Assembly: GCA_000687975.1 (NCBI GenBank)
Contig: JIAB01000001.1
Coordinates: 1,116,001-1,180,000, forward strand
DNA from: Lachnospiraceae bacterium AC2031
GTDB taxonomy: Bacteria > Bacillota > Clostridia > Lachnospirales > Lachnospiraceae
Length of the DNA: 64,000 nt
Reading direction: 5' to 3'
The position numbers were made by a program, and so were the translations under genes. Shown here one piece after another: positions 1 to 64,000 of this stretch. Numbering within the stretch: the first letter of the stretch is position 1; each line of letters opens with the position of its first letter. The notes beneath the pieces were generated by a model. That model had not been told where the DNA came from, searched no databases, and was given only the letters and a program-made list of their open reading frames with translations.

Positions 1-6
1 TCCATA

Positions 7-2712
7 TTATATATCCCCCAACTTTTTACACAGGTTAATATATTCATTAATGTATGACTCTGAATCTCCATAAATAAAAGTCAGGTCATTATCCTTAGCA
101 GCATACTCATGTTTTCTTGAACGTTCACTGAAATCCTTTAGTCCTATAGTTGCCATAGAACTCTTTATGGTATGAGCATCAATCCTGTAAGCCTGTATAT
201 CCTTTGCCTCAAGGCTCTTTCTCATTCTTTTAGAGCGTTCTTCGCATTCCTTAACTATATCAGCTATGATTTCCCTTAGAAGATCTTCTTCGCCACCACA
301 ATAGCTGAGAGCAGTATCATAATCAAGTCCATCTATAGACGATAGTCTATCCTTTAAAGAACCTGTATTTTCGATATGAGCTTCGACAGCAGCCTCAGTT
401 ACTATATCTGCAGGCAGCAGTCTTTTTACCATTTCTTCAAGAATACTGGAATCCAATGGTTTAGTTAGATAATCATCAAAGCCTGAACTCAGATACATAT
501 GGCGGCTTCCAGCTACAGCATTTGCAGTGAGTACTACAGCTTTTGTATCTTTATTTAGTGAATCTTTATCCTCTCTAATAATGTGAAGAGCTTCTATACC
601 ATCTGGTTCTGGCATCATATGATCCATAAGGATCAGATCATACTTTTTCTCTTTACATAGCTCTATAGCTTTTTCACCTGAGTTACAGAGATCAGGAACT
701 ATACCATTTCGCTTTAAGAAAAGCTTTACAATAGTAAGATTAGATTGATTATCATCTACCGCTAAGATCTTTGCATCAGGAGCTATAAAGCTGCTATTCG
801 AGGTTTCAACATACTGTTCTGATCTACGCTCCAGAAAATCCTTTTCCAGTGGTTCTGAGTCTTTTATCTTAACAGGAAGCGTTACCCAAAATTCAGATCC
901 CGCTCCATATTCACTCTCTACTCCTAGCTTTCCATTCATGGAATCAACTATGCTTTTAACTATAGCAAGTCCTAGTCCCGTACCCTCTATATTTGCATTT
1001 GACTTTATATCTGCTCTTGAGAATGCTTCAAAAAGGTGGGCCTGTTCTTCTTTTTTGATTCCCTTTCCAGTATCTTTTACATAGAATCTCAGCTCATAGC
1101 CTGAAGGAGTATCTCCTCCGCCAACTTTAAGGGTGATACTACCCTTCTCCGTATATTTAACTGCATTGTTTAAAAGATTGATAAGGATCTGTCTTATTCT
1201 AAACTCATCACTGATCATCTGACATGGAACCTTATCTACTATCTCAGTGCAAAGCTCCAGATCTTTCTCCTCAGCCCTTTCTTTAATAAGCGAGATAACA
1301 TCATACAGCATATCTGACATCAGAAAATCAGCTTCTTTTATCTCCAGCTTTCCAGACTCGATCTTTGTAAAATCGAGTACATCATTAACCAGCATCAGAA
1401 GCATCTTTCCAGACGTCTTAATATTTCTTGAATACTCTTCGATAGCTTTATCGCTGTTCTCCCTAAGTATCATTTCATTCATACCAAGGATTGCATTTAT
1501 AGGTGTTCTAATCTCATGAGACATACTTGCGAGGAATCTGGTCTTAGCAGCAGAAATATCTATAGCATGCTGCTTCTCCTTATTGATCTTTCTAAGATCA
1601 TGTACCTGCTGAATAACAATAAAGGTAAGAAGGAATCCAAGTCCCACAACCATCGGGATTGATTCTCTGATAATTCTGATATCGAAGAGAGTGTTAGTTA
1701 ATTCAATAAGACAGCCAACTAGGAATCCCAGGAATCCCATAAAGGTATAGTGGTAAGATACAGTGTTTCCCTTTACTGCATCCACAACCAGATTTGCAAT
1801 TCCCATTACAGCCAGAAGCACCAGAACGCCATTTGCTACATCTATCACATAATAGAAATCCAGTATTCCAGTAAAATGTAATAACGGCCAGACAACAGCA
1901 TTAAGTACAGAAACGAGCACTACAACCAGCATACTCTTCTTGTACCTTCCACGCTGTATAGAATTTAGATAAATAATAAGACAAAGCGGAATCATCAGGC
2001 ATAGCATAAAGCTAAGCAAGCCATTAACATGATAAACTCCAAATATCAGTGGAAACAGATTAGAATCGGTAATGAGCCAGGCTGCTATGATAAAGATACC
2101 AAGAGCACCGTACATCATATCAATCTTCTGTTTAAACATTAGTTTCAATATGATACTAACTACAAATGAAACAAATGAAAAAATAAGAACTATAAAAGAT
2201 AGAATAAAGAGTAGTCCCACAGATTTAAAAAGATACATAAGAGCACCGGAACGAGTGCTGATAAAAACCTCCGGTATTCCGTAATCAATATCCTGTATAG
2301 ACTTACGGACTAACTTTATTTCTGCACCAGAATCAGTTTCTTTAAGAGGCACATTAAAAAGAAATCTTCTGAAGGAACCACCGGGAATATTTACATCTCG
2401 TTCTTCAACAAAGTCTTTTCTGAGAGTCCCATTTATATATACAGATACATCCTTACGAGTATCAAAGTAAAGATATTCGTTATCAGCAATTTCATAAGGA
2501 AGAGTGGATATAATTGTCTGATCACTATCCTCTTCATAGATTGTTGTCCAATCCTCAATGAAGCGAACCTCTTCTTTTTTTAAGGTATCACCTTTATTTA
2601 TAAATCCATAATAAACAAAAACAAAGGTTGTAAAGACAAGCATAACTAAAAGCAGCACTTTCACTGCTGTAACACTCATCTCTAACAGCCCTTGTTTCTT
2701 GTTATCCTGCAT
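7..2712 (-). CDS. 7TM-type hybrid sensor histidine kinase (HisKA-HATPase-REC-HPt)
   Basis: This is a membrane-bound phosphorelay kinase of 901 residues. An N-terminal membrane segment (about 12-35) is followed by an external domain to about residue 150, then roughly seven hydrophobic helices (about 160-375), the layout of 7TMR-DISM receptors. The HisKA motif MSHEIRTPINAIL carries the phospho-acceptor H399. A GHKL ATPase follows, with a DTGKGIKKEE G1-type motif and GTGLGLAIV. The receiver domain has D697 in LILMDHMMP, and a C-terminal HPt domain has H847 in AHTIKSSM. All four relay residues are present, so phosphotransfer His-Asp-His to an unlinked regulator is likely. The start is supported by GAGGATGG about 6 nt upstream. 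No partner regulator is adjacent, and the signal is unknown. The next gene upstream is the esterase at 2771, with a 58-bp gap. Confidence 0.9.
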   Translation of the reverse strand: MQDNKKQGLLEMSVTAVKVLLLVMLVFTTFVFVYYGFINKGDTLKKEEVRFIEDWTTIYEEDSDQTIISTLPYEIADNEYLYFDTRKDVSVYINGTLRKDFVEERDVNIPGGSFRRFLFNVPLKETDSGAEIKLVRKSIQDIDYGIPEVFISTRSGALMYLFKSVGLLFILSFIVLIFSFVSFVVSIILKLMFKQKIDMMYGALGIFIIAAWLITDSNLFPLIFGVYHVNGLLSFMLCLMIPLCLIIYLNSIQRGRYKKSMLVVVLVSVLNAVVWPLLHFTGILDFYYVIDVANGVLVLLAVMGIANLVVDAVKGNTVSYHYTFMGFLGFLVGCLIELTNTLFDIRIIRESIPMVVGLGFLLTFIVIQQVHDLRKINKEKQHAIDISAAKTRFLASMSHEIRTPINAILGMNEMILRENSDKAIEEYSRNIKTSGKMLLMLVNDVLDFTKIESGKLEIKEADFLMSDMLYDVISLIKERAEEKDLELCTEIVDKVPCQMISDEFRIRQILINLLNNAVKYTEKGSITLKVGGGDTPSGYELRFYVKDTGKGIKKEEQAHLFEAFSRADIKSNANIEGTGLGLAIVKSIVDSMNGKLGVESEYGAGSEFWVTLPVKIKDSEPLEKDFLERRSEQYVETSNSSFIAPDAKILAVDDNQSNLTIVKLFLKRNGIVPDLCNSGEKAIELCKEKKYDLILMDHMMPEPDGIEALHIIREDKDSLNKDTKAVVLTANAVAGSRHMYLSSGFDDYLTKPLDSSILEEMVKRLLPADIVTEAAVEAHIENTGSLKDRLSSIDGLDYDTALSYCGGEEDLLREIIADIVKECEERSKRMRKSLEAKDIQAYRIDAHTIKSSMATIGLKDFSERSRKHEYAAKDNDLTFIYGDSESYINEYINLCKKLGDI

Positions 2713-2770
2713 AAAAATCCATCCTCAAATCTTTTGTATATAATACCAAAAAAGTGAAGATTCTACCACA

Positions 2771-3724
2771 TTAAAAGCCTATTCTTCTGATTGCCTCTAC
2801 CAGATTTCTTCCATAACTTTCTGTACCCAGTCCGTTAGGGTGAAGATTATCCAGATAGTACTCTGAAAGATGCGGAACAAGTGTAAAGCCTTCAACAACT
2901 TTTATATTGCCGTACTTTCCTACAATCCTTTTTATCTCTTCACAGAACTTTGTAAGAACAGGAAGTCCGTCTTCTGAATCACCTCTCCATAATGGTGTTA
3001 TACATAGTATTGGAATCTCTGTTCCATAAATTCCGATAAGAGTTTCATAATACTCTTCTACAACCTGAGGAGCATTCTCATCTCCGTACTGATTGGTTCC
3101 CAAAGCAACTATGATCTTATCAGGATTATATCCCTCCATCTTCATCAGAGATTTATTATCATAAATATATCCGCCTATTCCCTGATTTAAAATATCATAG
3201 TTTAATAATCTGTTAGCTACACTAACATATGTCTGATATGATCTAAGAGGACCGAAGCCCTGGGTTATTGAATCTCCAAGCCACAGAACCTTTTCATTTT
3301 TAGTAACATTTTTATAGTCAGCATCTATATCAAAATTTTTAATAAGAACTGTAGCGTCAGCAGGAAGATAGATGGTTACATTCTTCTCTCCCTGTGGCAT
3401 ATCCCAGCTGATTGTTCCTTCCAGTTCAACATCCTTCACGTATACAATCTCTGTAGCAAGACCATCTATAGATAGTTCAAAAGAATCTTCTGAACCCTTC
3501 CATATGATCTTGTAATCGAAAGAAACCTTTGTTGCATCAGATATAAACTCTATAGTTTTAGCTGTAGAAGCATCACATCTTTCGAACCACATTTCAAATG
3601 CACCTTCAAAGTAATCCATCTGAGGTTTGGTATACTGATTGGCTTTAAGATATCCATCTTCTGTTTCCTCAAAATAGAGTGCACCATAGTATATTTCTTT
3701 CAATTTTTCATTTGATAATTTCAT
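2771..3724 (-). CDS. SGNH/GDSL-family esterase
   Basis: This 317-residue protein has no signal peptide and is probably cytoplasmic. The first half (to about 145) is a beta-rich domain, as in two-domain SGNH carbohydrate esterases. The hydrolase block I is VLWLGDSITQGFG, with the nucleophile Ser in GDS. Block III is LGTNQYGD, and the C-terminal DNLHPNGLG supplies the Asp-His pair of the triad. Family knowledge suggests deacetylation of acylated sugars or oligosaccharides, which fits a plant-fibre-degrading host, but the substrate cannot be read from the sequence. AAAGGGG lies upstream of the ATG. It may share a transcript with the kinase gene downstream. Confidence 0.85.
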   Translation of the reverse strand: MKLSNEKLKEIYYGALYFEETEDGYLKANQYTKPQMDYFEGAFEMWFERCDASTAKTIEFISDATKVSFDYKIIWKGSEDSFELSIDGLATEIVYVKDVELEGTISWDMPQGEKNVTIYLPADATVLIKNFDIDADYKNVTKNEKVLWLGDSITQGFGPLRSYQTYVSVANRLLNYDILNQGIGGYIYDNKSLMKMEGYNPDKIIVALGTNQYGDENAPQVVEEYYETLIGIYGTEIPILCITPLWRGDSEDGLPVLTKFCEEIKRIVGKYGNIKVVEGFTLVPHLSEYYLDNLHPNGLGTESYGRNLVEAIRRIGF

Positions 3725-3951
3725 AAAATATTTACCCCTTTCATATCGATATTATGACATAAATTTAAAGCATTTATTCAAGTATAAAATATCGGTCTTT
3801 TTCATCAAAAAAATGGCTAAAAATAGGCCTTTATTTTATTAGAAAAGCCATTTATATTATAGCAAATATTTAGCAAAAAACTATAATCAAATTACACTAT
3901 TACACAAATACACTATTTACAACTATATATCGAAAGAGAGGACGTTGAGTT
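3725..3951. other. AT-rich non-coding stretch with a stem-loop and TTACAC repeats
   Basis: No gene is supported here. AAATGGCT at 3811-3818 pairs with AGCCATTT at 3846-3853 across a 27-nt loop. Closer to the next ORF, TTACAC or near matches start at 3892, 3900, 3909 and 3917, spaced 8-9 bp. This spacing is not helically phased. The stretch probably holds the promoters of the esterase (minus strand) and of the small frameshifted ORF (plus strand). Confidence 0.4.
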
Positions 3952-4153
3952 ATGAGAAAAAACAACCTGGAATACTTACCAGCTGGATGTTTATGTGGAT
4001 ACAGACGGTGAAATTCACCTTGGTGCCAGCGCATCAAACGAAAACAGAGTATCCGCTTCAGGACATTCAAGAGATAGTGAGACTGCTACCCTTTTTGCAT
4101 CAAAGCTTGGTTTAGATGGTTCCAGAAACACACCACTCGGAAATCAGTATTAA
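3952..4153 (+). pseudogene. small ORF of about 66 codons, broken by a +1 change in an A6 run
   Basis: An ATG at 3952 follows GAGAGG by about 11 nt and is read for only a few residues in frame. If one A is removed from the A6 run at 3957-3962, the frame opens into 66 residues ending at TAA 4151-4153. That product is hydrophilic and protein-like: it begins MRKTTWNTYQLDVYVDTD, continues GEIHLGASASNENRVSASG and ends NTPLGNQY. I do not recognise the family. The length is 202 nt, which is 67 codons plus one base. Alternatives are a genuine pseudogene, a homopolymer sequencing error, phase variation or programmed frameshifting. The ORF is followed directly by a strong bidirectional terminator, so it looks like a transcription unit of its own. 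Confidence 0.5.
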
Positions 4154-4191
4154 TAATAGAAATGCTCATATAAAGCATTCCCTCACACATA

Positions 4192-4237
4192 AAAACACTA
4201 CTGCTTAGCAAAAGCTTAGCGGTAGTGTTTTTGTTTT
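4192..4237. terminator. bidirectional intrinsic terminator
   Basis: AAAACACTAC pairs with GTAGTGTTTT, and the inner GCT.AGC part of the stem also pairs. T tracts follow on both strands. It separates the plus-strand small ORF from the convergent GGDEF gene, and can end both transcripts. Confidence 0.8.
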
Positions 4238-4256
4238 ACTTGTGTTCCCATTGGCC

Positions 4257-5648
4257 TTATCTATATTTTTTCTCTGGATGAGCTTTGTAGTACTCATTTT
4301 TATCTATATACATTCTTTCATCTGCCAGACGCATAGCTTTTCGGATATCGTCTCCTTCACTCACTACATATGTTCCTACAGCAAAATGAATACTATGTAC
4401 ATCTTCTGCATATTGATTAATCGCCTTTATTCTATGACTTAACTGGTCCTCATCGGTAAATGGAGCAATGATCATAAACTCATCTCCGCCTGCTCGATAA
4501 ACTAAAGAATCATCAAACACCTGAAGCAATGTCTTAGCGGCACTTTGAAGCATCTGATCACCAGCGTCATGCCCCTTCTCATCATTAACTCTCTTAAGAC
4601 CATTTAAATCTGCAAATACAACTGCATATGGATACTTAATCTGAATCTTACCATCAACGATATCATTTACATATGTATTCATGGCATTTCTGTTTCTGAC
4701 TCCTGTCAGCATATCCATAGAGCTAAGTACTTCCAATCGCTTAAGCAACTGATAGTTAGAGATTTCTGATGCAATAAACAGAGATGTGAGTTCAAGTGTT
4801 TCTTTGATCTTTACTGTATTTTCAACATTAAAATTAATGGCCCATATATATCCTAGAACTCTGTTATTATATTCCAATGGAAGAAGCACTATATTCTTAC
4901 CACCCGCATCTGTAAGTGACTTATGCCAGGTTGGATTAATCTCCTTAAGCCACTCCATATCGTTGTCATCCTTTATGATAACACTGGTACTATCACCAAT
5001 AGTATCTTTCCAGGTCTGGACTATTCCATAAAAGCTTTCGTTAAGGTATGTATCCATTGGAAGCAGACCGCAGTCTGGTTTAAGTGCCTCACAGAAGGTC
5101 TGACAACGCCTTACTTCATCATCAACAAGAAGAATGCAGCAATGATCTGAGTCACATATTTTTCTGATATCCTCTATTACTTCATCCAGACTTTCACGAG
5201 TATTATCTGTGCTCCTAAGTTTAATACAGGTTGATAAAACCGCAGAAGATGTATCCGCGGAAAGACTCGCCCGCTGCTCAGAATCTGCATTTGGTGTTAC
5301 ATCGTATGAATAAATGCAGTAACCTGTATTCTCTTTATCTGACTCTAGTGGAAGTAGAAACATATTAAGCCAAAGCCCCATCTGTGGAAGCTTAACATAT
5401 GTATGAAGTGGTTGTCCTAAAATCGCCGAACGATAACAGAAATCCTCAAAGTTTCTGTTCTGTGGAAGATACTCCTCATAAGGTGAATCCGGAATAAATG
5501 GACGATGCATGACATTCATCATGTCATCACAGTGAGCTTTGTTTCCAGCTACAATACGAATATTTCCGTATTGATCATCCGAAAACATTTCTACAGAAAT
5601 GATACAAGTTTTGGCCTTGTACCCCGATAATAATCTTTCAAAATCCAT
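4257..5648 (-). CDS. diguanylate cyclase with N-terminal sensory region and GAF-like domain
   Basis: This soluble 463-residue protein makes cyclic di-GMP from two GTP. The GGDEF catalytic motif is intact at residues 387-391 (RAGGDEF), preceded by the domain start LSSMDMLTGVRNRNAM and the nucleotide-site FADLNGLKRVNDEKGHDAGD. Residues of about 150-300 have the character of a GAF domain, and the first 140 residues form an unassigned sensory region with PAS-like length. I see no RxxD inhibitory site immediately upstream of GGDEF. No membrane segment is present. The start has GAGGAGAAGG about 4 nt upstream. It is a single-gene unit between the terminator at 4192 and the GHKL operon. Confidence 0.88.
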   Translation of the reverse strand: MDFERLLSGYKAKTCIISVEMFSDDQYGNIRIVAGNKAHCDDMMNVMHRPFIPDSPYEEYLPQNRNFEDFCYRSAILGQPLHTYVKLPQMGLWLNMFLLPLESDKENTGYCIYSYDVTPNADSEQRASLSADTSSAVLSTCIKLRSTDNTRESLDEVIEDIRKICDSDHCCILLVDDEVRRCQTFCEALKPDCGLLPMDTYLNESFYGIVQTWKDTIGDSTSVIIKDDNDMEWLKEINPTWHKSLTDAGGKNIVLLPLEYNNRVLGYIWAINFNVENTVKIKETLELTSLFIASEISNYQLLKRLEVLSSMDMLTGVRNRNAMNTYVNDIVDGKIQIKYPYAVVFADLNGLKRVNDEKGHDAGDQMLQSAAKTLLQVFDDSLVYRAGGDEFMIIAPFTDEDQLSHRIKAINQYAEDVHSIHFAVGTYVVSEGDDIRKAMRLADERMYIDKNEYYKAHPEKKYR

Positions 5649-5718
5649 ATGCCTTCTCCTCTCTGGATTTTCCTTCTTAAATTGTACTAATACCCCGTAC
5701 TTTATTATATCATATCGA

Positions 5719-7182
5719 CTACATATTTCTAGGAATTAATATAGTAAGCGTAAATACCCCATCCTTTGCACTTACCTTTTCTATCCCATCATACTTGGAT
5801 ATAGTAGCCTTCATATTCTGTGTACCAAATCCATGAAGAGATCTATCTTTCTTCGTAGTAACTCTTTCGCCGTCCCCAAAAAGTTTTCCAGCAATACTTC
5901 CTTCCTCAACCATAGTATTACTAAGAGTTACAGAAAAGAATTTGTCGGTCTTTTTCATATCCAGCTTAATCCACTTATCACTCTCTTCTGGAAGCTTCTC
6001 ACAGGCCTCTATGGCGTTGTCCATAGCATTTGCAAAGATACTGCAGATGTCTACAGGCTTCATTCCAAGGCCGCCATCAACGACTCCATCGATAATAAAA
6101 TCTATCTTCTCTTCCTCCATCTTAGAGGTTTTCATACCAACGATACAGTCCAGCATCTCGTCACCTGTTATATATTTCGGTGACATCGCCTTGATATTTC
6201 CAAGAAGAAGCTTCAGTTGTTCCCCTGCCTCCTCAATATTATTATTTGAATATAGTGTAGAAAGACTGGCCAGATTATTCTTTATCTCACGTCTGAAAGC
6301 TCTGGTCTCATTTTGATCCTTCTTATATTGGTTCAGATAATCCAGTTCTGCCGCGATATAGTTTTCCTGAATCTTTGACTTTTCAACCACATAACGTCGA
6401 GAAATAATGGAAATAAACATAAATGGAACTACAAAACCAATAATTGGCATAATAACTCCAAGTTCATATCTGATACATGTCTCATATATTGTATCAGAGC
6501 TGATAAATGCCATAAGGGTCAGACCTATCATAAGGGATTCCCATAGAATAAATAGCACTCTATACTTCCAGTTAATATACATAGTCCTGGATTTTTTTAT
6601 CATTCCAAAGTAAAGTGCAAGAAAAATGATCAAGCATATAAAAGTTGAAACAAGCACACATATATAACTAAGCATTCGACCTACATAATCATCTATATTG
6701 GTCATATCTACCATGGCCTGTCTTGGATCATCAAAAAAGAATGATACCGAATATGTTGTTTCAAGCATAACATACCCTATAAGACCTATTGTCATTAACA
6801 TAGTAAAAAGGGCGGTTCGAATTCTTTTCTTCGAAAATGTAAGCATAGCGGATAGAAAAATACATGAGTAAAACATAAATCTGCAAAGCCCTATAGGTGC
6901 TCCCGGATACTGAACTAACAGCATGCCCTCCTGATATGGTTCATTCCAAGTTTTTCTAAGCGTAGTAAATTCATAGATCACAACTATTACATAACAGATT
7001 AAAAAAAATATAAAAAAAATAGTGAGCGGTAAAGCGCTCTTTCTTGTAAGCTTTCCCTCTTTCCCAAAGAAACATATCAGGATCATTATCACAGAAAAAG
7101 CTACAAGAACACCCGCTAGATTATCCAGGATCAAAGGAATGAACATATTAAGTTGTGATTTAAACATTTCACCACATGTCAT
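5719..7182 (-). CDS. GHKL-domain membrane sensor, phospho-acceptor His replaced by Arg (copy 1)
   Basis: This 487-residue protein has the layout of AgrC-type peptide sensors: about six or seven N-terminal membrane helices (to about 265), a coiled helix, then a GHKL ATPase. The ATPase N box (DICSIFANAMDNAIEACE) and G box (SLHGFGTQNM) look intact. The dimerisation helix reads ETRAFRREIKNNL, so the usual His of FRHD is Arg298 (codon CGT at 6289-6291). In the third paralogue this site is CAT. The ATPase half is almost identical to copy 2, while the membrane half differs. It is the last of three tandem genes with gaps of 18 and 25 nt. No LytTR regulator lies nearby. It could be a signalling pseudokinase or a partner subunit; this is inference. 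Confidence 0.85.
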   Translation of the reverse strand: MTCGEMFKSQLNMFIPLILDNLAGVLVAFSVIMILICFFGKEGKLTRKSALPLTIFFIFFLICYVIVVIYEFTTLRKTWNEPYQEGMLLVQYPGAPIGLCRFMFYSCIFLSAMLTFSKKRIRTALFTMLMTIGLIGYVMLETTYSVSFFFDDPRQAMVDMTNIDDYVGRMLSYICVLVSTFICLIIFLALYFGMIKKSRTMYINWKYRVLFILWESLMIGLTLMAFISSDTIYETCIRYELGVIMPIIGFVVPFMFISIISRRYVVEKSKIQENYIAAELDYLNQYKKDQNETRAFRREIKNNLASLSTLYSNNNIEEAGEQLKLLLGNIKAMSPKYITGDEMLDCIVGMKTSKMEEEKIDFIIDGVVDGGLGMKPVDICSIFANAMDNAIEACEKLPEESDKWIKLDMKKTDKFFSVTLSNTMVEEGSIAGKLFGDGERVTTKKDRSLHGFGTQNMKATISKYDGIEKVSAKDGVFTLTILIPRNM

Positions 7183-7207
7183 GATCTTTCAACCTGCTTT
7201 TAACCAA

Positions 7208-8674
7208 CTAATTATTCTTTCTAGGAATTAATATAGAAAGCGTAAATACCCCATCCTTTGCACTTACCTTTTCTATTCCATCATACTTGGAGATAGTAGC
7301 CTTCATATTCTGTGTTCCGAATCCATGAAGTGACCTATCTTTCTTCGTAGTCACTCTTTCACCGTCCCCAAAAAGCTTTCCAACAATACTTCCTTCCTCT
7401 ACCATAGTATTACTAAGAGTTACTGAAAAGAATTTGTCGGTCTTCTTCATGGCCAGCTTAATCCATCTCTCACTCTCTTCTGGAAGCTTCTCGCAGGCCT
7501 CTATGGCGTTGTCCATAGCATTTGCAAAGATACTGCAGATGTCTACAGGCTTCATTCCAAGGCCTCCATCAACGACTCCATCGATAATAAAATCTATCTT
7601 TTCTTCCTCCATCTTAGAGGTTTTCATACCAACGATACAGTCCAGCATCTCATCTCCTGTTATATATTTCGGTGACATTGACTTGATATTGCCCAGAAGA
7701 GACTTTAGCTGCTCTCCTGCCTCTTCGATATTGTTATTTGCATATAGCGTAGAAAGACTGGCTAGATTGTTCTTTATCTCTCGTCTGAAAGCACGAGTCT
7801 CATTTTGATCCTTCTTATATTGGTTCAGATAATCCAGCTCTGCCGCGATATAGTTTTCCTGAACCTTTGATTTTTCAACCACATAACGTCGGGAGATAAT
7901 AGATATCAACATAAATGGAACTACAAAACCAATAATTGGCAGAATAACTCCAAGCTCATATCTGATACATGTCTCATATGTTGCATCCGAACTCTTAGAT
8001 TCTACAAGAAGCAAACCTATCATAAAGGATGTCCATATGATAAACAGCGTTCTATACTTCCAGTTAATATACATAGTCCTGGATTTTTTCATCATTCCAA
8101 AGTAAAGTGCAAGAAAAATCACTATACCTATAAGAGTTGAAACAATAACATATACATATATAAGCTTTTGCCCTAAATGATCATTTACATTGGCCATATT
8201 TATCATGGCCTGTCTTGGATCATCAAAAAAGAATGATATCGAATATATAGTTTCAAGCTCAACATACCCTATAAGAACTAAATTCATTACCAATGATAGA
8301 ATTGCTGTCCGAATTCTTTTCTTCGAAAATGTGAACATAGCTGACAGAAAAACACATACGCAAACCATAAATCTGCCAAACCATAGAGGTATTCCCGGAT
8401 ACTGAATCAACAGCATTCCATCTTGATATGGTTCATTCCATGTCTTTCTAAGCGTTACATATTGATAGATCACAACTAATACACCAGGTACAACTAAAAC
8501 CACACAAAGAAAAGCTAATGGATAAATGCTCTTTCTAGTGAGTTTTCCTTCTTTCCCCAAAAAACATATCAGGATCATCATCACAGTTAAAGATGTAAAA
8601 ATACATGATGAATTATCCAGAATCATGGGAATGAACATATTAAGTTGTGATTTAAACATTTCACCACATGTCAT
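7208..8674 (-). CDS. GHKL-domain membrane sensor, phospho-acceptor His replaced by Arg (copy 2)
   Basis: This is the middle gene of the GHKL triplet. The first ten-odd residues (MTCGEMFKSQLNMFIP) and the whole cytoplasmic half match copy 1 closely. The membrane helices and outer loops between about residues 17 and 240 are much more divergent. The H-box reads FRREIKNNL, with Arg (codon CGA at 7781-7783) at the phospho-acceptor position. N and G boxes of the ATPase are intact. I chose ATG 8674 because it aligns with the start of copy 1 and has GGTAG 9 nt upstream; an ATG two codons earlier (8680) is possible. Regulation is presumably from the promoter before the third paralogue. Confidence 0.85.
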   Translation of the reverse strand: MTCGEMFKSQLNMFIPMILDNSSCIFTSLTVMMILICFLGKEGKLTRKSIYPLAFLCVVLVVPGVLVVIYQYVTLRKTWNEPYQDGMLLIQYPGIPLWFGRFMVCVCVFLSAMFTFSKKRIRTAILSLVMNLVLIGYVELETIYSISFFFDDPRQAMINMANVNDHLGQKLIYVYVIVSTLIGIVIFLALYFGMMKKSRTMYINWKYRTLFIIWTSFMIGLLLVESKSSDATYETCIRYELGVILPIIGFVVPFMLISIISRRYVVEKSKVQENYIAAELDYLNQYKKDQNETRAFRREIKNNLASLSTLYANNNIEEAGEQLKSLLGNIKSMSPKYITGDEMLDCIVGMKTSKMEEEKIDFIIDGVVDGGLGMKPVDICSIFANAMDNAIEACEKLPEESERWIKLAMKKTDKFFSVTLSNTMVEEGSIVGKLFGDGERVTTKKDRSLHGFGTQNMKATISKYDGIEKVSAKDGVFTLSILIPRKNN

Positions 8675-8698
8675 GATCATCTACCAACTTATAACCAA

Positions 8699-10057
8699 TT
8701 AATTGTTCTTTGAAATACTTATAGATAGCGTATACTCTCCATCTTCTGTTTTACTATTACAAGTACCGCCATACTTTGATATAGTCGTCTTTATGTTATG
8801 CATTCCGGATCCATGTAATCCCAGGTCTTTCTTCTTTGTCTGTTCTTCCGAAGAGATAGCATTTTTAAGCTTTATATTTATAGCTTTGTCAGAATTTTCT
8901 AATGACATACTGATCCAGCGATCATCATCCTCAATATTCTCACAGGCCTCTATAGCATTATCCAGTGCGTTAGCAAAGATACTGCAGATATCCACAGGCT
9001 TTATTCCCAGACCGCCTTCAATAGCTCCGTCCAGGGTAAATGATATTCCTTCCTCCTCCATCTTTGAAGACTTCATTCCTATGATGCAGTTAAGCATCTC
9101 ATCTCCTGTTAAATATTGAGAAGACTTAGAACTTATATCATTAAGAAGTGTACTAAGATATTCCTCTATCTCATCAAACTTCTTTTCCTCATGCATTACA
9201 GACAGCATGGACAGATTATTGATGATGTCATGTCTGAAGGCTCTTGTCTCAGTCTGATTCTTCTTATACTGGTTTATATAGTCAAGTTCAGCTGATATAT
9301 AGTCCTCCTGAAGGGCTGTTTTTTCCAAAGCATATCGCCTTGAGATCACAGTTATCATCAGAATAGGAACTACTATGCCCATGGAAAGCATGATAACTCC
9401 AAGTTCATACTGCATATAGTGAATCTGTTCATTATGAGAATTTGCTCCCATTACTGGAACATAAGTAGTACAGATTACTAAAATCTCCCAGAGAATAAAC
9501 ATGATTCTGTAATTCCATCCGATATACATAGTTCTCTGATTTCTTATCATTCCAAAATATAAAGACAGGAAAATGACCAGCATGATCAGCAGATATGAAA
9601 AGATAAAAAGGCCAGAAAATCCACTACCTAAGTATCCATCCATTCCGTTAAAGCCCTGCATAAATTCTCTAGGTGCTTCGGAAAAATACATGGCGGTGAA
9701 TATCATTTCACATGATATATAAGTTTCGAACATGAAGATCATTAGACACGCTATGAGGCAATTGATCACGCGTTTTGAAGTAAATGTAAAAAATGCGGTA
9801 ATTACTGTTACTATAAAGAACAGTACTACAAAAAGAATATTTAGATTATGCCCCCTAAAGATAGCATTTAAAATTGTGACTAATCCGACATATATAGCTC
9901 CTGGAAGAAAAGTATACTTCGTAACTTCACCTTCTCTCCCAAGAAAACAGATCATAATAAAGATTACAGAGAGTGCACAAAAAACTTCCCCGATATAGGA
10001 AAGTATAGGAAAAATATATGTAGAAATAAATGGGAATAAACTTCCAACGATTATCAT
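8699..10057 (-). CDS. GHKL-domain sensor histidine kinase, canonical H-box
   Basis: This is the first gene of the triplet and the only copy with the phospho-acceptor: TETRAFRHDIINNL, His276 (codon CAT at 9230-9232). It has 452 residues, with several membrane helices to about residue 245, a coiled DHp-like helix, and a GHKL ATPase with DICSIFANALDNAIEACE and GLHGSGMHNIK. It is clearly paralogous to the two downstream genes but more divergent in both halves. The family (AgrC/CitA-like HATPase_c_5) usually pairs with LytTR response regulators and senses peptides, but none is encoded here. A GGAGGG site precedes the start and a good promoter lies at 10094-10123. Confidence 0.88.
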   Translation of the reverse strand: MIIVGSLFPFISTYIFPILSYIGEVFCALSVIFIMICFLGREGEVTKYTFLPGAIYVGLVTILNAIFRGHNLNILFVVLFFIVTVITAFFTFTSKRVINCLIACLMIFMFETYISCEMIFTAMYFSEAPREFMQGFNGMDGYLGSGFSGLFIFSYLLIMLVIFLSLYFGMIRNQRTMYIGWNYRIMFILWEILVICTTYVPVMGANSHNEQIHYMQYELGVIMLSMGIVVPILMITVISRRYALEKTALQEDYISAELDYINQYKKNQTETRAFRHDIINNLSMLSVMHEEKKFDEIEEYLSTLLNDISSKSSQYLTGDEMLNCIIGMKSSKMEEEGISFTLDGAIEGGLGIKPVDICSIFANALDNAIEACENIEDDDRWISMSLENSDKAINIKLKNAISSEEQTKKKDLGLHGSGMHNIKTTISKYGGTCNSKTEDGEYTLSISISKNN

Positions 10058-10093
10058 ATAACTTCACCCTCCACACAGCATGCGCTAAAACTT

Positions 10094-10123
10094 ATTATAC
10101 TATATCATCAAAAATTTCGACAA
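10094..10123 (-). promoter_or_regulatory. sigma-A-type promoter of the GHKL operon
   Basis: On the minus strand TTGTCG (10123-10118) is followed after 18 nt by a consensus TATAAT (10099-10094), about 37 nt upstream of the first GHKL start codon. Confidence 0.55.
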
Positions 10124-10176
10124 ATAGAAAAATGGTGTGGAAGGACAAAATTATCGTGTGAATTGATATGTTATAT

Positions 10177-10626
10177 CTAGAAAAGACCGATCAGGTGAAG
10201 TACTAGGAATGATAATCCGAGTATAATCATGAAGCCGCCAACTATATAAAAAATTATATAGAAGAGCTTGAAGCCTCTTGTTCCTTCGATAATAACTCTT
10301 TTAGGGTTATTTCTATCATAAAGGATAGGAAGCTGAGTTCCTGCTGGGTAGTTCTGCTTTGATGTATATATAGTTGGAGTGGCCTGAACCCACTGTCCGT
10401 TTGCAATAAAACGAAATTCAGGTGCATAAACCTTCTGATGACTCCTTGGTCCTACATTCGTACTCATAACAACATTTCTGGTTTTGGTTTCTACCACCTC
10501 TCCAAAGGTGCGTTCAGTACAGTTCTTCATAGTGCTATTCTCAATTACATTAAAGAGTACAGCAAACAGAATAAAGAATACTCCAATTCCTAAAAATATT
10601 AATCCAACAAATGTTATAGCTTCCAT
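10177..10626 (-). CDS. DUF3592 membrane protein
   Basis: This 149-residue protein has hydrophobic helices at both ends (about 5-27 and 122-147) and a central domain. The pattern is that of DUF3592: GEVVETKTR, then YAPEFRFIANG, then YPAGTQLPILYDRNNPKRVII. The function of the family is not known. AGAAAGG precedes the start. It is divergent from the sugar-sensor/GGDEF gene, and its own terminator is not obvious. Confidence 0.75.
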   Translation of the reverse strand: MEAITFVGLIFLGIGVFFILFAVLFNVIENSTMKNCTERTFGEVVETKTRNVVMSTNVGPRSHQKVYAPEFRFIANGQWVQATPTIYTSKQNYPAGTQLPILYDRNNPKRVIIEGTRGFKLFYIIFYIVGGFMIILGLSFLVLHLIGLF

Positions 10627-10740
10627 AATTTTTTCCTTTCTGTCTTACTGTGTCGAATATACTATTGAGTGTTGCATTTAATTCTAAAAATTTTTACAAA
10701 TAATAACTTATAATTTCGTACAAAAATATCATTAAATTGC

Positions 10741-10769
10741 TTCAATTATAGCGGTTTTCATGGTATAAT
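10741..10769 (+). promoter_or_regulatory. extended -10 promoter for the sensor/GGDEF gene
   Basis: TGGTATAAT at 10761-10769 is an extended -10 element. A weak -35 (TTCAAT, 10741-10746) lies 17 bp upstream. The start codon at 10832 follows 63 nt later, with AAGGGG as ribosome site. Confidence 0.5.
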
Positions 10770-10831
10770 AATAGCACTAGCTATTAACTAAAAATATAGG
10801 GGTTTTTGTTACATAATTAAGGGGTTAATTT

Positions 10832-12766
10832 ATGAATAGAAAGATAGTCGCTGCATTTATTGCCGACATTTACCGTGACATGGTAAAGGAGACACAGTAC
10901 GGCACTATTATGGCAGCAAAGCGATTTGGGGTAAAGCTTCTTTTCTTTGCGAGCTTTAGTGACAACTTCAGTAATGCTCAGTATTCCCGCATTTCAAATT
11001 ATGATATTGGCGACAGTGCTATCTATAAGCTACCGAATCTCAATAATTTCGATGGCCTTGTTACTTATGACAGCTATATGCCTAGTATCTTTATAAGTCT
11101 GATCAACGACCTTAAAGAAAAGGCGCCTTGTCCAGTTGTAACTCTGGGAGATATTAAGGACTACTCTTATAACGTTGTAAATGATCAGGATCTTTCATTT
11201 AGAGAGGTTATTGAGCACACTATCAATGTTCACGGCGCTAAAGAGCTTATCCATGTAGCAGGTAATCCTGAACTCTCTTTTGTTCAGGACAGAATGAGAG
11301 TATTTAAGGATACTCTTTTAGATCATAATCTGCCATATGATGACAGCCGTATTCTCTACGGAACACTGTGGTATGATTCTGCTCAGCGTGTTACAGATGA
11401 GATTCTGAAACTTTACGAGACAAATGAGAACCATATGCTACCTGATGCCATAATCTGTGCTAACGACTATACTGCTATCGGCATCGCAGATGAATTATCA
11501 AGACGAGGCTTCAGAATTCCTGAAGATACCATCATTACCGGATATGATGATGTAATTCAGGCAAGATTCCACGATCCATCTATCACTACATCCTCTCAGC
11601 CATTTGAGCAGGTAGGAAAAGATGGTATTGGCATTCTAGAAAAAATATGGAGCGGAGAGCCTGTTGAGCATACTACTGCAGAACCTGGTCTTCTTAGAAA
11701 GCGTCAGTCCTGTGGATGTGAAGAAAAGCATCAGTACCAGCAGGACGACTTAAGAGAGAGTTATGCAACTATTATTGATAAGCTGGGTAACCTGTCCAGA
11801 TCCAACACGAATCTTATACTTTCCGTTTCTTCCGCAGAAACTAACAAGGATGTATTTGATGAGATTGAGGCTAACTGCCGCAAAGACACAGGCTTCAAGG
11901 ACGCTGTTCTCTGTCTGATCAATGGATGGGATCAGCATAAGATAATAAATGAGCCTTCTGATTTTGACGATGCAGAATTTGAGGTTGTATGCGGTATTTA
12001 CAACGAGAGATCCATACGTAGAGAAAAACTTCCAAAGGGTCAGCTTCTACCAACAGTAATGCTTGAGGATAGTGAAGCGTACTACCTGGTACCGATTCAT
12101 CATCTTCAGTACTTTATGGGCTACTTTATCATATCTCCTGATCTGGAGAATCTGTCACAGCTGAACATTAAGTCCTGGTTTATAAATGTCAGCTCCATGC
12201 TGGAGAACTGGCGAGTAAAGCAGAAGCTTAAGGTTACAGTTGACAGACTTGAGAACCTGTATATGACTGATATGCTGACTGGTCTTTATAATCGTCGAGG
12301 ATATGGAACCCATTTCCAGACCTATTACGAAGAGTCTCTTAAGAATAGTTCTTCCATTGCCGTATTCCTTATCGACATGGATAACATGAAGTACATCAAC
12401 GATAACTACGGACACGATGAAGGTGACTATTGTCTCTGCACCATAGGAAATGCTATGAAGAAGGCCGCATCATCAAAAGAAATCTGTATCAGATCAGGTG
12501 GTGATGAATTCGTCGTTCTTGCTAAGAACTATGACGATGAAAAAGTTAAAAAATATACTGAGGAACTTCGTTCGTACATAGATAAGTCATGCACAAAGGA
12601 TAAGAAACCTTATAGCATATCTGTAAGTGTTGGATGCTATATCCAGACTCCGAACGAAGACGAAGAAAAAGCCTCATCTATTACCGATATCTCTGAGAGA
12701 TATCTAAGAGAGGCCGATACTCTGATGTATCAGGAAAAGAAAGAACATAAGAAAAACCTTAAGTAA
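10832..12766 (+). CDS. sugar-binding-domain (LacI/PBP1-like) diguanylate cyclase
   Basis: This 644-residue protein fuses a periplasmic-binding-protein type 1 fold (about 1-290) to a GGDEF domain (about 480-640). The N-terminal domain begins directly with the first strand (KIVAAFIADIYRDM), so the LacI DNA-binding helix-turn-helix is absent. It ends with LRKRQSCGCE, a Cys-rich motif common at this junction. A GAF-like middle segment and a helical linker (WRVKQKLKVTVDRLENL) lead into YMTDMLTGLYNRRGY. The GGDEF motif is intact at 556-560. There is no signal peptide or membrane helix, so it should sense a cytosolic ligand and produce c-di-GMP. The gene at 14800 is the same architecture without GGDEF. 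Confidence 0.88.
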   Translation: MNRKIVAAFIADIYRDMVKETQYGTIMAAKRFGVKLLFFASFSDNFSNAQYSRISNYDIGDSAIYKLPNLNNFDGLVTYDSYMPSIFISLINDLKEKAPCPVVTLGDIKDYSYNVVNDQDLSFREVIEHTINVHGAKELIHVAGNPELSFVQDRMRVFKDTLLDHNLPYDDSRILYGTLWYDSAQRVTDEILKLYETNENHMLPDAIICANDYTAIGIADELSRRGFRIPEDTIITGYDDVIQARFHDPSITTSSQPFEQVGKDGIGILEKIWSGEPVEHTTAEPGLLRKRQSCGCEEKHQYQQDDLRESYATIIDKLGNLSRSNTNLILSVSSAETNKDVFDEIEANCRKDTGFKDAVLCLINGWDQHKIINEPSDFDDAEFEVVCGIYNERSIRREKLPKGQLLPTVMLEDSEAYYLVPIHHLQYFMGYFIISPDLENLSQLNIKSWFINVSSMLENWRVKQKLKVTVDRLENLYMTDMLTGLYNRRGYGTHFQTYYEESLKNSSSIAVFLIDMDNMKYINDNYGHDEGDYCLCTIGNAMKKAASSKEICIRSGGDEFVVLAKNYDDEKVKKYTEELRSYIDKSCTKDKKPYSISVSVGCYIQTPNEDEEKASSITDISERYLREADTLMYQEKKEHKKNLK

Positions 12767-12796
12767 GTTTTCCTGATTAAACTCATGAATAAAGTA

Positions 12797-13948
12797 TTAC
12801 CTGAGAACTATAATGAAGCGAACGCCTTCGTTATAGTTCTCTGCTTTTATGGAGAATCCGTGCTGTTCAAGAATCTCTTTTGCAAGAGAAAGACCGATAC
12901 CAGTACTGCCGCCCTCGCCCATGTAGAAGCGATCAAACATCTTCTTGGCATCCTCTTCAGAGAGGCTGGTACCGTCATTCCAGATAACTAATGTACCACC
13001 GGTACAACCGATATAGATCCGAGTCTGTGCATAACGAATGGCATTAGAGATGACATTTGACACCGCCCTCTGCATCTGCTCGATATCAACCGTAATGAAC
13101 TGGTCTTCTATCTCAGTCGTTACTGTAAGGTTTTTATTCTGAATCTCCATGTAGAATGCATCCAGCGCATCACCCACCAACTCATTAATGGAGATTTCTT
13201 CCTTGTTGTACTTCATGCTCTTTCGGTCGTACTTAGATAGAAGCAGTATCTCGTCCACCATTTGGGACATCTTACGCACTTCCTTCTGTATTACCTTATA
13301 AGCATGCTGCTCCTCTATAACGCCCTTCTGGAGGCCTTCTGAGAAGCCCTGAATAGACATGAGTGGAGTCTTTAGTTCGTGGGAGGCATTTTCAAAGAAC
13401 TTCTTCTGCTTATCCTGCTCGTCGCGTATACGCTTAGTCATTCTAAAACCAACCACCGTTGATATAACATCACAAACGATCATGACCATAAGGAGGATAA
13501 GCATTACTATATGCTCCATGGTCTTAGCAGACGAAATATCTGTATAGATAGCTATACGATCGTTGGTGTCCTGCTCACGTATCTGTTTAATGTAAAAAAG
13601 ACGATCTTCTAATTCTACCGTATAAATCTTATTAGTCTTATCTCTGTTCTCTCTGCACCAGCTTCTTACAAGATTTTCTACGCCATACTCCATGTCAGGA
13701 CGGAATTCCTCAGCATCAAACTCCAACAGAAAGTAGTAAGACCTGAAGAGATTCTTACCCTCACTGTACTCCATATACGAGTCTGAATCTCTCTTTCGAA
13801 GGAAGCCCTCACAGTTCTGAATACTTCTGTAGGCTTCAGAACCTATATAGCGGTTAAGCGAAGTAAGAACACATAAGAACACAATAACGAAAGAAATCGT
13901 AAGGATTACAAATATATATATTCCTAGATTTTTTCTGGTTTTTATCAT
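12797..13948 (-). CDS. two-component sensor histidine kinase
   Basis: This 383-residue kinase has membrane helices near 12-32 and 155-180 that enclose an external domain of about 120 residues. No clear HAMP domain is seen. The DHp motif NASHELKTPLMSIQGF contains H190. The ATPase shows NAIRYA (N box) and GGSTGIGLSLAKEI (G2). I chose ATG 13948 because its start overlaps the regulator stop as ATGA and it has GGGAGAGG just upstream; a longer reading frame begins at 13981. It is translationally coupled to the OmpR-type regulator and is the second gene of the pair. Signal unknown. Confidence 0.88.
   Translation of the reverse strand: MIKTRKNLGIYIFVILTISFVIVFLCVLTSLNRYIGSEAYRSIQNCEGFLRKRDSDSYMEYSEGKNLFRSYYFLLEFDAEEFRPDMEYGVENLVRSWCRENRDKTNKIYTVELEDRLFYIKQIREQDTNDRIAIYTDISSAKTMEHIVMLILLMVMIVCDVISTVVGFRMTKRIRDEQDKQKKFFENASHELKTPLMSIQGFSEGLQKGVIEEQHAYKVIQKEVRKMSQMVDEILLLSKYDRKSMKYNKEEISINELVGDALDAFYMEIQNKNLTVTTEIEDQFITVDIEQMQRAVSNVISNAIRYAQTRIYIGCTGGTLVIWNDGTSLSEEDAKKMFDRFYMGEGGSTGIGLSLAKEILEQHGFSIKAENYNEGVRFIIVLR
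12803..12841. terminator. long hairpin inside the kinase 3' end, between convergent genes
   Basis: GAGAACTATAA pairs with TTATAGTTCTC, and an inner GAAG/CTTC extends the stem. The hairpin is read on the plus strand 36 nt after the GGDEF stop and is followed by TGCTTTT. On the minus strand it encodes the last codons of the kinase. It is the only terminator candidate for the plus-strand gene. Confidence 0.5.
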
Positions 13949-14655
13949 AAAACCTCTCCCAGCTGATAGCCGTATCCCCATACAGTATTGATAGTAACTC
14001 TGCTCTGCGCCTGACGCAGTTTTCTACGGAGGCGACGTACAGTTTCATCAACTACTCTTGTCTCTGTATCTGAATCCAGCCCCCAAAGGTCGTTCAGGAA
14101 ATCCTCTCGGGATATAGCCTCATCAGAACGCTTAAGCATATACTTAAGGAAGTCCAGTTCCATCTCTGTAAGACCCAGATTCTTATTGTCACATATTATT
14201 GCATGACGGCTTTCAGAATAAGAGATATCTCCGTAGCTTAAGTTTTCGATAACATTTTCCTTTGCAGATTCTCTCTCCAGATCTATTCTTCTGAAAAGAG
14301 CCTTTATCCTCATCATAAGAATCGAAGGGGAAAATGGCTTGATCATGTAGTCATCGCTTCCTGAAGTGATTCCGATGGAGTAGTCCATCTCAGACTCCTT
14401 GGCTGTCAGCATAATGATCGGAACCTTAGAAATGCTTCGAATCTGCTTACATATGTCGATCCCATTTGTCCCAGGCATCATAATATCAAGGATAACCATA
14501 TCTGATGGTTCCTTTAAAAACTGATCATAGAGTGCATCGCCTGTTTCAAAAAGCATAACTCTGTAGCCTGCCTGCTGAAGGAAAGCCCCCAGAATCTCGC
14601 GAATATTCTCCTCATCATCAGCTGCATATATAAGTTTAGTATCGTTACTAGCCAT
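13945..14655 (-). CDS. OmpR/PhoB-family response regulator
   Basis: This 236-residue regulator pairs with the downstream kinase. The receiver has the acidic pair DDEE near the N-terminus, the phospho-acceptor D57 in VILDIMMPG, a Thr in PIIMLTAKE and the switch Lys in YMIKPF. The C-terminal winged helix has LTEMELDFLKYML and the recognition region DETVRRLRRKLRQ, ending GYGYQLGEVL. I chose ATG 14655 because GAGAGGTG lies 5 nt upstream; the frame extends to 14670. The stop codon overlaps the kinase ATG. Confidence 0.9.
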   Translation of the reverse strand: MASNDTKLIYAADDEENIREILGAFLQQAGYRVMLFETGDALYDQFLKEPSDMVILDIMMPGTNGIDICKQIRSISKVPIIMLTAKESEMDYSIGITSGSDDYMIKPFSPSILMMRIKALFRRIDLERESAKENVIENLSYGDISYSESRHAIICDNKNLGLTEMELDFLKYMLKRSDEAISREDFLNDLWGLDSDTETRVVDETVRRLRRKLRQAQSRVTINTVWGYGYQLGEVL

Positions 14656-14799
14656 AGTTACACCTCTCATTTCAATGTAAGTATTATACTCTCTGTTCGT
14701 AGTTTTTACTATAACTCTTTGTTCATTTTTACACTATATTATTTCCGGTATCTGGTTTATAATATTAATAGTTTAATCTGTATGAAGAAGGTTTGGGGT
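14656..14799. promoter_or_regulatory. divergent promoter region
   Basis: The 144-bp gap between the regulator and the divergent sensor gene has a TATAAT -10 on the minus strand (14688-14683) and one on the plus strand (14758-14763). The -35 elements are weak on both sides, which suggests activator dependence or an incomplete match. Confidence 0.35.
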
Positions 14800-16533
14800 A
14801 TGAATAACAGTAAAAAGATAGGTTTTCTTGTCAGTGGTATAACTGACGAGTTTACTAAGCCTCTGTGTGAGGGGATTATAGAAGAGGCCGAACATGATGA
14901 CGTTGATATCATAGTCATCCCTGTCAAATATATCGATAGAGAGATGAAAGAGATCCAGGATCTCTATGAATATCAATATAAAACTAACGCTGAAAATGTT
15001 ATCGCAGAAAATATAGATGTTCTAATCGTATCTGCAGATACCATAGGATGTCTCACAACTAAAGAAAACATGATGAACTTTCTTGATGGACTAAGAGCTA
15101 GGGGAATTCCAATTCTGCTTGCTGCATCAAGAAGAGAAGGTTATCCAGGAGTTGTCTTCGACAACAAGGTTGGCATCATTGATGGCATCACTTATCTTAT
15201 CGAGGAGCTGGGAGTCAAAAAAATCTGTATGCTCCGTCCTCTCTACAACAATTCTGATATTGAAGAGCGTTGCGAAGCTTTTTATGAGACCATGGACTTT
15301 TATAAATTGCCCGTGGAGCCTAACTCTGTCATTACCACAACCCATTCAAATGATTATGAAGCAGACTGCTACAGACTTATGGACTTAAACCCTGATGTGG
15401 AGGCTGTATTCTGCGTTACTGACGCAGCAGCTATGGAGTTCTATAAGGCTATGGAAAAGCGCGGTCTTGTTCCGGGTAAAGACATAAAGATCATGGGATT
15501 CGATAATTCAATCAGCGGCAGCATGATAACCCCATCTCTTACTACTGTAGAAGCAAGTCCAGAAATGCTGGGAAGACGCGTGTACAAACAGGTACGCCGA
15601 ATCTTAGAGGGCTGGGATATTGGTGATTCAGTAGTTCCGACCAGATTTATCCTGAGAGATTCATTTGGATCTTTCTTAAACAGAACAAATGTAGATAAAA
15701 AGATTCTGGACAAGAACTATCTGGATAAATATTTCCACCGAATCTTCTATAAATATGAGAATGTTCCAGAGTCAGAAGGACTCGAGACTCTGATCCAGTA
15801 TAAAACATTCATGAATGTTTTAATTGACTATGTTAATGATGCAGACTTCAGTCCTAAAAGATCAGCTTTTCTAAAAACAAAGCTTGATGAATTCTTACAG
15901 ACTGGTGCTCTCGCCTTTTCTGATGCAAATGTATTACTGGCTTATGTAAATCGTCTAAAACAGACAATCCTGGATCGATTCGATGACTACGAAGCAAAGT
16001 GTTCTGTATATAATACATTCTCCGGACTCTCAGAAAGAATCACTATGATCCTGCGAGACGACGTAATAAAACATGAGAAGATGATGAGTGACTCCTTTAT
16101 GGCCCTAAAGAATATGGTTGAGGATACTCTGAACTTCAGTAAGGGCGATGACGAAAGCTATAAGAATATCGTGTCCAATCTTTCTCACTTCGGTATTAAG
16201 AATGCTTACGTATATATTTACGAGAAGCCGATATTCCATAAAGAAAAGGAACCTTTTAAAGTTCCTGATAAATTGCTTCTCAAGGTTGCTATGACTGAAG
16301 GCGAGATTCAGGTTCTTCCACCAGAGGAACAGCCGATCAACCTTATGGACATTTATAGCAATCCTTATATCACTGATTCAAAATACAATATGGTGCTGAT
16401 GCCACTATATTTCCGTGAAAATCTTTACGGCAGTGTGCTATACGACCTAACAGATATCACCTATGAAAATGGTGAATTCCTGGCCAACCAGTATTCAACC
16501 GCCGCTCGTGTTATCGACATCCTAAACAAATAA
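14800..16533 (+). CDS. LacI/PBP1-like sugar-sensor protein without output domain
   Basis: This 577-residue protein starts with a PBP1-type sugar-binding fold (KKIGFLVSGITDEFTKPLCEGIIEE; IKIMGFDNSISGSMITPSLTTVEAS near 230-255), followed by a helical region and a GAF-like domain near 460-570. It has no helix-turn-helix, GGDEF, kinase or membrane segment. The same layout at 10832 continues into a GGDEF domain, but this one stops after STAARVIDILNK, where the linker to the output domain would begin. A REP-like sequence lies directly after the stop. It may act through a protein partner or be a truncated cyclase. ATG 14800 is chosen over an upstream in-frame ATG (14719), since GAAGAAGG precedes it and homologous proteins start just before KKIGFL. 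Confidence 0.8.
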   Translation: MNNSKKIGFLVSGITDEFTKPLCEGIIEEAEHDDVDIIVIPVKYIDREMKEIQDLYEYQYKTNAENVIAENIDVLIVSADTIGCLTTKENMMNFLDGLRARGIPILLAASRREGYPGVVFDNKVGIIDGITYLIEELGVKKICMLRPLYNNSDIEERCEAFYETMDFYKLPVEPNSVITTTHSNDYEADCYRLMDLNPDVEAVFCVTDAAAMEFYKAMEKRGLVPGKDIKIMGFDNSISGSMITPSLTTVEASPEMLGRRVYKQVRRILEGWDIGDSVVPTRFILRDSFGSFLNRTNVDKKILDKNYLDKYFHRIFYKYENVPESEGLETLIQYKTFMNVLIDYVNDADFSPKRSAFLKTKLDEFLQTGALAFSDANVLLAYVNRLKQTILDRFDDYEAKCSVYNTFSGLSERITMILRDDVIKHEKMMSDSFMALKNMVEDTLNFSKGDDESYKNIVSNLSHFGIKNAYVYIYEKPIFHKEKEPFKVPDKLLLKVAMTEGEIQVLPPEEQPINLMDIYSNPYITDSKYNMVLMPLYFRENLYGSVLYDLTDITYENGEFLANQYSTAARVIDILNK

Positions 16534-16561
16534 GGCCACTGGGGACGGTTCTCCCTGGCAG
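16534..16561 (+). repeat. REP-like hairpin containing GGGGACGGTTCTCCC
   Basis: GCCA/TGGC and GGGA/TCCC arms enclose ACTGGGGACGGTTCTCCCTG. From memory, GGGGACGGTTCT words recur as REP-type repeats in Firmicutes genomes. Only one copy was seen in this window. It occupies nearly the whole gap between two convergent genes. Confidence 0.45.
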
Positions 16562-16562
16562 A

Positions 16563-17114
16563 TTAGATAAGCCTCTGGAGTTTGCAGTTTGGAATACCTT
16601 CACTCCAGAAGTCCTTCAGCTTAAGTTTTTTCACCTGATACACTATGCTGGAGTTCATAGCTCCATGCCCAACTATTAGAACGTCTTTCCCCTGTTCAAG
16701 CAGGGGATTTACTTTTTCTTCAAGAAATTCGCCTGTCCTCTTTACCAGGTCACTGATACTCTCAGCTCCCTCAACAGGCACCTTATATTCCTCTGGATGC
16801 CAGAAGAATTCATTTATCGGACAATTAGGTATATCAAAGGAATTCTCTATACCCTCATATACTCCAAAACTCATTTCCATAAGCCTGTCGTCATATATGA
16901 TCGGAATATCTCTGTCTCTAAGCAGTATCTCTGCGGTTTCCTTAGCTCTGATCAGAGGAGATGAGAAGCAGATATCGAAATGTATATCCTTATACTCTTC
17001 TCTTGCTTCTTCAGCCATCTGGCGGCCTTCGGAGTTTAGCGGTATATCCGTTCTTCCCTGTATTTTTCTTCTATCGTTCCAGTCAGTTTTTCCGTGTCTG
17101 ATTATATATAACAT
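16563..17114 (-). CDS. histidine phosphatase family protein (phosphoglycerate-mutase-like)
   Basis: This 183-residue enzyme belongs to the histidine phosphatase clan. The catalytic signature is LYIIRHGKTDWNDRRKIQG at the N-terminus, with IQGRTDIPLN, the conserved CFSSPLIRAKETAE Arg, EMSFGVYEG, and the second His in VLIVGHGAMNSS. Members act on phosphosugars, cobalamin intermediates or other phosphoesters; the substrate is not evident. I start at ATG 17114, one base after the stop of the transglutaminase gene (TAGGATG), with GGAG inside that gene's last codons. The frame is open to 17159 but the start motif RHG sets the N-terminus. Translational coupling to the MoxR operon is likely. Confidence 0.85.
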   Translation of the reverse strand: MLYIIRHGKTDWNDRRKIQGRTDIPLNSEGRQMAEEAREEYKDIHFDICFSSPLIRAKETAEILLRDRDIPIIYDDRLMEMSFGVYEGIENSFDIPNCPINEFFWHPEEYKVPVEGAESISDLVKRTGEFLEEKVNPLLEQGKDVLIVGHGAMNSSIVYQVKKLKLKDFWSEGIPNCKLQRLI

Positions 17115-17115
17115 C

Positions 17116-19272
17116 CTATTCTCCAGTCTTGCGGAAACGCACGCGGTAGTATCTATCAAAAAGATCCTTCAGCCTTACACGTTCCTCATCAGTTTCTACA
17201 TAGTTCAGGTAATCGTAGATAGATGAACTATTCTTATGCAGCTTCTCTATTATATCCTGTGCCATGTTCTTTTCAATAGTCTTCTTTTCTTTCTTTACCA
17301 TTTCTCCAAGTTTTCTGTCCTCAGGAAGGAAAGTAAACCATATTCGTTTTCCCACAAACACTACAAGAAGAAGGGCTATAATCGCACCAACTATAATAGC
17401 TGCATAAAGAAGAACCCTCTTAATTATTTCTCTGTTTTCTGCAGAGTTATCTTCTTCAGTCTCTTCTGATTCATCGGAGGTCTTATCGAACTGTCCAGCC
17501 CCCTCATCCATCATTTCCTCGACCATTTCTTCGCCGTAGTATTCGCCCCAGTCTGTTTGCTCCTTCTCATCGATTTCCTTCACTACAAGGCCCCAGGAAA
17601 GATCCTCAGCAGATTCCTTAGTAGCAGTAGGTTCAAATGGCATCCAACCCATTCCTTCTATATAAGCTTCAACCCATGCATGGGCATCACTACTCATAAC
17701 AAAGTCCGCAGAGCCATCATATAGATAACCATTTACGTACCTTGCTGGTACGCCAGCATCTCTAAGGAGCAGCATCATAGAAGAAGCAAAATGGACGCAG
17801 TAGCCGCTCTTGGTATCGAAGAGGAAGCTCTCAACAAAGTTGTCACTATCCCTTAAATCTACGCTTGTATCATAGTTATAGTTACGAAGATAGCTTTCTA
17901 TAACCTTTGCCTTCTCATAATCAGTCTCACAGTTTGCTGTCAGCTCCTGCGAAAGATTTTTTATCTTATCAGTAGACATAGATGTATCCAGATACTGATT
18001 AAGTTCATCCATATATTCCTGGGAATTCATTCTGGCCACAGCTGCGTCGTAACCTTCCTGTGACATGAATCTTGAAACATTGATCTTAAAGGTATCATGT
18101 ACATATTCTTTCATCTCATCATAGCTGTGGGTGATCTCACCAGAATAGCCTTCCATAACTCTCTGGAAGTAAGGGCTGGCATAATCTATATCCATGTACT
18201 GAAGCTTATAGTTAAAGCCCTTGCCCGCCTTATGACTAAGCCCATTCTCTACCTCATCATCTATATTGATAAGATTAGTTGGTCGGATAATATCCTCTGT
18301 TCTAAGATATTCATAGAGCACTTCTGCACTCTCAATACGTGCAAAACATCTTGCTTCTCTATTTGATACCTCAGCATCCATAAGAGCATTCATATATACA
18401 ATAAACCAGTCATTATAATCTGAAGAAATACTTTCTTTGCCACTAAGACCTTTACTGGTTATAGTACTGTAATCTGCACCCTTCAGATAAAGAGTTCTGT
18501 CATTTCCACCTGCCCTGTCAAATGCTATCTCTTCCCTGGAAGATTTTTTAATGGAACCATTTAGATTGCCAACACTTGAATAACCACTGTAAGAACCACC
18601 AAGATCAATAATGCCACTTATCTGGTAGCCGATCTCATTTCCTATTCCATCCACAAACGAACCCACGCGGTACCAAACATCCTTTACAGCTGTCCACTGA
18701 ATTGGCTCCTCTCTGATAGGCAGAAGTGCAATAAAAAGAAGTGCAAAAGTAACTGCAAATCTATAATCCACATCTGTTCTGATGCATCTTGAAACACAGT
18801 AGAAAACACCAACCGTAAGGCATATTACCGCAAAACGATTATCAATTCCTGTCACTGCGCAGGCCACTGAATTTGCAGCCACAAATATCAAAAAGCAGAT
18901 AAATGCTATCTTTTGCCACCTGGACAGGGCAATGAACAAAATAAAGAAGGTTATTCCCAATGCCAGGAGGATATTCACAGTAAGAACCATATCTCTGGAA
19001 ATCAGCATCAGAACCAGAGACATTAGAATAAGACCAGGAATTATTAGCGGTCTTTTCTTCCAGTACTCAAATATCATAATGATACCCACAAAGAAGAAGA
19101 CATAGCAACTATAGAAAAGAGGATCCAGCTGCTTCAGTCCTGGTATAGCCGCAAGATCAAAGAATGCTATAAGAGCCACTATAAGAATCTCAGGAAGCTT
19201 CATGATATAGCTTTCAAAAACTCCTGGCTGCGTCTGCTCATTATTCAGATTTTTACTACTGGTTATCGTCAT
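17116..19272 (-). CDS. transglutaminase-like membrane protein (TgpA type)
   Basis: This 718-residue protein has about six N-terminal membrane helices (25-200), a large extracellular region, and one more helix near 630-655 before a short basic cytoplasmic tail. The transglutaminase core contains C492 in SGYCVHFASSMMLLLRDAG, H531 in DAHAWVEAY, and an acidic third residue, probably E547, in MPFEPT (Asp is more usual). Such proteins accompany MoxR ATPases and DUF58 proteins in bacterial operons, where a role in envelope peptide cross-linking or cleavage is suspected. Its start overlaps the DUF58 stop by 17 nt, with GAGAGAAGG in front. Confidence 0.88.
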   Translation of the reverse strand: MTITSSKNLNNEQTQPGVFESYIMKLPEILIVALIAFFDLAAIPGLKQLDPLFYSCYVFFFVGIIMIFEYWKKRPLIIPGLILMSLVLMLISRDMVLTVNILLALGITFFILFIALSRWQKIAFICFLIFVAANSVACAVTGIDNRFAVICLTVGVFYCVSRCIRTDVDYRFAVTFALLFIALLPIREEPIQWTAVKDVWYRVGSFVDGIGNEIGYQISGIIDLGGSYSGYSSVGNLNGSIKKSSREEIAFDRAGGNDRTLYLKGADYSTITSKGLSGKESISSDYNDWFIVYMNALMDAEVSNREARCFARIESAEVLYEYLRTEDIIRPTNLINIDDEVENGLSHKAGKGFNYKLQYMDIDYASPYFQRVMEGYSGEITHSYDEMKEYVHDTFKINVSRFMSQEGYDAAVARMNSQEYMDELNQYLDTSMSTDKIKNLSQELTANCETDYEKAKVIESYLRNYNYDTSVDLRDSDNFVESFLFDTKSGYCVHFASSMMLLLRDAGVPARYVNGYLYDGSADFVMSSDAHAWVEAYIEGMGWMPFEPTATKESAEDLSWGLVVKEIDEKEQTDWGEYYGEEMVEEMMDEGAGQFDKTSDESEETEEDNSAENREIIKRVLLYAAIIVGAIIALLLVVFVGKRIWFTFLPEDRKLGEMVKKEKKTIEKNMAQDIIEKLHKNSSSIYDYLNYVETDEERVRLKDLFDRYYRVRFRKTGE

Positions 19273-20317
19273 AATCCTTCTCTCTGAAAACTACAATATT
19301 TCCAGCCTTCTTAGAAACCTCTTCAAGTATTTCTTCCTCGTGTCCTACAGCCGACTTGCTTCCCACCTTTGTAAGAAGCTCGGTATAAAACTCATGGAAG
19401 GTCTCCGGACTATCAATTACATAGGACTTAACCCCTACGTAATAATAGAAGATCATAAGCGGTTTCTGCTTCATTCCAAAGAACTCTGCAATAGAAACCA
19501 GATACTCCAGATACCTGTCCCTCAGCTGAATGCTATGAAGAGAATTATCCATGGGCTCTGGGATCAGCACCATACTAATCATCTCCGACTCCTGATTCTC
19601 AGGAAGTCTTACATAAAGATTTCCAGTCTTAGCATACTGCTTCCAATGCACCTGATTCAGACTGTCGCCATCCATATACTTTCTGACATCATTTCCCAGA
19701 TGGTTCTCTGTTGTTTTTAGACTAAAGAGATTACCATTTTTCTCGTCATTCATAAGACGTTCTATAATATCTTCTGCAACATTTGTAATAACAGGAAGAA
19801 CATGTACTCTGACCGGAATCTTGACCTTCTTCCTGAAGCGAAGTATTCCAAAGATATCCTGGACCGTATAGCCCTCAACACCTGCGTCATAGCTTCCCGC
19901 GTAGCGGCATATGATCTTAGCATCCACTGTTACCCTCTCACGAGGAAGCAGCCTGAAAGGATTCACCGTAAAATCCTCAGGGAAATTAGTTATCTCTTTG
20001 TCATAATAAAATGTAATATCTGATATTGGAATTGGGCCGGCATTCTTGATCACCAGCTGGTAGTCTTCTGCCGTTCCCTTCTGGATCAGCTTTCCTGTGG
20101 TCTCCTGATAAATCTGAAGAGCCAGGAAAATATAGATTATATAGATAAATGAAAGCGGTAGATACAGAAGTACCGCATAAAAGAAAACATAGGAAAAAGT
20201 TCCTCCGTTATTACTTACATTTATAGTCACTGCAATAAGCAGTGCTACGTAAATAATCACAGGAACCCATCTCCTATGTAATATATCTTTTATTATGTTA
20301 AAAACTCTATGTTTCAT
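19256..20317 (-). CDS. DUF58 domain-containing membrane protein
   Basis: This 353-residue protein has two hydrophobic helices close together (about 15-70) and an ordered extracytoplasmic or cytosolic domain. The DUF58 signature is DVRKYMDGDSLNQVHWKQYA, followed by TGNLYVRLPE. It is the middle partner of a MoxR-DUF58-transglutaminase trio. In other bacteria this trio is linked to complex assembly or envelope stress tolerance; the exact role here is open. It lies 29 nt behind the MoxR gene and overlaps the next gene, indicating one transcript. Confidence 0.85.
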   Translation of the reverse strand: MKHRVFNIIKDILHRRWVPVIIYVALLIAVTINVSNNGGTFSYVFFYAVLLYLPLSFIYIIYIFLALQIYQETTGKLIQKGTAEDYQLVIKNAGPIPISDITFYYDKEITNFPEDFTVNPFRLLPRERVTVDAKIICRYAGSYDAGVEGYTVQDIFGILRFRKKVKIPVRVHVLPVITNVAEDIIERLMNDEKNGNLFSLKTTENHLGNDVRKYMDGDSLNQVHWKQYAKTGNLYVRLPENQESEMISMVLIPEPMDNSLHSIQLRDRYLEYLVSIAEFFGMKQKPLMIFYYYVGVKSYVIDSPETFHEFYTELLTKVGSKSAVGHEEEILEEVSKKAGNIVVFREKDYDDNQ

Positions 20318-20346
20318 TTGTGCGACTTCTTATGAGTATCTATGGA

Positions 20347-21273
20347 TTATGATGGTCTCTTAATCTTCTCTATAATATCTACTATAATCTGGAATCCCGT
20401 ATATTTGTTCATCCTGGATTGTGTAGTGAGTACCATTCTGTGTGGGAGTGTGATCCTTGCCATGGCTATGACATCCTCTGGGATAACAAAATCACGCCCC
20501 GCCACGTACGCAGCAGCCTTGGAAGCTGATAAAAGATCCATAGCAGCTCTTGGGCTGAGACCATATTCAAGATTATCATTCTTACGAGAACTATCAATAA
20601 TACTAAGAGCATAATCGATCAGTTCATCGCTCATAATGATCGCGCTTACTTCTTTTTTCATCTCAAGGATATCTGACGACTTAACAACTGGCGAAAGCAC
20701 AAGTTCAAGCTCTCCAGCCAGATGTCTCTTAGCCATATCCTTCTCCATCTCTCTTTCAGGATAACCGATAGAAAGCTTCATCAGGAAACGGTCCAGTTCA
20801 GCCTCAGGAAGCATATAGGTTCCAATCTGCTCTACCGGGTTCTCAGTAGCAATTACCATAAAGAGCTCTGGAAGCTGGAAGGTTTCTCCATCTATTGTAA
20901 CCTGATGTTCCTCCATAGCCTCAAGCAGCGCAGCCTGGGACTTTGGTGATGCACGGTTTATCTCATCCGCCAGAACTATCTCCTTATGAATAGGTCCCTT
21001 TACAACCTTAAAACTTGACTCCTTAGCATCAAAGATACTGGTACCAGTTATATCTGTCGGAAGTGTATCCGGAGTAAACTGAATTCGTGAAAAGCTGGCA
21101 TCAACTGACTCTGCCAGTGCCTTGGCAAATGTGGTCTTACCAACACCCGGCACATCCTCTACCAGTACGTGCCCACCAGCCAGAAGTGCTATGATAGCAT
21201 TTTCTATGACAGTGGATTTTCCCACAAATCTCTTCTCGATGTTTTCCTTGATCTTGATTACATTTTCCTGCAT
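20347..21273 (-). CDS. MoxR-family AAA+ ATPase
   Basis: This 308-residue AAA+ protein has Walker A GVGKT at residues 43-47 (VEDVPGVGKTTFAKAL), Walker B LADEINRASPKSQAALLEAMEE, sensor 1 VIATENPVEQ, and an arginine finger region AELDRFLMKL. The C-terminal lid contains GLSPRAAMDLLSASKAAA. MoxR proteins act as chaperone-like ATPases for partner complexes and are often followed by DUF58 proteins, as here. The start is preceded by AGGAG, 6 nt away. It is first in the operon that runs through the DUF58, transglutaminase and phosphatase genes. Confidence 0.92.
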   Translation of the reverse strand: MQENVIKIKENIEKRFVGKSTVIENAIIALLAGGHVLVEDVPGVGKTTFAKALAESVDASFSRIQFTPDTLPTDITGTSIFDAKESSFKVVKGPIHKEIVLADEINRASPKSQAALLEAMEEHQVTIDGETFQLPELFMVIATENPVEQIGTYMLPEAELDRFLMKLSIGYPEREMEKDMAKRHLAGELELVLSPVVKSSDILEMKKEVSAIIMSDELIDYALSIIDSSRKNDNLEYGLSPRAAMDLLSASKAAAYVAGRDFVIPEDVIAMARITLPHRMVLTTQSRMNKYTGFQIIVDIIEKIKRPS

Positions 21274-21357
21274 TTCTTACTCCTGAAAACTAGCTTAACA
21301 TTTTTATATAAGTCCTTCCCATTTAAGAGAAGAAACCCGTTTCAATAGTACCATAAT

Positions 21358-22329
21358 TTACTGGTCTGTTCTACTTTTTGTAGGGGATTTTTTTAGGTAT
21401 TTAAAGAGCATAGGATATACGCCCAGCACAACAAAGCAGACTATCGTATATCTGATAAATCTAAAGAGAAATGAGCCCATAGTTGCCGAGCTTCTAAACT
21501 CCTCAGAAAAAGGAAGTTTAATCAACATATTCAGACTGAAATAGATGATTCCCCCACCTATGAGACGGATCACCGACTCAGGAATTCCGCTGCTCTTTTC
21601 AAAATTCACATATTTCTCTTCAAAAAGTGAAGCCAGATAAAAACCAGCCATTGTTCCAAGACCAGTGAAATAATCATCGCTTTTACAATAAAATATTCCT
21701 ATGGAGGATATGAGGAATATGATAAGATGCATCAGATGTCTCTTATTAGAATCTGTACCAATCTTTCTCTGAAGAAATGTCATTACAAGAAGGCAGAACA
21801 GTCCAAGGATCCAGCCAGTCATTACATCCGTAGGATAGTGAACCCCAAGAGAAAATCTTGATATTCCAACAAGAAGAGATAGCACTATAGCAATCACGAG
21901 AAATATCTTCGTTCCTCTCCTCTTATTTCTCGATAAGAAGAACGGAATTGAGCCATAAACAATAACCGAATCCGTAGAGTGAGCACTCGGAAAAGAAAAT
22001 CCCTGAGCAGTAATATCATACATATCCCCATAGGAATTAACCATCTTCAGACACTTAATTCCTTTGTTATCAAAGTAAGGTCTTCTTCTTACAAAGATAT
22101 TCTTTATCATTGGCCCAAGAACCAGTCCCAATGTTATATTCTCTCCAATATATATTCCAAATTCCTTATCGTAACAAAAATATAAAATGGCAAGGATTAA
22201 AACCATAATGGTTTCCTCGCCAAAAAGTGTTATAAAACTGGCAAGAGCCACGGCTGCATCACCCATCATGCTCTGCAGCCACTCAATCAGTTTTACTTCC
22301 CATTCAAAATAAAATGTTACTCCAGTCAA
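21358..22329 (-). CDS. PAP2-family membrane phosphatase
   Basis: This 323-residue membrane protein carries the three PAP2 motifs: KNIFVRRRP, FPSAHSTDS and SRFSLGVHYPTD. About eight hydrophobic helices follow the family plan, with an additional C-terminal set beyond the core. It could dephosphorylate a lipid carrier such as undecaprenyl diphosphate or phosphatidate; which one is not clear. The frame begins with TTG (22329-22327), supported by GGAG 7 nt upstream; no in-frame ATG is available near the hydrophobic start. It is 14 nt behind dtd and should share its transcript. Confidence 0.85.
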   Translation of the reverse strand: MTGVTFYFEWEVKLIEWLQSMMGDAAVALASFITLFGEETIMVLILAILYFCYDKEFGIYIGENITLGLVLGPMIKNIFVRRRPYFDNKGIKCLKMVNSYGDMYDITAQGFSFPSAHSTDSVIVYGSIPFFLSRNKRRGTKIFLVIAIVLSLLVGISRFSLGVHYPTDVMTGWILGLFCLLVMTFLQRKIGTDSNKRHLMHLIIFLISSIGIFYCKSDDYFTGLGTMAGFYLASLFEEKYVNFEKSSGIPESVIRLIGGGIIYFSLNMLIKLPFSEEFRSSATMGSFLFRFIRYTIVCFVVLGVYPMLFKYLKKSPTKSRTDQ

Positions 22330-22343
22330 CTACTTACTCCGTC

Positions 22344-22808
22344 TTACAATTCGTCACTATCTAAATCAATGGTGAATGGTCCGTCATTCACAAGAGCACA
22401 GCTCATATCTGCACCAAAGCTTCCAGTTTCAACCTTGATGTTTTTACCGTCTGCACTACCTAAAAGCTTACACTGCTCAACTATATAGTCATATAGCTCC
22501 TCAGCATGTTCTGGTGAACCAGATCTTACAAACGAAGGGCGATTGCCCTTCTTACAATTTGCATACAGGGTAAACTGAGATACCAGAAGTAAATCTCCAC
22601 CTACTGATGCAATATCCAGATTTGTTTTTCCTTCCTCATCTGCAAAGATCCTGAGACCCAGCAGTTTCTTTATCATCTTGTCAGCTATCTCTTTCGTATC
22701 AGTGTCACAAACACCAATAAGAACAAAGAAGCCCTCTCCTATCTGTCCAATAATTTTTCTGTCTACAGTAACTGACGCCTCAGTCACTCTCTGAATCACA
22801 AACTTCAT
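22344..22808 (-). CDS. dtd: D-aminoacyl-tRNA deacylase
   Basis: This 154-residue protein matches DTD closely in length and motifs. It begins [16 protein letters not shown], has the active-site SQFTLYA, and near the C-terminus [10 protein letters not shown] with the Gly-cisPro pair that rejects L-amino acids. The reaction is hydrolysis of D-amino acids from tRNA. A GGGAG site lies before the ATG. It sits 8 nt behind the HD-GYP gene and 14 nt before the PAP2 gene. Confidence 0.95.
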
Positions 22809-22816
22809 ATGTCTCC

Positions 22817-24523
22817 CTAATCAGAATATTTTTCCGCAACCTCACGGATCTTTACCTTAACCCGAAGCATAGCCTCTACTACCTCAGGATCAAAGTGAGT
22901 TCCAGCCTCTTCCACGATTATACCCATAGCCTTTTCAATAGGCATTCCGTCCTTATACGGACGCTTTGAAACAAGGGCATCAAATACATCAGCTACTGCC
23001 ATGATACGAGCAGATAAAGGTATATTAACACCTGAAAGTCCCTGAGGATATCCTCTCTTACTGCCATCCCACCATTCATGATGACAGAAGGCTATATCCT
23101 CTGCCATCTCAAGATAAGTAGTCTCACCCATGGTAGCCTTTGCTCGTTCCAGCATACCCTTACCCATGGTCGTATGAGTTTTGATAGTATTATATTCCTC
23201 ATCATCAAGCTTTCCCGGCTTATTAAGAATAGCATCAGGAATCCTGATCTTTCCAATATCATGAAGTGGTGCCGCAATCCTGAGCGTCTCAATATACTCA
23301 TCGGTTAATTCATCAGTATACTTGCCGCTGCTTCTCAGTTCCTGAGCTATAAGCTCGCAGTACTTTGCCGTTCTCTTAACATGGAAACCTGTGGTTTCAT
23401 CACGACTCTCCACGATATCAGCAAGGGCCGTAATGATATTTACATGCAGCTTCGATATAGTCGAAGCCTGCTCATTAGTCTTATCAATATATTCGTCGAT
23501 ATCCTTTACGGTCTTCGACATAGCTGTATACAGCTCTTCGATTTCATTTCCAGTATGGATGTCCAGCGCCGCGATTTTTTCTACAGACCTGTTACGGCCA
23601 CTATCGCTATCATAGGCAAAGCGGCTTATCTCTCTTGCCATCTTATGAAGCGGAGTTACCACCACATGGTCAGCAAGGACCATGGCAAATGCAACGACGC
23701 ATAGAAGAAGTCCAAGCACGGCCGATAACATTTTACCAGAGTATAGAAGGGTTTCCTGACGAAGAAGCTGTACATCGTAATTACCGTCTGGGTATCCCGC
23801 AACCTTTGCCTCCATATAAGTCTTATAGGAAATAAAGAATGCCACCATGACGATAAGCATACCAGCAATCATCAGCCATATACCAAGCTGAATCCTGAGA
23901 GAATTTCTCTTCTTCTTATCCTCTTCTGAAAGATGCTTCTTTATCTCTTTGCCCGAAAGTTTACCCAGTTTTTCTCTGAGCGCCTTAGGAACAATCATAA
24001 AGAGACCAAATGCAACTAGCAGAGATATAAGCTTATCAGGAATCTCTACCGCATAATCCCCTAGTATCTGAGCCGCCAGAACAGGAAGTCCTTTGTTATT
24101 CAGATAAGCAACCGCTGGAGCAGATACATTATCACCTATCTGGAATTTAAAAAGGATAAATGTGAGCAGCGAACATGGAATGCTAAGAAGCATATAGAGT
24201 GGAAGCAGAGATATCACCTTGGTGATCTTATCAAAGTATCCTCTCTCAGATGCCATACCAGCAATAAGTGCTATCAGAACATTGATCGTACCATAATAAA
24301 AAGTGGTGGTATCACTTATACCGCCAATCATATTGGTAATAAATCCAACCAACATACCTGGGAAGGTTCCACCAAGAGCAGCTATGAACATAGTACCTAT
24401 GCTATCAAGATAGAGAGGCAGGCCAAAATAGGCACCAATACTACTAACAACACGATTGATAGCCACCCCAAGTATGATCATGGATATTACGTATATTACA
24501 TGTTTCTTGCTGATTACCTTCAT
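22817..24523 (-). CDS. membrane HD-GYP domain protein with transporter-like sensor domain
   Basis: This 568-residue protein should degrade c-di-GMP. The N-terminal 200 residues form about five or six helices resembling an ECF-transporter S component ([31 protein letters not shown]). Another helix pair and a HAMP-like segment follow (about 210-340). The HD-GYP domain from about 365 contains [19 protein letters not shown], the [13 protein letters not shown] motif and [13 protein letters not shown]. All metal ligands appear present. The ligand-binding-like sensor could respond to a vitamin or small metabolite, but that is inference. It is first in an operon with dtd and the PAP2 gene. Confidence 0.88.
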
Positions 24524-24545
24524 ATACTACGCCCATTTATAACAA

Positions 24546-24578
24546 ATGTGTCAAAGAGGGGACTCCCCTTTGACACAT
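24546..24578 (-). terminator. intrinsic terminator after the DHH gene
   Basis: ATGTGTCAAA pairs with TTTGACACAT, with an inner GGGG/CCCC. The downstream T tract on the minus strand is short (ATTTGTT). It lies between the DHH and HD-GYP genes. Confidence 0.6.
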
Positions 24579-24589
24579 AAAAATACCTA

Positions 24590-25516
24590 TTAGTTGCCGT
24601 TTAGCTTAGCAATAATATTCGGAAGTTCCCCATCTACCTTGTCATTATCCAGCTGGCAGGTTCCTGCATTTGCATGACCACCACCGCCATAGGAAAGACA
24701 AAGCTCTCCAATATTAAAGTCAGAACTTCTGTTAATAATAGACTTACCGATCATTACTGCGGTATTCTGCTTTCTAAAGCCCCAGGCAACATGAACCGAG
24801 ATTTCAACCTCTGGCCACATTGCATATACCATAAATCGGTTTCCAGTATATATAGTTTCTTCATTTCTAAGGTCGATAACCGCAACCTTGTCATGAATCT
24901 TTGTTATCTTTTTAAGCTGTTCCTTGAAAAGCTCCTGCTGTTCAAAGTACATATCCACACGTTCCTTCACATCAGGAAGCTCCAAAACCTGCTTTATATC
25001 ATGATCAACACAGTAGTCGATCAGCTCCATCATAAGATCATAATTCGAGATACGGAAGTTATGAAAACGTCCAAGACCTGTACGGGCATCCATAAGGAAG
25101 TTCATCAGAACCCAGTCAGTAGGATTCAGGATTTCCTCCTCAGTAAAGTCAGCACTGTCGCCCTTATCAACAGCCCACATTATCTCTTCTGAAACTCTGG
25201 TGAACTTCTCCTTTCCACCATAGTAGTCATAAACCACTCTGGCAGCAGACTTAGCGTCACCATCAATTATATACTTGCCTTCGTACTCTTCCTTCTTATT
25301 TCTGATAAGCTCACTCTCGTGGTGGTCAAATGCCAGTCCAACCCTCTTATCAAAAGGAAGATTCGTTGTGATATCATTTTCCGTGATATCTATCTTACCG
25401 TCCTGAACATCCTTTGGATGAACGAACTTTATATCATCAATCAGGTCCAGTTCCTTAAGAAGCATTGCACAAACAAGACCATCAAAATCACTTCGAGTAA
25501 CAAGTCTCTTCTTCAT
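24590..25516 (-). CDS. DHH/DHHA1-family phosphoesterase (exopolyphosphatase-like)
   Basis: This 308-residue cytosolic protein has the DHH-type metal sites: VTRSDFDGLVCAML at the N-terminus, FDHHES at residues 63-68, a central DKGDSADF motif and a C-terminal SYGGGGHANAGTC that marks DHHA1. The family includes exopolyphosphatases, nano-RNases and c-di-AMP phosphodiesterases; the short form without membrane or PAS domains points to the exopolyphosphatase or oligonucleotide group, not to GdpP. GGGAGG precedes the start by about 10 nt. It appears to be a separate unit ending at the terminator at 24546. Confidence 0.8.
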   Translation of the reverse strand: MKKRLVTRSDFDGLVCAMLLKELDLIDDIKFVHPKDVQDGKIDITENDITTNLPFDKRVGLAFDHHESELIRNKKEEYEGKYIIDGDAKSAARVVYDYYGGKEKFTRVSEEIMWAVDKGDSADFTEEEILNPTDWVLMNFLMDARTGLGRFHNFRISNYDLMMELIDYCVDHDIKQVLELPDVKERVDMYFEQQELFKEQLKKITKIHDKVAVIDLRNEETIYTGNRFMVYAMWPEVEISVHVAWGFRKQNTAVMIGKSIINRSSDFNIGELCLSYGGGGHANAGTCQLDNDKVDGELPNIIAKLNGN

Positions 25517-25688
25517 ATTCTGTAACCTCCCATAAGTTGTAGATGTCCTTCTCCCATCTCATAACCAACCGTTAATATTTTAACATATTATAAGCAGATT
25601 TTGTATAACGGATTTGGGATATATTTTCATATATGCATCCCCAATGCTGTTTATTTTGGAACTTATTATAATCCACTTATGTTTTCCC
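25517..25688. other. 172-bp gap without a recognisable gene
   Basis: The stretch separates the kinase stop at 25689 from the DHH start at 25516. It must hold the DHH promoter. A weak stem GGGAT/ATCCC within an AT-rich segment near 25615-25640 may serve as the kinase-gene terminator, without a clear T tract. Confidence 0.3.
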
Positions 25689-26903
25689 CTAAACCTTCTT
25701 AACAAGGAGCTCTACCACGAAGCCATTGTCGTTGTAGTACTCCATACCTCCACCTTGCTTTTCCATATACCACTTTACAAGATAAAGCCCCAGACCATAA
25801 CCCGATTTTTCCTTTGAATCACTACCACGATAGTACTTTTCTATAACCAGAGGCAGTTCATCCTCAGGCACGCCAGGTCCATCATCTTTAATCTTGATCT
25901 TGATATAGTTATTCTTCTTTTTGTTCTTGCCAGGCAGATCATTAACCTCAGAGAAAGTTACATGCACATCTGTACCTGCATACTTGTAGGCATTTCCCAC
26001 AATATTGTCTATAACCTGACTCATTCTAAGTGTATCAAGATACACAAGACACTCAGGTATATCATTCTCAAGCAATATATTACCGTAATCCTTAAGTTCT
26101 TTAAAGAATCCTAGTATCACACGAGAATCTGTCTCAACCGGAGATACCTGAATTTCGTCCATATCCTCCAGATTAGCTTTAAATACACTCTGCACCAGCT
26201 GATTTATAGTCTCGCTCTTTGAAGAAATGTATCCTGCCTTCTCTAAAAGGTCATTTAACTCTTCTTCCTCCGCCTTCTTCTCCGCAGTTTTTGCAGCGAG
26301 TTTCTCGTCCGTTTCGTCCTCACCTAAAGACTCCAGTTCTTCCCTAAGCTGAGAGAGCTTACGTCCCACCTTCATTTCAAGGACCTCACATGTAGCCTGT
26401 ATCGTAGCAACCGGAGTTTTTAGATCATGGCTCAGCTCTGCTACCATTTCTCTCTTAGCATGTTCAGCCGCCAGTTCCTTCTCTTTAGCAGACTTTAATT
26501 CCTCACGCATGAGATCAAAGCTTTCTGTTACACCACCCAGCATATTACCTCTTCGCATAGGAAGGATAGCGTCCAGATTGCCTTTTGCAATCTCTGTAGC
26601 TACGCTTTCCATATCCCTGATAGGTTTTATCTGAATGATATAAACCGCAGCTATGAATATATAACCAATAACAAGAAGTACTCCCCAGAAAACTACACAG
26701 TATAATAGCAGGTTATGCTGTGAAGACTCTACTCCTTTATTAATGTCGCTCCATATAGCCTTATACATCTCAAGCTCTGCGTCGCTATATGAACCAACAT
26801 CACTAAGTGAGGCGTCATATCTTCCAACAAAATGAAGCATCACAAAAAGGGCTATGGCCATAAACACTGTATATGCAATTGTGACATTTCTAATTAATTT
26901 CAT
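25689..26903 (-). CDS. sensor histidine kinase with HAMP domain and unusual DHp insertion
   Basis: This 404-residue kinase has membrane helices at about 6-26 and 66-90 around a short outer domain. A HAMP domain follows (PIRDMESVATEIAKGNLDAI). The phospho-acceptor is H159 in AELSHDLKTPVATI. Between the two DHp helices there is an added charged stretch (about 179-223, LSQLREELESLGEDETDEK...), whereas this turn is usually only a few residues. The ATPase shows NAYKYAG, DDGPGVPEDELP and GYGLGLYLVKW. It is 30 nt behind its OmpR-type regulator and lies downstream of an ABC exporter, so it probably controls or responds to that exporter. Confidence 0.88.
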   Translation of the reverse strand: MKLIRNVTIAYTVFMAIALFVMLHFVGRYDASLSDVGSYSDAELEMYKAIWSDINKGVESSQHNLLLYCVVFWGVLLVIGYIFIAAVYIIQIKPIRDMESVATEIAKGNLDAILPMRRGNMLGGVTESFDLMREELKSAKEKELAAEHAKREMVAELSHDLKTPVATIQATCEVLEMKVGRKLSQLREELESLGEDETDEKLAAKTAEKKAEEEELNDLLEKAGYISSKSETINQLVQSVFKANLEDMDEIQVSPVETDSRVILGFFKELKDYGNILLENDIPECLVYLDTLRMSQVIDNIVGNAYKYAGTDVHVTFSEVNDLPGKNKKKNNYIKIKIKDDGPGVPEDELPLVIEKYYRGSDSKEKSGYGLGLYLVKWYMEKQGGGMEYYNDNGFVVELLVKKV

Positions 26904-26933
26904 TTCAATAATTCGCTTTTCTCTAAGATCACA

Positions 26934-27662
26934 CTACAGTTCAAGGATATAACCTGTACCCCAGATAGTTTTGATAAATTCAGGATTATTAGGATCGTTT
27001 TCCATCTTCTCACGAAGCTTTCTGATATGCACATTCAATGTACCATCCGAATAAAATGCATCTCCCCAAACTTCATCAAAGAGAGTATCCTTTGTTACTA
27101 TGGTATTCTTATGTGCGTAAAGACACTTAAGAAGCGCAAATTCTTTAGCTTTAAGACTTATTCTTTCACCTCTCAGGATCACTGACATTGTAGGTTCATC
27201 CAGGCTCATAATATCTGACTTTGAATTAGACTCACCTGATGCATCTGCCCCCGAACCACTTAGTTTCGAATCACTACTATCTAAAGCCTGATTCAACTGT
27301 TCCACACGTTTCAGATTAACCTTTACCTTAGCAAGAAGAACCGAAAGACTATAAGGCTTCTTAATGTAGTCATCTCCACCAATACTAAGTGCAATAAGTA
27401 CATCATCGTCGCTCTGACGAGCACTGATAAAAAGGATCGGAAGCTGATACTCTTCCCTAACCTTCTTACATACCTCAAATCCAGAGCCATCTCCCAGATT
27501 AATATCCAGCAGGATGAGGTCCACGCTATTCTCCTTTAGAAAATCAAAACAAGACTGAGCCGAATCAACGTACTCAGTCTTTACGTCAAACATATTGAAA
27601 TACTCAGCCGTCATCTTGGCGAGTTCTACCTCATCATCTACTATCAAGCAATTATAATGCAT
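26934..27662 (-). CDS. OmpR/PhoB-family response regulator of the ABC exporter module
   Basis: This 242-residue regulator has D53 in LILLDINLGDGSG, the Thr/Ser switch in ILFISARQ and Lys in YIKKPYSL. The C-terminal winged helix contains LKAKEFALLKCLYAHKN and a recognition helix in LNVHIRKLREKM, ending GTGYILEL. A Ser/Gly/Asp-rich linker (about 130-155, LDSSDSKLSGSGADASGES) is longer than usual. GAAGGGG lies before the ATG. A terminator at 27676-27714 precedes it, so it can be expressed separately from the ABC genes. Confidence 0.9.
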   Translation of the reverse strand: MHYNCLIVDDEVELAKMTAEYFNMFDVKTEYVDSAQSCFDFLKENSVDLILLDINLGDGSGFEVCKKVREEYQLPILFISARQSDDDVLIALSIGGDDYIKKPYSLSVLLAKVKVNLKRVEQLNQALDSSDSKLSGSGADASGESNSKSDIMSLDEPTMSVILRGERISLKAKEFALLKCLYAHKNTIVTKDTLFDEVWGDAFYSDGTLNVHIRKLREKMENDPNNPEFIKTIWGTGYILEL

Positions 27663-27675
27663 AATATGTCCCCTT

Positions 27676-27714
27676 CAAAAATGTGACAGTCAAGAGAAAT
27701 CTCAACTGTCACAT
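27676..27714 (-). terminator. intrinsic terminator between ABC permease and regulator genes
   Basis: ATGTGACAGT pairs with ACTGTCACAT over 34 nt, followed on the minus strand by TTTTT. It lies after the permease stop (27768) and just before the ribosome site of the response regulator. Confidence 0.75.
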
Positions 27715-27767
27715 CATATTTTACTACATATTAAGTATTTTTTAAACTATCTCTATTCTCTGGAAGA

Positions 27768-30182
27768 TTACTCTTCTGTGATCATTTCGATTGGAATAAG
27801 TCTTCTTACCTTAAGTCCTGCCAACGCTGATGAGAGTATCGCAATACCAACAATACCAGCTACTGTAATAAGCATATAGTATACAGGTATTTCAAATGGA
27901 ACGCTTTTTATAACGAAGAGCGCAAATGCTGCACGACAACCTGCACTTCCAACAAGCGGCGAAAGCAGTGATCCAATCAATGCTCCAACAAGAACAGCAG
28001 GCATATTTGAAAGCATTATCTGGGAGATAAGGTTAGCGCTTGTCTGTCCAAGTGCCTTACTGATTCCCATACCACGCCACTCACGGCTGATCTTTGCACG
28101 GATTACAAGGGATTCAACAAAGACTACAACTAGTATTGTTACCACCACGATGATCACACATATAAGCTTCATAGACATTCCAAGAGAATCAACTGTTGAA
28201 GCCATCTGCTTGTTATAATCCTGGCTACTAAAGCTTAAATCTTCATCTTTCTCTAAACTCTTTAAGCCATCAACAAACTCATCATAGGTTGTTCCATCAT
28301 TTGTTGTAACATAATACTGATATGGAAGTCCTCCAGAAAAAATCTTCTTAGAGCCTTCAATAGTCATGAGGATTGTACGGCCCATTCTCTCCATTCTCTG
28401 ATTTGTTCCAACGATTATATAATCCGCCTCATCCTCGGCATACTTTATTGAGATTATATCGCCAATCTTTACTCCTAAATCTTCAGCAACTCCTGAACTG
28501 ATCATAATCTCATTTTCCTTCTCAGGATATCTTCCATCCAGAAGGAAGGTATTAGTTGAATTATCTACATCATCATAAATATATGTAAATATTGACTGTT
28601 CCTTATCACCATACTTTGCAGTAAGATCAGTTCCTGCAACTACGAGAACATTTTCAACACCATCAATACTCTCTAAGTACTCTGACGTCTTCTTGTAATC
28701 AGTGCTCTTGTCATCATCGTCTACAAGGGCTGTACACATCTCAAATCCAAACATGTCCAGCATACTGTCTGGTGACTTACCAAAGTTTTCCAGCATTCCA
28801 AATCCAGCCATTGTTGATATAGCAAGAATCGCAACTATAAGCACCATTACGAGATTTCTACCAAATCCGCCAAATGTATCCTTAAGTGACATAACAAGTG
28901 ATATAGGAAGCGGTGTATTTTCAAATGAGAAGAAATTCTTTCTAAAGTTATGTGTTGATATTCCTCCTCTAAGTGCATCAAGTACAGTAATCTTTTTATA
29001 AGTTCCGCTTATTAATCTTGCTACTATTCCCATAGTTGCTACAACACCGATCACTGTCACTACTGCCAGCATCCAGTTAATTGGCTGATTCCAGGTAAGC
29101 CCTAAAACAAGACTTACAATATCACCAAAGTTGCTAAATGTTGCAATTCCAGTTCCAATTCCAATAAGGCTTCCTACAAGTCCAACAAGAACAATCTGAA
29201 GTGTAAGAGCCCATCTAAGTTCTTTAACTGTGTATCCACTAGCTTCCAGGATACCTGTGTTCTTCATATTTTTCTGAATAAAAGTCTTAATGCTAAATGA
29301 AATTATTACGATAGCTATAACAAGTATAAGTACGGCAAACATTAAGATAATAGCCATTACTATAATAGGGATAAACTGAGATCCTCCTCTCATCATCTGC
29401 CAGTTGGCAAGTAAATAACTAGGATATACTTTTTCTGGGTTCTCCTTCTGAGCCTCAGCAAGTCCTGCTTTATAGTCTTCTCCTATCTCACCCTCAATAT
29501 CTGTAGTATTGATTTCTCCTGATTCAAGTTTTGACTCATCAACAAGTCCCTTATGTGCTATCAAGGATTGAACAATATTTGAATGATCTTCTACCAGCTC
29601 ATCTATCATATTCTGAGAAAGATTTATGCTATATATTGTAAGATTCATAGTATTACAGAAGTATGGATCTTCAAGATAGCCAACAACTGTAAAATCATAG
29701 ATATCATCATCCAGCTTCAGCTGTATAACATCACCCTCTGAAAACTTTCCCTGCATATTTAGTGGAAGAAGTATTTCATCATCCTTATATGTTCTGTCAG
29801 GTCTTTCTACATTCATTATGGTCTTCTTAGTATCGAAGTTTTCTGCCATGAATGTGTAGTCCATAAAGTCCTTATCGCCTTTTTTTCTATACTTAGCAAA
29901 TATACGATAAGCAGGTGTCTGTTCATACTCTATAATCTCGTCGTGGTCATTAAATGCCTTTTCAGCTGCTTCTACCTCTTCATCGCTTGCACCTGCGTAG
30001 AGAAGAATGTGTGCACCATTAATTTCCTCAAATTTATCATTTAATACATTAGTGATTCCTGTAAGAGCAGATGCACAATCAAAGATAAGAAAGGCTGCAA
30101 GGAAAGTGAGAATGAGAAATGTGATCATATCACCTTTCTGCTTCTTCATATTATTTTTTGCAATTACAAATAATTTATACAT
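27768..30182 (-). CDS. FtsX-type ABC transporter permease
   Basis: This 804-residue permease has a first helix near residues 16-38, a large outer domain, three helices (about 265-400), and a second copy of the pattern ending in three C-terminal helices. This is the double FtsX layout of MacB/BceB-related exporters. It begins MYKLFVIAKNNMKKQKG at ATG 30182, preceded by a perfect AAGGAG; the frame is open upstream to 30359 but that part reads through a hairpin and the ATPase gene end. Its partner ATPase lies just upstream, with a 9-bp perfect stem-loop between them. Substrate unknown; antimicrobial peptide or lipid-linked cargo is typical of the family. Confidence 0.85.
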   Translation of the reverse strand: MYKLFVIAKNNMKKQKGDMITFLILTFLAAFLIFDCASALTGITNVLNDKFEEINGAHILLYAGASDEEVEAAEKAFNDHDEIIEYEQTPAYRIFAKYRKKGDKDFMDYTFMAENFDTKKTIMNVERPDRTYKDDEILLPLNMQGKFSEGDVIQLKLDDDIYDFTVVGYLEDPYFCNTMNLTIYSINLSQNMIDELVEDHSNIVQSLIAHKGLVDESKLESGEINTTDIEGEIGEDYKAGLAEAQKENPEKVYPSYLLANWQMMRGGSQFIPIIVMAIILMFAVLILVIAIVIISFSIKTFIQKNMKNTGILEASGYTVKELRWALTLQIVLVGLVGSLIGIGTGIATFSNFGDIVSLVLGLTWNQPINWMLAVVTVIGVVATMGIVARLISGTYKKITVLDALRGGISTHNFRKNFFSFENTPLPISLVMSLKDTFGGFGRNLVMVLIVAILAISTMAGFGMLENFGKSPDSMLDMFGFEMCTALVDDDDKSTDYKKTSEYLESIDGVENVLVVAGTDLTAKYGDKEQSIFTYIYDDVDNSTNTFLLDGRYPEKENEIMISSGVAEDLGVKIGDIISIKYAEDEADYIIVGTNQRMERMGRTILMTIEGSKKIFSGGLPYQYYVTTNDGTTYDEFVDGLKSLEKDEDLSFSSQDYNKQMASTVDSLGMSMKLICVIIVVVTILVVVFVESLVIRAKISREWRGMGISKALGQTSANLISQIMLSNMPAVLVGALIGSLLSPLVGSAGCRAAFALFVIKSVPFEIPVYYMLITVAGIVGIAILSSALAGLKVRRLIPIEMITEE

Positions 30183-30215
30183 AGTGTTTCTCCTTATTCC
30201 GGTCGCTTCGCTCCT

Positions 30216-30236
30216 CACGATTGCTTTGCAATCGTG
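30216..30236. other. perfect stem-loop between ABC ATPase and permease
   Basis: CACGATTGC and GCAATCGTG form a 9-bp stem with a 3-nt loop. There is no T tract after it on the minus strand, so it is more likely an mRNA processing or stability element than a terminator. Confidence 0.5.
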
Positions 30237-30240
30237 GCCC

Positions 30241-31077
30241 TTACCATCCCATCTCCTGTAAGAAGTCTTTAAGCTTGCGGTGACGCTCGATTGCTTCCTC
30301 CTGATGTGGATTTGACTCATCCTTGTAGTCTCCAAGATATGGTCCAAGATCCAGCTCATCTGCTATAACACCATCTGCAAGGTAGATTATACGATTACCT
30401 CTCTCTGCAGCTTTTACTGTATGTGTAACCATTACTATGCTCTGTCCCTGGTTGTTAAGATCTGTCATGATATCCAGAACATTTGTTGTATTCTGTGAGT
30501 TAAGAGCTCCTGTTGGCTCATCAGCGAAGAGGACTTCTGGATCATTTATAACTCCTCTTACTACAGCAACTCTCTGCTGCATACCACCGGAAAGCTGTGT
30601 TGGGAATTTTTTGTAATCACTATGTCCGATCTCAACCTTTTCAAGCAGATCCTTCGCCTTACTTGCAAGAGCCTTGCGGTCCTTTGTTCGAAGTAAACCG
30701 CTTACCATTACGTTATCAAGTGCGCTCATAGAGTCATTCAAGTAGTTCTGCTGGAATACGAAACCTGCATGATATCTTCTGAAGAGTGCCAGCTTATCAT
30801 TGCTGAACTTTGATATCTCGATTCCATCTCCATTCTTAGATCTCAGCTTCTTATTTTCTTCCTCTACGTAATATGTGATAGAACCAAGAGTTGGTCTGTC
30901 CATTCCTGAAAGTGCATATAACAGTGTACTCTTTCCTGATCCGGAGTTTCCCATAACTACTGTGAAATCACCCTTATATACGCTGAGGTTCAGATTCTTC
31001 AGAACGTGCTGCTGAACTGACTCATTAGAAAATGTTTTTGATAAATCCTTTGCCGTGAGTATTGCCTCTTTATTCAT
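30241..31077 (-). CDS. ABC transporter ATP-binding protein (MacB/LolD type)
   Basis: This 278-residue ATPase begins MNKEAILTAKDLSKTF. Walker A is GNSGSGKST at residues 43-51, the Q-loop lies in VFQQNYLN, the signature is LSGGMQQRVAV and Walker B is EVLFADEPTGALNS. A 40-residue C-terminal tail beyond the core has no recognised motif. ATG 31077 is chosen because AGGAGAAG lies about 5 nt upstream, although the frame is open to 31173. It drives the FtsX permease downstream and precedes a two-component system. Confidence 0.9.
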   Translation of the reverse strand: MNKEAILTAKDLSKTFSNESVQQHVLKNLNLSVYKGDFTVVMGNSGSGKSTLLYALSGMDRPTLGSITYYVEEENKKLRSKNGDGIEISKFSNDKLALFRRYHAGFVFQQNYLNDSMSALDNVMVSGLLRTKDRKALASKAKDLLEKVEIGHSDYKKFPTQLSGGMQQRVAVVRGVINDPEVLFADEPTGALNSQNTTNVLDIMTDLNNQGQSIVMVTHTVKAAERGNRIIYLADGVIADELDLGPYLGDYKDESNPHQEEAIERHRKLKDFLQEMGW

Positions 31078-31123
31078 TCTTCTTCTCCTATTCTTATTAC
31101 ATTCACTCTGTCTTTTTCTATGT

Positions 31124-31184
31124 AAAAAAGACTTCCATGTACTGTTGTTGATGTTAATATACAACAACCTCACATGGAAGTCTT
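31124..31184 (-). terminator. intrinsic terminator of the surface-protein island (copy A)
   Basis: AAGACTTCCATGT pairs with ACATGGAAGTCTT; inside, GTTGTTG pairs with CAACAAC. TTTTTT follows on the minus strand. It lies after the first wall-binding gene. The element plus about 30 bp of flank (to about 31215) matches the terminator at 39769, nearly base for base. Confidence 0.85.
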
Positions 31185-31231
31185 AAAATGATTCTTCTAT
31201 ATTCCTTAATTAATTCTTAATCGCCGATTTA

Positions 31232-32902
31232 TTAATTATTTGCCATGTAACCGCTTGCTTCGAAGTAGTAGCACTTACCGTTGATCCAAAGCCACTGGGA
31301 TGTTGGATACCAGCCTGATGAGTCCTCGTACCACCAGCCGGCGAAATCGCAGCACCAATGACCACCGTAGTAGTCTTCTACCCAGGCTCCATCTGAACCG
31401 AGCCAGTAACCGTCTCGGTATTCGCTGTAGTCCATGTAGCCTGTATCCAGGAAGTAGTACCATTTGCCATCTATCTTCTGCCACTGGGACTGTGGATACC
31501 AGCCCAGGGTATCTTCTACCCACCAACCGGTGGAATTGCATTTCCATGAAAGAATTCCTTCGTAGTCGCAAACACCGTCGGAGTTATACCATCTGCCATC
31601 TACCCATTCGTTGCAGTACTTCTGTGTATTATCGTTGTTCCCGTCATTACCTGCGTTTCCTGTATTACCGTCATTGCCGGAGTTATTTCCACCTACGTTT
31701 CCTGCACTTCCATCATTACCGGAGTTATCTCCGCCGCCATTACTATATCCGCCGCCGCCATTTCCTCCAGAATTGTTTCCACCATTATTACTTCCACTAT
31801 CATCACCGCCATTACTTACAGTGTCTTTACTTAGAACAACAGTATTTACTTCATTTCCGTCTGCATCAGCAATATAGTCATACGCACCGTTACTCTGGAT
31901 AGATCCTCCTTCCGGTGTTGAGACATAACAGCTCTCCCCTAGCTTTATGCCATTCTCCGGAGTTTTGATCGGACATTTCATAGATGATAAGGAAAGAGTT
32001 CCACCATTAAATGCAAAAGATTCACAGAAAAATACATTTTCATCTATATCTAAACTGTCATCTAAGGCAAAAGAACTGTTTCCACCATTTATCGTTATGT
32101 TCTTTGCAATAGTAATGCTGGAAGTATTACAGGATATATTACTGTTATCTATATTTATATCCCTGTTTAGCATATTACTATGATCTGTATATCTATCAGA
32201 ATTTGAAATACCTGCAAATATACTACATTCATCAATACGTACACTACTTCCACTTATTGATACATCTTTGCTACAGTAGAAACAAGTTCCAACCTTTTTC
32301 ACATTTATATTTGCATTTTTTACTGAAATATTTCCAGAAGGACTATATAAAAGATAACTACTGCCATCTCCCAGGTTATCTATAGATCCGCCTTTTACAT
32401 ATATCCCATCAGGTGCGGATATTCCATAACTATAAAAGTCCTGGCCGAAAGTAACATTTGCTTCAGAATATATATTTTTATCCGAACTAATCCTTCCATC
32501 ATCTCCATTGATCTTAATGTTTACATCCTTTTCGAGATAGAGTGATCCATCACAATCAATATAGTGATCATACCTATAAAGTCTATCACCTATAGTAAGG
32601 GTTTTTGTTCCCGAAATAGTCAGATCCACTGCGCAATCTAACTTAAAGTATTCTGCATCAACATCCATGATCAGATTTACCTTCTGAACACGATTGGTAA
32701 AGTTTATGTCACAGTTATTATTGAATCTTAAACGGCCATCATGAACGTAGAGACGATTATCTGATAATTCAGATGCTTTGATCACAAGAACTCCCGATTC
32801 GGCAGCCTCCACAACCTTTGCATTTCCCATTGGAATCATGCCAAGCACTAAGATAATGCTTAGTACAAACGATAGACAGCATTTTAAAATAGTTTTTTTC
32901 AT
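31232..32902 (-). CDS. secreted cell-wall-binding repeat protein, paralogue 1
   Basis: This 556-residue protein has a signal peptide (KKTILKCCLSFVLSIILVLG...), a beta-rich domain (about 40-365) with helix-like turns (SGTKTLTIG, SEANVTFGQ, KNANINVKK, SGSSVRIDE) suggesting a parallel beta-helix, a Gly/Asn/Ser linker, and a Trp/Tyr-rich tail (about 445-556). The tail has two wall-binding-type motifs with WYPQSQWQKIDGKWYYF and WYPTSQWLWINGKCYYF, like choline-binding repeats. No sortase motif is seen. ATG 32902 has AAAGG 8 nt upstream; a GTG further up is unlikely. It ends the island transcript and is followed by terminator copy A. The tail is nearly identical to paralogues 2 and 3. Confidence 0.82.
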   Translation of the reverse strand: MKKTILKCCLSFVLSIILVLGMIPMGNAKVVEAAESGVLVIKASELSDNRLYVHDGRLRFNNNCDINFTNRVQKVNLIMDVDAEYFKLDCAVDLTISGTKTLTIGDRLYRYDHYIDCDGSLYLEKDVNIKINGDDGRISSDKNIYSEANVTFGQDFYSYGISAPDGIYVKGGSIDNLGDGSSYLLYSPSGNISVKNANINVKKVGTCFYCSKDVSISGSSVRIDECSIFAGISNSDRYTDHSNMLNRDINIDNSNISCNTSSITIAKNITINGGNSSFALDDSLDIDENVFFCESFAFNGGTLSLSSMKCPIKTPENGIKLGESCYVSTPEGGSIQSNGAYDYIADADGNEVNTVVLSKDTVSNGGDDSGSNNGGNNSGGNGGGGYSNGGGDNSGNDGSAGNVGGNNSGNDGNTGNAGNDGNNDNTQKYCNEWVDGRWYNSDGVCDYEGILSWKCNSTGWWVEDTLGWYPQSQWQKIDGKWYYFLDTGYMDYSEYRDGYWLGSDGAWVEDYYGGHWCCDFAGWWYEDSSGWYPTSQWLWINGKCYYFEASGYMANN

Positions 32903-32926
32903 TATTATTGCCTTTCTTTTCACTAT

Positions 32927-33475
32927 CTATTTTCTTGATTTTTTTATTGAATAGTTTTCTATAATACTAAGTACCGCACAGCTAATGCCCGCCACAATAA
33001 GGATTAAGAACACTAAAAATATTACATTTCCGAAATGACTACATATCTGTTTTCTGATTATTATAAGGCATACTCCCCATACGATATCAAAAAACAAAAC
33101 AACATATGAAGTAATAAGCATCAGTATATTATCCGGGATTTCCTTTGACGGCTTAAGGCTTATTACATTCAGCGTCAATGATATTATAAAAAATGGAATT
33201 GCTGTAATACCAAACTTCGCTGCAGCACCAAAGAAATCAGGATCAAAAACTTCTGTTATCCATATGACAAAAAGTGTACATAAACCCAGAATAAACCAAA
33301 ACAAAAAATAAAGAATCCCTAAAACGCTTGGGATACCCGCCACAAGAATTGATACCAGATTCAGTATAAAGCATATTTTATAAGGATTAGGAACATGTTT
33401 AATTTTGGGTAAGTCATTCATACGATATATACTGTCATAACCATTAACGCTACTAAAGTTATCCATATTATTCAT
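32927..33475 (-). CDS. small multi-helix membrane protein
   Basis: I do not recognise this 182-residue protein. It has a hydrophilic N-terminal 30 residues, about five hydrophobic helices, and a basic C-terminus (YSIKKSRK). AGGAAAG precedes the ATG by 7 nt. It lies 26 nt behind the DUF3137-like gene and 24 nt before paralogue 1, so it belongs to the island operon. No counterpart exists beside paralogues 2 and 3. Confidence 0.7.
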   Translation of the reverse strand: MNNMDNFSSVNGYDSIYRMNDLPKIKHVPNPYKICFILNLVSILVAGIPSVLGILYFLFWFILGLCTLFVIWITEVFDPDFFGAAAKFGITAIPFFIISLTLNVISLKPSKEIPDNILMLITSYVVLFFDIVWGVCLIIIRKQICSHFGNVIFLVFLILIVAGISCAVLSIIENYSIKKSRK

Positions 33476-33501
33476 AATAATCTTTCCTACTCAAATCATT
33501 C

Positions 33502-34476
33502 TTATAATAAGACAGCGAAAAAGGTGTCTAACATCTTGGAAGTAACATTCATATATTCGTCAGTCAATTGATATATCTGATGCCTATCAAGAGGTGCTTC
33601 GTAAGCCCTGTCAAATGGGCTGTCAAGATTATTGATAGCCACACTAACAATCCCCTGATTTATACATATAGTAAAATCTGAAAAATAATTTTTTATATTC
33701 GCTATTTCAGCCATAAGTTGAGGGGTAAGCAGATTATAAGCATCTTGAGGATTTGAAGCATATATAAAAAAATCTCTATTAAATAAATCATTTATTATAA
33801 CCTGCTTTCCATCAAAGCTAGTAAATACTGAATGAGGAAATGTTTTTGTTGTGATACTTACTGAATTAATATTCTGTAATCGTGGACTTGTAAAAAGTAA
33901 AACGCGCCCATTAAAAGGATATCGTGGTTTAAGACGTCTTAAGCTCCATTTATAGTATCCATATGGATTCTTCCAACTATAAGTATATTTAATATGCATT
34001 TGAACACTGGACTGCTCATAGGGAACTCCTTTATATGTTCCTCTTATATAATCCTCAGAATTATAAAACGCAAGTCGTCGAGGTGTTATAACTGGGTTTC
34101 CAAAAAGCGTTCTTAAGATCACATGATAATTTTTTATTTCATTAAGATTAAATCTGTTTTGACTTATATATTCAGGTCCACCATATCTCTCATATATGTA
34201 TGAATTAACAATGCTTTCTCTTAGTTCTTTGTCGAATTCACTAACCTGTTTTATTAAACTTAAATCCACGTTATATTTCGGAATACTTGATATAACTATT
34301 ATCAGGAAAAATATAAAAGACACCAGATTCAAATATATAGAAGGAACAAATAACAAGATTATGAAGATAAACGCACAAACTGAGATCACTATCACTATAC
34401 GATATATATTAAAATATAATAGTGACCTTTTGACCTCCTGTCTTTTGTTCTCTAATAACCTTATACTTTCATCCAT
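33502..34476 (-). CDS. DUF3137-like membrane protein, copy 1
   Basis: This 324-residue protein has two adjacent N-terminal helices (about 22-65), then a soluble domain. Conserved blocks with copy 2 at 37009 are MDESIRLL, YERYGGPEYISQN, EDYIRGTYKGV, RVLLFTSPRLQNINSV and a C-terminal YNLLTPQLMAEI..IKNYF. The pattern resembles DUF3137, whose function is unknown. Its start codon overlaps the end of a 31-bp repeat that is otherwise the 3' end of paralogue 2. GAGGAT in that repeat is its only ribosome site. It is one half of a duplicated pair: wall-binding protein followed by this membrane protein. Confidence 0.7.
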   Translation of the reverse strand: MDESIRLLENKRQEVKRSLLYFNIYRIVIVISVCAFIFIILLFVPSIYLNLVSFIFFLIIVISSIPKYNVDLSLIKQVSEFDKELRESIVNSYIYERYGGPEYISQNRFNLNEIKNYHVILRTLFGNPVITPRRLAFYNSEDYIRGTYKGVPYEQSSVQMHIKYTYSWKNPYGYYKWSLRRLKPRYPFNGRVLLFTSPRLQNINSVSITTKTFPHSVFTSFDGKQVIINDLFNRDFFIYASNPQDAYNLLTPQLMAEIANIKNYFSDFTICINQGIVSVAINNLDSPFDRAYEAPLDRHQIYQLTDEYMNVTSKMLDTFFAVLL

Positions 34477-34505
34477 AAAAATCTTTAATCCTCAAATAAA
34501 TAACC
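34475..34505. repeat. 31-bp direct repeat, copy B
   Basis: ATAAAAATCTTTAATCCTCA plus AATAAATAACC is identical to 35353-35383. In that other copy it covers the last codons and stop (YLFED) of paralogue 2. Here it is non-coding and ends in the start codon of the DUF3137-like gene. Confidence 0.9.
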
Positions 34506-34521
34506 AAAAAATTAAATGAGA

Positions 34522-35334
34522 TCATTCTCTGAAGCTGTTAGTTACTGCATAATCAGCCGCGTCATTAACCAGCTGTTTTCCAGCATCCGAACAATCCTGT
34601 GTCATAACGGATAAAAATCCAGGAGTTGTATCGAATCTGCTGTCACTGCTGTAATCCAACAAAAAATAATAACAAGAAAAATAAACTGTGATATCCATAT
34701 CAGAATTTTCTGCGTGAGCAGTACCTGTCCTTTTAATATAGCTTTCTCCGTTGATTTCAACGTTTTCTTCAGTTTCAAGATTAAATATAACTTTATCGTG
34801 TAAAAAAAATGGAGCATCATGCTTTTGGGGGTCAACTCCCGGGGCACTATCTATACATTCGATAAAATCATATTCTAAGTAGTCCGGTACGGTATCCAGC
34901 GTATACTCCATATGGTCTGCTGCCATCCAGTCCGGAACATCCTCCACCCAATCACCGGTATCTTCAATAAAATAATATATATTATCATTTTCATCGGTGT
35001 ATTTGCGGAATTGGAAACCAGAGGCATTCCACTCATGATCGAATATGCCCGGGCATTTGAAATATAAATTAGAGAGATCAGCTCTCCGATCCATTGGTTC
35101 CAAATCACTCTTAAGACTGTCAGGATAACCATAAGAGCCTTCCTGTTGAGAAGCCTCATCTGTATCTTCAGATGTTGTCTCTTCAACCTCTTCTGAACCG
35201 TTTGAATTAACATCTACCGCAGTTGTTCCTTCAGTAGTTGCGGAGGAGTTCGTAGTCGTTTCGTTGCTTCCGCATCCTGAAAGCAAAAGAAGTGCAGCAA
35301 GAGTTAATGATATCAATTTATTATTTTTTTTCAT
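34522..35334 (-). CDS. lipoprotein of unknown function
   Basis: This 270-residue protein has a lipoprotein signal with lipobox LLSGC at about residues 17-21, then a Thr/Ser/Glu-rich spacer (about 22-65). The folded part has no recognised motif; it is acidic and rich in Asp, Trp and Tyr. It follows paralogue 2 by 28 nt, with AAGG as ribosome site. It is flanked by the 31-bp direct repeats, and has no copy at the other wall-binding genes, so it looks inserted in the duplicated module. An outer-surface, membrane-tethered location is inferred. Confidence 0.75.
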   Translation of the reverse strand: MKKNNKLISLTLAALLLLSGCGSNETTTNSSATTEGTTAVDVNSNGSEEVEETTSEDTDEASQQEGSYGYPDSLKSDLEPMDRRADLSNLYFKCPGIFDHEWNASGFQFRKYTDENDNIYYFIEDTGDWVEDVPDWMAADHMEYTLDTVPDYLEYDFIECIDSAPGVDPQKHDAPFFLHDKVIFNLETEENVEINGESYIKRTGTAHAENSDMDITVYFSCYYFLLDYSSDSRFDTTPGFLSVMTQDCSDAGKQLVNDAADYAVTNSFRE

Positions 35335-35352
35335 TTATTTAGTATCCTTTCT

Positions 35353-35383
35353 ATAAAAATCTTTAATCCTCAAATAAATAACC
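35353..35383. repeat. 31-bp direct repeat, copy A (3' end of paralogue 2)
   Basis: This is the intact copy and contains the stop codon of paralogue 2 at 35363. Together with 34475-34505 it brackets the lipoprotein gene. Confidence 0.9.
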
Positions 35384-36979
35384 GTCTGCTTCGAAGTAGT
35401 AGCACTTGCCGTCGATCCAGAGCCACTGGGATGTTGGATACCAGCCTGATGAGTCTTCATACCACCAACCAGTTGAGTCACTGCACCAGTGACCTCCGTA
35501 GTAGTCTTCAACCCAGGCTCCATCTGAACCGAGCCAGTAGCCATCGCGGTATTCGCTATAGTCCATGTAACCTGTGTCCAGGAAGTAGTACCATTTGCCA
35601 TCTATCTTCTGCCACTGGGACTGTGGATACCAGCCCAGGGTATCTTCTACCCACCAGCCTGTGGAATTGCATTTCCATGAAAGGATTCCTTCGTAGTCGC
35701 AAACACCGTCGGCGTTGTACCATCTGCCATCTACCCATTCGTTGCAGTACTTCTGGGTATTATCGGTGTTTCCTTCATTACCTGCATTTCCTGCACTATT
35801 ATTGTTGCCGGAGTTGTTTCCGCCGCTGTTGCCGGAACCGCCATTGTTGCCGGAGTTGCTTCCACTATCATTTCCTGAATTGCCGTTATTACTGCCATCA
35901 TTGCCGGAGTTGTTCCCGCCTGCGTTTCCTGAATTGCCGTTATTTCCACTATCTGAGTCATTTCCATTATTTGAACTAGAACCATCATCCTGCTTAACTT
36001 CTTTTTCGAATATAAAGATCATTTGAGGCTCGTTTCCGTCTGAATCATATAAATAATTATCTTTAAGAATATAATTCTCTGGTTCAGTAACCTCCATATT
36101 ATCTGCGATACAGATATCGTAATACTTTAAGGTATGTGGTTCTGTTATATTACCTGTAGGTTCTTCATAATTCCTTATAAGCTTTATATTACCTCCAGAA
36201 ATATTTAGCTTATCACCATATAACGGAATATCATCAGCATGTAAATTTATATTTCCACCAGTTATATTTAATTCAGATCCTTCAATAGCATAACGCCAAC
36301 ATTTTACGTTTATATTTCCCCCCGATATAACAGCTCTACAACGTAATGTCAAACCAAAACAAGAATAGTTTATCCAAATATTACCAGCTGAAATAAAACT
36401 ACCACTATGAATATAAATGCACTTATCATCAGTGTAATAAGGGAATTTAATATTAGAATCAGCCTCAAATGTAACAACACTAGTATCATTTCCATAACAT
36501 TTGAATGTTTCTGCAGAGAGATTAGAACCACTCCTTAACGTCACGTTACTCTCTTCACAAATAAAATTAACCACTGACAGGTTTGATCCATTATTCATAG
36601 CGAAATCTCCACCATATAATTTGAAGTTTTTTGCTGAACAATTGATATCAACGCCTTCTTCAAGCGTCAAACTACCTGTATCAGCTTGAAAACCTATAGA
36701 TTCACCTGTAATAGTGAGTTTTTTATCGCCCTTTATTGAGACGCTACCAGTCGTTTTTATAAAGAAATCACTTACAGTTTTCTCCTCATCAAGCAAAATG
36801 ACAAAATTTTCAGTACCTAATAAAGAGACTTCACTACCATCTTGATACTCTGAAATCTTTACTTCCACAGTATTTGCTTCAGCCTCTACCACATTTGCTT
36901 CTCCCGTAGGAATCATGCCCAGCACCATAACAATGGTTATTGCAAATGACATCGCACATTTAAGAATCCCTCTTTTCAT
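35363..36979 (-). CDS. secreted cell-wall-binding repeat protein, paralogue 2
   Basis: This 538-residue protein begins with a signal peptide (MKRGILKCAMSFAITIVMVL), has a beta-rich domain that is less similar to the other two (LRSGSNLSAETF, ISGGNINVK, ITGGNINLH, ISGGNIKL: strand repeats typical of a beta-helix), a long Gly/Asn/Ser linker (about 335-405) and a wall-binding tail identical in sequence to paralogue 3 up to ADGYL. No transmembrane anchor is present. ATG 36979 has AAAGGTGG 8 nt upstream; a GTG four codons earlier lies inside that site. It is followed by the lipoprotein gene. Confidence 0.82.
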   Translation of the reverse strand: MKRGILKCAMSFAITIVMVLGMIPTGEANVVEAEANTVEVKISEYQDGSEVSLLGTENFVILLDEEKTVSDFFIKTTGSVSIKGDKKLTITGESIGFQADTGSLTLEEGVDINCSAKNFKLYGGDFAMNNGSNLSVVNFICEESNVTLRSGSNLSAETFKCYGNDTSVVTFEADSNIKFPYYTDDKCIYIHSGSFISAGNIWINYSCFGLTLRCRAVISGGNINVKCWRYAIEGSELNITGGNINLHADDIPLYGDKLNISGGNIKLIRNYEEPTGNITEPHTLKYYDICIADNMEVTEPENYILKDNYLYDSDGNEPQMIFIFEKEVKQDDGSSSNNGNDSDSGNNGNSGNAGGNNSGNDGSNNGNSGNDSGSNSGNNGGSGNSGGNNSGNNNSAGNAGNEGNTDNTQKYCNEWVDGRWYNADGVCDYEGILSWKCNSTGWWVEDTLGWYPQSQWQKIDGKWYYFLDTGYMDYSEYRDGYWLGSDGAWVEDYYGGHWCSDSTGWWYEDSSGWYPTSQWLWIDGKCYYFEADGYLFED

Positions 36980-37008
36980 TTTGGTTACCACCTTTCAAAA
37001 TCTATTTA

Positions 37009-37941
37009 CTATAAAAAGACAGCAAAAATAGTGTCTAACATTCTTGAAGTAACATTCATATATTCATCAGTCATTTGATTTACCTGATTCCTATCAATTG
37101 TTGTTCCATAAACCTTATTAAATGGACTGCTTAGCTTATTGATAGCTATGTATACCATTCCACGATATATATAGAGAGAAAAACCATTAAAATAGTTTTT
37201 AAGATTCAATATTTCAGCCATAAACTGAGGGGTTAACAGATTATAAACATCCTGCGAATTAATAGCAGACACAATAAAACATTGGTCAAACAATTCATTT
37301 CCAGTAAGTACTTTTTCATTTAGCAAACCTGAACCGGAATATGGAAATGATTTAGTAGTGATCTTTACCGAATTAATATTCTGAAATCTTGGACTTGAAA
37401 AAAGAAGAATACGTCCATCAAAGTCATATTTCGGTTTAAGACGGTTTTTTAATCCATCTTGATATACATGCCTCTTTGTATATAGAACCATTTGGGCACT
37501 GGCCTGCTCATATGCAACCCCTTTATATGTTCCTCTTATATAATCCTCAGAGTTAAAAATGTAAGGTCTCACTAAATGAGTATTTGGAATTATACAAAAA
37601 TTAGCTATTTCTTCTTTTGAAAATTTGTTCTGACTGATATATTCAGGTCCACCATATCTTTCATAAAGATATGGACCTACAATCTTATCTCTAAGTTCAG
37701 CTTCAAAAAATCTGATTCTTCGTCTAATAACTATTGACACATAAGCACTCGCTGCAATAACTATTACTAATATTGTTAGAATCACAAAGAAATCAGGATG
37801 AGCAAATGATGAACGAACTGACATCAAAAATAACAAGATAATACCTAGCACGAAGTAAATAATTACTGAAGCATTGATAAACCTATTTTGATTTAAAATA
37901 TTGCGCCTTTTTTTATCTAATAATCTTATACTTTCATCCAT
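37009..37941 (-). CDS. DUF3137-like membrane protein, copy 2
   Basis: This 310-residue protein is paralogous to the one at 33502. It shares the N-terminal MDESIRLL, two helices near 22-70, YERYGGPEYISQN, EDYIRGTYKGVAYEQ, LFSSPRFQNINSV and the C-terminal LLTPQFMAEI and MTDEYMNVTSRMLDT. It lies between paralogue 3 and paralogue 2 with gaps of 22 and 29 nt. The function is unknown; constant pairing with the wall-binding genes suggests a role in their export, anchoring or regulation. Confidence 0.7.
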   Translation of the reverse strand: MDESIRLLDKKRRNILNQNRFINASVIIYFVLGIILLFLMSVRSSFAHPDFFVILTILVIVIAASAYVSIVIRRRIRFFEAELRDKIVGPYLYERYGGPEYISQNKFSKEEIANFCIIPNTHLVRPYIFNSEDYIRGTYKGVAYEQASAQMVLYTKRHVYQDGLKNRLKPKYDFDGRILLFSSPRFQNINSVKITTKSFPYSGSGLLNEKVLTGNELFDQCFIVSAINSQDVYNLLTPQFMAEILNLKNYFNGFSLYIYRGMVYIAINKLSSPFNKVYGTTIDRNQVNQMTDEYMNVTSRMLDTIFAVFL

Positions 37942-37963
37942 AAAACATTTAACTTTCTAAAAT

Positions 37964-39583
37964 CTAGTATGCGCCGTCTGAGCCTACCCAGTAACCATCG
38001 ATGTATTTGTTGATTGCCAGGTAACCATCTGCTTCGAAGTAGTAGCACTTGCCGTCGATCCAGAGCCACTGGGATGTTGGATACCAGCCTGATGAATCTT
38101 CGTACCACCAGCCAGTTGAGTCACTGCACCAGTGACCACCGTAGTAGTCTTCTACCCAGGCTCCATCTGAGCCGAGCCAATAGCCATCGCGGTATTCGCT
38201 ATAGTCCATGTAACCTGTGTCCAGGAAGTAGTACCATTTGCCATCTATCTTCTGCCACTGGGACTGTGGATACCAGCCCAGGGTATCTTCTACCCACCAA
38301 CCGGTGGAATTGCATTTCCATGAAAGGATTCCTTCGTAGTCGCAAACACCGTCAGCGTTGTACCATCTGCCATCTACCCATTCGTTGCAGTACTTCTGGG
38401 TATTATCGGTGTTTCCATCATTGCCTGCATTTCCTGTATTGCCGTCATTGCCTGAGTTATTTCCTCCTGCGTTTCCTGCACTGCCGTCATTTCCGGAGTT
38501 GTTTCCTCCGCTGTTTCCTGCACTTCCATCATTGCCGGAGTTATTTCCTCCGCTGTTGCCGGAACTATCATTGTTGCCGGAGTTGTTTCCTCCAATATCT
38601 CCAACATTACTTTCAGAAAGTTCACTTAGAACAACCGTATTTGCTTCATTACCATTTACGTCTGCAACAAAGTCAAATGCACCATTGCTCTGTATTGTTC
38701 CTCCTTCTGGAGTAGAAACATAACATCTCTCACCTAACTTTATGCCATTCTCTGGTGTTTTGATTGGGGATTTGGTAGAAGATAAAGAAAGAGTGCCACC
38801 ATTAAAGTTAAAGGATTCACAGAAAAATACATTTTCTGAAGCCTCCTCTTTGTCATTAATAGAAAAATAACTGTTACCGCCATTTACTGATATGTTCTTT
38901 GCTGTTATACCGTAAGTTAGATCATTACAAGAAATATCACTGTTATCTATAGATACATTCCCATTAGATAATATAGCAAAGTAAATGCATGAATCTATCT
39001 GTATTTCACTATTACTAATCAAAAGATTTGCATCTTTATAACATCTAAAGAAACAATTACAATATTTACACTTTATAAATCCCCCAGATATATTAACTTC
39101 ATTATCTGCCATTATTACACTGCCACGTTGTTCCCCTGCTTCTATCGTAATATTTGCTTCTGAATAAATAGATTTGTCCGAAATAATATATCCTTGCTTT
39201 CCAGAAATCTTAATATTTGCATTCTTATTAAGATAAAGAGAACCATAACAATCAATTCCTTTACTTAAAGTAAGTGTTTTCGTTCCAGAAATCACTAACT
39301 CTACCCCACACCGTATTAAATCAATCTCTATATCTGCGTCCATAATCAGATTAACCTTATAATACTTGTTGTAGAAATTCATTCGATTGTCAAATACTAA
39401 TTTTTTAAGACCATCCGGATCTAAATCATAATAGCCACTTGAATCTAGTTCAGAGGCTTTGATTTCCAGGACTTTTTTTTCTGCAGCCTCTACCACATTT
39501 GCATCTCCCATCGGAATCATGCCCAGCACTAAAACAATGGTTATTACAAACGATAACGCACATTTAAGAATCCCTCTGTTCAT
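37964..39583 (-). CDS. secreted cell-wall-binding repeat protein, paralogue 3
   Basis: This 539-residue protein is the first gene of the island. It has a signal peptide (MNRGILKCALSFVITIVLVL), a beta-rich domain very like paralogue 1, a linker with a regular 14-residue repeat (GNSGGNNSGNDGSA type) and the wall-binding tail. The tail carries one extra partial unit (KYIDGYWVGSDGAY) lacking in the others. A Cys pair near the middle (KYCNCFF) may form a disulphide. ATG 39583 is preceded by AAAGGA; a TTG start 9 codons earlier is less likely. A phased operator-like array lies about 90-150 bp upstream. Confidence 0.83.
   Translation of the reverse strand: MNRGILKCALSFVITIVLVLGMIPMGDANVVEAAEKKVLEIKASELDSSGYYDLDPDGLKKLVFDNRMNFYNKYYKVNLIMDADIEIDLIRCGVELVISGTKTLTLSKGIDCYGSLYLNKNANIKISGKQGYIISDKSIYSEANITIEAGEQRGSVIMADNEVNISGGFIKCKYCNCFFRCYKDANLLISNSEIQIDSCIYFAILSNGNVSIDNSDISCNDLTYGITAKNISVNGGNSYFSINDKEEASENVFFCESFNFNGGTLSLSSTKSPIKTPENGIKLGERCYVSTPEGGTIQSNGAFDFVADVNGNEANTVVLSELSESNVGDIGGNNSGNNDSSGNSGGNNSGNDGSAGNSGGNNSGNDGSAGNAGGNNSGNDGNTGNAGNDGNTDNTQKYCNEWVDGRWYNADGVCDYEGILSWKCNSTGWWVEDTLGWYPQSQWQKIDGKWYYFLDTGYMDYSEYRDGYWLGSDGAWVEDYYGGHWCSDSTGWWYEDSSGWYPTSQWLWIDGKCYYFEADGYLAINKYIDGYWVGSDGAY
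38425..38620. repeat. 42-bp tandem repeats in the linker of paralogue 3
   Basis: The unit of 42 bp, encoding 14 residues of the GGNNSGNDGSAGN type, occurs about three to four times with few changes. Shorter, more degenerate versions lie at about 31625-31815 and 35760-35990 in paralogues 1 and 2. Linker length thus differs between the three proteins. Confidence 0.75.
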
Positions 39584-39648
39584 ATTTACTTTTCCTTTCA
39601 CCTTAATCAATAAAGTATATTTTTCCTACTGTTTATCCCTATGTATCT

Positions 39649-39654
39649 ACTATA
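39649..39654 (-). promoter_or_regulatory. putative -10 element of the island operon
   Basis: TATAGT (or the overlapping TAATAT) lies about 65 nt upstream of paralogue 3. No consensus -35 is present; the phased array at 39668 covers that position, which fits an activated promoter. Confidence 0.35.
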
Positions 39655-39667
39655 TTATTCAGAATTC

Positions 39668-39735
39668 TTAACATCTTTACACAAGTCTTAAAAATTCTTA
39701 CACAAGTTTTAAAAATTCTTACAGAATTCTTACGC
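39668..39735. promoter_or_regulatory. helically phased TTACAC/TTAAAA half-site array
   Basis: TTA(C/A)A(C/A)-type half-sites start at 39677, 39688, 39698, 39709, 39719 and 39730, that is every 10-11 bp. TTACACAAG occurs twice 21 bp apart, and TTACAG follows 21 bp later. A weaker TTAACA is at 39668. This is the pattern expected for direct-repeat binding by a response regulator of the OmpR type upstream of the island promoter. The regulator is not identified. Confidence 0.55.
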
Positions 39736-39768
39736 GGTTCAAATAGATTATTTTTTTCTTGTAGCAAT

Positions 39769-39829
39769 AAAAAAGACTTCCACGCGAAGTTGTTGACATT
39801 AATTTACAACAACCTCACATGGAAGTCTT
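39769..39829 (-). terminator. intrinsic terminator of the LCP gene (copy B)
   Basis: AAGACTTCCA pairs with TGGAAGTCTT, with an inner GTTGTTG/CAACAAC stem and TTTTTT on the minus strand. It ends the LCP transcript and is almost the same as copy A at 31124, including about 30 bp of flank toward the gene. Confidence 0.85.
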
Positions 39830-39881
39830 AAATTGATTCTTGTATATTCCTTAATCGATTCTAAATTACATTTTAAACCAG

Positions 39882-41453
39882 TTACTCTGCTGTTCCATTC
39901 ATGTACTCTTGAATCAGCTGCTGGTTTGCTGCGATATCTGGTACAAGTACTGCCATACCGTTTACCGTGTCTGCATAGTAGGTGTTTTCTGCAGGGATAA
40001 TATAACTCTGCATCTCGCCGCTTGTCATAAGACCTGAAGCAAGGCGCATCATTCCAAATGTACTCAGATCTGTTGTGATACTAGGTGCAGCCTCGCTGGC
40101 AACCTTATATCCCTTTATGAAATGTCCATGCTTTACCTGGCTTACAACACCAGAGATAACCTTACGCTGTCTCTCAGTTCTATCCCAGTCAGAGTTACCT
40201 ACATATCTCATACGAGAGTAACACAGAATCTGACTTGGAGTAAGCTCATTTTCGCCCTCAGTAAGTGACCACTCTTCATCAGATACATCGTTGTTTGAAC
40301 CAAGTGCAGGATTCTCATTCATATACTGAGCTTCTTCAGCTGTCAGATCCATTTTTAGAGAACCGATTGCTGACATGGCATCAAGGAAACCGTTGAAGTC
40401 AACCATCATGTTTCCATCGATAGTAATATCAAAGTTCTCTTCGATAGTCTGATCCAGAAGGTCGAAACCGCCATAGGCATAAGCCGCATTAAGTCGGTTT
40501 CCACCATAACCTGGGATATCTACGTAAGTATCACGCATCAGTGATATCATGCAGGCATTATTGGTCTTCTGATTGATTGAAAGGATTATCATACTATCAG
40601 AACGCTGAGATTCCTGCCCGTCACGGGCGTCCTGTCCGACCAGTAATATATTGACTATCTGATGCTTCATAGAGTCTGGTCTCTTTGAAACCTCAGTTTC
40701 TATCTTATTAAACTTTCGGGTTATATTCCAAACCGCACCACCGAAAGCAAGAAGTAATATGAGAATGATAATGATAAGATTTCTAAAGAAGCGCTTCACT
40801 GGGCTCTTCTTTTTCTTCTTTGGCTTTTCATTTCTATGCTTCTCTTTTTTACTTCTATGGTAATCTTCTTCGTAGTCGTCTCTTGATTGTCTTCTGCGGC
40901 TATCTTCTCTCGTTCTTTCTTTCTTGTCTCTGCCGCTTCTGTCACGTCTGCTGCGAGTTTCTTCTTCGTACACGTCATATGCCTCGTCATAATCATCATA
41001 ATCTTCGTAGTCGTCATCAAAGCTTTCAAGATACTCAGTATCACTTACAGCCTGATCTGGATCGTAGGTTCTCTGACGATGCTTTCTTGGCATCGGATCC
41101 TGAATACGTTCCTTCTGTCTGGAAGGCTTCTGACGCTGCTGAACTGTCTGCTCAGCGCAGGCCTGTTCCTGATACTGCTGAGCATATGGTTGTTCCTGAT
41201 ATGGTTGCTGAGTATATTGCCCTGAATATTGCTGCTGTGGCATAGGATTCTGGATATAGCCCTGCTGTGCAGGCTGCTCTTGAATAAATGCAGAATCCAT
41301 CTCTGGGGAGTAGCCATTTCCTGCCCCTCTCTGCTTCATTCTTTCAAGTTCCTGAATCCTGCGAAGTTCTTCGCGCTGCAAAGCCTCAAGCTCCTGCTTA
41401 CGCCTGATGGTCTCTGCCTGTATTCTCGCAAGCTCCTCATCTTCGTAACTCAT
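39882..41453 (-). CDS. LCP-family (LytR-CpsA-Psr) envelope polymer ligase
   Basis: This 523-residue protein has a long cytoplasmic N-terminus: a charged helix (ARIQAETIRRKQELEALQRE), a Gln/Tyr/Pro-rich part, an acidic stretch (about 140-165) and a strongly basic one (about 165-225). One membrane helix follows near 228-248. The LCP domain begins VNILLVGQDARDG and includes SDSMIILSIN, CMISLMRDTYVDIPG, NRLNAAYAYGG and a late CYSRMRYVGNSDWDRTERQR. LCP enzymes join teichoic acids or polysaccharides to peptidoglycan. The basic/acidic tail is unusually long. GAGGAG lies upstream of the start. Confidence 0.9.
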   Translation of the reverse strand: MSYEDEELARIQAETIRRKQELEALQREELRRIQELERMKQRGAGNGYSPEMDSAFIQEQPAQQGYIQNPMPQQQYSGQYTQQPYQEQPYAQQYQEQACAEQTVQQRQKPSRQKERIQDPMPRKHRQRTYDPDQAVSDTEYLESFDDDYEDYDDYDEAYDVYEEETRSRRDRSGRDKKERTREDSRRRQSRDDYEEDYHRSKKEKHRNEKPKKKKKSPVKRFFRNLIIIILILLLAFGGAVWNITRKFNKIETEVSKRPDSMKHQIVNILLVGQDARDGQESQRSDSMIILSINQKTNNACMISLMRDTYVDIPGYGGNRLNAAYAYGGFDLLDQTIEENFDITIDGNMMVDFNGFLDAMSAIGSLKMDLTAEEAQYMNENPALGSNNDVSDEEWSLTEGENELTPSQILCYSRMRYVGNSDWDRTERQRKVISGVVSQVKHGHFIKGYKVASEAAPSITTDLSTFGMMRLASGLMTSGEMQSYIIPAENTYYADTVNGMAVLVPDIAANQQLIQEYMNGTAE

Positions 41454-41550
41454 TTGTCTTTGTCTCCTCTAATATTTCGAAAACAGATTTTACATCTATA
41501 TTCTATCAAAACCCCATCATTTGATTTTTCCTTATTTGAAAAGGTCTTGT

Positions 41551-42630
41551 TTATAATTCGATCAGCTGTTTAGGGGATTTTGCCAATGGTTCACATCCAT
41601 CCTCTGTTATCAGTATCATATCTTCGATTCTGACACCAAACTTTCCAGGAATGTAGATTCCAGGTTCATCAGTCTCAATCATATTCGGTCTTACGATAGA
41701 TTGATCCCTCGTATTAAATGCTGGAGACTCATGAATATAGAGTCCAACTCCGTGACCAAGACCATGACCAAAATAGTCACCATAACCCTGTGCGGCTATA
41801 TAGTCTCTGGCAATCTTATCAACATCCTTGCACATCATCCCCGGACGCAGCTCATCTAATACTTTTAACTGTGCATCGAGAACTATGTTATATACTTTCT
41901 TTTGCTCATCGCTGGCTTTACCGATACACACAGTTCTAGTCATATCTGAGCAGTATCCATTATATGTGCATCCAAAATCCATAGTCAGGAAGTCGCCCTG
42001 TTCCAGCTTCTTCTCTGAAGGAATGGCATGAGGCATGGATGAATTAACACCTGAAGCAGCGATAGTATCAAAAGAAAAACCTTCGGCCCCATGCTTCTTC
42101 ATGCTGTATTCAAGCTCTGCTGCCACCTCAAGTTCTGTCATACCAGGCTTAAGGATTCCGCATATATCATCAAATGCCATATCCCCAATATGCTCTGCCT
42201 GTCTAAGGAGTTCTATCTCCTCAGGAGTCTTTATCTGTCTTGGAATAAGAAGTGCATCGCCCAGAGGTGTAAATTCTACAATTCTATCCGCCTTATCGTC
42301 CTGCATGTAACCTACATAACGCTGATAGTCTGCATATGCAATGCTCTGATCTTCGAAGCCCACCTTCTGAACATTATCCTTCTTAACAACATCCTGTACG
42401 CATGCCTTAAGTGGATTTCTCAGATTAAACTCTATTACTTCAAAATCACTTTCCTTTCCAGCCGCTTCGGTGTAACGGGAATCAACCAGAAGGACGTCGC
42501 TTTTCTCAGTTACCAAAGCAACTCCTTCGCCGCCACGAAAGCCTGTATAATAACGAAGGCTGTAAGGATCCGTGATGAGGATCATATCCATGTTTTTATC
42601 TTTTAAAATACTTCTTAGTTTTTCTTTCAT
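41551..42630 (-). CDS. M24-family Xaa-Pro aminopeptidase
   Basis: This 359-residue cytosolic enzyme removes N-terminal residues before proline. The creatinase-like N-terminal domain (to about 130) is followed by the pita-bread fold. Metal ligands are in MDFGCTYNGYCSDMTRT (two Asp), GHGLGHGVGLYIHESP (His), ETDEPGIYI (Glu) and GVRIEDMILIT (Glu). AAAGG precedes the ATG. It follows the second ABC/two-component module, with a stem-loop repeat in between. Confidence 0.92.
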   Translation of the reverse strand: MKEKLRSILKDKNMDMILITDPYSLRYYTGFRGGEGVALVTEKSDVLLVDSRYTEAAGKESDFEVIEFNLRNPLKACVQDVVKKDNVQKVGFEDQSIAYADYQRYVGYMQDDKADRIVEFTPLGDALLIPRQIKTPEEIELLRQAEHIGDMAFDDICGILKPGMTELEVAAELEYSMKKHGAEGFSFDTIAASGVNSSMPHAIPSEKKLEQGDFLTMDFGCTYNGYCSDMTRTVCIGKASDEQKKVYNIVLDAQLKVLDELRPGMMCKDVDKIARDYIAAQGYGDYFGHGLGHGVGLYIHESPAFNTRDQSIVRPNMIETDEPGIYIPGKFGVRIEDMILITEDGCEPLAKSPKQLIEL

Positions 42631-42646
42631 CTCTTTATCCTTTACT

Positions 42647-42683
42647 AATGAGTCACTTTGGCTCTCTCGCCAATCGACTCATT
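42647..42683. repeat. AATGAGTC stem-loop repeat, copy 1
   Basis: AATGAGTC and GACTCATT close a hairpin with an inner TTGGC/GCCAA and a loop of TCTCTC. It lies 1 nt after the kinase stop codon. Related copies are at 47275, 58463 and 58500. Confidence 0.8.
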
Positions 42684-42684
42684 T

Positions 42685-43596
42685 TTAATGATAGAGTTTT
42701 ATGGTAAAAGTGGTGCCGGCCCCCTCTTCACTTTCAACCTCTATGGTTCCACCGTGAAGGTTAATTATCTGCTTTGCCATGGCAAGTCCGATACCCACAC
42801 TGTTGGTAGAGGTATTGCCTGCTTTATAGAATCTCTCGAATATGTGAGGCAGATGTTCCTTGGAGATACCCTTGCCGTTATCAGCTATAGTGATGCCGGT
42901 AAAGATATTGTTGTCAGTAACATTTATCTTTACAAAGCCGCCTTCCGGAGTATGTTCAACGGAGTTCTTGATGATATTCATCAGTGCTTCTCTGAGCCAG
43001 TGCTTGTCGCCCTTTATACTAAGTCCATCTGGCACTTCTGCTGAAAGTTCAACACCTGCCACTTCTGCCATAACTTCAAGACTGCTTTCGATATCAGACA
43101 TCATATTATTCAGCGAGATGTCTTCCGATTTCATTTCCAGAACGCCTGCTTCCAGCTGAGACAGAGTCAGCAGATTTTTGATGAGCCATGTCATCTTGTT
43201 AATCTGAGAATCTATCTTTGAAGCATATTCAAGGCGCTGTTCTTCCGTGACACCTGGCTCCATCAGAAGCTCTGTCATAAGCGAGATTGCTGTAAGGGGA
43301 GTCTTAAACTGATGAGATATATCAGACATCATATCCGACATATACTTCTTCTGCTTATGCTCTGATGAATACTCCTCCTTCAGTATGGTTACCACCTTGT
43401 AGATTTCACTCTGCAGGATTCCCATTCGGCCCTCGGTGATCTCATTCATTCCCGGAAGCTCAGTGAAATCCTGAACCTTAGTCAGGTAGTCTATCATTTC
43501 CTGTATTTGTTTTTCCTGCCGTCTTTTCCCTAACACTATGTAGATCAGAAGACCCACAACCGTCAGAGCAAGCACAGCACAGATCACATATATCAT
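42685..43596 (-). CDS. sensor histidine kinase of the second ABC module
   Basis: This 303-residue kinase has a single N-terminal membrane helix (about 3-23) and almost no outer part, as in intramembrane-sensing kinases of exporter modules. The DHp site is H95 in SDISHQFKTPLTAI. The ATPase shows NIIKNSVEHTPEG, DNGKGISKEHLP and NSVGIGLAMAKQII. Its start has GAGGA 4 nt upstream, and it follows the response regulator by 9 nt. The signal probably comes through the adjacent FtsX permease; this is inference from BceS-like systems. Confidence 0.9.
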   Translation of the reverse strand: MIYVICAVLALTVVGLLIYIVLGKRRQEKQIQEMIDYLTKVQDFTELPGMNEITEGRMGILQSEIYKVVTILKEEYSSEHKQKKYMSDMMSDISHQFKTPLTAISLMTELLMEPGVTEEQRLEYASKIDSQINKMTWLIKNLLTLSQLEAGVLEMKSEDISLNNMMSDIESSLEVMAEVAGVELSAEVPDGLSIKGDKHWLREALMNIIKNSVEHTPEGGFVKINVTDNNIFTGITIADNGKGISKEHLPHIFERFYKAGNTSTNSVGIGLAMAKQIINLHGGTIEVESEEGAGTTFTIKLYH

Positions 43597-43605
43597 TGTT
43601 CCTCT

Positions 43606-44289
43606 TTAATCTAGGCGGTATCCCATACCGCGTACTGTTTCGATTACTGGTGCGTCACTCTCAACTTCCAGTTTCTTGCGGAGGCGACGAACATATACCG
43701 TTAGTGTGTTGTCGTTTACAAAGTCCCCTGCACTGTCCCACATAGCTGTCAGTATCTGCTGACGAGTGAGAAGCTGACCTCTGCTTTTGATAAATGTAAG
43801 CAGCAGGCGATATTCAACTGCAGAAAGGAATACTTCTTCCCCATCTCGGAAGACCTTTCCACTCATTATATCCACAGTATTCCTTCCGACTGTCACAACC
43901 TCCTGTGGCTTCTCGCGACCCGAGTCACTTCCTGTTCTGCGAAGGATTGCCTTTATTCTTGCAAGAAGCTCTCTGATTCTAAATGGCTTGGATATATAGT
44001 CATCCGCCCCCTGCTCCAGAGCCAGTACCGTATGTATCTCATCATCGCAGGCGGTAAGGAATATAACTGGCACGTCAGACTTTGCGCGAATTGCCTTACA
44101 TACCTGGAAGCCATCTCCATCCGGAAGGTTAACGTCAAGGAGGCACACGTCGTAGTGTGCCTCTGAATTGATTTCTTCTATTGCGTCCGTCATATTGTCG
44201 AAGGAGGAAACCTCGTAGCCTTCTCCAGAAAGGGCGATGGTTAATCCTTCAACGATTATTGGATCATCTTCTACTATAAAAACTTTCAT
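43606..44289 (-). CDS. OmpR/PhoB-family response regulator of the second ABC module
   Basis: This 227-residue regulator begins MKVFIVEDDPIIVEG. D52 lies in CLLDVNLPDGDG, with Thr in VIFLTACD and Lys in YISKPFRI. The winged helix has LSAVEYRLLLTFI and LTVYVRRLRKKLEV, ending GMGYRLD. ATG 44289 is chosen; a GTG four codons upstream is inside the probable ribosome site GTGGGTG. It is 21 nt behind the permease and 9 nt before the kinase, so all four genes may be co-transcribed. Confidence 0.9.
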   Translation of the reverse strand: MKVFIVEDDPIIVEGLTIALSGEGYEVSSFDNMTDAIEEINSEAHYDVCLLDVNLPDGDGFQVCKAIRAKSDVPVIFLTACDDEIHTVLALEQGADDYISKPFRIRELLARIKAILRRTGSDSGREKPQEVVTVGRNTVDIMSGKVFRDGEEVFLSAVEYRLLLTFIKSRGQLLTRQQILTAMWDSAGDFVNDNTLTVYVRRLRKKLEVESDAPVIETVRGMGYRLD

Positions 44290-44310
44290 TTTATCACCCA
44301 CATCTCGCCA

Positions 44311-47256
44311 TTATACCATATCTGTTCTTACTTCTTCAACGAGGTTAGATGCACTCTTTTCATGGTAGCAAAGTGCTGTGAAACCAAGCAGTGCTCCTAC
44401 ACTGATAGCAAATGTAACTGCCATGATCCAAACTGGAAGGGTAAATGTCATCTTGCCGAATCTTGAATTAAGCACGAAGCGGATTGCTACAACAAAGGCT
44501 GTTGTGATGGCTCCTGAATACAGAACTGATTTTGCCATAAGACGTACATTTTCCAGGAATAACATTTTGCTTCTCTGAGCTTTAGTCATACCCATTGACT
44601 GAAGAACTGAAAGCTCCTGATGTCTTGCAAGTCTTCTACCCATTACAGAATTGTAAAGATTGAGAAGGCAGATGATTGCGATAAGAAGTGTAAAGCATAC
44701 AGCAACTATGTTGATGATCTTGTTTATTGCTCCCATAAAATCAGTCATTCCCGTCATCATTCCTGTTGAGCTGATGGCGCTTCTATCAAACTCATCCTTC
44801 AGCTGAGAAAGATTTCTCACAAGTCTTGAATCATCTGTATTTACATTAAAGAGAACCTGTCTGGTTCCAAGCATTTCTTCAGTAAGCTCTGGGGTAAAGT
44901 CCATCATGTAATTTCTGGTGGTCTCAGATGTGATGATCCAGAGAACGTTTCCTCTTAGTGTATAGTAATCTGCTATATCCTCTGCATCTATATAACCAGC
45001 AAAGGTTACAGGAATATCTATCTCTTTCATCTCTTCCGCTTCTTCATCATAGCGTCCATACATGAGATTCAGAGTTTCACCGGCGCGTGTCTTAAGTGGC
45101 TTTGTAACATCGTATCTTGTGTAATCAGGCTTAAGAGCACCTTCAAATGCATATTTATATTCATCTGTTGTAAGAGATACTGTGTCATATGCAAGCACAG
45201 GATTCTCGCCTGAAAAATCAACGCCAGCTTTTTCTGCCACCTCTGCAAATTCCGCGTCAGACAGAGTTATGATATGTACTGTAGGATTCTGAGTCACCTC
45301 CTTTGGTTCCAGAACATTTTCATTTACAATCTCAGGAATATTATCTGGATAATACTTCTCAATTATTGTTCTAAGATCAGCCTGGTATTCATCTGTGTAA
45401 TCTGAAAGCGCCACATTATATACATAAAGCTCAGCCATCATCTCAATATAGTCTGTTACTTCTTCAGAATCTTTTATCGCATCCTTTCCTGCATAGTACT
45501 CACCGTTGTCAGAGTAGCTGAAAGAATACTCATAGCCTTCGTATTTAACACCAGACAGTATCTGCTCCTGTTCAGACTTACTTCTAACAATATCAGTAAA
45601 GCTTCTAACGCTAAATGCGGTTACCAGTGTAAGTGATATAAACACTGTAATACTTCTTATGATCCCCTTAGTTGAATGTCTGTTTCTGCTAACTGATGCA
45701 GCTGAAAGAAGTCTCTCTGGACGACCCTTCATCATAAGTGAAAGATATGTCTTTACACCCTTCTTCTTTCCCTTAACACCTGTATCATCATTTCCTCTGA
45801 TACTCTCTATAGGACCGATCTTGCTGATCTTCATTGCTGGGATCCACGCTGAGATCCACACTGCAATAACTGAGAATAACAAAACGAAAAGGATATTGAT
45901 TGGATTAACAATAAGATGATAATTTATCTCGCAGCTCCTGCCTGTGATAACATTTGTTGCGATGCTTGAGATAATACTAGAAAAATGTGGATACAGAAGC
46001 ATCATTGCTCCCTTTACAACCAGAAGACCCAGGATTATTCCAAGTGGAAGTGCTACAAGCAGAAGTGAAAATACTTCATAGTATACACTCCATCTCTTCT
46101 GTGTACGTGTTGCTCCAACTGAAGACAGCATTCCAAGATAGCGGCTACGCTCCTTGTATGACATACTGAATACATTGTAGATCAGTACAAGTGCTGCAAC
46201 AGAAATAAGTATGATAAAGAATGCCTGGAAAAAGATCATGATAGAGTTGAAATTTCCATCACGGCCCTTCGATGCAAAAGTGAGGAGCATATCATTTGAT
46301 ACTAACTGATTATTTACTATAGGAATCTTCTCGCCATATTCTGTCTCAACTGCAGCTCCGTTCTTTCTTACTTCTTCTCTCTCAGCTTCTGTTCTATGGG
46401 AATCAAGTATCTTTGCAACCTCAACATATGTGTTCTCATTAGAACTAAGGTCAGCCTGAAGAACCATGTTGATTATCTCGTCATCTGCCACATCCTTTGA
46501 TGTCATAGTAAGAGCAGTATATCCACCCTGTCCTTCTGACTCATAGCTAGGAGTCTCCATAAAACCTACAACTGTGTATGTACCCTTAAGACCTGTTGAC
46601 TCGTGAATTTCTTCAAAATCATCGTTTCCCCAATAGTAAGCAAAATGTGCAGGAGCCTTTGCTGTGTCGCCGTGATAAACAACAAAGTTCGGACCAAACA
46701 TGAGCATTCCCGGTTCCTTACCAGAAGCGATAGCTTCCTCTTCACCATCCTTATAGAATGCATGAATATATCTATCAAATGCATCTACTTCGATGGTATC
46801 GCCAATCTTTATGTCAGCACCGTCTTGAATTGCACGCTGGCTTATGATGATCTCATTATCATTTTCAGGAATACGTCCCTCAAAGATATTTATATTCATC
46901 CAGTCAAAGAGTTCACCTGAGTATCCCTTAAGCTCGAGAAATGGGGTTGCCTCATTTGCACTCTGTGGAAATTCAGTATAGCCAAGTGGTCTTGAAACCT
47001 CAGCTGTTTCAACTGACTCAAGCGCCTCTATCTCTTCAGCCTCTTCCTTTGTTATGTCATAGATCTGAAGGTGCCAGCTGCCCTGGTCAGCCTCAACTGC
47101 ACGCTTCATAAAATCCATAACTGTATCCTTACCAACAAAGACAGCAGTCATAAGAACAACCATCACAAGGATTCCTGCAAAAGTGATAACAGTTCTCCTC
47201 TTGTTCTTCTTCATATATGTTTTAGTTACCTGAAATATAATCTTCTTATTATTCAT
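44311..47256 (-). CDS. FtsX-type ABC transporter permease, long form
   Basis: This 981-residue permease begins MNNKKIIFQVTKTYMKKNKRR, then one helix, a large outer domain (about 55-330), three helices, a fourth helix near 520, a second large outer domain, and three C-terminal helices. This is the plan of MacB/YtrF-like two-domain FtsX proteins. ATG 47256 has AGGGG 8 nt upstream; the frame is open to a TTG at 47274. It belongs with the ATPase upstream and the regulator/kinase downstream. The intergenic stem-loop at 47275-47312 lies just before it. Confidence 0.88.
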   Translation of the reverse strand: MNNKKIIFQVTKTYMKKNKRRTVITFAGILVMVVLMTAVFVGKDTVMDFMKRAVEADQGSWHLQIYDITKEEAEEIEALESVETAEVSRPLGYTEFPQSANEATPFLELKGYSGELFDWMNINIFEGRIPENDNEIIISQRAIQDGADIKIGDTIEVDAFDRYIHAFYKDGEEEAIASGKEPGMLMFGPNFVVYHGDTAKAPAHFAYYWGNDDFEEIHESTGLKGTYTVVGFMETPSYESEGQGGYTALTMTSKDVADDEIINMVLQADLSSNENTYVEVAKILDSHRTEAEREEVRKNGAAVETEYGEKIPIVNNQLVSNDMLLTFASKGRDGNFNSIMIFFQAFFIILISVAALVLIYNVFSMSYKERSRYLGMLSSVGATRTQKRWSVYYEVFSLLLVALPLGIILGLLVVKGAMMLLYPHFSSIISSIATNVITGRSCEINYHLIVNPINILFVLLFSVIAVWISAWIPAMKISKIGPIESIRGNDDTGVKGKKKGVKTYLSLMMKGRPERLLSAASVSRNRHSTKGIIRSITVFISLTLVTAFSVRSFTDIVRSKSEQEQILSGVKYEGYEYSFSYSDNGEYYAGKDAIKDSEEVTDYIEMMAELYVYNVALSDYTDEYQADLRTIIEKYYPDNIPEIVNENVLEPKEVTQNPTVHIITLSDAEFAEVAEKAGVDFSGENPVLAYDTVSLTTDEYKYAFEGALKPDYTRYDVTKPLKTRAGETLNLMYGRYDEEAEEMKEIDIPVTFAGYIDAEDIADYYTLRGNVLWIITSETTRNYMMDFTPELTEEMLGTRQVLFNVNTDDSRLVRNLSQLKDEFDRSAISSTGMMTGMTDFMGAINKIINIVAVCFTLLIAIICLLNLYNSVMGRRLARHQELSVLQSMGMTKAQRSKMLFLENVRLMAKSVLYSGAITTAFVVAIRFVLNSRFGKMTFTLPVWIMAVTFAISVGALLGFTALCYHEKSASNLVEEVRTDMV

Positions 47257-47274
47257 CTTTATTCCCCTGTCCAA

Positions 47275-47312
47275 AATGAGTCGATTTGGCTCTCTCGCCC
47301 TTTTGACTCATT
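47275..47312. repeat. AATGAGTC stem-loop repeat, copy 2
   Basis: AATGAGTC pairs with GACTCATT, with GGC/GCC inside and the same TCTCTC loop as copy 1. It overlaps the stop codon of the ABC ATPase and precedes the permease ribosome site. Confidence 0.8.
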
Positions 47313-48000
47313 AAACTATGTTGCGTACTCTTTCATTCTTTATGATGTGGCCGTCCTCAATGCTGATCACTCGGTCCGCCTGCATTGCCAGGCCTTCATC
47401 ATGAGTTATAAGGATCAGTGTCTGTTTATTAACTCTGTTAGATTCTTTTAGGAGTTCGATTATTTCTTCTCCAGTCTTTCTATCCAGGTTACCTGTTGGC
47501 TCATCTGCCAGAAGTATTGCCGGGTGACTGTAAAGTGCCCTTCCTATGGATACTCTCTGCTGCTGTCCACCGGATAACTGGTTTGGAAGATTTCCTCTTC
47601 TATCTGTCAGTCCCAGGTGCTCAACTACCTGGTCAAGTCGTTCTTTATCAAGCTCTCTTCCATCTAAGAGATGAGGAAGAGCTATATTCTCATCTATATT
47701 TAGAACTGGCATCAGGTTGTAGAACTGATATACAAGTCCGATATGTCTTCTTCTGAAGATTGCCAGCTTATCTTCGCTAAGCTCATGGATATTAGTTCCA
47801 TCAATGAAGACCTTACCCTCTGTTGGCTTATCAACTCCGCCTAAGATATGAAGCAGTGTTGACTTACCACTTCCTGAAGGACCGATGATTGATACGAACT
47901 CTCCCTTCTCAACTGAGAAGTTTACATTATCAAGAGCTCTCACCTCTGTCTCTCCTGAACCATATATTTTTGAAACACCTTCACATTTTAAAATTTCCAT
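47311..48000 (-). CDS. ABC transporter ATP-binding protein of the second module
   Basis: This 229-residue ATPase has Walker A GPSGSGKST at 40-48, Q-loop in VYQFYNLM, signature LSGGQQQRVSIGRAL and Walker B ILLADEPTGNLDRKTG. It is of the usual length for MacB/LolD-type subunits. AAAGG precedes the ATG. First gene of the module ATPase-permease-regulator-kinase. Confidence 0.92.
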   Translation of the reverse strand: MEILKCEGVSKIYGSGETEVRALDNVNFSVEKGEFVSIIGPSGSGKSTLLHILGGVDKPTEGKVFIDGTNIHELSEDKLAIFRRRHIGLVYQFYNLMPVLNIDENIALPHLLDGRELDKERLDQVVEHLGLTDRRGNLPNQLSGGQQQRVSIGRALYSHPAILLADEPTGNLDRKTGEEIIELLKESNRVNKQTLILITHDEGLAMQADRVISIEDGHIIKNERVRNIV

Positions 48001-48048
48001 TCCATTTTCCTTTCAAATGTTATGCTTTGTATTTTTGTTTTCTAAGAT

Positions 48049-48089
48049 AAAAAGATAAGCGCCGGGGATGTATCTCCCTGACGCTTATT
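48049..48089 (-). terminator. intrinsic terminator of the adhesin gene
   Basis: ATAAGCG pairs with CGCTTAT and the stem continues with GGG/CCC to a short loop; TTTTT follows on the minus strand. Between it and the adhesin stop, 48115-48157 holds AGTGAC and AGTCAC words around the palindrome AAAGTGACACTTT (48126-48138). Confidence 0.75.
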
Positions 48090-48163
48090 AATATATCACA
48101 CTATTATGACTCAGCAGTGACTTTTAAAGTGACACTTTAGTCACATTTCTCAGTCACCATTCT

Positions 48164-51100
48164 TTATTTAGTTTTTCTCTTCTTTGCGAAGACGAATACG
48201 ATACCAGCTAGTGAAGCAAACATTATAATCACGATACATACAAGTGGTAAGTTATCTCCAGTAGAAGGTCCGTTAGGTGTACCAGGCTTATTAGGTGTCT
48301 CTGGTGTCTCCTGCGTAGATGGCTGTTCTGGTGCAGTTGGCTGTTTTACATCTGTGCCGTCCTTCTTTTCTTCAGTTGGCTTTTCAACTTCAGTACTTGG
48401 CTGCTTTACTTCTGTGCCGTCATTTTTTTCTTCAGTTGGCTTTTCAACTTCAGTACTTGGTTGTTTTCCTGGAACACTTGTTTCCATTTTCTCATCCTCA
48501 ACTATGATCTGATCTACCTTCGCACCATCAACGAAAAGTGCTCCTGTCTTATCCAGCTTGAAACTTACATCTGCTGCTGTCTTATATCCTTCTGGTGCCT
48601 TTGTCTCAACAAGTACATAATCTGTTTCAACTGCAAGACCGTAGATATGATTGAGCTCACCATTTGATGTGAAGCTTGTTACTACCTTTCCATCCTTAGT
48701 AGTAATATCGAACTCAGCACCTGCAAGTCCCTTGCCCTGTTTATCAGTTTTCTTAACCTTTATTTCAGATGCATCATTTATGAAGTCTGCTCCTGCTACT
48801 GTCTGTCCCTTCTTCTCATATGAAACATCAGCTGATATAGTTCCGTCCCCGTTATCTATTACCTCAACTGTAGCCTTAACAGGATCTGTATCATAGATCA
48901 TACCCGCGATTGGATCATCACTATCTTCAGTAATGATATATTCATGTGTTCCTACATCACTTATACCATATGTAATGCTGGTATAGACGATCTTTCCATC
49001 TGAATCATTTGAACCTGTAGCAACCACCTTATTATTTGTATCAGTTACTGTGAAGTTGAACATTCCAGCCTTAAGACTTGGCTTATTAAACATCTTATCG
49101 AAAGCTGAAACTGTCTTAGTACCGCTAAATGTGATATCACCTGCAGCTTCGTAAGAGTTGGTAAATGCAAGCTCCTTAGTAAAGTTATTAGAAGTAACAA
49201 GCTGAGTAGTTCCATCATCATTTATCTTATAAACAGTAGGAGTTATATTACCCTGCTTATCATCATTTGCTACTATGGCAATCTTATACTTAGTATCATC
49301 ATAACCGATTCCATCCTTTACCCAGGCAGTAGTTCCATCAGACATAGTCATCTTAGTAGCGCCTGCAGGTATCACTTCCTCAATGATGTAGTAATGCGTT
49401 CCACCTTCGTTCAGTACAACTCTTCCATCATCTTCAACTAGTATTGGGAATGTAAGGGTGCCAAATGTAATCTCCCCTGTTCCATCCTTCGAAATAGCTG
49501 ATGAAGTCTTTTGACTAAGTGGAACTGGCTTATCTGATCTAGTAGTAGTAAAGGTGTCATCAGTATACTCAGTAAGAGTAAATGTAAACTCTCCATCGCT
49601 AGCATCCTTGCCTTTAATTGTCTTACCAATCTTAAGATCAAGATTACCCCAAGCGTTATACGTATTTAAAAAGCTTGGTTTGTTGCCGTCTCCAGCAGAA
49701 CCGTCCTTCATATCAGTAGATGAATATACAGGCTCATCTGCAACTACAGTATCAACTCCATTTACCTGTTCCTTATGAAGGTGTACTTTTACATATACCT
49801 TAGTAGTAGAATCATACTTAATAGCTGGATTGGTTCCAGCAATCTCAGTTATCATGTAATACTTATCTGCTGTGTCCTGACCACCAAGATCAGCAAGTGT
49901 GTAGGTGATTCTTCCAAAATCAATCTTTCCTGTGGTGTCATTCTTCACATTAGTCTTGATCTCATTTGAATAATTACCATCAGCACGTGTTGTATAAAGT
50001 GCAAAGTTAAACTCACCTGCATCCATCTTTCTACCAACAAGAGTCTTGTTAGCAGTGATATTTACTTCTGCATATGATTCATAGTATGTATTCTTAAGAG
50101 CAACTGTTCTGTCATCAGATGACTCACCGCTCCAGTTGCAGTTTACATTAAAGCTGTCTGCGTTAGTAAGCTTATAAGCATAACCATCTATATCAGCATT
50201 TGACTCTATAACAGCAAGTCCTCTCGAAGTATTAATTCCTGTAATTCTGAAACCGCCATCGATTGGAGTTCCATCTTCAAGTGATGTAGTAAATACCATG
50301 CCTGCATCAGCAAGATAATCACTTACGAACTTACCTGAAGCTTTATCATACTTTGCGATAGCCCAGATAGGTCCATTCTGATTATTCTCAGATCTAATAG
50401 TTACTGTGAAGCCATCAGGAATATTCAGTGCTGTTCCATCTTCCTTAACAGCTTCCTTAGTTACGATTATCGAAGTCTTACGACGATTGTTAAATGTTAT
50501 ATAGTCAGCACTACCTTCTTCAATAGTACCTGTTGTAAAGTTTGCAGAGCTGACCTTTGAATCTGTACCAACCTTGTCAGTTACAGTAAGTGAAGCATCA
50601 TAATCCCTCGGAGTAAGCTCGCTAACTGTATAACCAGCTCCTGTAGGAAGACCCTCAATCTCAATTCTGTCATCTGACTTAAGTTTGATCCTGTCACCAC
50701 TCTTAATTGGTGTAGTTGTTAGATCAGCAGTTCCATCTGCATAGTACTTACGAGAATTATAAGAACCTGTAAGTGTATTACCTGCATCATCAGTGAGGTT
50801 AATAATAAACTCGAACTCATCATTCTTATATTTACTTGAGATAGACTGAACCTTTTTCTCAACTATAAGCTTATTATTCTTTGAAATATTCTCTACGTTA
50901 ACCTTACTGAGAATACCTGTAGAATCTATCTTCAGTGTATCATTTGCATCATTTACATTTACCGCAGCAGTTACATTTCCACCGGCAAATGTAATCTTAT
51001 ATATATTGTTATTTGCAAGGTACTGGGATGTTGTTCCAGTCTCCTTCAGATAAATATCACCATCACCGTTTCCATTTAACGCTGTGATACCTGCAAACTC

Positions 51101-54100
51101 AGCAATACCTGTACTATCTGTTACAGCTGTATCCAGAGCATTTGTACACTGCTCATCTGAATAGATAGTAAACTCAATTCCAGGAATTACATCACCTGTT
51201 GCTTTATCAGTCTTTTCAATATCAAAGCCGGCCTTCTTATTTCCTAAAAGAAGTGTTGGAAGAGTATCCTCTTCAATCTCATTCTCAGTCTTTCCAGTAA
51301 TAAGAGTTGCTATAGAATAATTTGTAACACCAGCAGGTGGATTGCTATGAGTCTGTCCATCAACTGATACGTAGTAATACAGTGGCTCATTATTTACTGT
51401 ATATCCAGGATCTGTACTTACCTCAACCAGCTTGTACCATGTATCTTTTTCAATGATCGAGATTGGCTGATTGTTGTACATCTTGTTTGTGATGACAACC
51501 TTTCCACCTGTAGTAGAAATCTGATAATCATCTGGGAAAATTCTGTCAGGTCCTGATGTGAGACACTTCCAGCCATTATCATACTTATAAATATCAAATG
51601 TAGCATTTACTGTAGCACTAATATCATTCATGTCATACTTCTGAACACGGATCATATTAGTTGTAGCATCAGAACTCTCACTGCTGTTCATGATACTAAC
51701 TCTTTCATTCAGCTCGTCCTTCTTAACAGATGTACCAAGAATCTCAGCCTTATTGCTAAGATATGTTTCGCCGTCCTTAGAAAGATGAGTTACATTTACG
51801 CTGTATTCTATCTTGTACTCTGCAGTAGCACTCTGCTTTGTGATCTTAACATCAAGAACCTTTGTCTGTGCGTTATATGAACGCTGGCAGTCAGCAGTTA
51901 TATCAGTAGCTGTTCCATTCTCAATCTTACTTACCTTAACGCTGCTAAGGATAAGATCAAGACTTGATCCCATAGTATCTCTTACAGTAAAGACATCACC
52001 AACTGGAAGATTCTGAAGTTCCTTCGCATTCTCAGTTGTTGGATCAACAAGGATATAATACTTAGCTGTAAAGTTATTGGACTCAGCCGGAAGACTGGTT
52101 GTATCCAGATTCTTATCCAACGCCTTATCAACTGTATACTCAACCTCAGCCTGATCGATCAGCTTTGTAGTATATGACTTACCGTCAGCACTTGGAATCT
52201 TCACGCTAAGTACTACAGAGTTATTAAGAGTTACATCTGTAGTAACACCATTTGTCTTAAAATCAGCATTATATGTAAGCTCCAGCTGAGCAACTTTTCC
52301 ATTCGAATCCTGGAACTTACCGTCTTTATTATCAAATGTAATCGTCAGTGTATTAGAATTATCTTTATTTGCTGTCGCATTCACCGTTACGTAATTCTTA
52401 TACGCATCAGCGACAACACCATTTGTGATGATTGCTGCTCCACCATTAACATCTGATGGGAACTTAAGATTAATATCTTTATATAAAACTCCAGGGACAT
52501 TCATTGCATCCTGAATTGTATATACAAAAGGCTGCGCATCAAGATCTTTGTTCTTATTAAGATATGACTTATAACCAACTGCACCTGTCTGATCACTATA
52601 ATCACTAGTCTTATCCTTTACTATACAGTCCTTAGCATCACCACTTCCAAGCCAGTAAGATGCATTAAGATCACCTATCCAGCCTTCAGTAGTTCCACCC
52701 TGCATAAGAGCACGACCTAAGATATTTCCTTCGCCATCTCTCTTAACATAGCTGTGATATACATGAGCAACATTTGTAAGAGTTACTACGTCCTTATTCT
52801 CGTCCTTAAGAATATCAGGAAGTCTCTTTACAAGAAGTGGGTTAACCTGAGTTGTATACTTAATCTTAACCTCGTATCCCTCATTAGTTGTACTTGCAGG
52901 GAAATCTCCAAGATAGATTGTATAATTATTTAATGTACCAGTATCACCCTTCTTTACTTTAGCAACCCAGTCAGTTCCATCTGTATCAACAATGAACTGT
53001 CCAGCAGCAAGATTCTTGCCCTTATAATATGTTCCTCTTGAAACTATGCTGGCATTAAATGCTGTAGAACCCCACTGTGAGAGATAATCGATCCACTCTT
53101 CGTCAGGTCTTTCTACAAAATATCCATTTGCATATGTGCTGGTCATTGTTTCTGAATATGCATTCCAATATCCATTATCAAGACCAACCTTTGCTCTATT
53201 AACGATTGCCTGAACCTCAGGTCTTGAACTTTCTGTTGAGAACTTGAATACTCCACTATTAAGTGAATCGTAATCAGGAGCATTAAGTCCCTTCAACCAG
53301 TCTGAATAAACTACCTTGTCGTCACCAGTTCCAACCTCATATCTTGGGAACTCATCGATGAGCATTACATCTTCCCATCCACGTGAGTTTGCTGGAACAC
53401 CTACTGTGATAGTCCAGTCAACATAGAAGTTTCCATCATCGCCAAGGTATACACCTTCATTGTGCTTTGTAGCATCTATCTTTCTCTCAGTAAGACCATA
53501 ATCTCCTGGGTAACCTATAGCACCAAAGACAACTGGATCCATCTCTCTATATCTAAGTGAAGCACTGTTCGAGAATGAACCAACTCCAAGGCCTGAAACT
53601 GTATAGTAATGAAGCTTGTATGTTCCAACTACTGTATCACCATTTACCACATCATCCTCTGGAAGAAGCCAGATGAATTCATGGCATGCTGCATCAGTAT
53701 AGATATAGTCTGTGTAATCTCCAGTAAATGAATAACCAGCTGCTGCAATCGCACTCTGAAGAGCAGTTCTTACATCAGCAAGATCCGCATTATTCTGCAG
53801 TCTGCTTAAAGCGTTAAGCGGATCTTTAACATTTATCTTTGTAAGGAAGTTATTATATGTTGCTGTATCAAGAACAACCCAGTTAAGTTCCTTCTCAGTA
53901 GTAGTATTTGCCTTAACTGTCTTTGTTACCTTTACTCCCTTTGTTGAAAGATTGTTTACGTCGTAAGTTACATTTGTATATTTAATATCATCTTCACTAT
54001 AGAAGGAATTGCTGATCACATCTCTTACGAGAGCTCCACCCATTGTATATTCTCTAAGTGGGTTAATCTCAACATCGTAATCCATTACGATATATTCTGT

Positions 54101-55750
54101 GTTATCTGTATCAGTAACCTTAACAAGATCCTTGTTGTTAGCATCCTTCATAATCCACTCTTTCTTAGGGATTATGTTGTCAGTTACCTTAGATGTGATC
54201 CAAGGATTCTCAACCTCATGTGTAGTTGAATTAGTTACTGGATGAGAAGCTGCAGCAGTGTTAGTAAGTGTATCTGTCTCACTATTCTCATCTATTGTTC
54301 TCTTAACCTCACGAGGAATATATGCTGTATATTCCACAACAAGCTTTCCGCCCTGAGGAACTGTAAGACCAGTTACATTAAGTGTAGTCTTCTTTCCTTC
54401 TGCACCAGCATCAGTCACTACGGCTGCTGACGCATCAAGATATGTTGGCTCACCACTAACTGTTCCATCTGCTGCATAAGCAGTTATTTTAAATGCATAC
54501 TTATTACCTGCACCATCATCAATAGACTCAGGATCAAGGATCATGTGCTGCGAAGTCATCTCATCCTTGAAGCTGACATTTGATACTGGCATCAGATTAT
54601 CCTTAGCCTTAATTGTTACTGTGAATGTATTTCTTAATATTCCATCTTCGCCTCTTTTGGCATGAGTCTGATCCTTAGTAATAATAAGAGAAGTTCTGTT
54701 TATCTTATATGTATCTGTTCTATCTTTCCAAGGAACATCGATAGAATCCTGATCATCAGTATCAGACCATGACGCGCTTAAGTCGAAGTTAGTTGTAACG
54801 TCATCATAAAAACCTGGGAACGTTACATACATAACATCTCCATCAGCTGATGACTTGATATAATATGTTCCTATCTGAACATTTCTTGAATTATAAAGTG
54901 GGATCTGTGAATCTGCTGTTCCCTTATCTCCGATAGAGATATGATCTGGAAGAGCAAAGTAATACTTTAAGCCATCTGTTGTCGCAGTCATATTCTGTGA
55001 CATATCGCTGAGCTTCATATTGAAGGAAAGCTCCAATTCAAAGCTCTGTGTAGGCTCGATAGTATCCCCTGAAAGAATCTCTTTATTATCTACCGTGAGA
55101 ATATGAGTAGTAAGATATGGGCTGTAATCTGAATAGCCCGAAAGAATTGTTGGCTGATTAGCGCGGTAAAGATTTATAGGTGAAGCAGTAATAATGTATG
55201 GGCTGAACTCGTCAGACTCAAATACTACACCATCTTCGTCAGAATCCTTATTCTCAATAAATTCTGGTTCACCTTTTTCTGGAATATGAAGTACGTCATA
55301 GCTTGGATTAGAAAACTTGTCTTCAATATCAAGACTTCTATAGTCTTCTAGATCAATGCTTACTTCAACATCATCTGATGGTTCGAACTGCTTACCATCC
55401 GCATCAAAGAATGTAATATCCACTCCTAATGCGTCTCTTACAAGTTCAGTTCCATCCTCAGTCTGTCCTGCCACATCCTGTGCCATCTCGAGAGCTTTCT
55501 TGTCCTCGAGTTTTTCCACCTGGATATATGCCCCTTCTGGCAGTACATCATTAACATCCTTTACGGATACAGATATTCCTTCTACATCTGCAGAAAGACC
55601 TTTCTCCTCAGAATCCGTAGTTGTTGCATCGGTTGCACTTGCATGTTGTTCATCTCCTTCAGCACGAACTGGAAATGATATTCCACTCGTCTCTGAAAAA
55701 ACAAGAACCACGCAAATAAGAAATGCAATCAGTCTTCTGTGTTTTTTCAT
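48164..55750 (-). CDS. giant wall-anchored adhesin with Cna-B/SpaA and pilin-type isopeptide domains
   Basis: This 2,528-residue surface protein starts with a signal peptide (KKHRRLIAFLICVVLVFS). An N-terminal adhesive region with DUF11-like and Cna-like beta domains spans about 200-1450. A SpaA-type domain (FDIEKTDKATGDVIPGIEF) is near 1507, further beta modules near 1630-1870, three Spy0128/FctA-like domains start near 1895, 2043 and 2207, and a last SpaA domain (IKVKKTDKQGKGLAGAEF) is near 2337. A Pro/Thr/Lys stalk with a repeated QPSTEVEKPTEEK unit leads to GPSTGDN, a noncanonical sortase signal, then a hydrophobic helix and KKRKTK. Lys/Asn isopeptide bonds are expected. GGGGAGAG precedes the start. 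No sortase gene is in the window. Confidence 0.9.
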   Translation of the reverse strand: MKKHRRLIAFLICVVLVFSETSGISFPVRAEGDEQHASATDATTTDSEEKGLSADVEGISVSVKDVNDVLPEGAYIQVEKLEDKKALEMAQDVAGQTEDGTELVRDALGVDITFFDADGKQFEPSDDVEVSIDLEDYRSLDIEDKFSNPSYDVLHIPEKGEPEFIENKDSDEDGVVFESDEFSPYIITASPINLYRANQPTILSGYSDYSPYLTTHILTVDNKEILSGDTIEPTQSFELELSFNMKLSDMSQNMTATTDGLKYYFALPDHISIGDKGTADSQIPLYNSRNVQIGTYYIKSSADGDVMYVTFPGFYDDVTTNFDLSASWSDTDDQDSIDVPWKDRTDTYKINRTSLIITKDQTHAKRGEDGILRNTFTVTIKAKDNLMPVSNVSFKDEMTSQHMILDPESIDDGAGNKYAFKITAYAADGTVSGEPTYLDASAAVVTDAGAEGKKTTLNVTGLTVPQGGKLVVEYTAYIPREVKRTIDENSETDTLTNTAAASHPVTNSTTHEVENPWITSKVTDNIIPKKEWIMKDANNKDLVKVTDTDNTEYIVMDYDVEINPLREYTMGGALVRDVISNSFYSEDDIKYTNVTYDVNNLSTKGVKVTKTVKANTTTEKELNWVVLDTATYNNFLTKINVKDPLNALSRLQNNADLADVRTALQSAIAAAGYSFTGDYTDYIYTDAACHEFIWLLPEDDVVNGDTVVGTYKLHYYTVSGLGVGSFSNSASLRYREMDPVVFGAIGYPGDYGLTERKIDATKHNEGVYLGDDGNFYVDWTITVGVPANSRGWEDVMLIDEFPRYEVGTGDDKVVYSDWLKGLNAPDYDSLNSGVFKFSTESSRPEVQAIVNRAKVGLDNGYWNAYSETMTSTYANGYFVERPDEEWIDYLSQWGSTAFNASIVSRGTYYKGKNLAAGQFIVDTDGTDWVAKVKKGDTGTLNNYTIYLGDFPASTTNEGYEVKIKYTTQVNPLLVKRLPDILKDENKDVVTLTNVAHVYHSYVKRDGEGNILGRALMQGGTTEGWIGDLNASYWLGSGDAKDCIVKDKTSDYSDQTGAVGYKSYLNKNKDLDAQPFVYTIQDAMNVPGVLYKDINLKFPSDVNGGAAIITNGVVADAYKNYVTVNATANKDNSNTLTITFDNKDGKFQDSNGKVAQLELTYNADFKTNGVTTDVTLNNSVVLSVKIPSADGKSYTTKLIDQAEVEYTVDKALDKNLDTTSLPAESNNFTAKYYILVDPTTENAKELQNLPVGDVFTVRDTMGSSLDLILSSVKVSKIENGTATDITADCQRSYNAQTKVLDVKITKQSATAEYKIEYSVNVTHLSKDGETYLSNKAEILGTSVKKDELNERVSIMNSSESSDATTNMIRVQKYDMNDISATVNATFDIYKYDNGWKCLTSGPDRIFPDDYQISTTGGKVVITNKMYNNQPISIIEKDTWYKLVEVSTDPGYTVNNEPLYYYVSVDGQTHSNPPAGVTNYSIATLITGKTENEIEEDTLPTLLLGNKKAGFDIEKTDKATGDVIPGIEFTIYSDEQCTNALDTAVTDSTGIAEFAGITALNGNGDGDIYLKETGTTSQYLANNNIYKITFAGGNVTAAVNVNDANDTLKIDSTGILSKVNVENISKNNKLIVEKKVQSISSKYKNDEFEFIINLTDDAGNTLTGSYNSRKYYADGTADLTTTPIKSGDRIKLKSDDRIEIEGLPTGAGYTVSELTPRDYDASLTVTDKVGTDSKVSSANFTTGTIEEGSADYITFNNRRKTSIIVTKEAVKEDGTALNIPDGFTVTIRSENNQNGPIWAIAKYDKASGKFVSDYLADAGMVFTTSLEDGTPIDGGFRITGINTSRGLAVIESNADIDGYAYKLTNADSFNVNCNWSGESSDDRTVALKNTYYESYAEVNITANKTLVGRKMDAGEFNFALYTTRADGNYSNEIKTNVKNDTTGKIDFGRITYTLADLGGQDTADKYYMITEIAGTNPAIKYDSTTKVYVKVHLHKEQVNGVDTVVADEPVYSSTDMKDGSAGDGNKPSFLNTYNAWGNLDLKIGKTIKGKDASDGEFTFTLTEYTDDTFTTTRSDKPVPLSQKTSSAISKDGTGEITFGTLTFPILVEDDGRVVLNEGGTHYYIIEEVIPAGATKMTMSDGTTAWVKDGIGYDDTKYKIAIVANDDKQGNITPTVYKINDDGTTQLVTSNNFTKELAFTNSYEAAGDITFSGTKTVSAFDKMFNKPSLKAGMFNFTVTDTNNKVVATGSNDSDGKIVYTSITYGISDVGTHEYIITEDSDDPIAGMIYDTDPVKATVEVIDNGDGTISADVSYEKKGQTVAGADFINDASEIKVKKTDKQGKGLAGAEFDITTKDGKVVTSFTSNGELNHIYGLAVETDYVLVETKAPEGYKTAADVSFKLDKTGALFVDGAKVDQIIVEDEKMETSVPGKQPSTEVEKPTEEKNDGTEVKQPSTEVEKPTEEKKDGTDVKQPTAPEQPSTQETPETPNKPGTPNGPSTGDNLPLVCIVIIMFASLAGIVFVFAKKRKTK

Positions 55751-55917
55751 TTTTTCTCTCTCCCCATTTCCCTTTATTTAAATAAAGCATTATTGATTAT
55801 ACTTCGTTACTTATTAAAAATACTTAATTAAATATTAATTATTCGCCTTTTTTGACCGATTTTTGCTATATTTTGCCTATTTTTTGTCATCTATGTCAAT
55901 GATAGGTTGTTTGGGGC
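55751..55917 (-). promoter_or_regulatory. adhesin promoter and leader region
   Basis: A consensus TATAAT lies on the minus strand at 55801-55796, about 45 nt before the adhesin ATG. The -35 region is very AT-rich without a clear TTGACA. No gene is seen in the remainder. Confidence 0.4.
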
Positions 55918-55953
55918 AAAAAAAGATAGCGCTGGACCTAATCCACCGCTATC
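55918..55953 (-). terminator. intrinsic terminator of the deacetylase gene
   Basis: GATAGCG(C/G)TGGA pairs with TCCAGCGCTATC; TTTTTTT follows on the minus strand. It lies 92 nt after the deacetylase stop. The sequence between (55954-56045) shows no gene. Confidence 0.85.
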
Positions 55954-56045
55954 CAAAATACAACTTATAAAATTAATGACACTCTTTATGTCGTAAACAG
56001 TATAAAAAAAGTCGTGAGTTGCAATACACTGTTGTAAACTGCAAA

Positions 56046-56747
56046 CTAAAGCTTTATAAATTCCGGTTCAACAAACTCAACACCGTTTTTCTGTAATTCC
56101 TCAATAAAGAGTTTGTAGTATTCTGGTACTAACTCCTCTGTCTCGTCATGTGCATGAAGGAGAACCATTTGCCATGAGCCATCTACAAGCATTCCATCCC
56201 CTGTCTCAGGATCTATGTGATAGATTCTCTTTATAACATCCTCCTTAGTAAATCCTGTGTCCTTACGGATGTTCCACTCCATAAGATCAAAGGTCCATAC
56301 AGTATCTATCTCCTTATCGAAGCCTGCAGCTTTCCAGAAGTCAAATGTGATCTTAGTATCATCTACTTTATCGAAGCCTGCTTCCTTCAGATACGTCTGG
56401 AGTGCTTCCTTGTTGTCTCCACCCTTATCTCCATATGGAAATCTGAATGGTCTATATTTTCTTTCTACTCCAGCAGCCGCATAAAGCCTATCCAGCACAG
56501 CTTCATTTTTCTCTATCTCTTCTACACATTCTTCGAAAGTAAGCTCAGAAAAATGCGGATGTGAATAGCTGTGATTACCAACTATGATCCCACTCTTTAA
56601 TGCATGCACTGCAAAGTCAAAATATCTCTCCACATTTTCACCCCATGCAAACATTATGGCAGGAATCCTTTTCTCCACCAGATAGTCTACAACAGCAGGT
56701 GTATTCTGTGATGCTATATCATCTATTGTAAGTAACGCTTTAATCAT
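56046..56747 (-). CDS. polysaccharide deacetylase (NodB-type)
   Basis: This 233-residue enzyme has no signal peptide. The NodB motifs are complete: LLTIDDIAS (catalytic and metal Asp), NHSYSHPHF (two metal His), RPFRFPYGDKGG (Arg), a DLMEW motif, and VLLHAHDE (catalytic His). Substrates in this family are acetylated glycans such as chitin, peptidoglycan or acetyl-xylan; a cytoplasmic form next to a xylosidase suggests deacetylation of imported oligosaccharides. ATG 56747 has a perfect GGAGG 6 nt upstream; the frame is open to 56783. It is divergent from the GH39 gene. Confidence 0.85.
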   Translation of the reverse strand: MIKALLTIDDIASQNTPAVVDYLVEKRIPAIMFAWGENVERYFDFAVHALKSGIIVGNHSYSHPHFSELTFEECVEEIEKNEAVLDRLYAAAGVERKYRPFRFPYGDKGGDNKEALQTYLKEAGFDKVDDTKITFDFWKAAGFDKEIDTVWTFDLMEWNIRKDTGFTKEDVIKRIYHIDPETGDGMLVDGSWQMVLLHAHDETEELVPEYYKLFIEELQKNGVEFVEPEFIKL

Positions 56748-56891
56748 ATTAACCTCCACAATTTCGCGTATATAAACGCACATTTATACCTAATAATATA
56801 TCGCTTATTTATATTCTGTTCAATAGATTTATTGCTATATTCCCCATAAAGATAATTCAAGAAAAAAGTAAGTTTTAGCTGTATTTTATAG

Positions 56892-56920
56892 TGTACAAAA
56901 AATGGACAATCTGTTATAGA
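56892..56920 (+). promoter_or_regulatory. promoter of the GH39 gene
   Basis: TGTACA (56892-56897) and TATAGA (56915-56920) are separated by 17 bp, 40 nt before the start codon. Confidence 0.4.
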
Positions 56921-56960
56921 ATAGAAAGGTATTTACATGATTTTTACGTGGAGGTTAATT

Positions 56961-58457
56961 ATGAACAAAAGTATTACAGTTGACAGCGAAAATCGCGTAG
57001 ACTTTCGTAACAACGTAGACTATTGCGTAGGAACAGGAAGATGGGGACTTGCTCTTACAGAAGAATATCTTAAAGAACTTGAATTCGTTCAAAATGAGAT
57101 TGGCTTTAAGTTCATTCGTGGTCATGGTATCTTTCATGACGACCTTTCTATCTATCATGAGTATGAAGAGGATGGAGAGACAAAGCTGGAATATAACTAT
57201 ACCTATCTCTTTAGAATAATTGATAGATTTATGGAGATAGGAATCAGACCTTATCTGGAGCTCAGTTTTATGCCATCTCAGCTGGCTAAGGGTACACAGA
57301 CACTCTTCCACTGGAAGGCCAACACCACTCCTCCAAAGGAATATAGACTTTGGAATAAAATGGTAGTTGATCTCCTAAAGAATCTCCGCGCCCGCTATGG
57401 GGAAGAGGTTCTTGAATGGCCAATCGAAGTATGGAATGAACCTAACCTTCCTGGCTTCTGGTTCAAGGGTGATATGGATGAATACTTCAAACTCTTCAAA
57501 GAAACCTACGAAGCTATCAAGGCCTATGACAGTCGTTTTAAAGTTGGCGGCCCTGCTATCTGCGGAGTTATGGAAGAGGACTGGACTCGCGAGTTCCTGA
57601 CCTTCTGCAGAAGATTCAATCTTAAGCCAGACAATATAACAAGACATCATTACACAGTAGAGTTCCCTGAGGCAATCGGTCACTACGACTATTCAAAGCT
57701 GGAAGACTCTGATATGAGAATCGCCAATCTTCAGGCAACCAGAGATCTGGTAGATACATTTGACGAGTATAAAGGAACACCGATACATATAACTGAGTTC
57801 AGTACTTCATATACACCAAGGGGCGTTATTCATGACACAAACCTTAACGCTGCATTCCTTGCTCACCAGCTGTCACACCTTGGAGATATGAATGAGCTTT
57901 ATTCTTACTGGACCTTCGGTGATGTATTCGAGGAGAAGGGCGTTCCAAACTCACTCTTCCACGGTGGATTCGGTATGGTAGCTGCAGGAAATATTCCTAA
58001 GCCAACCTTCTGGATATTCTCCTTCTATAAGCACTTAAAGGAGTTCAGTGAGACCTGTGTACTTAGAGATGAAAATGCAATCATCGTTAAATCAAAAGAA
58101 GGCTATGCTGGAATTCTCTGGGATAAAGACGATGAAGATCTGGATATAGAGATCACTCTTCCTATAGAAAATGATGAATACACAATAATCAGAAAGACTG
58201 TTGATGAGGAATGCTGTAATCCACTTAAACTGTGGCACGATATCGGCGAGCCTGCATACCCAACAAAGGAGCAGACAGAGCTTATTAAATCCTGTGCATT
58301 CCCTCTTATCACAAGCGACGTGTTAAAGGTCGAAGATGAGAAAACTGTTGTAAAATCCACTGTCCATAAACATGGTATAGAATACTTCGAGATCAAGAAG
58401 CGCACCTTTACACCAGACCGTGGCTACAACTACGAAAAGGTTATATCAACCCACTAA
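56961..58457 (+). CDS. xynB: GH39 family beta-xylosidase
   Basis: This 498-residue cytosolic glycoside hydrolase matches GH39 in length and motifs. The acid/base is E160 in EVWNEPNLPGFW, and the nucleophile is E279 in HITEFSTSYTPRG. The TIM barrel begins near FRNNVDYCVGTGRWG with FIRGHGIFHDD, and a beta-sandwich follows after about 370. It should release xylose from xylo-oligosaccharides taken into the cell. ATG 56961 has GTGGAGG about 7 nt upstream; the frame is open to 56937. The neighbouring divergent deacetylase may act on the same hemicellulose pieces. Two AATGAGTC stem-loops follow. Confidence 0.9.
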   Translation: MNKSITVDSENRVDFRNNVDYCVGTGRWGLALTEEYLKELEFVQNEIGFKFIRGHGIFHDDLSIYHEYEEDGETKLEYNYTYLFRIIDRFMEIGIRPYLELSFMPSQLAKGTQTLFHWKANTTPPKEYRLWNKMVVDLLKNLRARYGEEVLEWPIEVWNEPNLPGFWFKGDMDEYFKLFKETYEAIKAYDSRFKVGGPAICGVMEEDWTREFLTFCRRFNLKPDNITRHHYTVEFPEAIGHYDYSKLEDSDMRIANLQATRDLVDTFDEYKGTPIHITEFSTSYTPRGVIHDTNLNAAFLAHQLSHLGDMNELYSYWTFGDVFEEKGVPNSLFHGGFGMVAAGNIPKPTFWIFSFYKHLKEFSETCVLRDENAIIVKSKEGYAGILWDKDDEDLDIEITLPIENDEYTIIRKTVDEECCNPLKLWHDIGEPAYPTKEQTELIKSCAFPLITSDVLKVEDEKTVVKSTVHKHGIEYFEIKKRTFTPDRGYNYEKVISTH

Positions 58458-58462
58458 CCTAA

Positions 58463-58499
58463 AATGAGTCAATTCGGCTCAAAGCCGAATTGACTCATT
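58463..58499. terminator. AATGAGTC stem-loop repeat, copy 3, acting as terminator
   Basis: AATGAGTCAATTCGGC pairs perfectly with GCCGAATTGACTCATT (16 bp, 5-nt loop), followed by TTTTT. It ends the GH39 transcript and can be read from the other side as well. Confidence 0.85.
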
Positions 58500-58536
58500 T
58501 TTGAGTTGCTTTGGCTCAAAGCCCAATTGACTCATT
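58500..58536. repeat. AATGAGTC stem-loop repeat, copy 4 (degenerate)
   Basis: TTTGAGTTG..TTGGGC-type arms pair imperfectly with GCCCAATTGACTCATT. It abuts copy 3 and ends 2 nt before the YbaK gene stop. Confidence 0.65.
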
Positions 58537-58538
58537 CT

Positions 58539-59009
58539 CTATTCAACGATAAGGTCGGCGTATTTACTGCCCACAACACTTACAAGATCTTTCGGAGATA
58601 GTTCAACCTGATAGCCCACCTTTCCGGCGCTTACATACATTTTTTCAAAGCCTTCAGCAGTCGCATGAATGAACGTTGGAAATCTCTTCTTCATACCAAC
58701 CGGTGAACAGCCACCATGTACATATCCAGTAAGTGGAAGCAGTTCCTTCTGCTTGATCATGCTCACAGCCTTCTCTCCAGCAGCCTTGGCCGCCTTCTTA
58801 AGATCCAGCTCTGCATTAACAGGAATTACAAACACATAATACTGTCCCGACTTCGCCTGAGTTACCAGCGTCTTAAAAACCTTATCTGGATTCTCTCCAA
58901 GTATCCCAGCTATCTCTTCACCTGTCATGGTAGCATCAGGTTCATACTCATGACTGTTATACTTAATCTTCTTGCTGTCCAGAACACGCATTACATTGGT
59001 CTTTTCCAT
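58539..59009 (-). CDS. ybaK: Cys-tRNA(Pro)/aminoacyl-tRNA deacylase YbaK
   Basis: This 156-residue protein clears mischarged Cys from tRNA-Pro. It has the conserved VFKTLVTQ, VFVIPVNAELDLKKAAKAAG and GYVHGGCSPVGMKK motifs, which place it in the YbaK/EbsC group. ATG 59009 has AAAGG 9 nt upstream; an ATG three codons earlier is too close to that site. It is the last gene of a minus-strand run from the aldo/keto reductase. Confidence 0.9.
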   Translation of the reverse strand: MEKTNVMRVLDSKKIKYNSHEYEPDATMTGEEIAGILGENPDKVFKTLVTQAKSGQYYVFVIPVNAELDLKKAAKAAGEKAVSMIKQKELLPLTGYVHGGCSPVGMKKRFPTFIHATAEGFEKMYVSAGKVGYQVELSPKDLVSVVGSKYADLIVE

Positions 59010-59038
59010 CTTTATCATCCTTTATCTTAATTAATCCT

Positions 59039-60184
59039 CTATCTATATTCTGCAAGACATCTGCCACACGGATCATAGCCCTGCTTTTTAAGCTCTGTTA
59101 TCGAACTCTCACACTCTTTCTTATTATGCTCCGCCATATCATCAACACTGCTGCAAGTAGGCAAATGAATCTTCTTGGAGTTAGTATTCAGAATATAACT
59201 ACGAACCTCATCCTCACCACTAAGCTTCGTCTCAGTTTCTGTTCTACTCTCAGTGGTTGTCTCAGTCACCTTCTCTGTAGCACCTTCAACCTGAATATCA
59301 TCAGCCTGCTTTGCATCATCTTCTGTCTTTTCTGATACCTTACTATCGCCAGTAGCATAATCAATATCTATCCCCGGCTGCACATTGTAGCAGAAAACAT
59401 TATAGCAGATTCCTTCGCCCTCGTCCTCAACAGACCAGGCCTCCATCTGCACCCCCGTAGCAACCAGATTATCCCCCTCGAAAACAGGAGTCACGCGATA
59501 AAGCACATGGTTATCAGTACTTCGTACATAGTCCAAAACCTTAAGTTCGAAAATCTGCATAGTCTCCTGATTCAGATATCTTGTACCCGTGATCAGATTC
59601 TTCTTGTTTGCATTTTCTCCAGCAAGACTAAATGCGATCAGATGCGACCTATTGTATAAGTAATTATCCTCAATCAGTTCAGGATACTTCACCAGATGCC
59701 AGCCAGTAGGTTTTACTTCACCTATCTCGCCCCGCTCCTCCGTCGGCATTATCTCCTTGCATATGTTTGCATACGCAACTCCGCACCTACCCAATGAATC
59801 AAGCTCGCTATACTCTTCAAAGGCTTCAGTATTCTTCTTCTCATCATCAGTAAAATTCGGAGAATTCCCCTCTAGCTGTACAAAGGCCTCTCCATCATAT
59901 GGAGGATACTCAACCGCACCTCTAGCGGTCTCTGATTCATTTTTATCCGAATCAGTTAAAGTGCTTTCGTCTACGGTTTTCGCTTCAGTCTTTTCTTCTT
60001 TCGCTTCAGTTGTAATTTCATCCACAACCTGGAGCGTTGTCTTCTCTTCACTGACAGCCTCAGTCGTAGTCTGATACTCAGTGGTCGAATTATACGAAGA
60101 GTCATTAAAAGAACAGCCACAAAACACAACACACATGGCTACCAACATAACCAGTATTCGTGATTTCACAGCTGTTCTTCTCAT
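59039..60184 (-). CDS. lipoprotein DNA/RNA non-specific nuclease with C-terminal Cys motif
   Basis: This 381-residue protein has a lipoprotein signal with FCGC near residues 21-24, a Thr/Glu-rich spacer to about 100, a nuclease domain, a second Thr/Glu-rich linker (about 280-320) and a small C-terminal domain. The nuclease motif is NRSHLIAFSLAGENANKKNLITGTRYLNQETM, as in EndA/NucA-type enzymes, with the catalytic His in SHLI. The C-terminal part (KIHLPTCSSVDDMAEHNKKEC...CGRCLAEY) resembles the Ada-like metal-binding unit often added to surface nucleases. It may feed on or take up DNA. GAGGA overlaps the AKR stop. Confidence 0.85.
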   Translation of the reverse strand: MRRTAVKSRILVMLVAMCVVFCGCSFNDSSYNSTTEYQTTTEAVSEEKTTLQVVDEITTEAKEEKTEAKTVDESTLTDSDKNESETARGAVEYPPYDGEAFVQLEGNSPNFTDDEKKNTEAFEEYSELDSLGRCGVAYANICKEIMPTEERGEIGEVKPTGWHLVKYPELIEDNYLYNRSHLIAFSLAGENANKKNLITGTRYLNQETMQIFELKVLDYVRSTDNHVLYRVTPVFEGDNLVATGVQMEAWSVEDEGEGICYNVFCYNVQPGIDIDYATGDSKVSEKTEDDAKQADDIQVEGATEKVTETTTESRTETETKLSGEDEVRSYILNTNSKKIHLPTCSSVDDMAEHNKKECESSITELKKQGYDPCGRCLAEYR

Positions 60185-60194
60185 TTATTCATCC

Positions 60195-61031
60195 TCAGTC
60201 TTCAAAAATATCCGGATGTTCCTCTGACCATCCAGTCTCTGGAATACAGGAAAGAAATGATATCTCGTCCGGTGTAAGTTCGAAGTCAAACACATCCATG
60301 TTCTGGATCATTCGCTCTTTACTAGACGCCTTAGGAATCACCGGTATCTCTCTCTGAATCAAGAATCTTATAAGCACCTGAGCAGGAGATTTTCCATACT
60401 TCTCTGCCAAAGATTTTATACGAGAATCACTAAGTAATCTGGCTCTTCCCAGTGGACTCCAGGCCTGAGCAACTATGCCCTCACTCTTTAAATAGTTAAC
60501 AGCATATTCCTGCATATATCCAACATGAAGCTCCAACTGATCAACCATTGGCTTAATTCGTGCAGCCTCGATCAGTGGGCGTAAATGATGTGGCAGGAAG
60601 TTAGATACACCGATGGCCTTGATCCTACCTTCATCATAAAGGTCTTCCATAACCTTCCAGCCAGCAATAACCTTTTCAAGCCACTTTTCATCATACTGAC
60701 TTGCCTTAGGCCAGTGGATCAAATACATATCAAGATAGTCTGTACCAAGACTCTTACATGAAGCCTCAAAAGCCTCCCTTGTCTCTTCTGTTCCCAGCAT
60801 CGTTGGCCATACCTTACTACATATAAAGATATCCTCTCTCGGTATACCAGCATCCTTTATAGCCTCACCGATTGCATCCTCATTTAGATACATCTTTGCA
60901 GTATCTATATATCTATAGCCAGCCTCCAGAGCTTCCAGAATAACATGCTTGCCGCCCTTCTCCGTCGACATATAAGTGCCATAACCAACCATAGGTATCT
61001 TAACACCGTTGCTTAAAATCATTTCCTGCAT
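60195..61031 (-). CDS. aldo/keto reductase
   Basis: This 278-residue NADPH-dependent oxidoreductase has the catalytic set: Asp and Tyr in RYIDTAKMYLNE, Lys in ICSKVWPT, and His in YLIHWPK. The cofactor-binding part shows GVSNFLPHHLR and IPKASSKERMIQN. Substrate unknown. ATG 61031 has AAGGGGG 6 nt upstream; the frame is open to 61052. An extended -10 promoter is at 61080. Confidence 0.9.
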   Translation of the reverse strand: MQEMILSNGVKIPMVGYGTYMSTEKGGKHVILEALEAGYRYIDTAKMYLNEDAIGEAIKDAGIPREDIFICSKVWPTMLGTEETREAFEASCKSLGTDYLDMYLIHWPKASQYDEKWLEKVIAGWKVMEDLYDEGRIKAIGVSNFLPHHLRPLIEAARIKPMVDQLELHVGYMQEYAVNYLKSEGIVAQAWSPLGRARLLSDSRIKSLAEKYGKSPAQVLIRFLIQREIPVIPKASSKERMIQNMDVFDFELTPDEISFLSCIPETGWSEEHPDIFED

Positions 61032-61079
61032 ATAATACCCCCTTACAACCACTAAACCTTCAGTACATCATGTAAGAAT

Positions 61080-61088
61080 ATTATAACA
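61080..61088 (-). promoter_or_regulatory. extended -10 promoter of the reductase gene
   Basis: TGTTATAAT on the minus strand lies about 49 nt before the reductase start. The -35 is not recognisable. A GCCG/CGGC stem just upstream may end the anti-sigma transcript. Confidence 0.4.
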
Positions 61089-61118
61089 CACGCCGACGGA
61101 TAACGGCATCATAAAGAA

Positions 61119-62336
61119 TTAATTAGTATAGTCTGTATCATTAATTGTGATCTTTTCTATCTGATCAGTGTCAACAAGTCTATTAAAAATAGCTGTCATT
61201 TCAGATCCATTTCCACAAATGTAAGCGCAGCTTTCAACCTCTTTATCAGGTTCGATCACCTCTTCCTGTTCGTTCATATAAGTTGAGCTATATACCAGAT
61301 ACTCTGTTCCATCCTTATATGTAATCTTAATACTTCCAATAAAATCGATTATCTCCCAGCCTTCTTCAAGCTCTGAATCCAGGAGACCTGCAGCTCCAAT
61401 AACTCTCATAGATATAGGAGAAATCTCAATCAGTCCACCATCAGCATTTGCATAATTAACACTAGCAATTTTTTCCTTCAGTGGAATCTCCACTTCATTT
61501 TCTTCCTTTACAAACTGTGCCTCATAAGCATCAAGATCAACATGTGGATCCTCATCAAGAATTGCTAACACTTCTGATCTTGGTTTTGTATATTCTCTAT
61601 ACCAGAATGTAAGCTGATCTGAGTTAGTAGTAATATACTCATAACAATAAAGCTTATCCTCAGTTGACTTCTCAAGATCTACATAGATTTTTCCTGCCCC
61701 TTCTTCAAAAGCAAAGTTCAGTTCCTGATCATCATTTATCCAAGCACCCTTTGCCTCATTATCAAATTCACTATAGTTGAAGCAGTCAACTCCGCCCTCT
61801 TTCTCAAGAGTATACTCAACTACTACGCTATTATTATCGCGTGTAGTAGAAAGAACTGTCATAGTAGTATCACCCATCTGAATAACTGTAGGTTCAGTAG
61901 AAACATTATCTCCTATAAGCTCCTGAGCCTTTTCCTCATCCACTTCCACATACTCAACTTCAGGCATTGTCACAGTTACTTCATTAGTATTACCTTCATT
62001 ATCAACCTTTCCTTCTTCTACAAATGTTTCGTCATGACTTTCTATATTCTGCTTTCCAGCGTTTCCCCAAAGTCTCTGGAACAGTTCACCATTAGTTGCA
62101 GCGTTTGCAGCAAGCGGTGTAACAATAATAAATGTAGCCGCTGCTACAGCAACCTTTACAAACCTGCCAGTGATAACTCCAAGCTTTTCTTTTCTATAAG
62201 CCTTAAGCTGTTTCTCTTTTCTACGATTATACTTATTAGAAAAGACATGTTTCTCTTTCCCTTCAGTAATCTTATCAAACTCCTCTATGCTCATTTCCTG
62301 AGTAGCTTCTTCAAATATATTATAATCATTACTCAT
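61119..62336 (-). CDS. anti-sigma-factor-type membrane protein (DUF4179-like)
   Basis: This 405-residue protein has a cytoplasmic N-terminus of about 68 residues (FEEATQEMSIEEFDKITEG, then basic), one membrane helix (VKVAVAAATFIIVTPLAANA, about 69-90) and a large outer domain (about 100-405). That is the plan of ECF anti-sigma factors with an outer DUF4179-like part. The start codon overlaps the sigma-factor stop by 8 nt, so the two are translated together. It probably holds the sigma factor at the membrane until an envelope signal arrives. The outer domain is acidic; no enzymatic motif is seen. Confidence 0.75.
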   Translation of the reverse strand: MSNDYNIFEEATQEMSIEEFDKITEGKEKHVFSNKYNRRKEKQLKAYRKEKLGVITGRFVKVAVAAATFIIVTPLAANAATNGELFQRLWGNAGKQNIESHDETFVEEGKVDNEGNTNEVTVTMPEVEYVEVDEEKAQELIGDNVSTEPTVIQMGDTTMTVLSTTRDNNSVVVEYTLEKEGGVDCFNYSEFDNEAKGAWINDDQELNFAFEEGAGKIYVDLEKSTEDKLYCYEYITTNSDQLTFWYREYTKPRSEVLAILDEDPHVDLDAYEAQFVKEENEVEIPLKEKIASVNYANADGGLIEISPISMRVIGAAGLLDSELEEGWEIIDFIGSIKITYKDGTEYLVYSSTYMNEQEEVIEPDKEVESCAYICGNGSEMTAIFNRLVDTDQIEKITINDTDYTN

Positions 62337-62844
62337 AACCTAAACCTCCTAGATAGTCCCTCATCATCTGCTTAGCACGTTCATATCTCTTTCGAACATT
62401 TGCCTCCGTAATATCAAGTCTTGCAGCCGTTTCTTTTGTGCTATAGTCATGAATCACTAAGCATTCGACAACTTGATAATACTTTTCAGGAAGACAATTC
62501 ATTATCGATTTAATATCTACATCCGTGAAGAAGTGTTCATCCGACACAGCCTCAACTCTTTCGTCCTTATCTGTCAGATACACATATTCACTTTCTCTTT
62601 TCGTCTTGTTATAGATTGTAATAGCAGCATTTCTTATCACTGTAATTATGTACCTCTTACAATCATCTGAATCCGCCCTATCAAACTGAACCTCATGCTT
62701 CATCAGCTTTAGAAATGCATCCTGCACCGCATCTTCTGCCTTTCCTTCATCATGCAGAATACTGTATGCAACGTAAAACATTTTCTGCTCATACAATCTA
62801 TAACAGGCCTCGATAAATCTTACCTGTTTCCTTGCCATTTGCAT
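62329..62844 (-). CDS. ECF-type RNA polymerase sigma factor
   Basis: This 171-residue protein has region 2 (FYVAYSILHDEGKAEDAVQDAFLKLMKHE) and region 4 (LPEKYYQVVECLVIHDYSTKETAARLDITEANVRKRYERAKQ). There is no regulatory extension. It directs polymerase to envelope-stress promoters in related systems; its targets here are not identified. GAGG lies 7 nt before the first ATG. It is the first gene of the pair with the anti-sigma gene. Confidence 0.9.
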   Translation of the reverse strand: MQMARKQVRFIEACYRLYEQKMFYVAYSILHDEGKAEDAVQDAFLKLMKHEVQFDRADSDDCKRYIITVIRNAAITIYNKTKRESEYVYLTDKDERVEAVSDEHFFTDVDIKSIMNCLPEKYYQVVECLVIHDYSTKETAARLDITEANVRKRYERAKQMMRDYLGGLGYE

Positions 62845-62951
62845 GTCATTACCTCATTTTCTTCACTATATTAATCATTCTTTTTTGTAAGTTTATCCGT
62901 ACGTTTTATCTCTTACACCCATAATAACTATCAAAAGCATCGAAATGTGAC

Positions 62952-63007
62952 AAAAAAATAAAAAAAAGTAACTGCCCTAAGCCTCAGAAACTTTGGCAGT
63001 TACTTTT
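62952..63007 (-). terminator. intrinsic terminator of the HAD gene
   Basis: AAAAGTAACTGCC pairs with GGCAGTTACTTTT, followed on the minus strand by a long T-rich tract. It is the strongest hairpin in this gap, and the rest of 62845-63087 holds no gene. Confidence 0.85.
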
Positions 63008-63087
63008 TGTAATTAGCTATAATATTCAAAGGCAACCGTCTATCGGTAACGCCCTTTTCAATAAAGTAACACTTAACACATATTGTG

Positions 63088-63939
63088 TCAAACCTGTATT
63101 ACATCTCGAAGGAAATGGGCCACCCCGTCTTCTTCGTTCGAAGCGATTATCCCAGTGGCATATTTCTTCAGCTCCGGTAGTGCATTCTCCACCGCATAGG
63201 CCGCGTCGGCAATCTGGAACATCGGAATATCATTTACCGAATCACCGAACACAACCAGTTTTTTCTTTCCAAGCTTTTCCTTAAGCTTAACTATCGCTTT
63301 AGCTTTTGTACTATTCTCAGGACATAGTTCAAGCCAGTATTCATCGGCATACGAATCCTTTTGCAGAACCGTTTCCCAACCTTTAAGCTTCTTCACCCGT
63401 TCATATATAGGATCAAGTTTCTCCTTATCATCGATCATGGTGATATAGCCAACATCCCCAGCAAACATCTCATCCACACCACCTACTAAGATGATGCCTT
63501 TCTCTCCTGGTCTCTCTTCCAGATATTTCTGAATTCCGAGAGAATGCTCGCCATCAAAGAAGACCTTTTTCATCTCATTACCGTTCCAGATGCTTGTAAA
63601 TCCGCAGACAGGTAACTCAGTAAGTAATTCTCTAAGTCGACCTATCTCATCATCAGTAAAGAGCGCCTTTTCTATGATATCCAAAGTTCCCGGAGCAGCC
63701 AGTGCCGTTCCATTCCTTACAACAAGTGGCACCTGAATATCCAAAGGTTCCACTATATGCTGAAGGCTGGAAACTGAGCGAGCCGTTGCAACGGTAAATG
63801 TCATCCCCTGTTTTATAAGACCGTTAATGATACTGAGGGACTCTTCTGAAATACTTTTATCATTTCTCATAAGAGTTCCATCCAGATCAGTTATAAATAA
63901 AGTCTGTTCCATATCTATTGTCTTTAATTCATTATTCAT
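63088..63939 (-). CDS. HAD-superfamily phosphatase (Cof type)
   Basis: This 283-residue cytosolic phosphatase has motif I FITDLDGTLMRND (nucleophile Asp), motif II Thr/Ser near FTVATARS, motif III Lys near STKAKAIVKLKEK and motif IV VFGDSVNDIPMF. The large C2 cap identifies it as Cof-like, acting on sugar phosphates or flavin/pyridoxal phosphates. ATG 63939 has TTAGGGGG 7 nt upstream; the frame is open to 63963. Confidence 0.9.
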   Translation of the reverse strand: MNNELKTIDMEQTLFITDLDGTLMRNDKSISEESLSIINGLIKQGMTFTVATARSVSSLQHIVEPLDIQVPLVVRNGTALAAPGTLDIIEKALFTDDEIGRLRELLTELPVCGFTSIWNGNEMKKVFFDGEHSLGIQKYLEERPGEKGIILVGGVDEMFAGDVGYITMIDDKEKLDPIYERVKKLKGWETVLQKDSYADEYWLELCPENSTKAKAIVKLKEKLGKKKLVVFGDSVNDIPMFQIADAAYAVENALPELKKYATGIIASNEEDGVAHFLRDVIQV

Positions 63940-63982
63940 AATTATCCCCCTAACCACGTCCAATATATTATCACAATAGCGA

Positions 63983-64000
63983 CAATCAAAAAAGCCGCCA
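63983..64000 (-). terminator. right arm of a terminator from outside the window
   Basis: On the minus strand the window opens with TGGCGGCTTTTTTGATTG. GGC-rich bases followed by TTTTTT look like the 3' arm of an intrinsic terminator whose left arm lies beyond the window. Confidence 0.4.

Follow-up and report, generated by a model that had tools for sequence, protein, structure and literature searches.

Histidine kinases normally act as homodimers, and the stepwise rise of obligate heterodimers has rarely been seen. Split kinases as such are already known: CheA3 and CheA4 of Rhodobacter sphaeroides are each incomplete, one having the phosphorylatable and the other the catalytic part, and only their mixture autophosphorylates (PMC3591291). 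Streptococcus has two membrane sensors, FasB and FasC, with one ComE-like regulator, FasA (PMC12675982). Two-hybrid data were consistent with FasB/FasC heterodimers, not homodimers, the kinase domain of FasC was dispensable, and its His246 was required; the authors proposed that FasC is a pseudokinase whose His246 is phosphorylated by the FasB kinase domain (PMC12675982). Other kinase-like non-kinases reported to affect a partner kinase are RocA (PMC7028121), DivL (PMC12189002), and the pseudokinase version of ChrS (PMC9491836). AgrC is a complete kinase, active as a dimer (PMC6755735). In a sequence comparison with an E limit of 0.01, the Staphylococcus aureus protein was the only solved relative of the sensors described here (6e52 and 6e95; E 0.0037). 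The AgrC regulator is encoded in the same operon.

Three AgrC-type sensors in tandem

The locus lies in a stretch of 64,000 nucleotides (the window) from a genome of 3.19 Mb in one contig (G000). Its nearest named relatives among the matches were Lachnospiraceae near Eubacterium ruminantium and E. uniforme, with many records from rumen samples. Three intact minus-strand ORFs, named C, B, and A, follow each other head to tail with gaps of 18 bases (C-B) and 25 bases (B-A) (Table 1). All three encode the HATPase_c_5 domain of AgrC/ComD-type GHKL sensor kinases (79.4 bits in A, 79.3 in B, and 83.4 in C; cut-off 22), together with an N box and an HGxG box, and the FRHDxxN acceptor motif is found in C, with Arg in place of its His in A and B. 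By sequence, A and B belong to this type by descent and are predicted not to be self-sufficient kinases. They combine the two marks of pseudo-histidine kinases, namely kinase architecture without the acceptor His and maintenance by selection. In single-chain models of B and C, several long helices precede the DHp helix. The top fold matches of the B model were AgrC 6e95 and 6e52, at a modest TM of 0.51 by target and 0.27 by query, and the match to the AgrC ATPase domain 4bxi gave a TM of 0.75 by target (rmsd 3.0).

The neighborhood was partly conserved. Counterparts of a hybrid kinase with HisKA, receiver, and Hpt domains (window 7-2712) occurred beside the kinase pair in G062 (70% identical) and G026 (68%), and a 47% counterpart of the GGDEF gene at 4257-5648 was found near the kinase pair in G006. 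About 3.2 kb to the left of the window lies a truncated gene of the same family (L032:10239-10775; G000 about 1112239-1112796) that has kept its ATPase end and lost the DHp motif and membrane part; the stretch preceding it holds many stops in that strand's three frames.

Table 1. Features of the tandem sensor locus, in window coordinates
Feature	Position	Strand	Basis
Gene A, AgrC-type membrane sensor, Arg for His, full ATP lid	5719..7182	-	ORF, domain match
Full ATP lid of A, 27 residues (423-449)	5836..5916	-	Window coordinates by hand
CGT, Arg298 of A, phospho-acceptor position	6289..6291	-	Codon read
Gene B, AgrC-type membrane sensor, Arg for His, full ATP lid	7208..8680	-	ORF, domain match, model
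Full ATP lid of B, 27 residues (425-451)	7328..7408	-	Window coordinates by hand
CGA, Arg300 of B, phospho-acceptor position	7781..7783	-	Codon read
Gene C, AgrC-type membrane sensor, HDIINN kept, ATP lid shortened	8699..10057	-	ORF, domain match, model
Shortened ATP lid of C, 15 residues (400-414)	8816..8860	-	Window coordinates by hand
CAT, His276 of C, predicted phospho-acceptor	9230..9232	-	Codon read
TTGTCG-18-TATAAT, resembling a promoter at 10 of 12 positions, immediately downstream of the repeat	10094..10123	-	Consensus match
Degenerate direct repeat upstream of C, possibly LytTR-type, two boxes 21 bases apart	10134..10165	-	

A preliminary description of this DNA had reported FRREIKNN in A and B against FRHDIINN in C, and the codons bear this out. 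The two Arg codons differ, hence a synonymous change has happened at Arg. We compared 99 distinct family sequences (rows) retrieved by profile search (E up to 1e-30) from the searched genomes and 78 loci. Arg was rare at the acceptor site, occurring in 3 of the 97 rows that cover it, with His in the other 94. The three were A, B, and the orthologous downstream copy of another species, G006 (FRREIKSK). Counts of the patterns TRAFRR[DE] and TRAFRH[DE] across 392 genomes of the order were useless as a frequency, since these matched only one genome (the window's own) and two genomes (the window's own and one other), respectively. The remaining downstream copies read HEIMSN (G026), HDIMTK (G062), and HDIISN (G028). 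The partner motif is graded across species, from HDIISN through HEIMSN, HDIMTK, and RREIKSK to RREIKNN, and each version adjoins a copy with a short or altered ATP lid.

The same description had the N and G boxes retained in all three proteins, which is correct, but it overlooked the lid of C. Measured between the conserved Asn and HGxG, this lid is about 12 residues shorter than those of A and B. Across the 99 rows, lids had 25-29 residues in 88, 20-23 in six, and 11-15 in five. The last group comprised C, its orthologues in G026, G006, and G062, and one G001 copy, all of them with HDIINN and all adjoining a full-lid partner; in G001 the partner motif is a fully canonical HDIVNN. The upstream copy of G028 has a lid of 23 residues without the usual LF and TSK pattern, altered rather than short. 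The 92 rows of at least 400 residues that cover the acceptor site (seven shorter ones were dropped) divide into 17 tandem rows and 75 others. Five tandem rows and none of the others had lids of 15 residues or fewer (Fisher p 1.3e-4), and six tandem rows against two others departed from HDxxN (p 3.8e-4), although the rows are related and both p values overstate the case. The two nontandem exceptions were distant GHKL proteins. In none of the 92 rows did a short lid and a changed motif occur in one protein. Neither defect was seen in G006 contig 40 and L193, two of the eight tandem sets.

C retains the N box, a G1-like Asn, and HGxG, and the ATPase fold is kept in the AlphaFold models of both C and B (mean pLDDT 81.6 and 83.9). 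Within the lid of C, pLDDT fell below 50 at residues 406-414, and the short lid helix of B (432-436) has no counterpart.

Descent and evolutionary rates

In the tree, A and B were joined (100/100), the downstream copies of G026, G006, and G062 joined them (99/99, five rows), and the upstream copies of those three genomes formed a group with C (100/98). These groupings indicate that the set stems from an old tandem pair, A and B being a later duplication. The second Arg gene, that of G006, grouped with the downstream His gene of G062 (98/98). Joining it with A and B was disfavored when the whole protein was used (p 0.030) or its membrane half (p 0.0036), but not with the cytoplasmic half (p 0.30), in a test whose group was chosen after the sequences were known. 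By codon comparison, CAT to CGT plus ATG to AAG would change HEIM of the G026 downstream copy into REIK, and a parallel origin of the Arg form in A/B and in G006 appears feasible.

A and B were described as nearly identical in their cytoplasmic halves and diverged in their membrane halves, and the identities agree, at 215 of 226 cytoplasmic and 178 of 261 membrane residues. Between the halves, dN differed (0.186 membrane and 0.025 cytoplasmic) at equal dS (0.317 and 0.324), the cytoplasmic dN/dS being about 0.08. Nonsynonymous differences numbered 101 in the membrane part and 13 in the cytoplasmic part, and synonymous ones 44 and 37 (Fisher p 1e-7, counts rounded); windows on the DHp helix had the highest dS (0.65-0.69) with a dN of 0.035. 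Gene conversion as the source of the similar cytoplasmic halves was rejected on the equal dS. This equality and the low cytoplasmic dN argue that A and B are under selection, with neither decay nor conversion at work. The Arg copies are thus maintained, as had been supposed, with open frames, low cytoplasmic dN, and the Arg form in a second species.

To compare the two types, rates were calculated among C types and among A/B types of the window, G026, G006, G062, and G028, with B standing for the window. Pairing both types from the same genomes matches their divergence times; the ten genome pairs share branches and are not independent. In every one of the ten, the ratio of DHp to CA dN was higher in the A/B type than in the C type. 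Compared with the A/B type, the C type had higher CA dN in 9 of 10, lower membrane dN in all ten, and lower DHp dN in six, the four exceptions all including G028. Fourteen stand-alone kinases served as baseline (89 of 91 pairs, two beyond the distance limit being dropped), with median DHp/CA of 0.86 (range 0.52-1.71) and CA/TM of 0.37. Across the five genomes the baseline DHp/CA lay between the C type (0.61) and the A/B type (1.13), with overlapping ranges. Without G028, DHp/CA and CA/TM were 0.42 and 0.93 in the C type (C and three orthologues) and 1.15 and 0.43 in the A/B type. The effect persisted when the lid was excluded from CA (0.47 and 1.46; baseline 0.92). On these substitution rates the catalytic domain of the C type is clearly relaxed, and the DHp of the A/B type moderately so, less strongly than the catalytic domain of the C type. 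Given its shortened lid and a catalytic domain evolving nearly as fast as its sensor, C may be no more complete than A and B.

A distant candidate regulator and an upstream repeat

No LytTR regulator adjoins the sensors among the ORFs of window positions 1-16000, in line with the preliminary description. The sole stand-alone regulator recognized among the ORFs listed for that span (13945-14670) had a 27% match, over query residues 21-171, the receiver part, to the unlinked full-length LytTR regulator found elsewhere in the genome, about 1.25 Mb away (2371061-2371822). This distant gene was one of two full-length regulators among nine LytTR matches; the other seven were short open frames of 147-162 residues, in our judgment too short for a receiver plus LytTR domain. 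The short LytTR proteins lie at L023, L024, and L027-L031. The distant regulator is followed by a complete kinase paralogue (HDIINN, 25-residue lid), the only family gene found in the genome with both the His motif and a full lid.

Relatives of this regulator (E up to 1e-45) occurred in 30 of 61 genus genomes, at least one in each and in G007 also a weak second (37%), a count for which 44 of the first-look candidates were scored in many genomes. Other LytTR regulators also exist. The kinase family was present in 29 of the 61, and counting by hand gave 28 genomes with both, one with the kinase only (G025, a fragment), two with the regulator only (G029 and G076), and 30 with neither. In G029 a kinase fragment adjoins the regulator. 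Much of the co-occurrence is linkage. No family kinase was found near the regulator in G026, G062, and G006, the G026 contig being only 5.2 kb long; the regulator of G006 is flanked, as judged by eye, by trp-like genes and by mechanosensitive-channel-like and acyltransferase-like genes. The same neighborhood holds the regulator with two kinases in G001 (L122:8184-11841), where it is encoded with the sensors, and without a kinase in G006 (L238:5409-6110). In G028 the regulator adjoins another family kinase. Beside the tandem sets themselves no such regulator was found in G000, G026, G006, and G028, nor by eye in G062. Because the regulators of G026, G062, and G006 lack a neighboring family kinase, the natural reading is that the regulator would act in trans with the tandem set, whose likely target is predicted to be this distant response regulator.

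The direct repeat upstream of C (Table 1) resembles AgrA/VirR boxes, and on that resemblance we take it to be a possible LytTR site. Promoter-like sites were fewer in the region than in shuffled sequence (21 versus 28.9). Two TTYAC boxes 21 bases apart also precede the first gene in G062 and G006 and, with one mismatch, in G026; in G028 the comparison covered 30 bases. A loose pattern matched 15 times in six genomes versus 8 for the reversed control, a weak excess. A tighter pattern derived from those matches gave 18 versus 1 in 61 genomes, 10 of the 18 being in the six source genomes and the other 55 genomes giving 8 versus 1. The window copy fits the loose pattern only, which had been widened to include it. 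Counted by hand, 10 of the 30 regulator-bearing genomes had a match, as did 3 of the 31 that lack the regulator, and given the latter the short, receiver-less LytTR proteins may own the repeat. By eye, copies lie ahead of ABC-transporter-like operons in G000 and G028. In the window's genome one (L258:4696-4724) precedes genes whose products look like a membrane-fusion protein, an FtsX-like permease, and an ABC ATPase. In two species the repeat (L259:4348-4376 and L263:4620-4648) precedes genes that are similar to each other, by eye for an ABC ATPase and two permeases, perhaps a shared regulon.

A possible split receptor kinase

We rate slightly above an even chance the proposal that A, B, and C form a split receptor kinase, arisen by duplication and reciprocal loss and most likely active as a C:A or C:B heterodimer. 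After duplication, C would have kept His276 with a truncated lid, and A and B a whole ATPase with Arg. In the heterodimer, the ATPase of A or B would phosphorylate His276 of C in trans, and C would hand the phosphate to the LytTR regulator at 2371061-2371822, which would also serve the complete paralogous kinase adjoining it. Divergence between the sensor halves of A and B could let the set join two input ranges to one output, and the degenerate LytTR-type repeat in the promoter region makes it possible that this output feeds back on the set. We infer heterodimerization, the direction of phosphotransfer, the identity of the regulator, and autoregulation from sequence comparison. The preliminary description had envisaged ATP-binding pseudokinases acting with one active kinase, perhaps as heterodimers; heterodimers with one output fit the present data, whereas "one active kinase" became doubtful with the short lid and fast catalytic domain of C. 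Set against the proposal, C may still bind ATP through its retained boxes, some histidine kinases function with short lids, the His-bearing partners in G026, G062, and G028 could autophosphorylate, and C could also pair with the complete paralogue. Somewhat short of an even chance, in our estimate, is the fuller history of a family caught midsplit, where lid loss came first and freed the partner's DHp to decay until its His had become Arg, and in the lineage of the window the His-less partner was duplicated again, giving one acceptor, two interchangeable ATPase receptors that differ in their sensors, and a distant regulator fed by all.

C might be a working kinase in spite of its short lid, inhibited or tuned by A and B as regulatory pseudokinases in the manner of RetS on GacS or RocA via CovS, its lid change being a regulatory adaptation. 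The retained N and G boxes and a modeled ATPase fold intact except for the lid speak for this; we regard it as unlikely, given that it leaves unexplained why lids of 15 residues or fewer occur in tandem copies only and never with a changed His motif, and why the A/B-type ATPase has stayed close to stand-alone kinases in its conservation (CA/TM 0.43 versus 0.37). E/DxxN is a phosphatase motif, and both its acidic +1 and its Asn +4 residue are present in A and B, so that these might be His-less phosphatases of a shared regulator. This seems improbable: position +4 is Ser or Thr in the orthologues of G026, G062, G006, and G028, including RREIKSK, although Ser/Thr could still serve, and HDxxN is kept in 84 of 92 rows, which weakens the idea and is not decisive.

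Loss of the acceptor His would also be expected if A and B were decaying, functionless duplicates, and the truncated family gene outside the window indicates that decay does happen in this genome. With frames open, a cytoplasmic dN/dS so low since the A/B duplication, and the Arg form in a second species, we consider decay highly improbable. A and B might instead work through another regulator, another residue, or the nearby hybrid kinase, which is also found beside the pair in G062 and G026. We give this little credence, the hybrid kinase being of a different class and linked to the GHKL set by position alone. If the split-kinase proposal is true, five related species capture reciprocal loss at graded stages, which amounts to a testable route from homodimer to split kinase, and the set is a natural design joining several receptors to one phosphate acceptor and one output.

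Among the literature matches listed, no title concerned such a system. In the excerpted descriptions of RocA, DivL, and ChrS, neither lid loss in a partner nor a tandem set of two pseudokinases with one acceptor is mentioned. CheA3 and CheA4 are chemotaxis proteins of a cytoplasmic cluster that lack whole domains, whereas A, B, and C are membrane receptors altered by substitution and a small deletion. FasB/FasC is the nearest tested case, and the proposed likeness is that one partner would supply the ATPase and the other the His. There, however, the genes and their regulator form one locus and FasB still has candidate histidines, whereas here the regulator is encoded elsewhere and the acceptor is Arg in two copies. 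Also unlike Fas, the present set has two ATPase-bearing copies for its one His copy, with intermediates across species.
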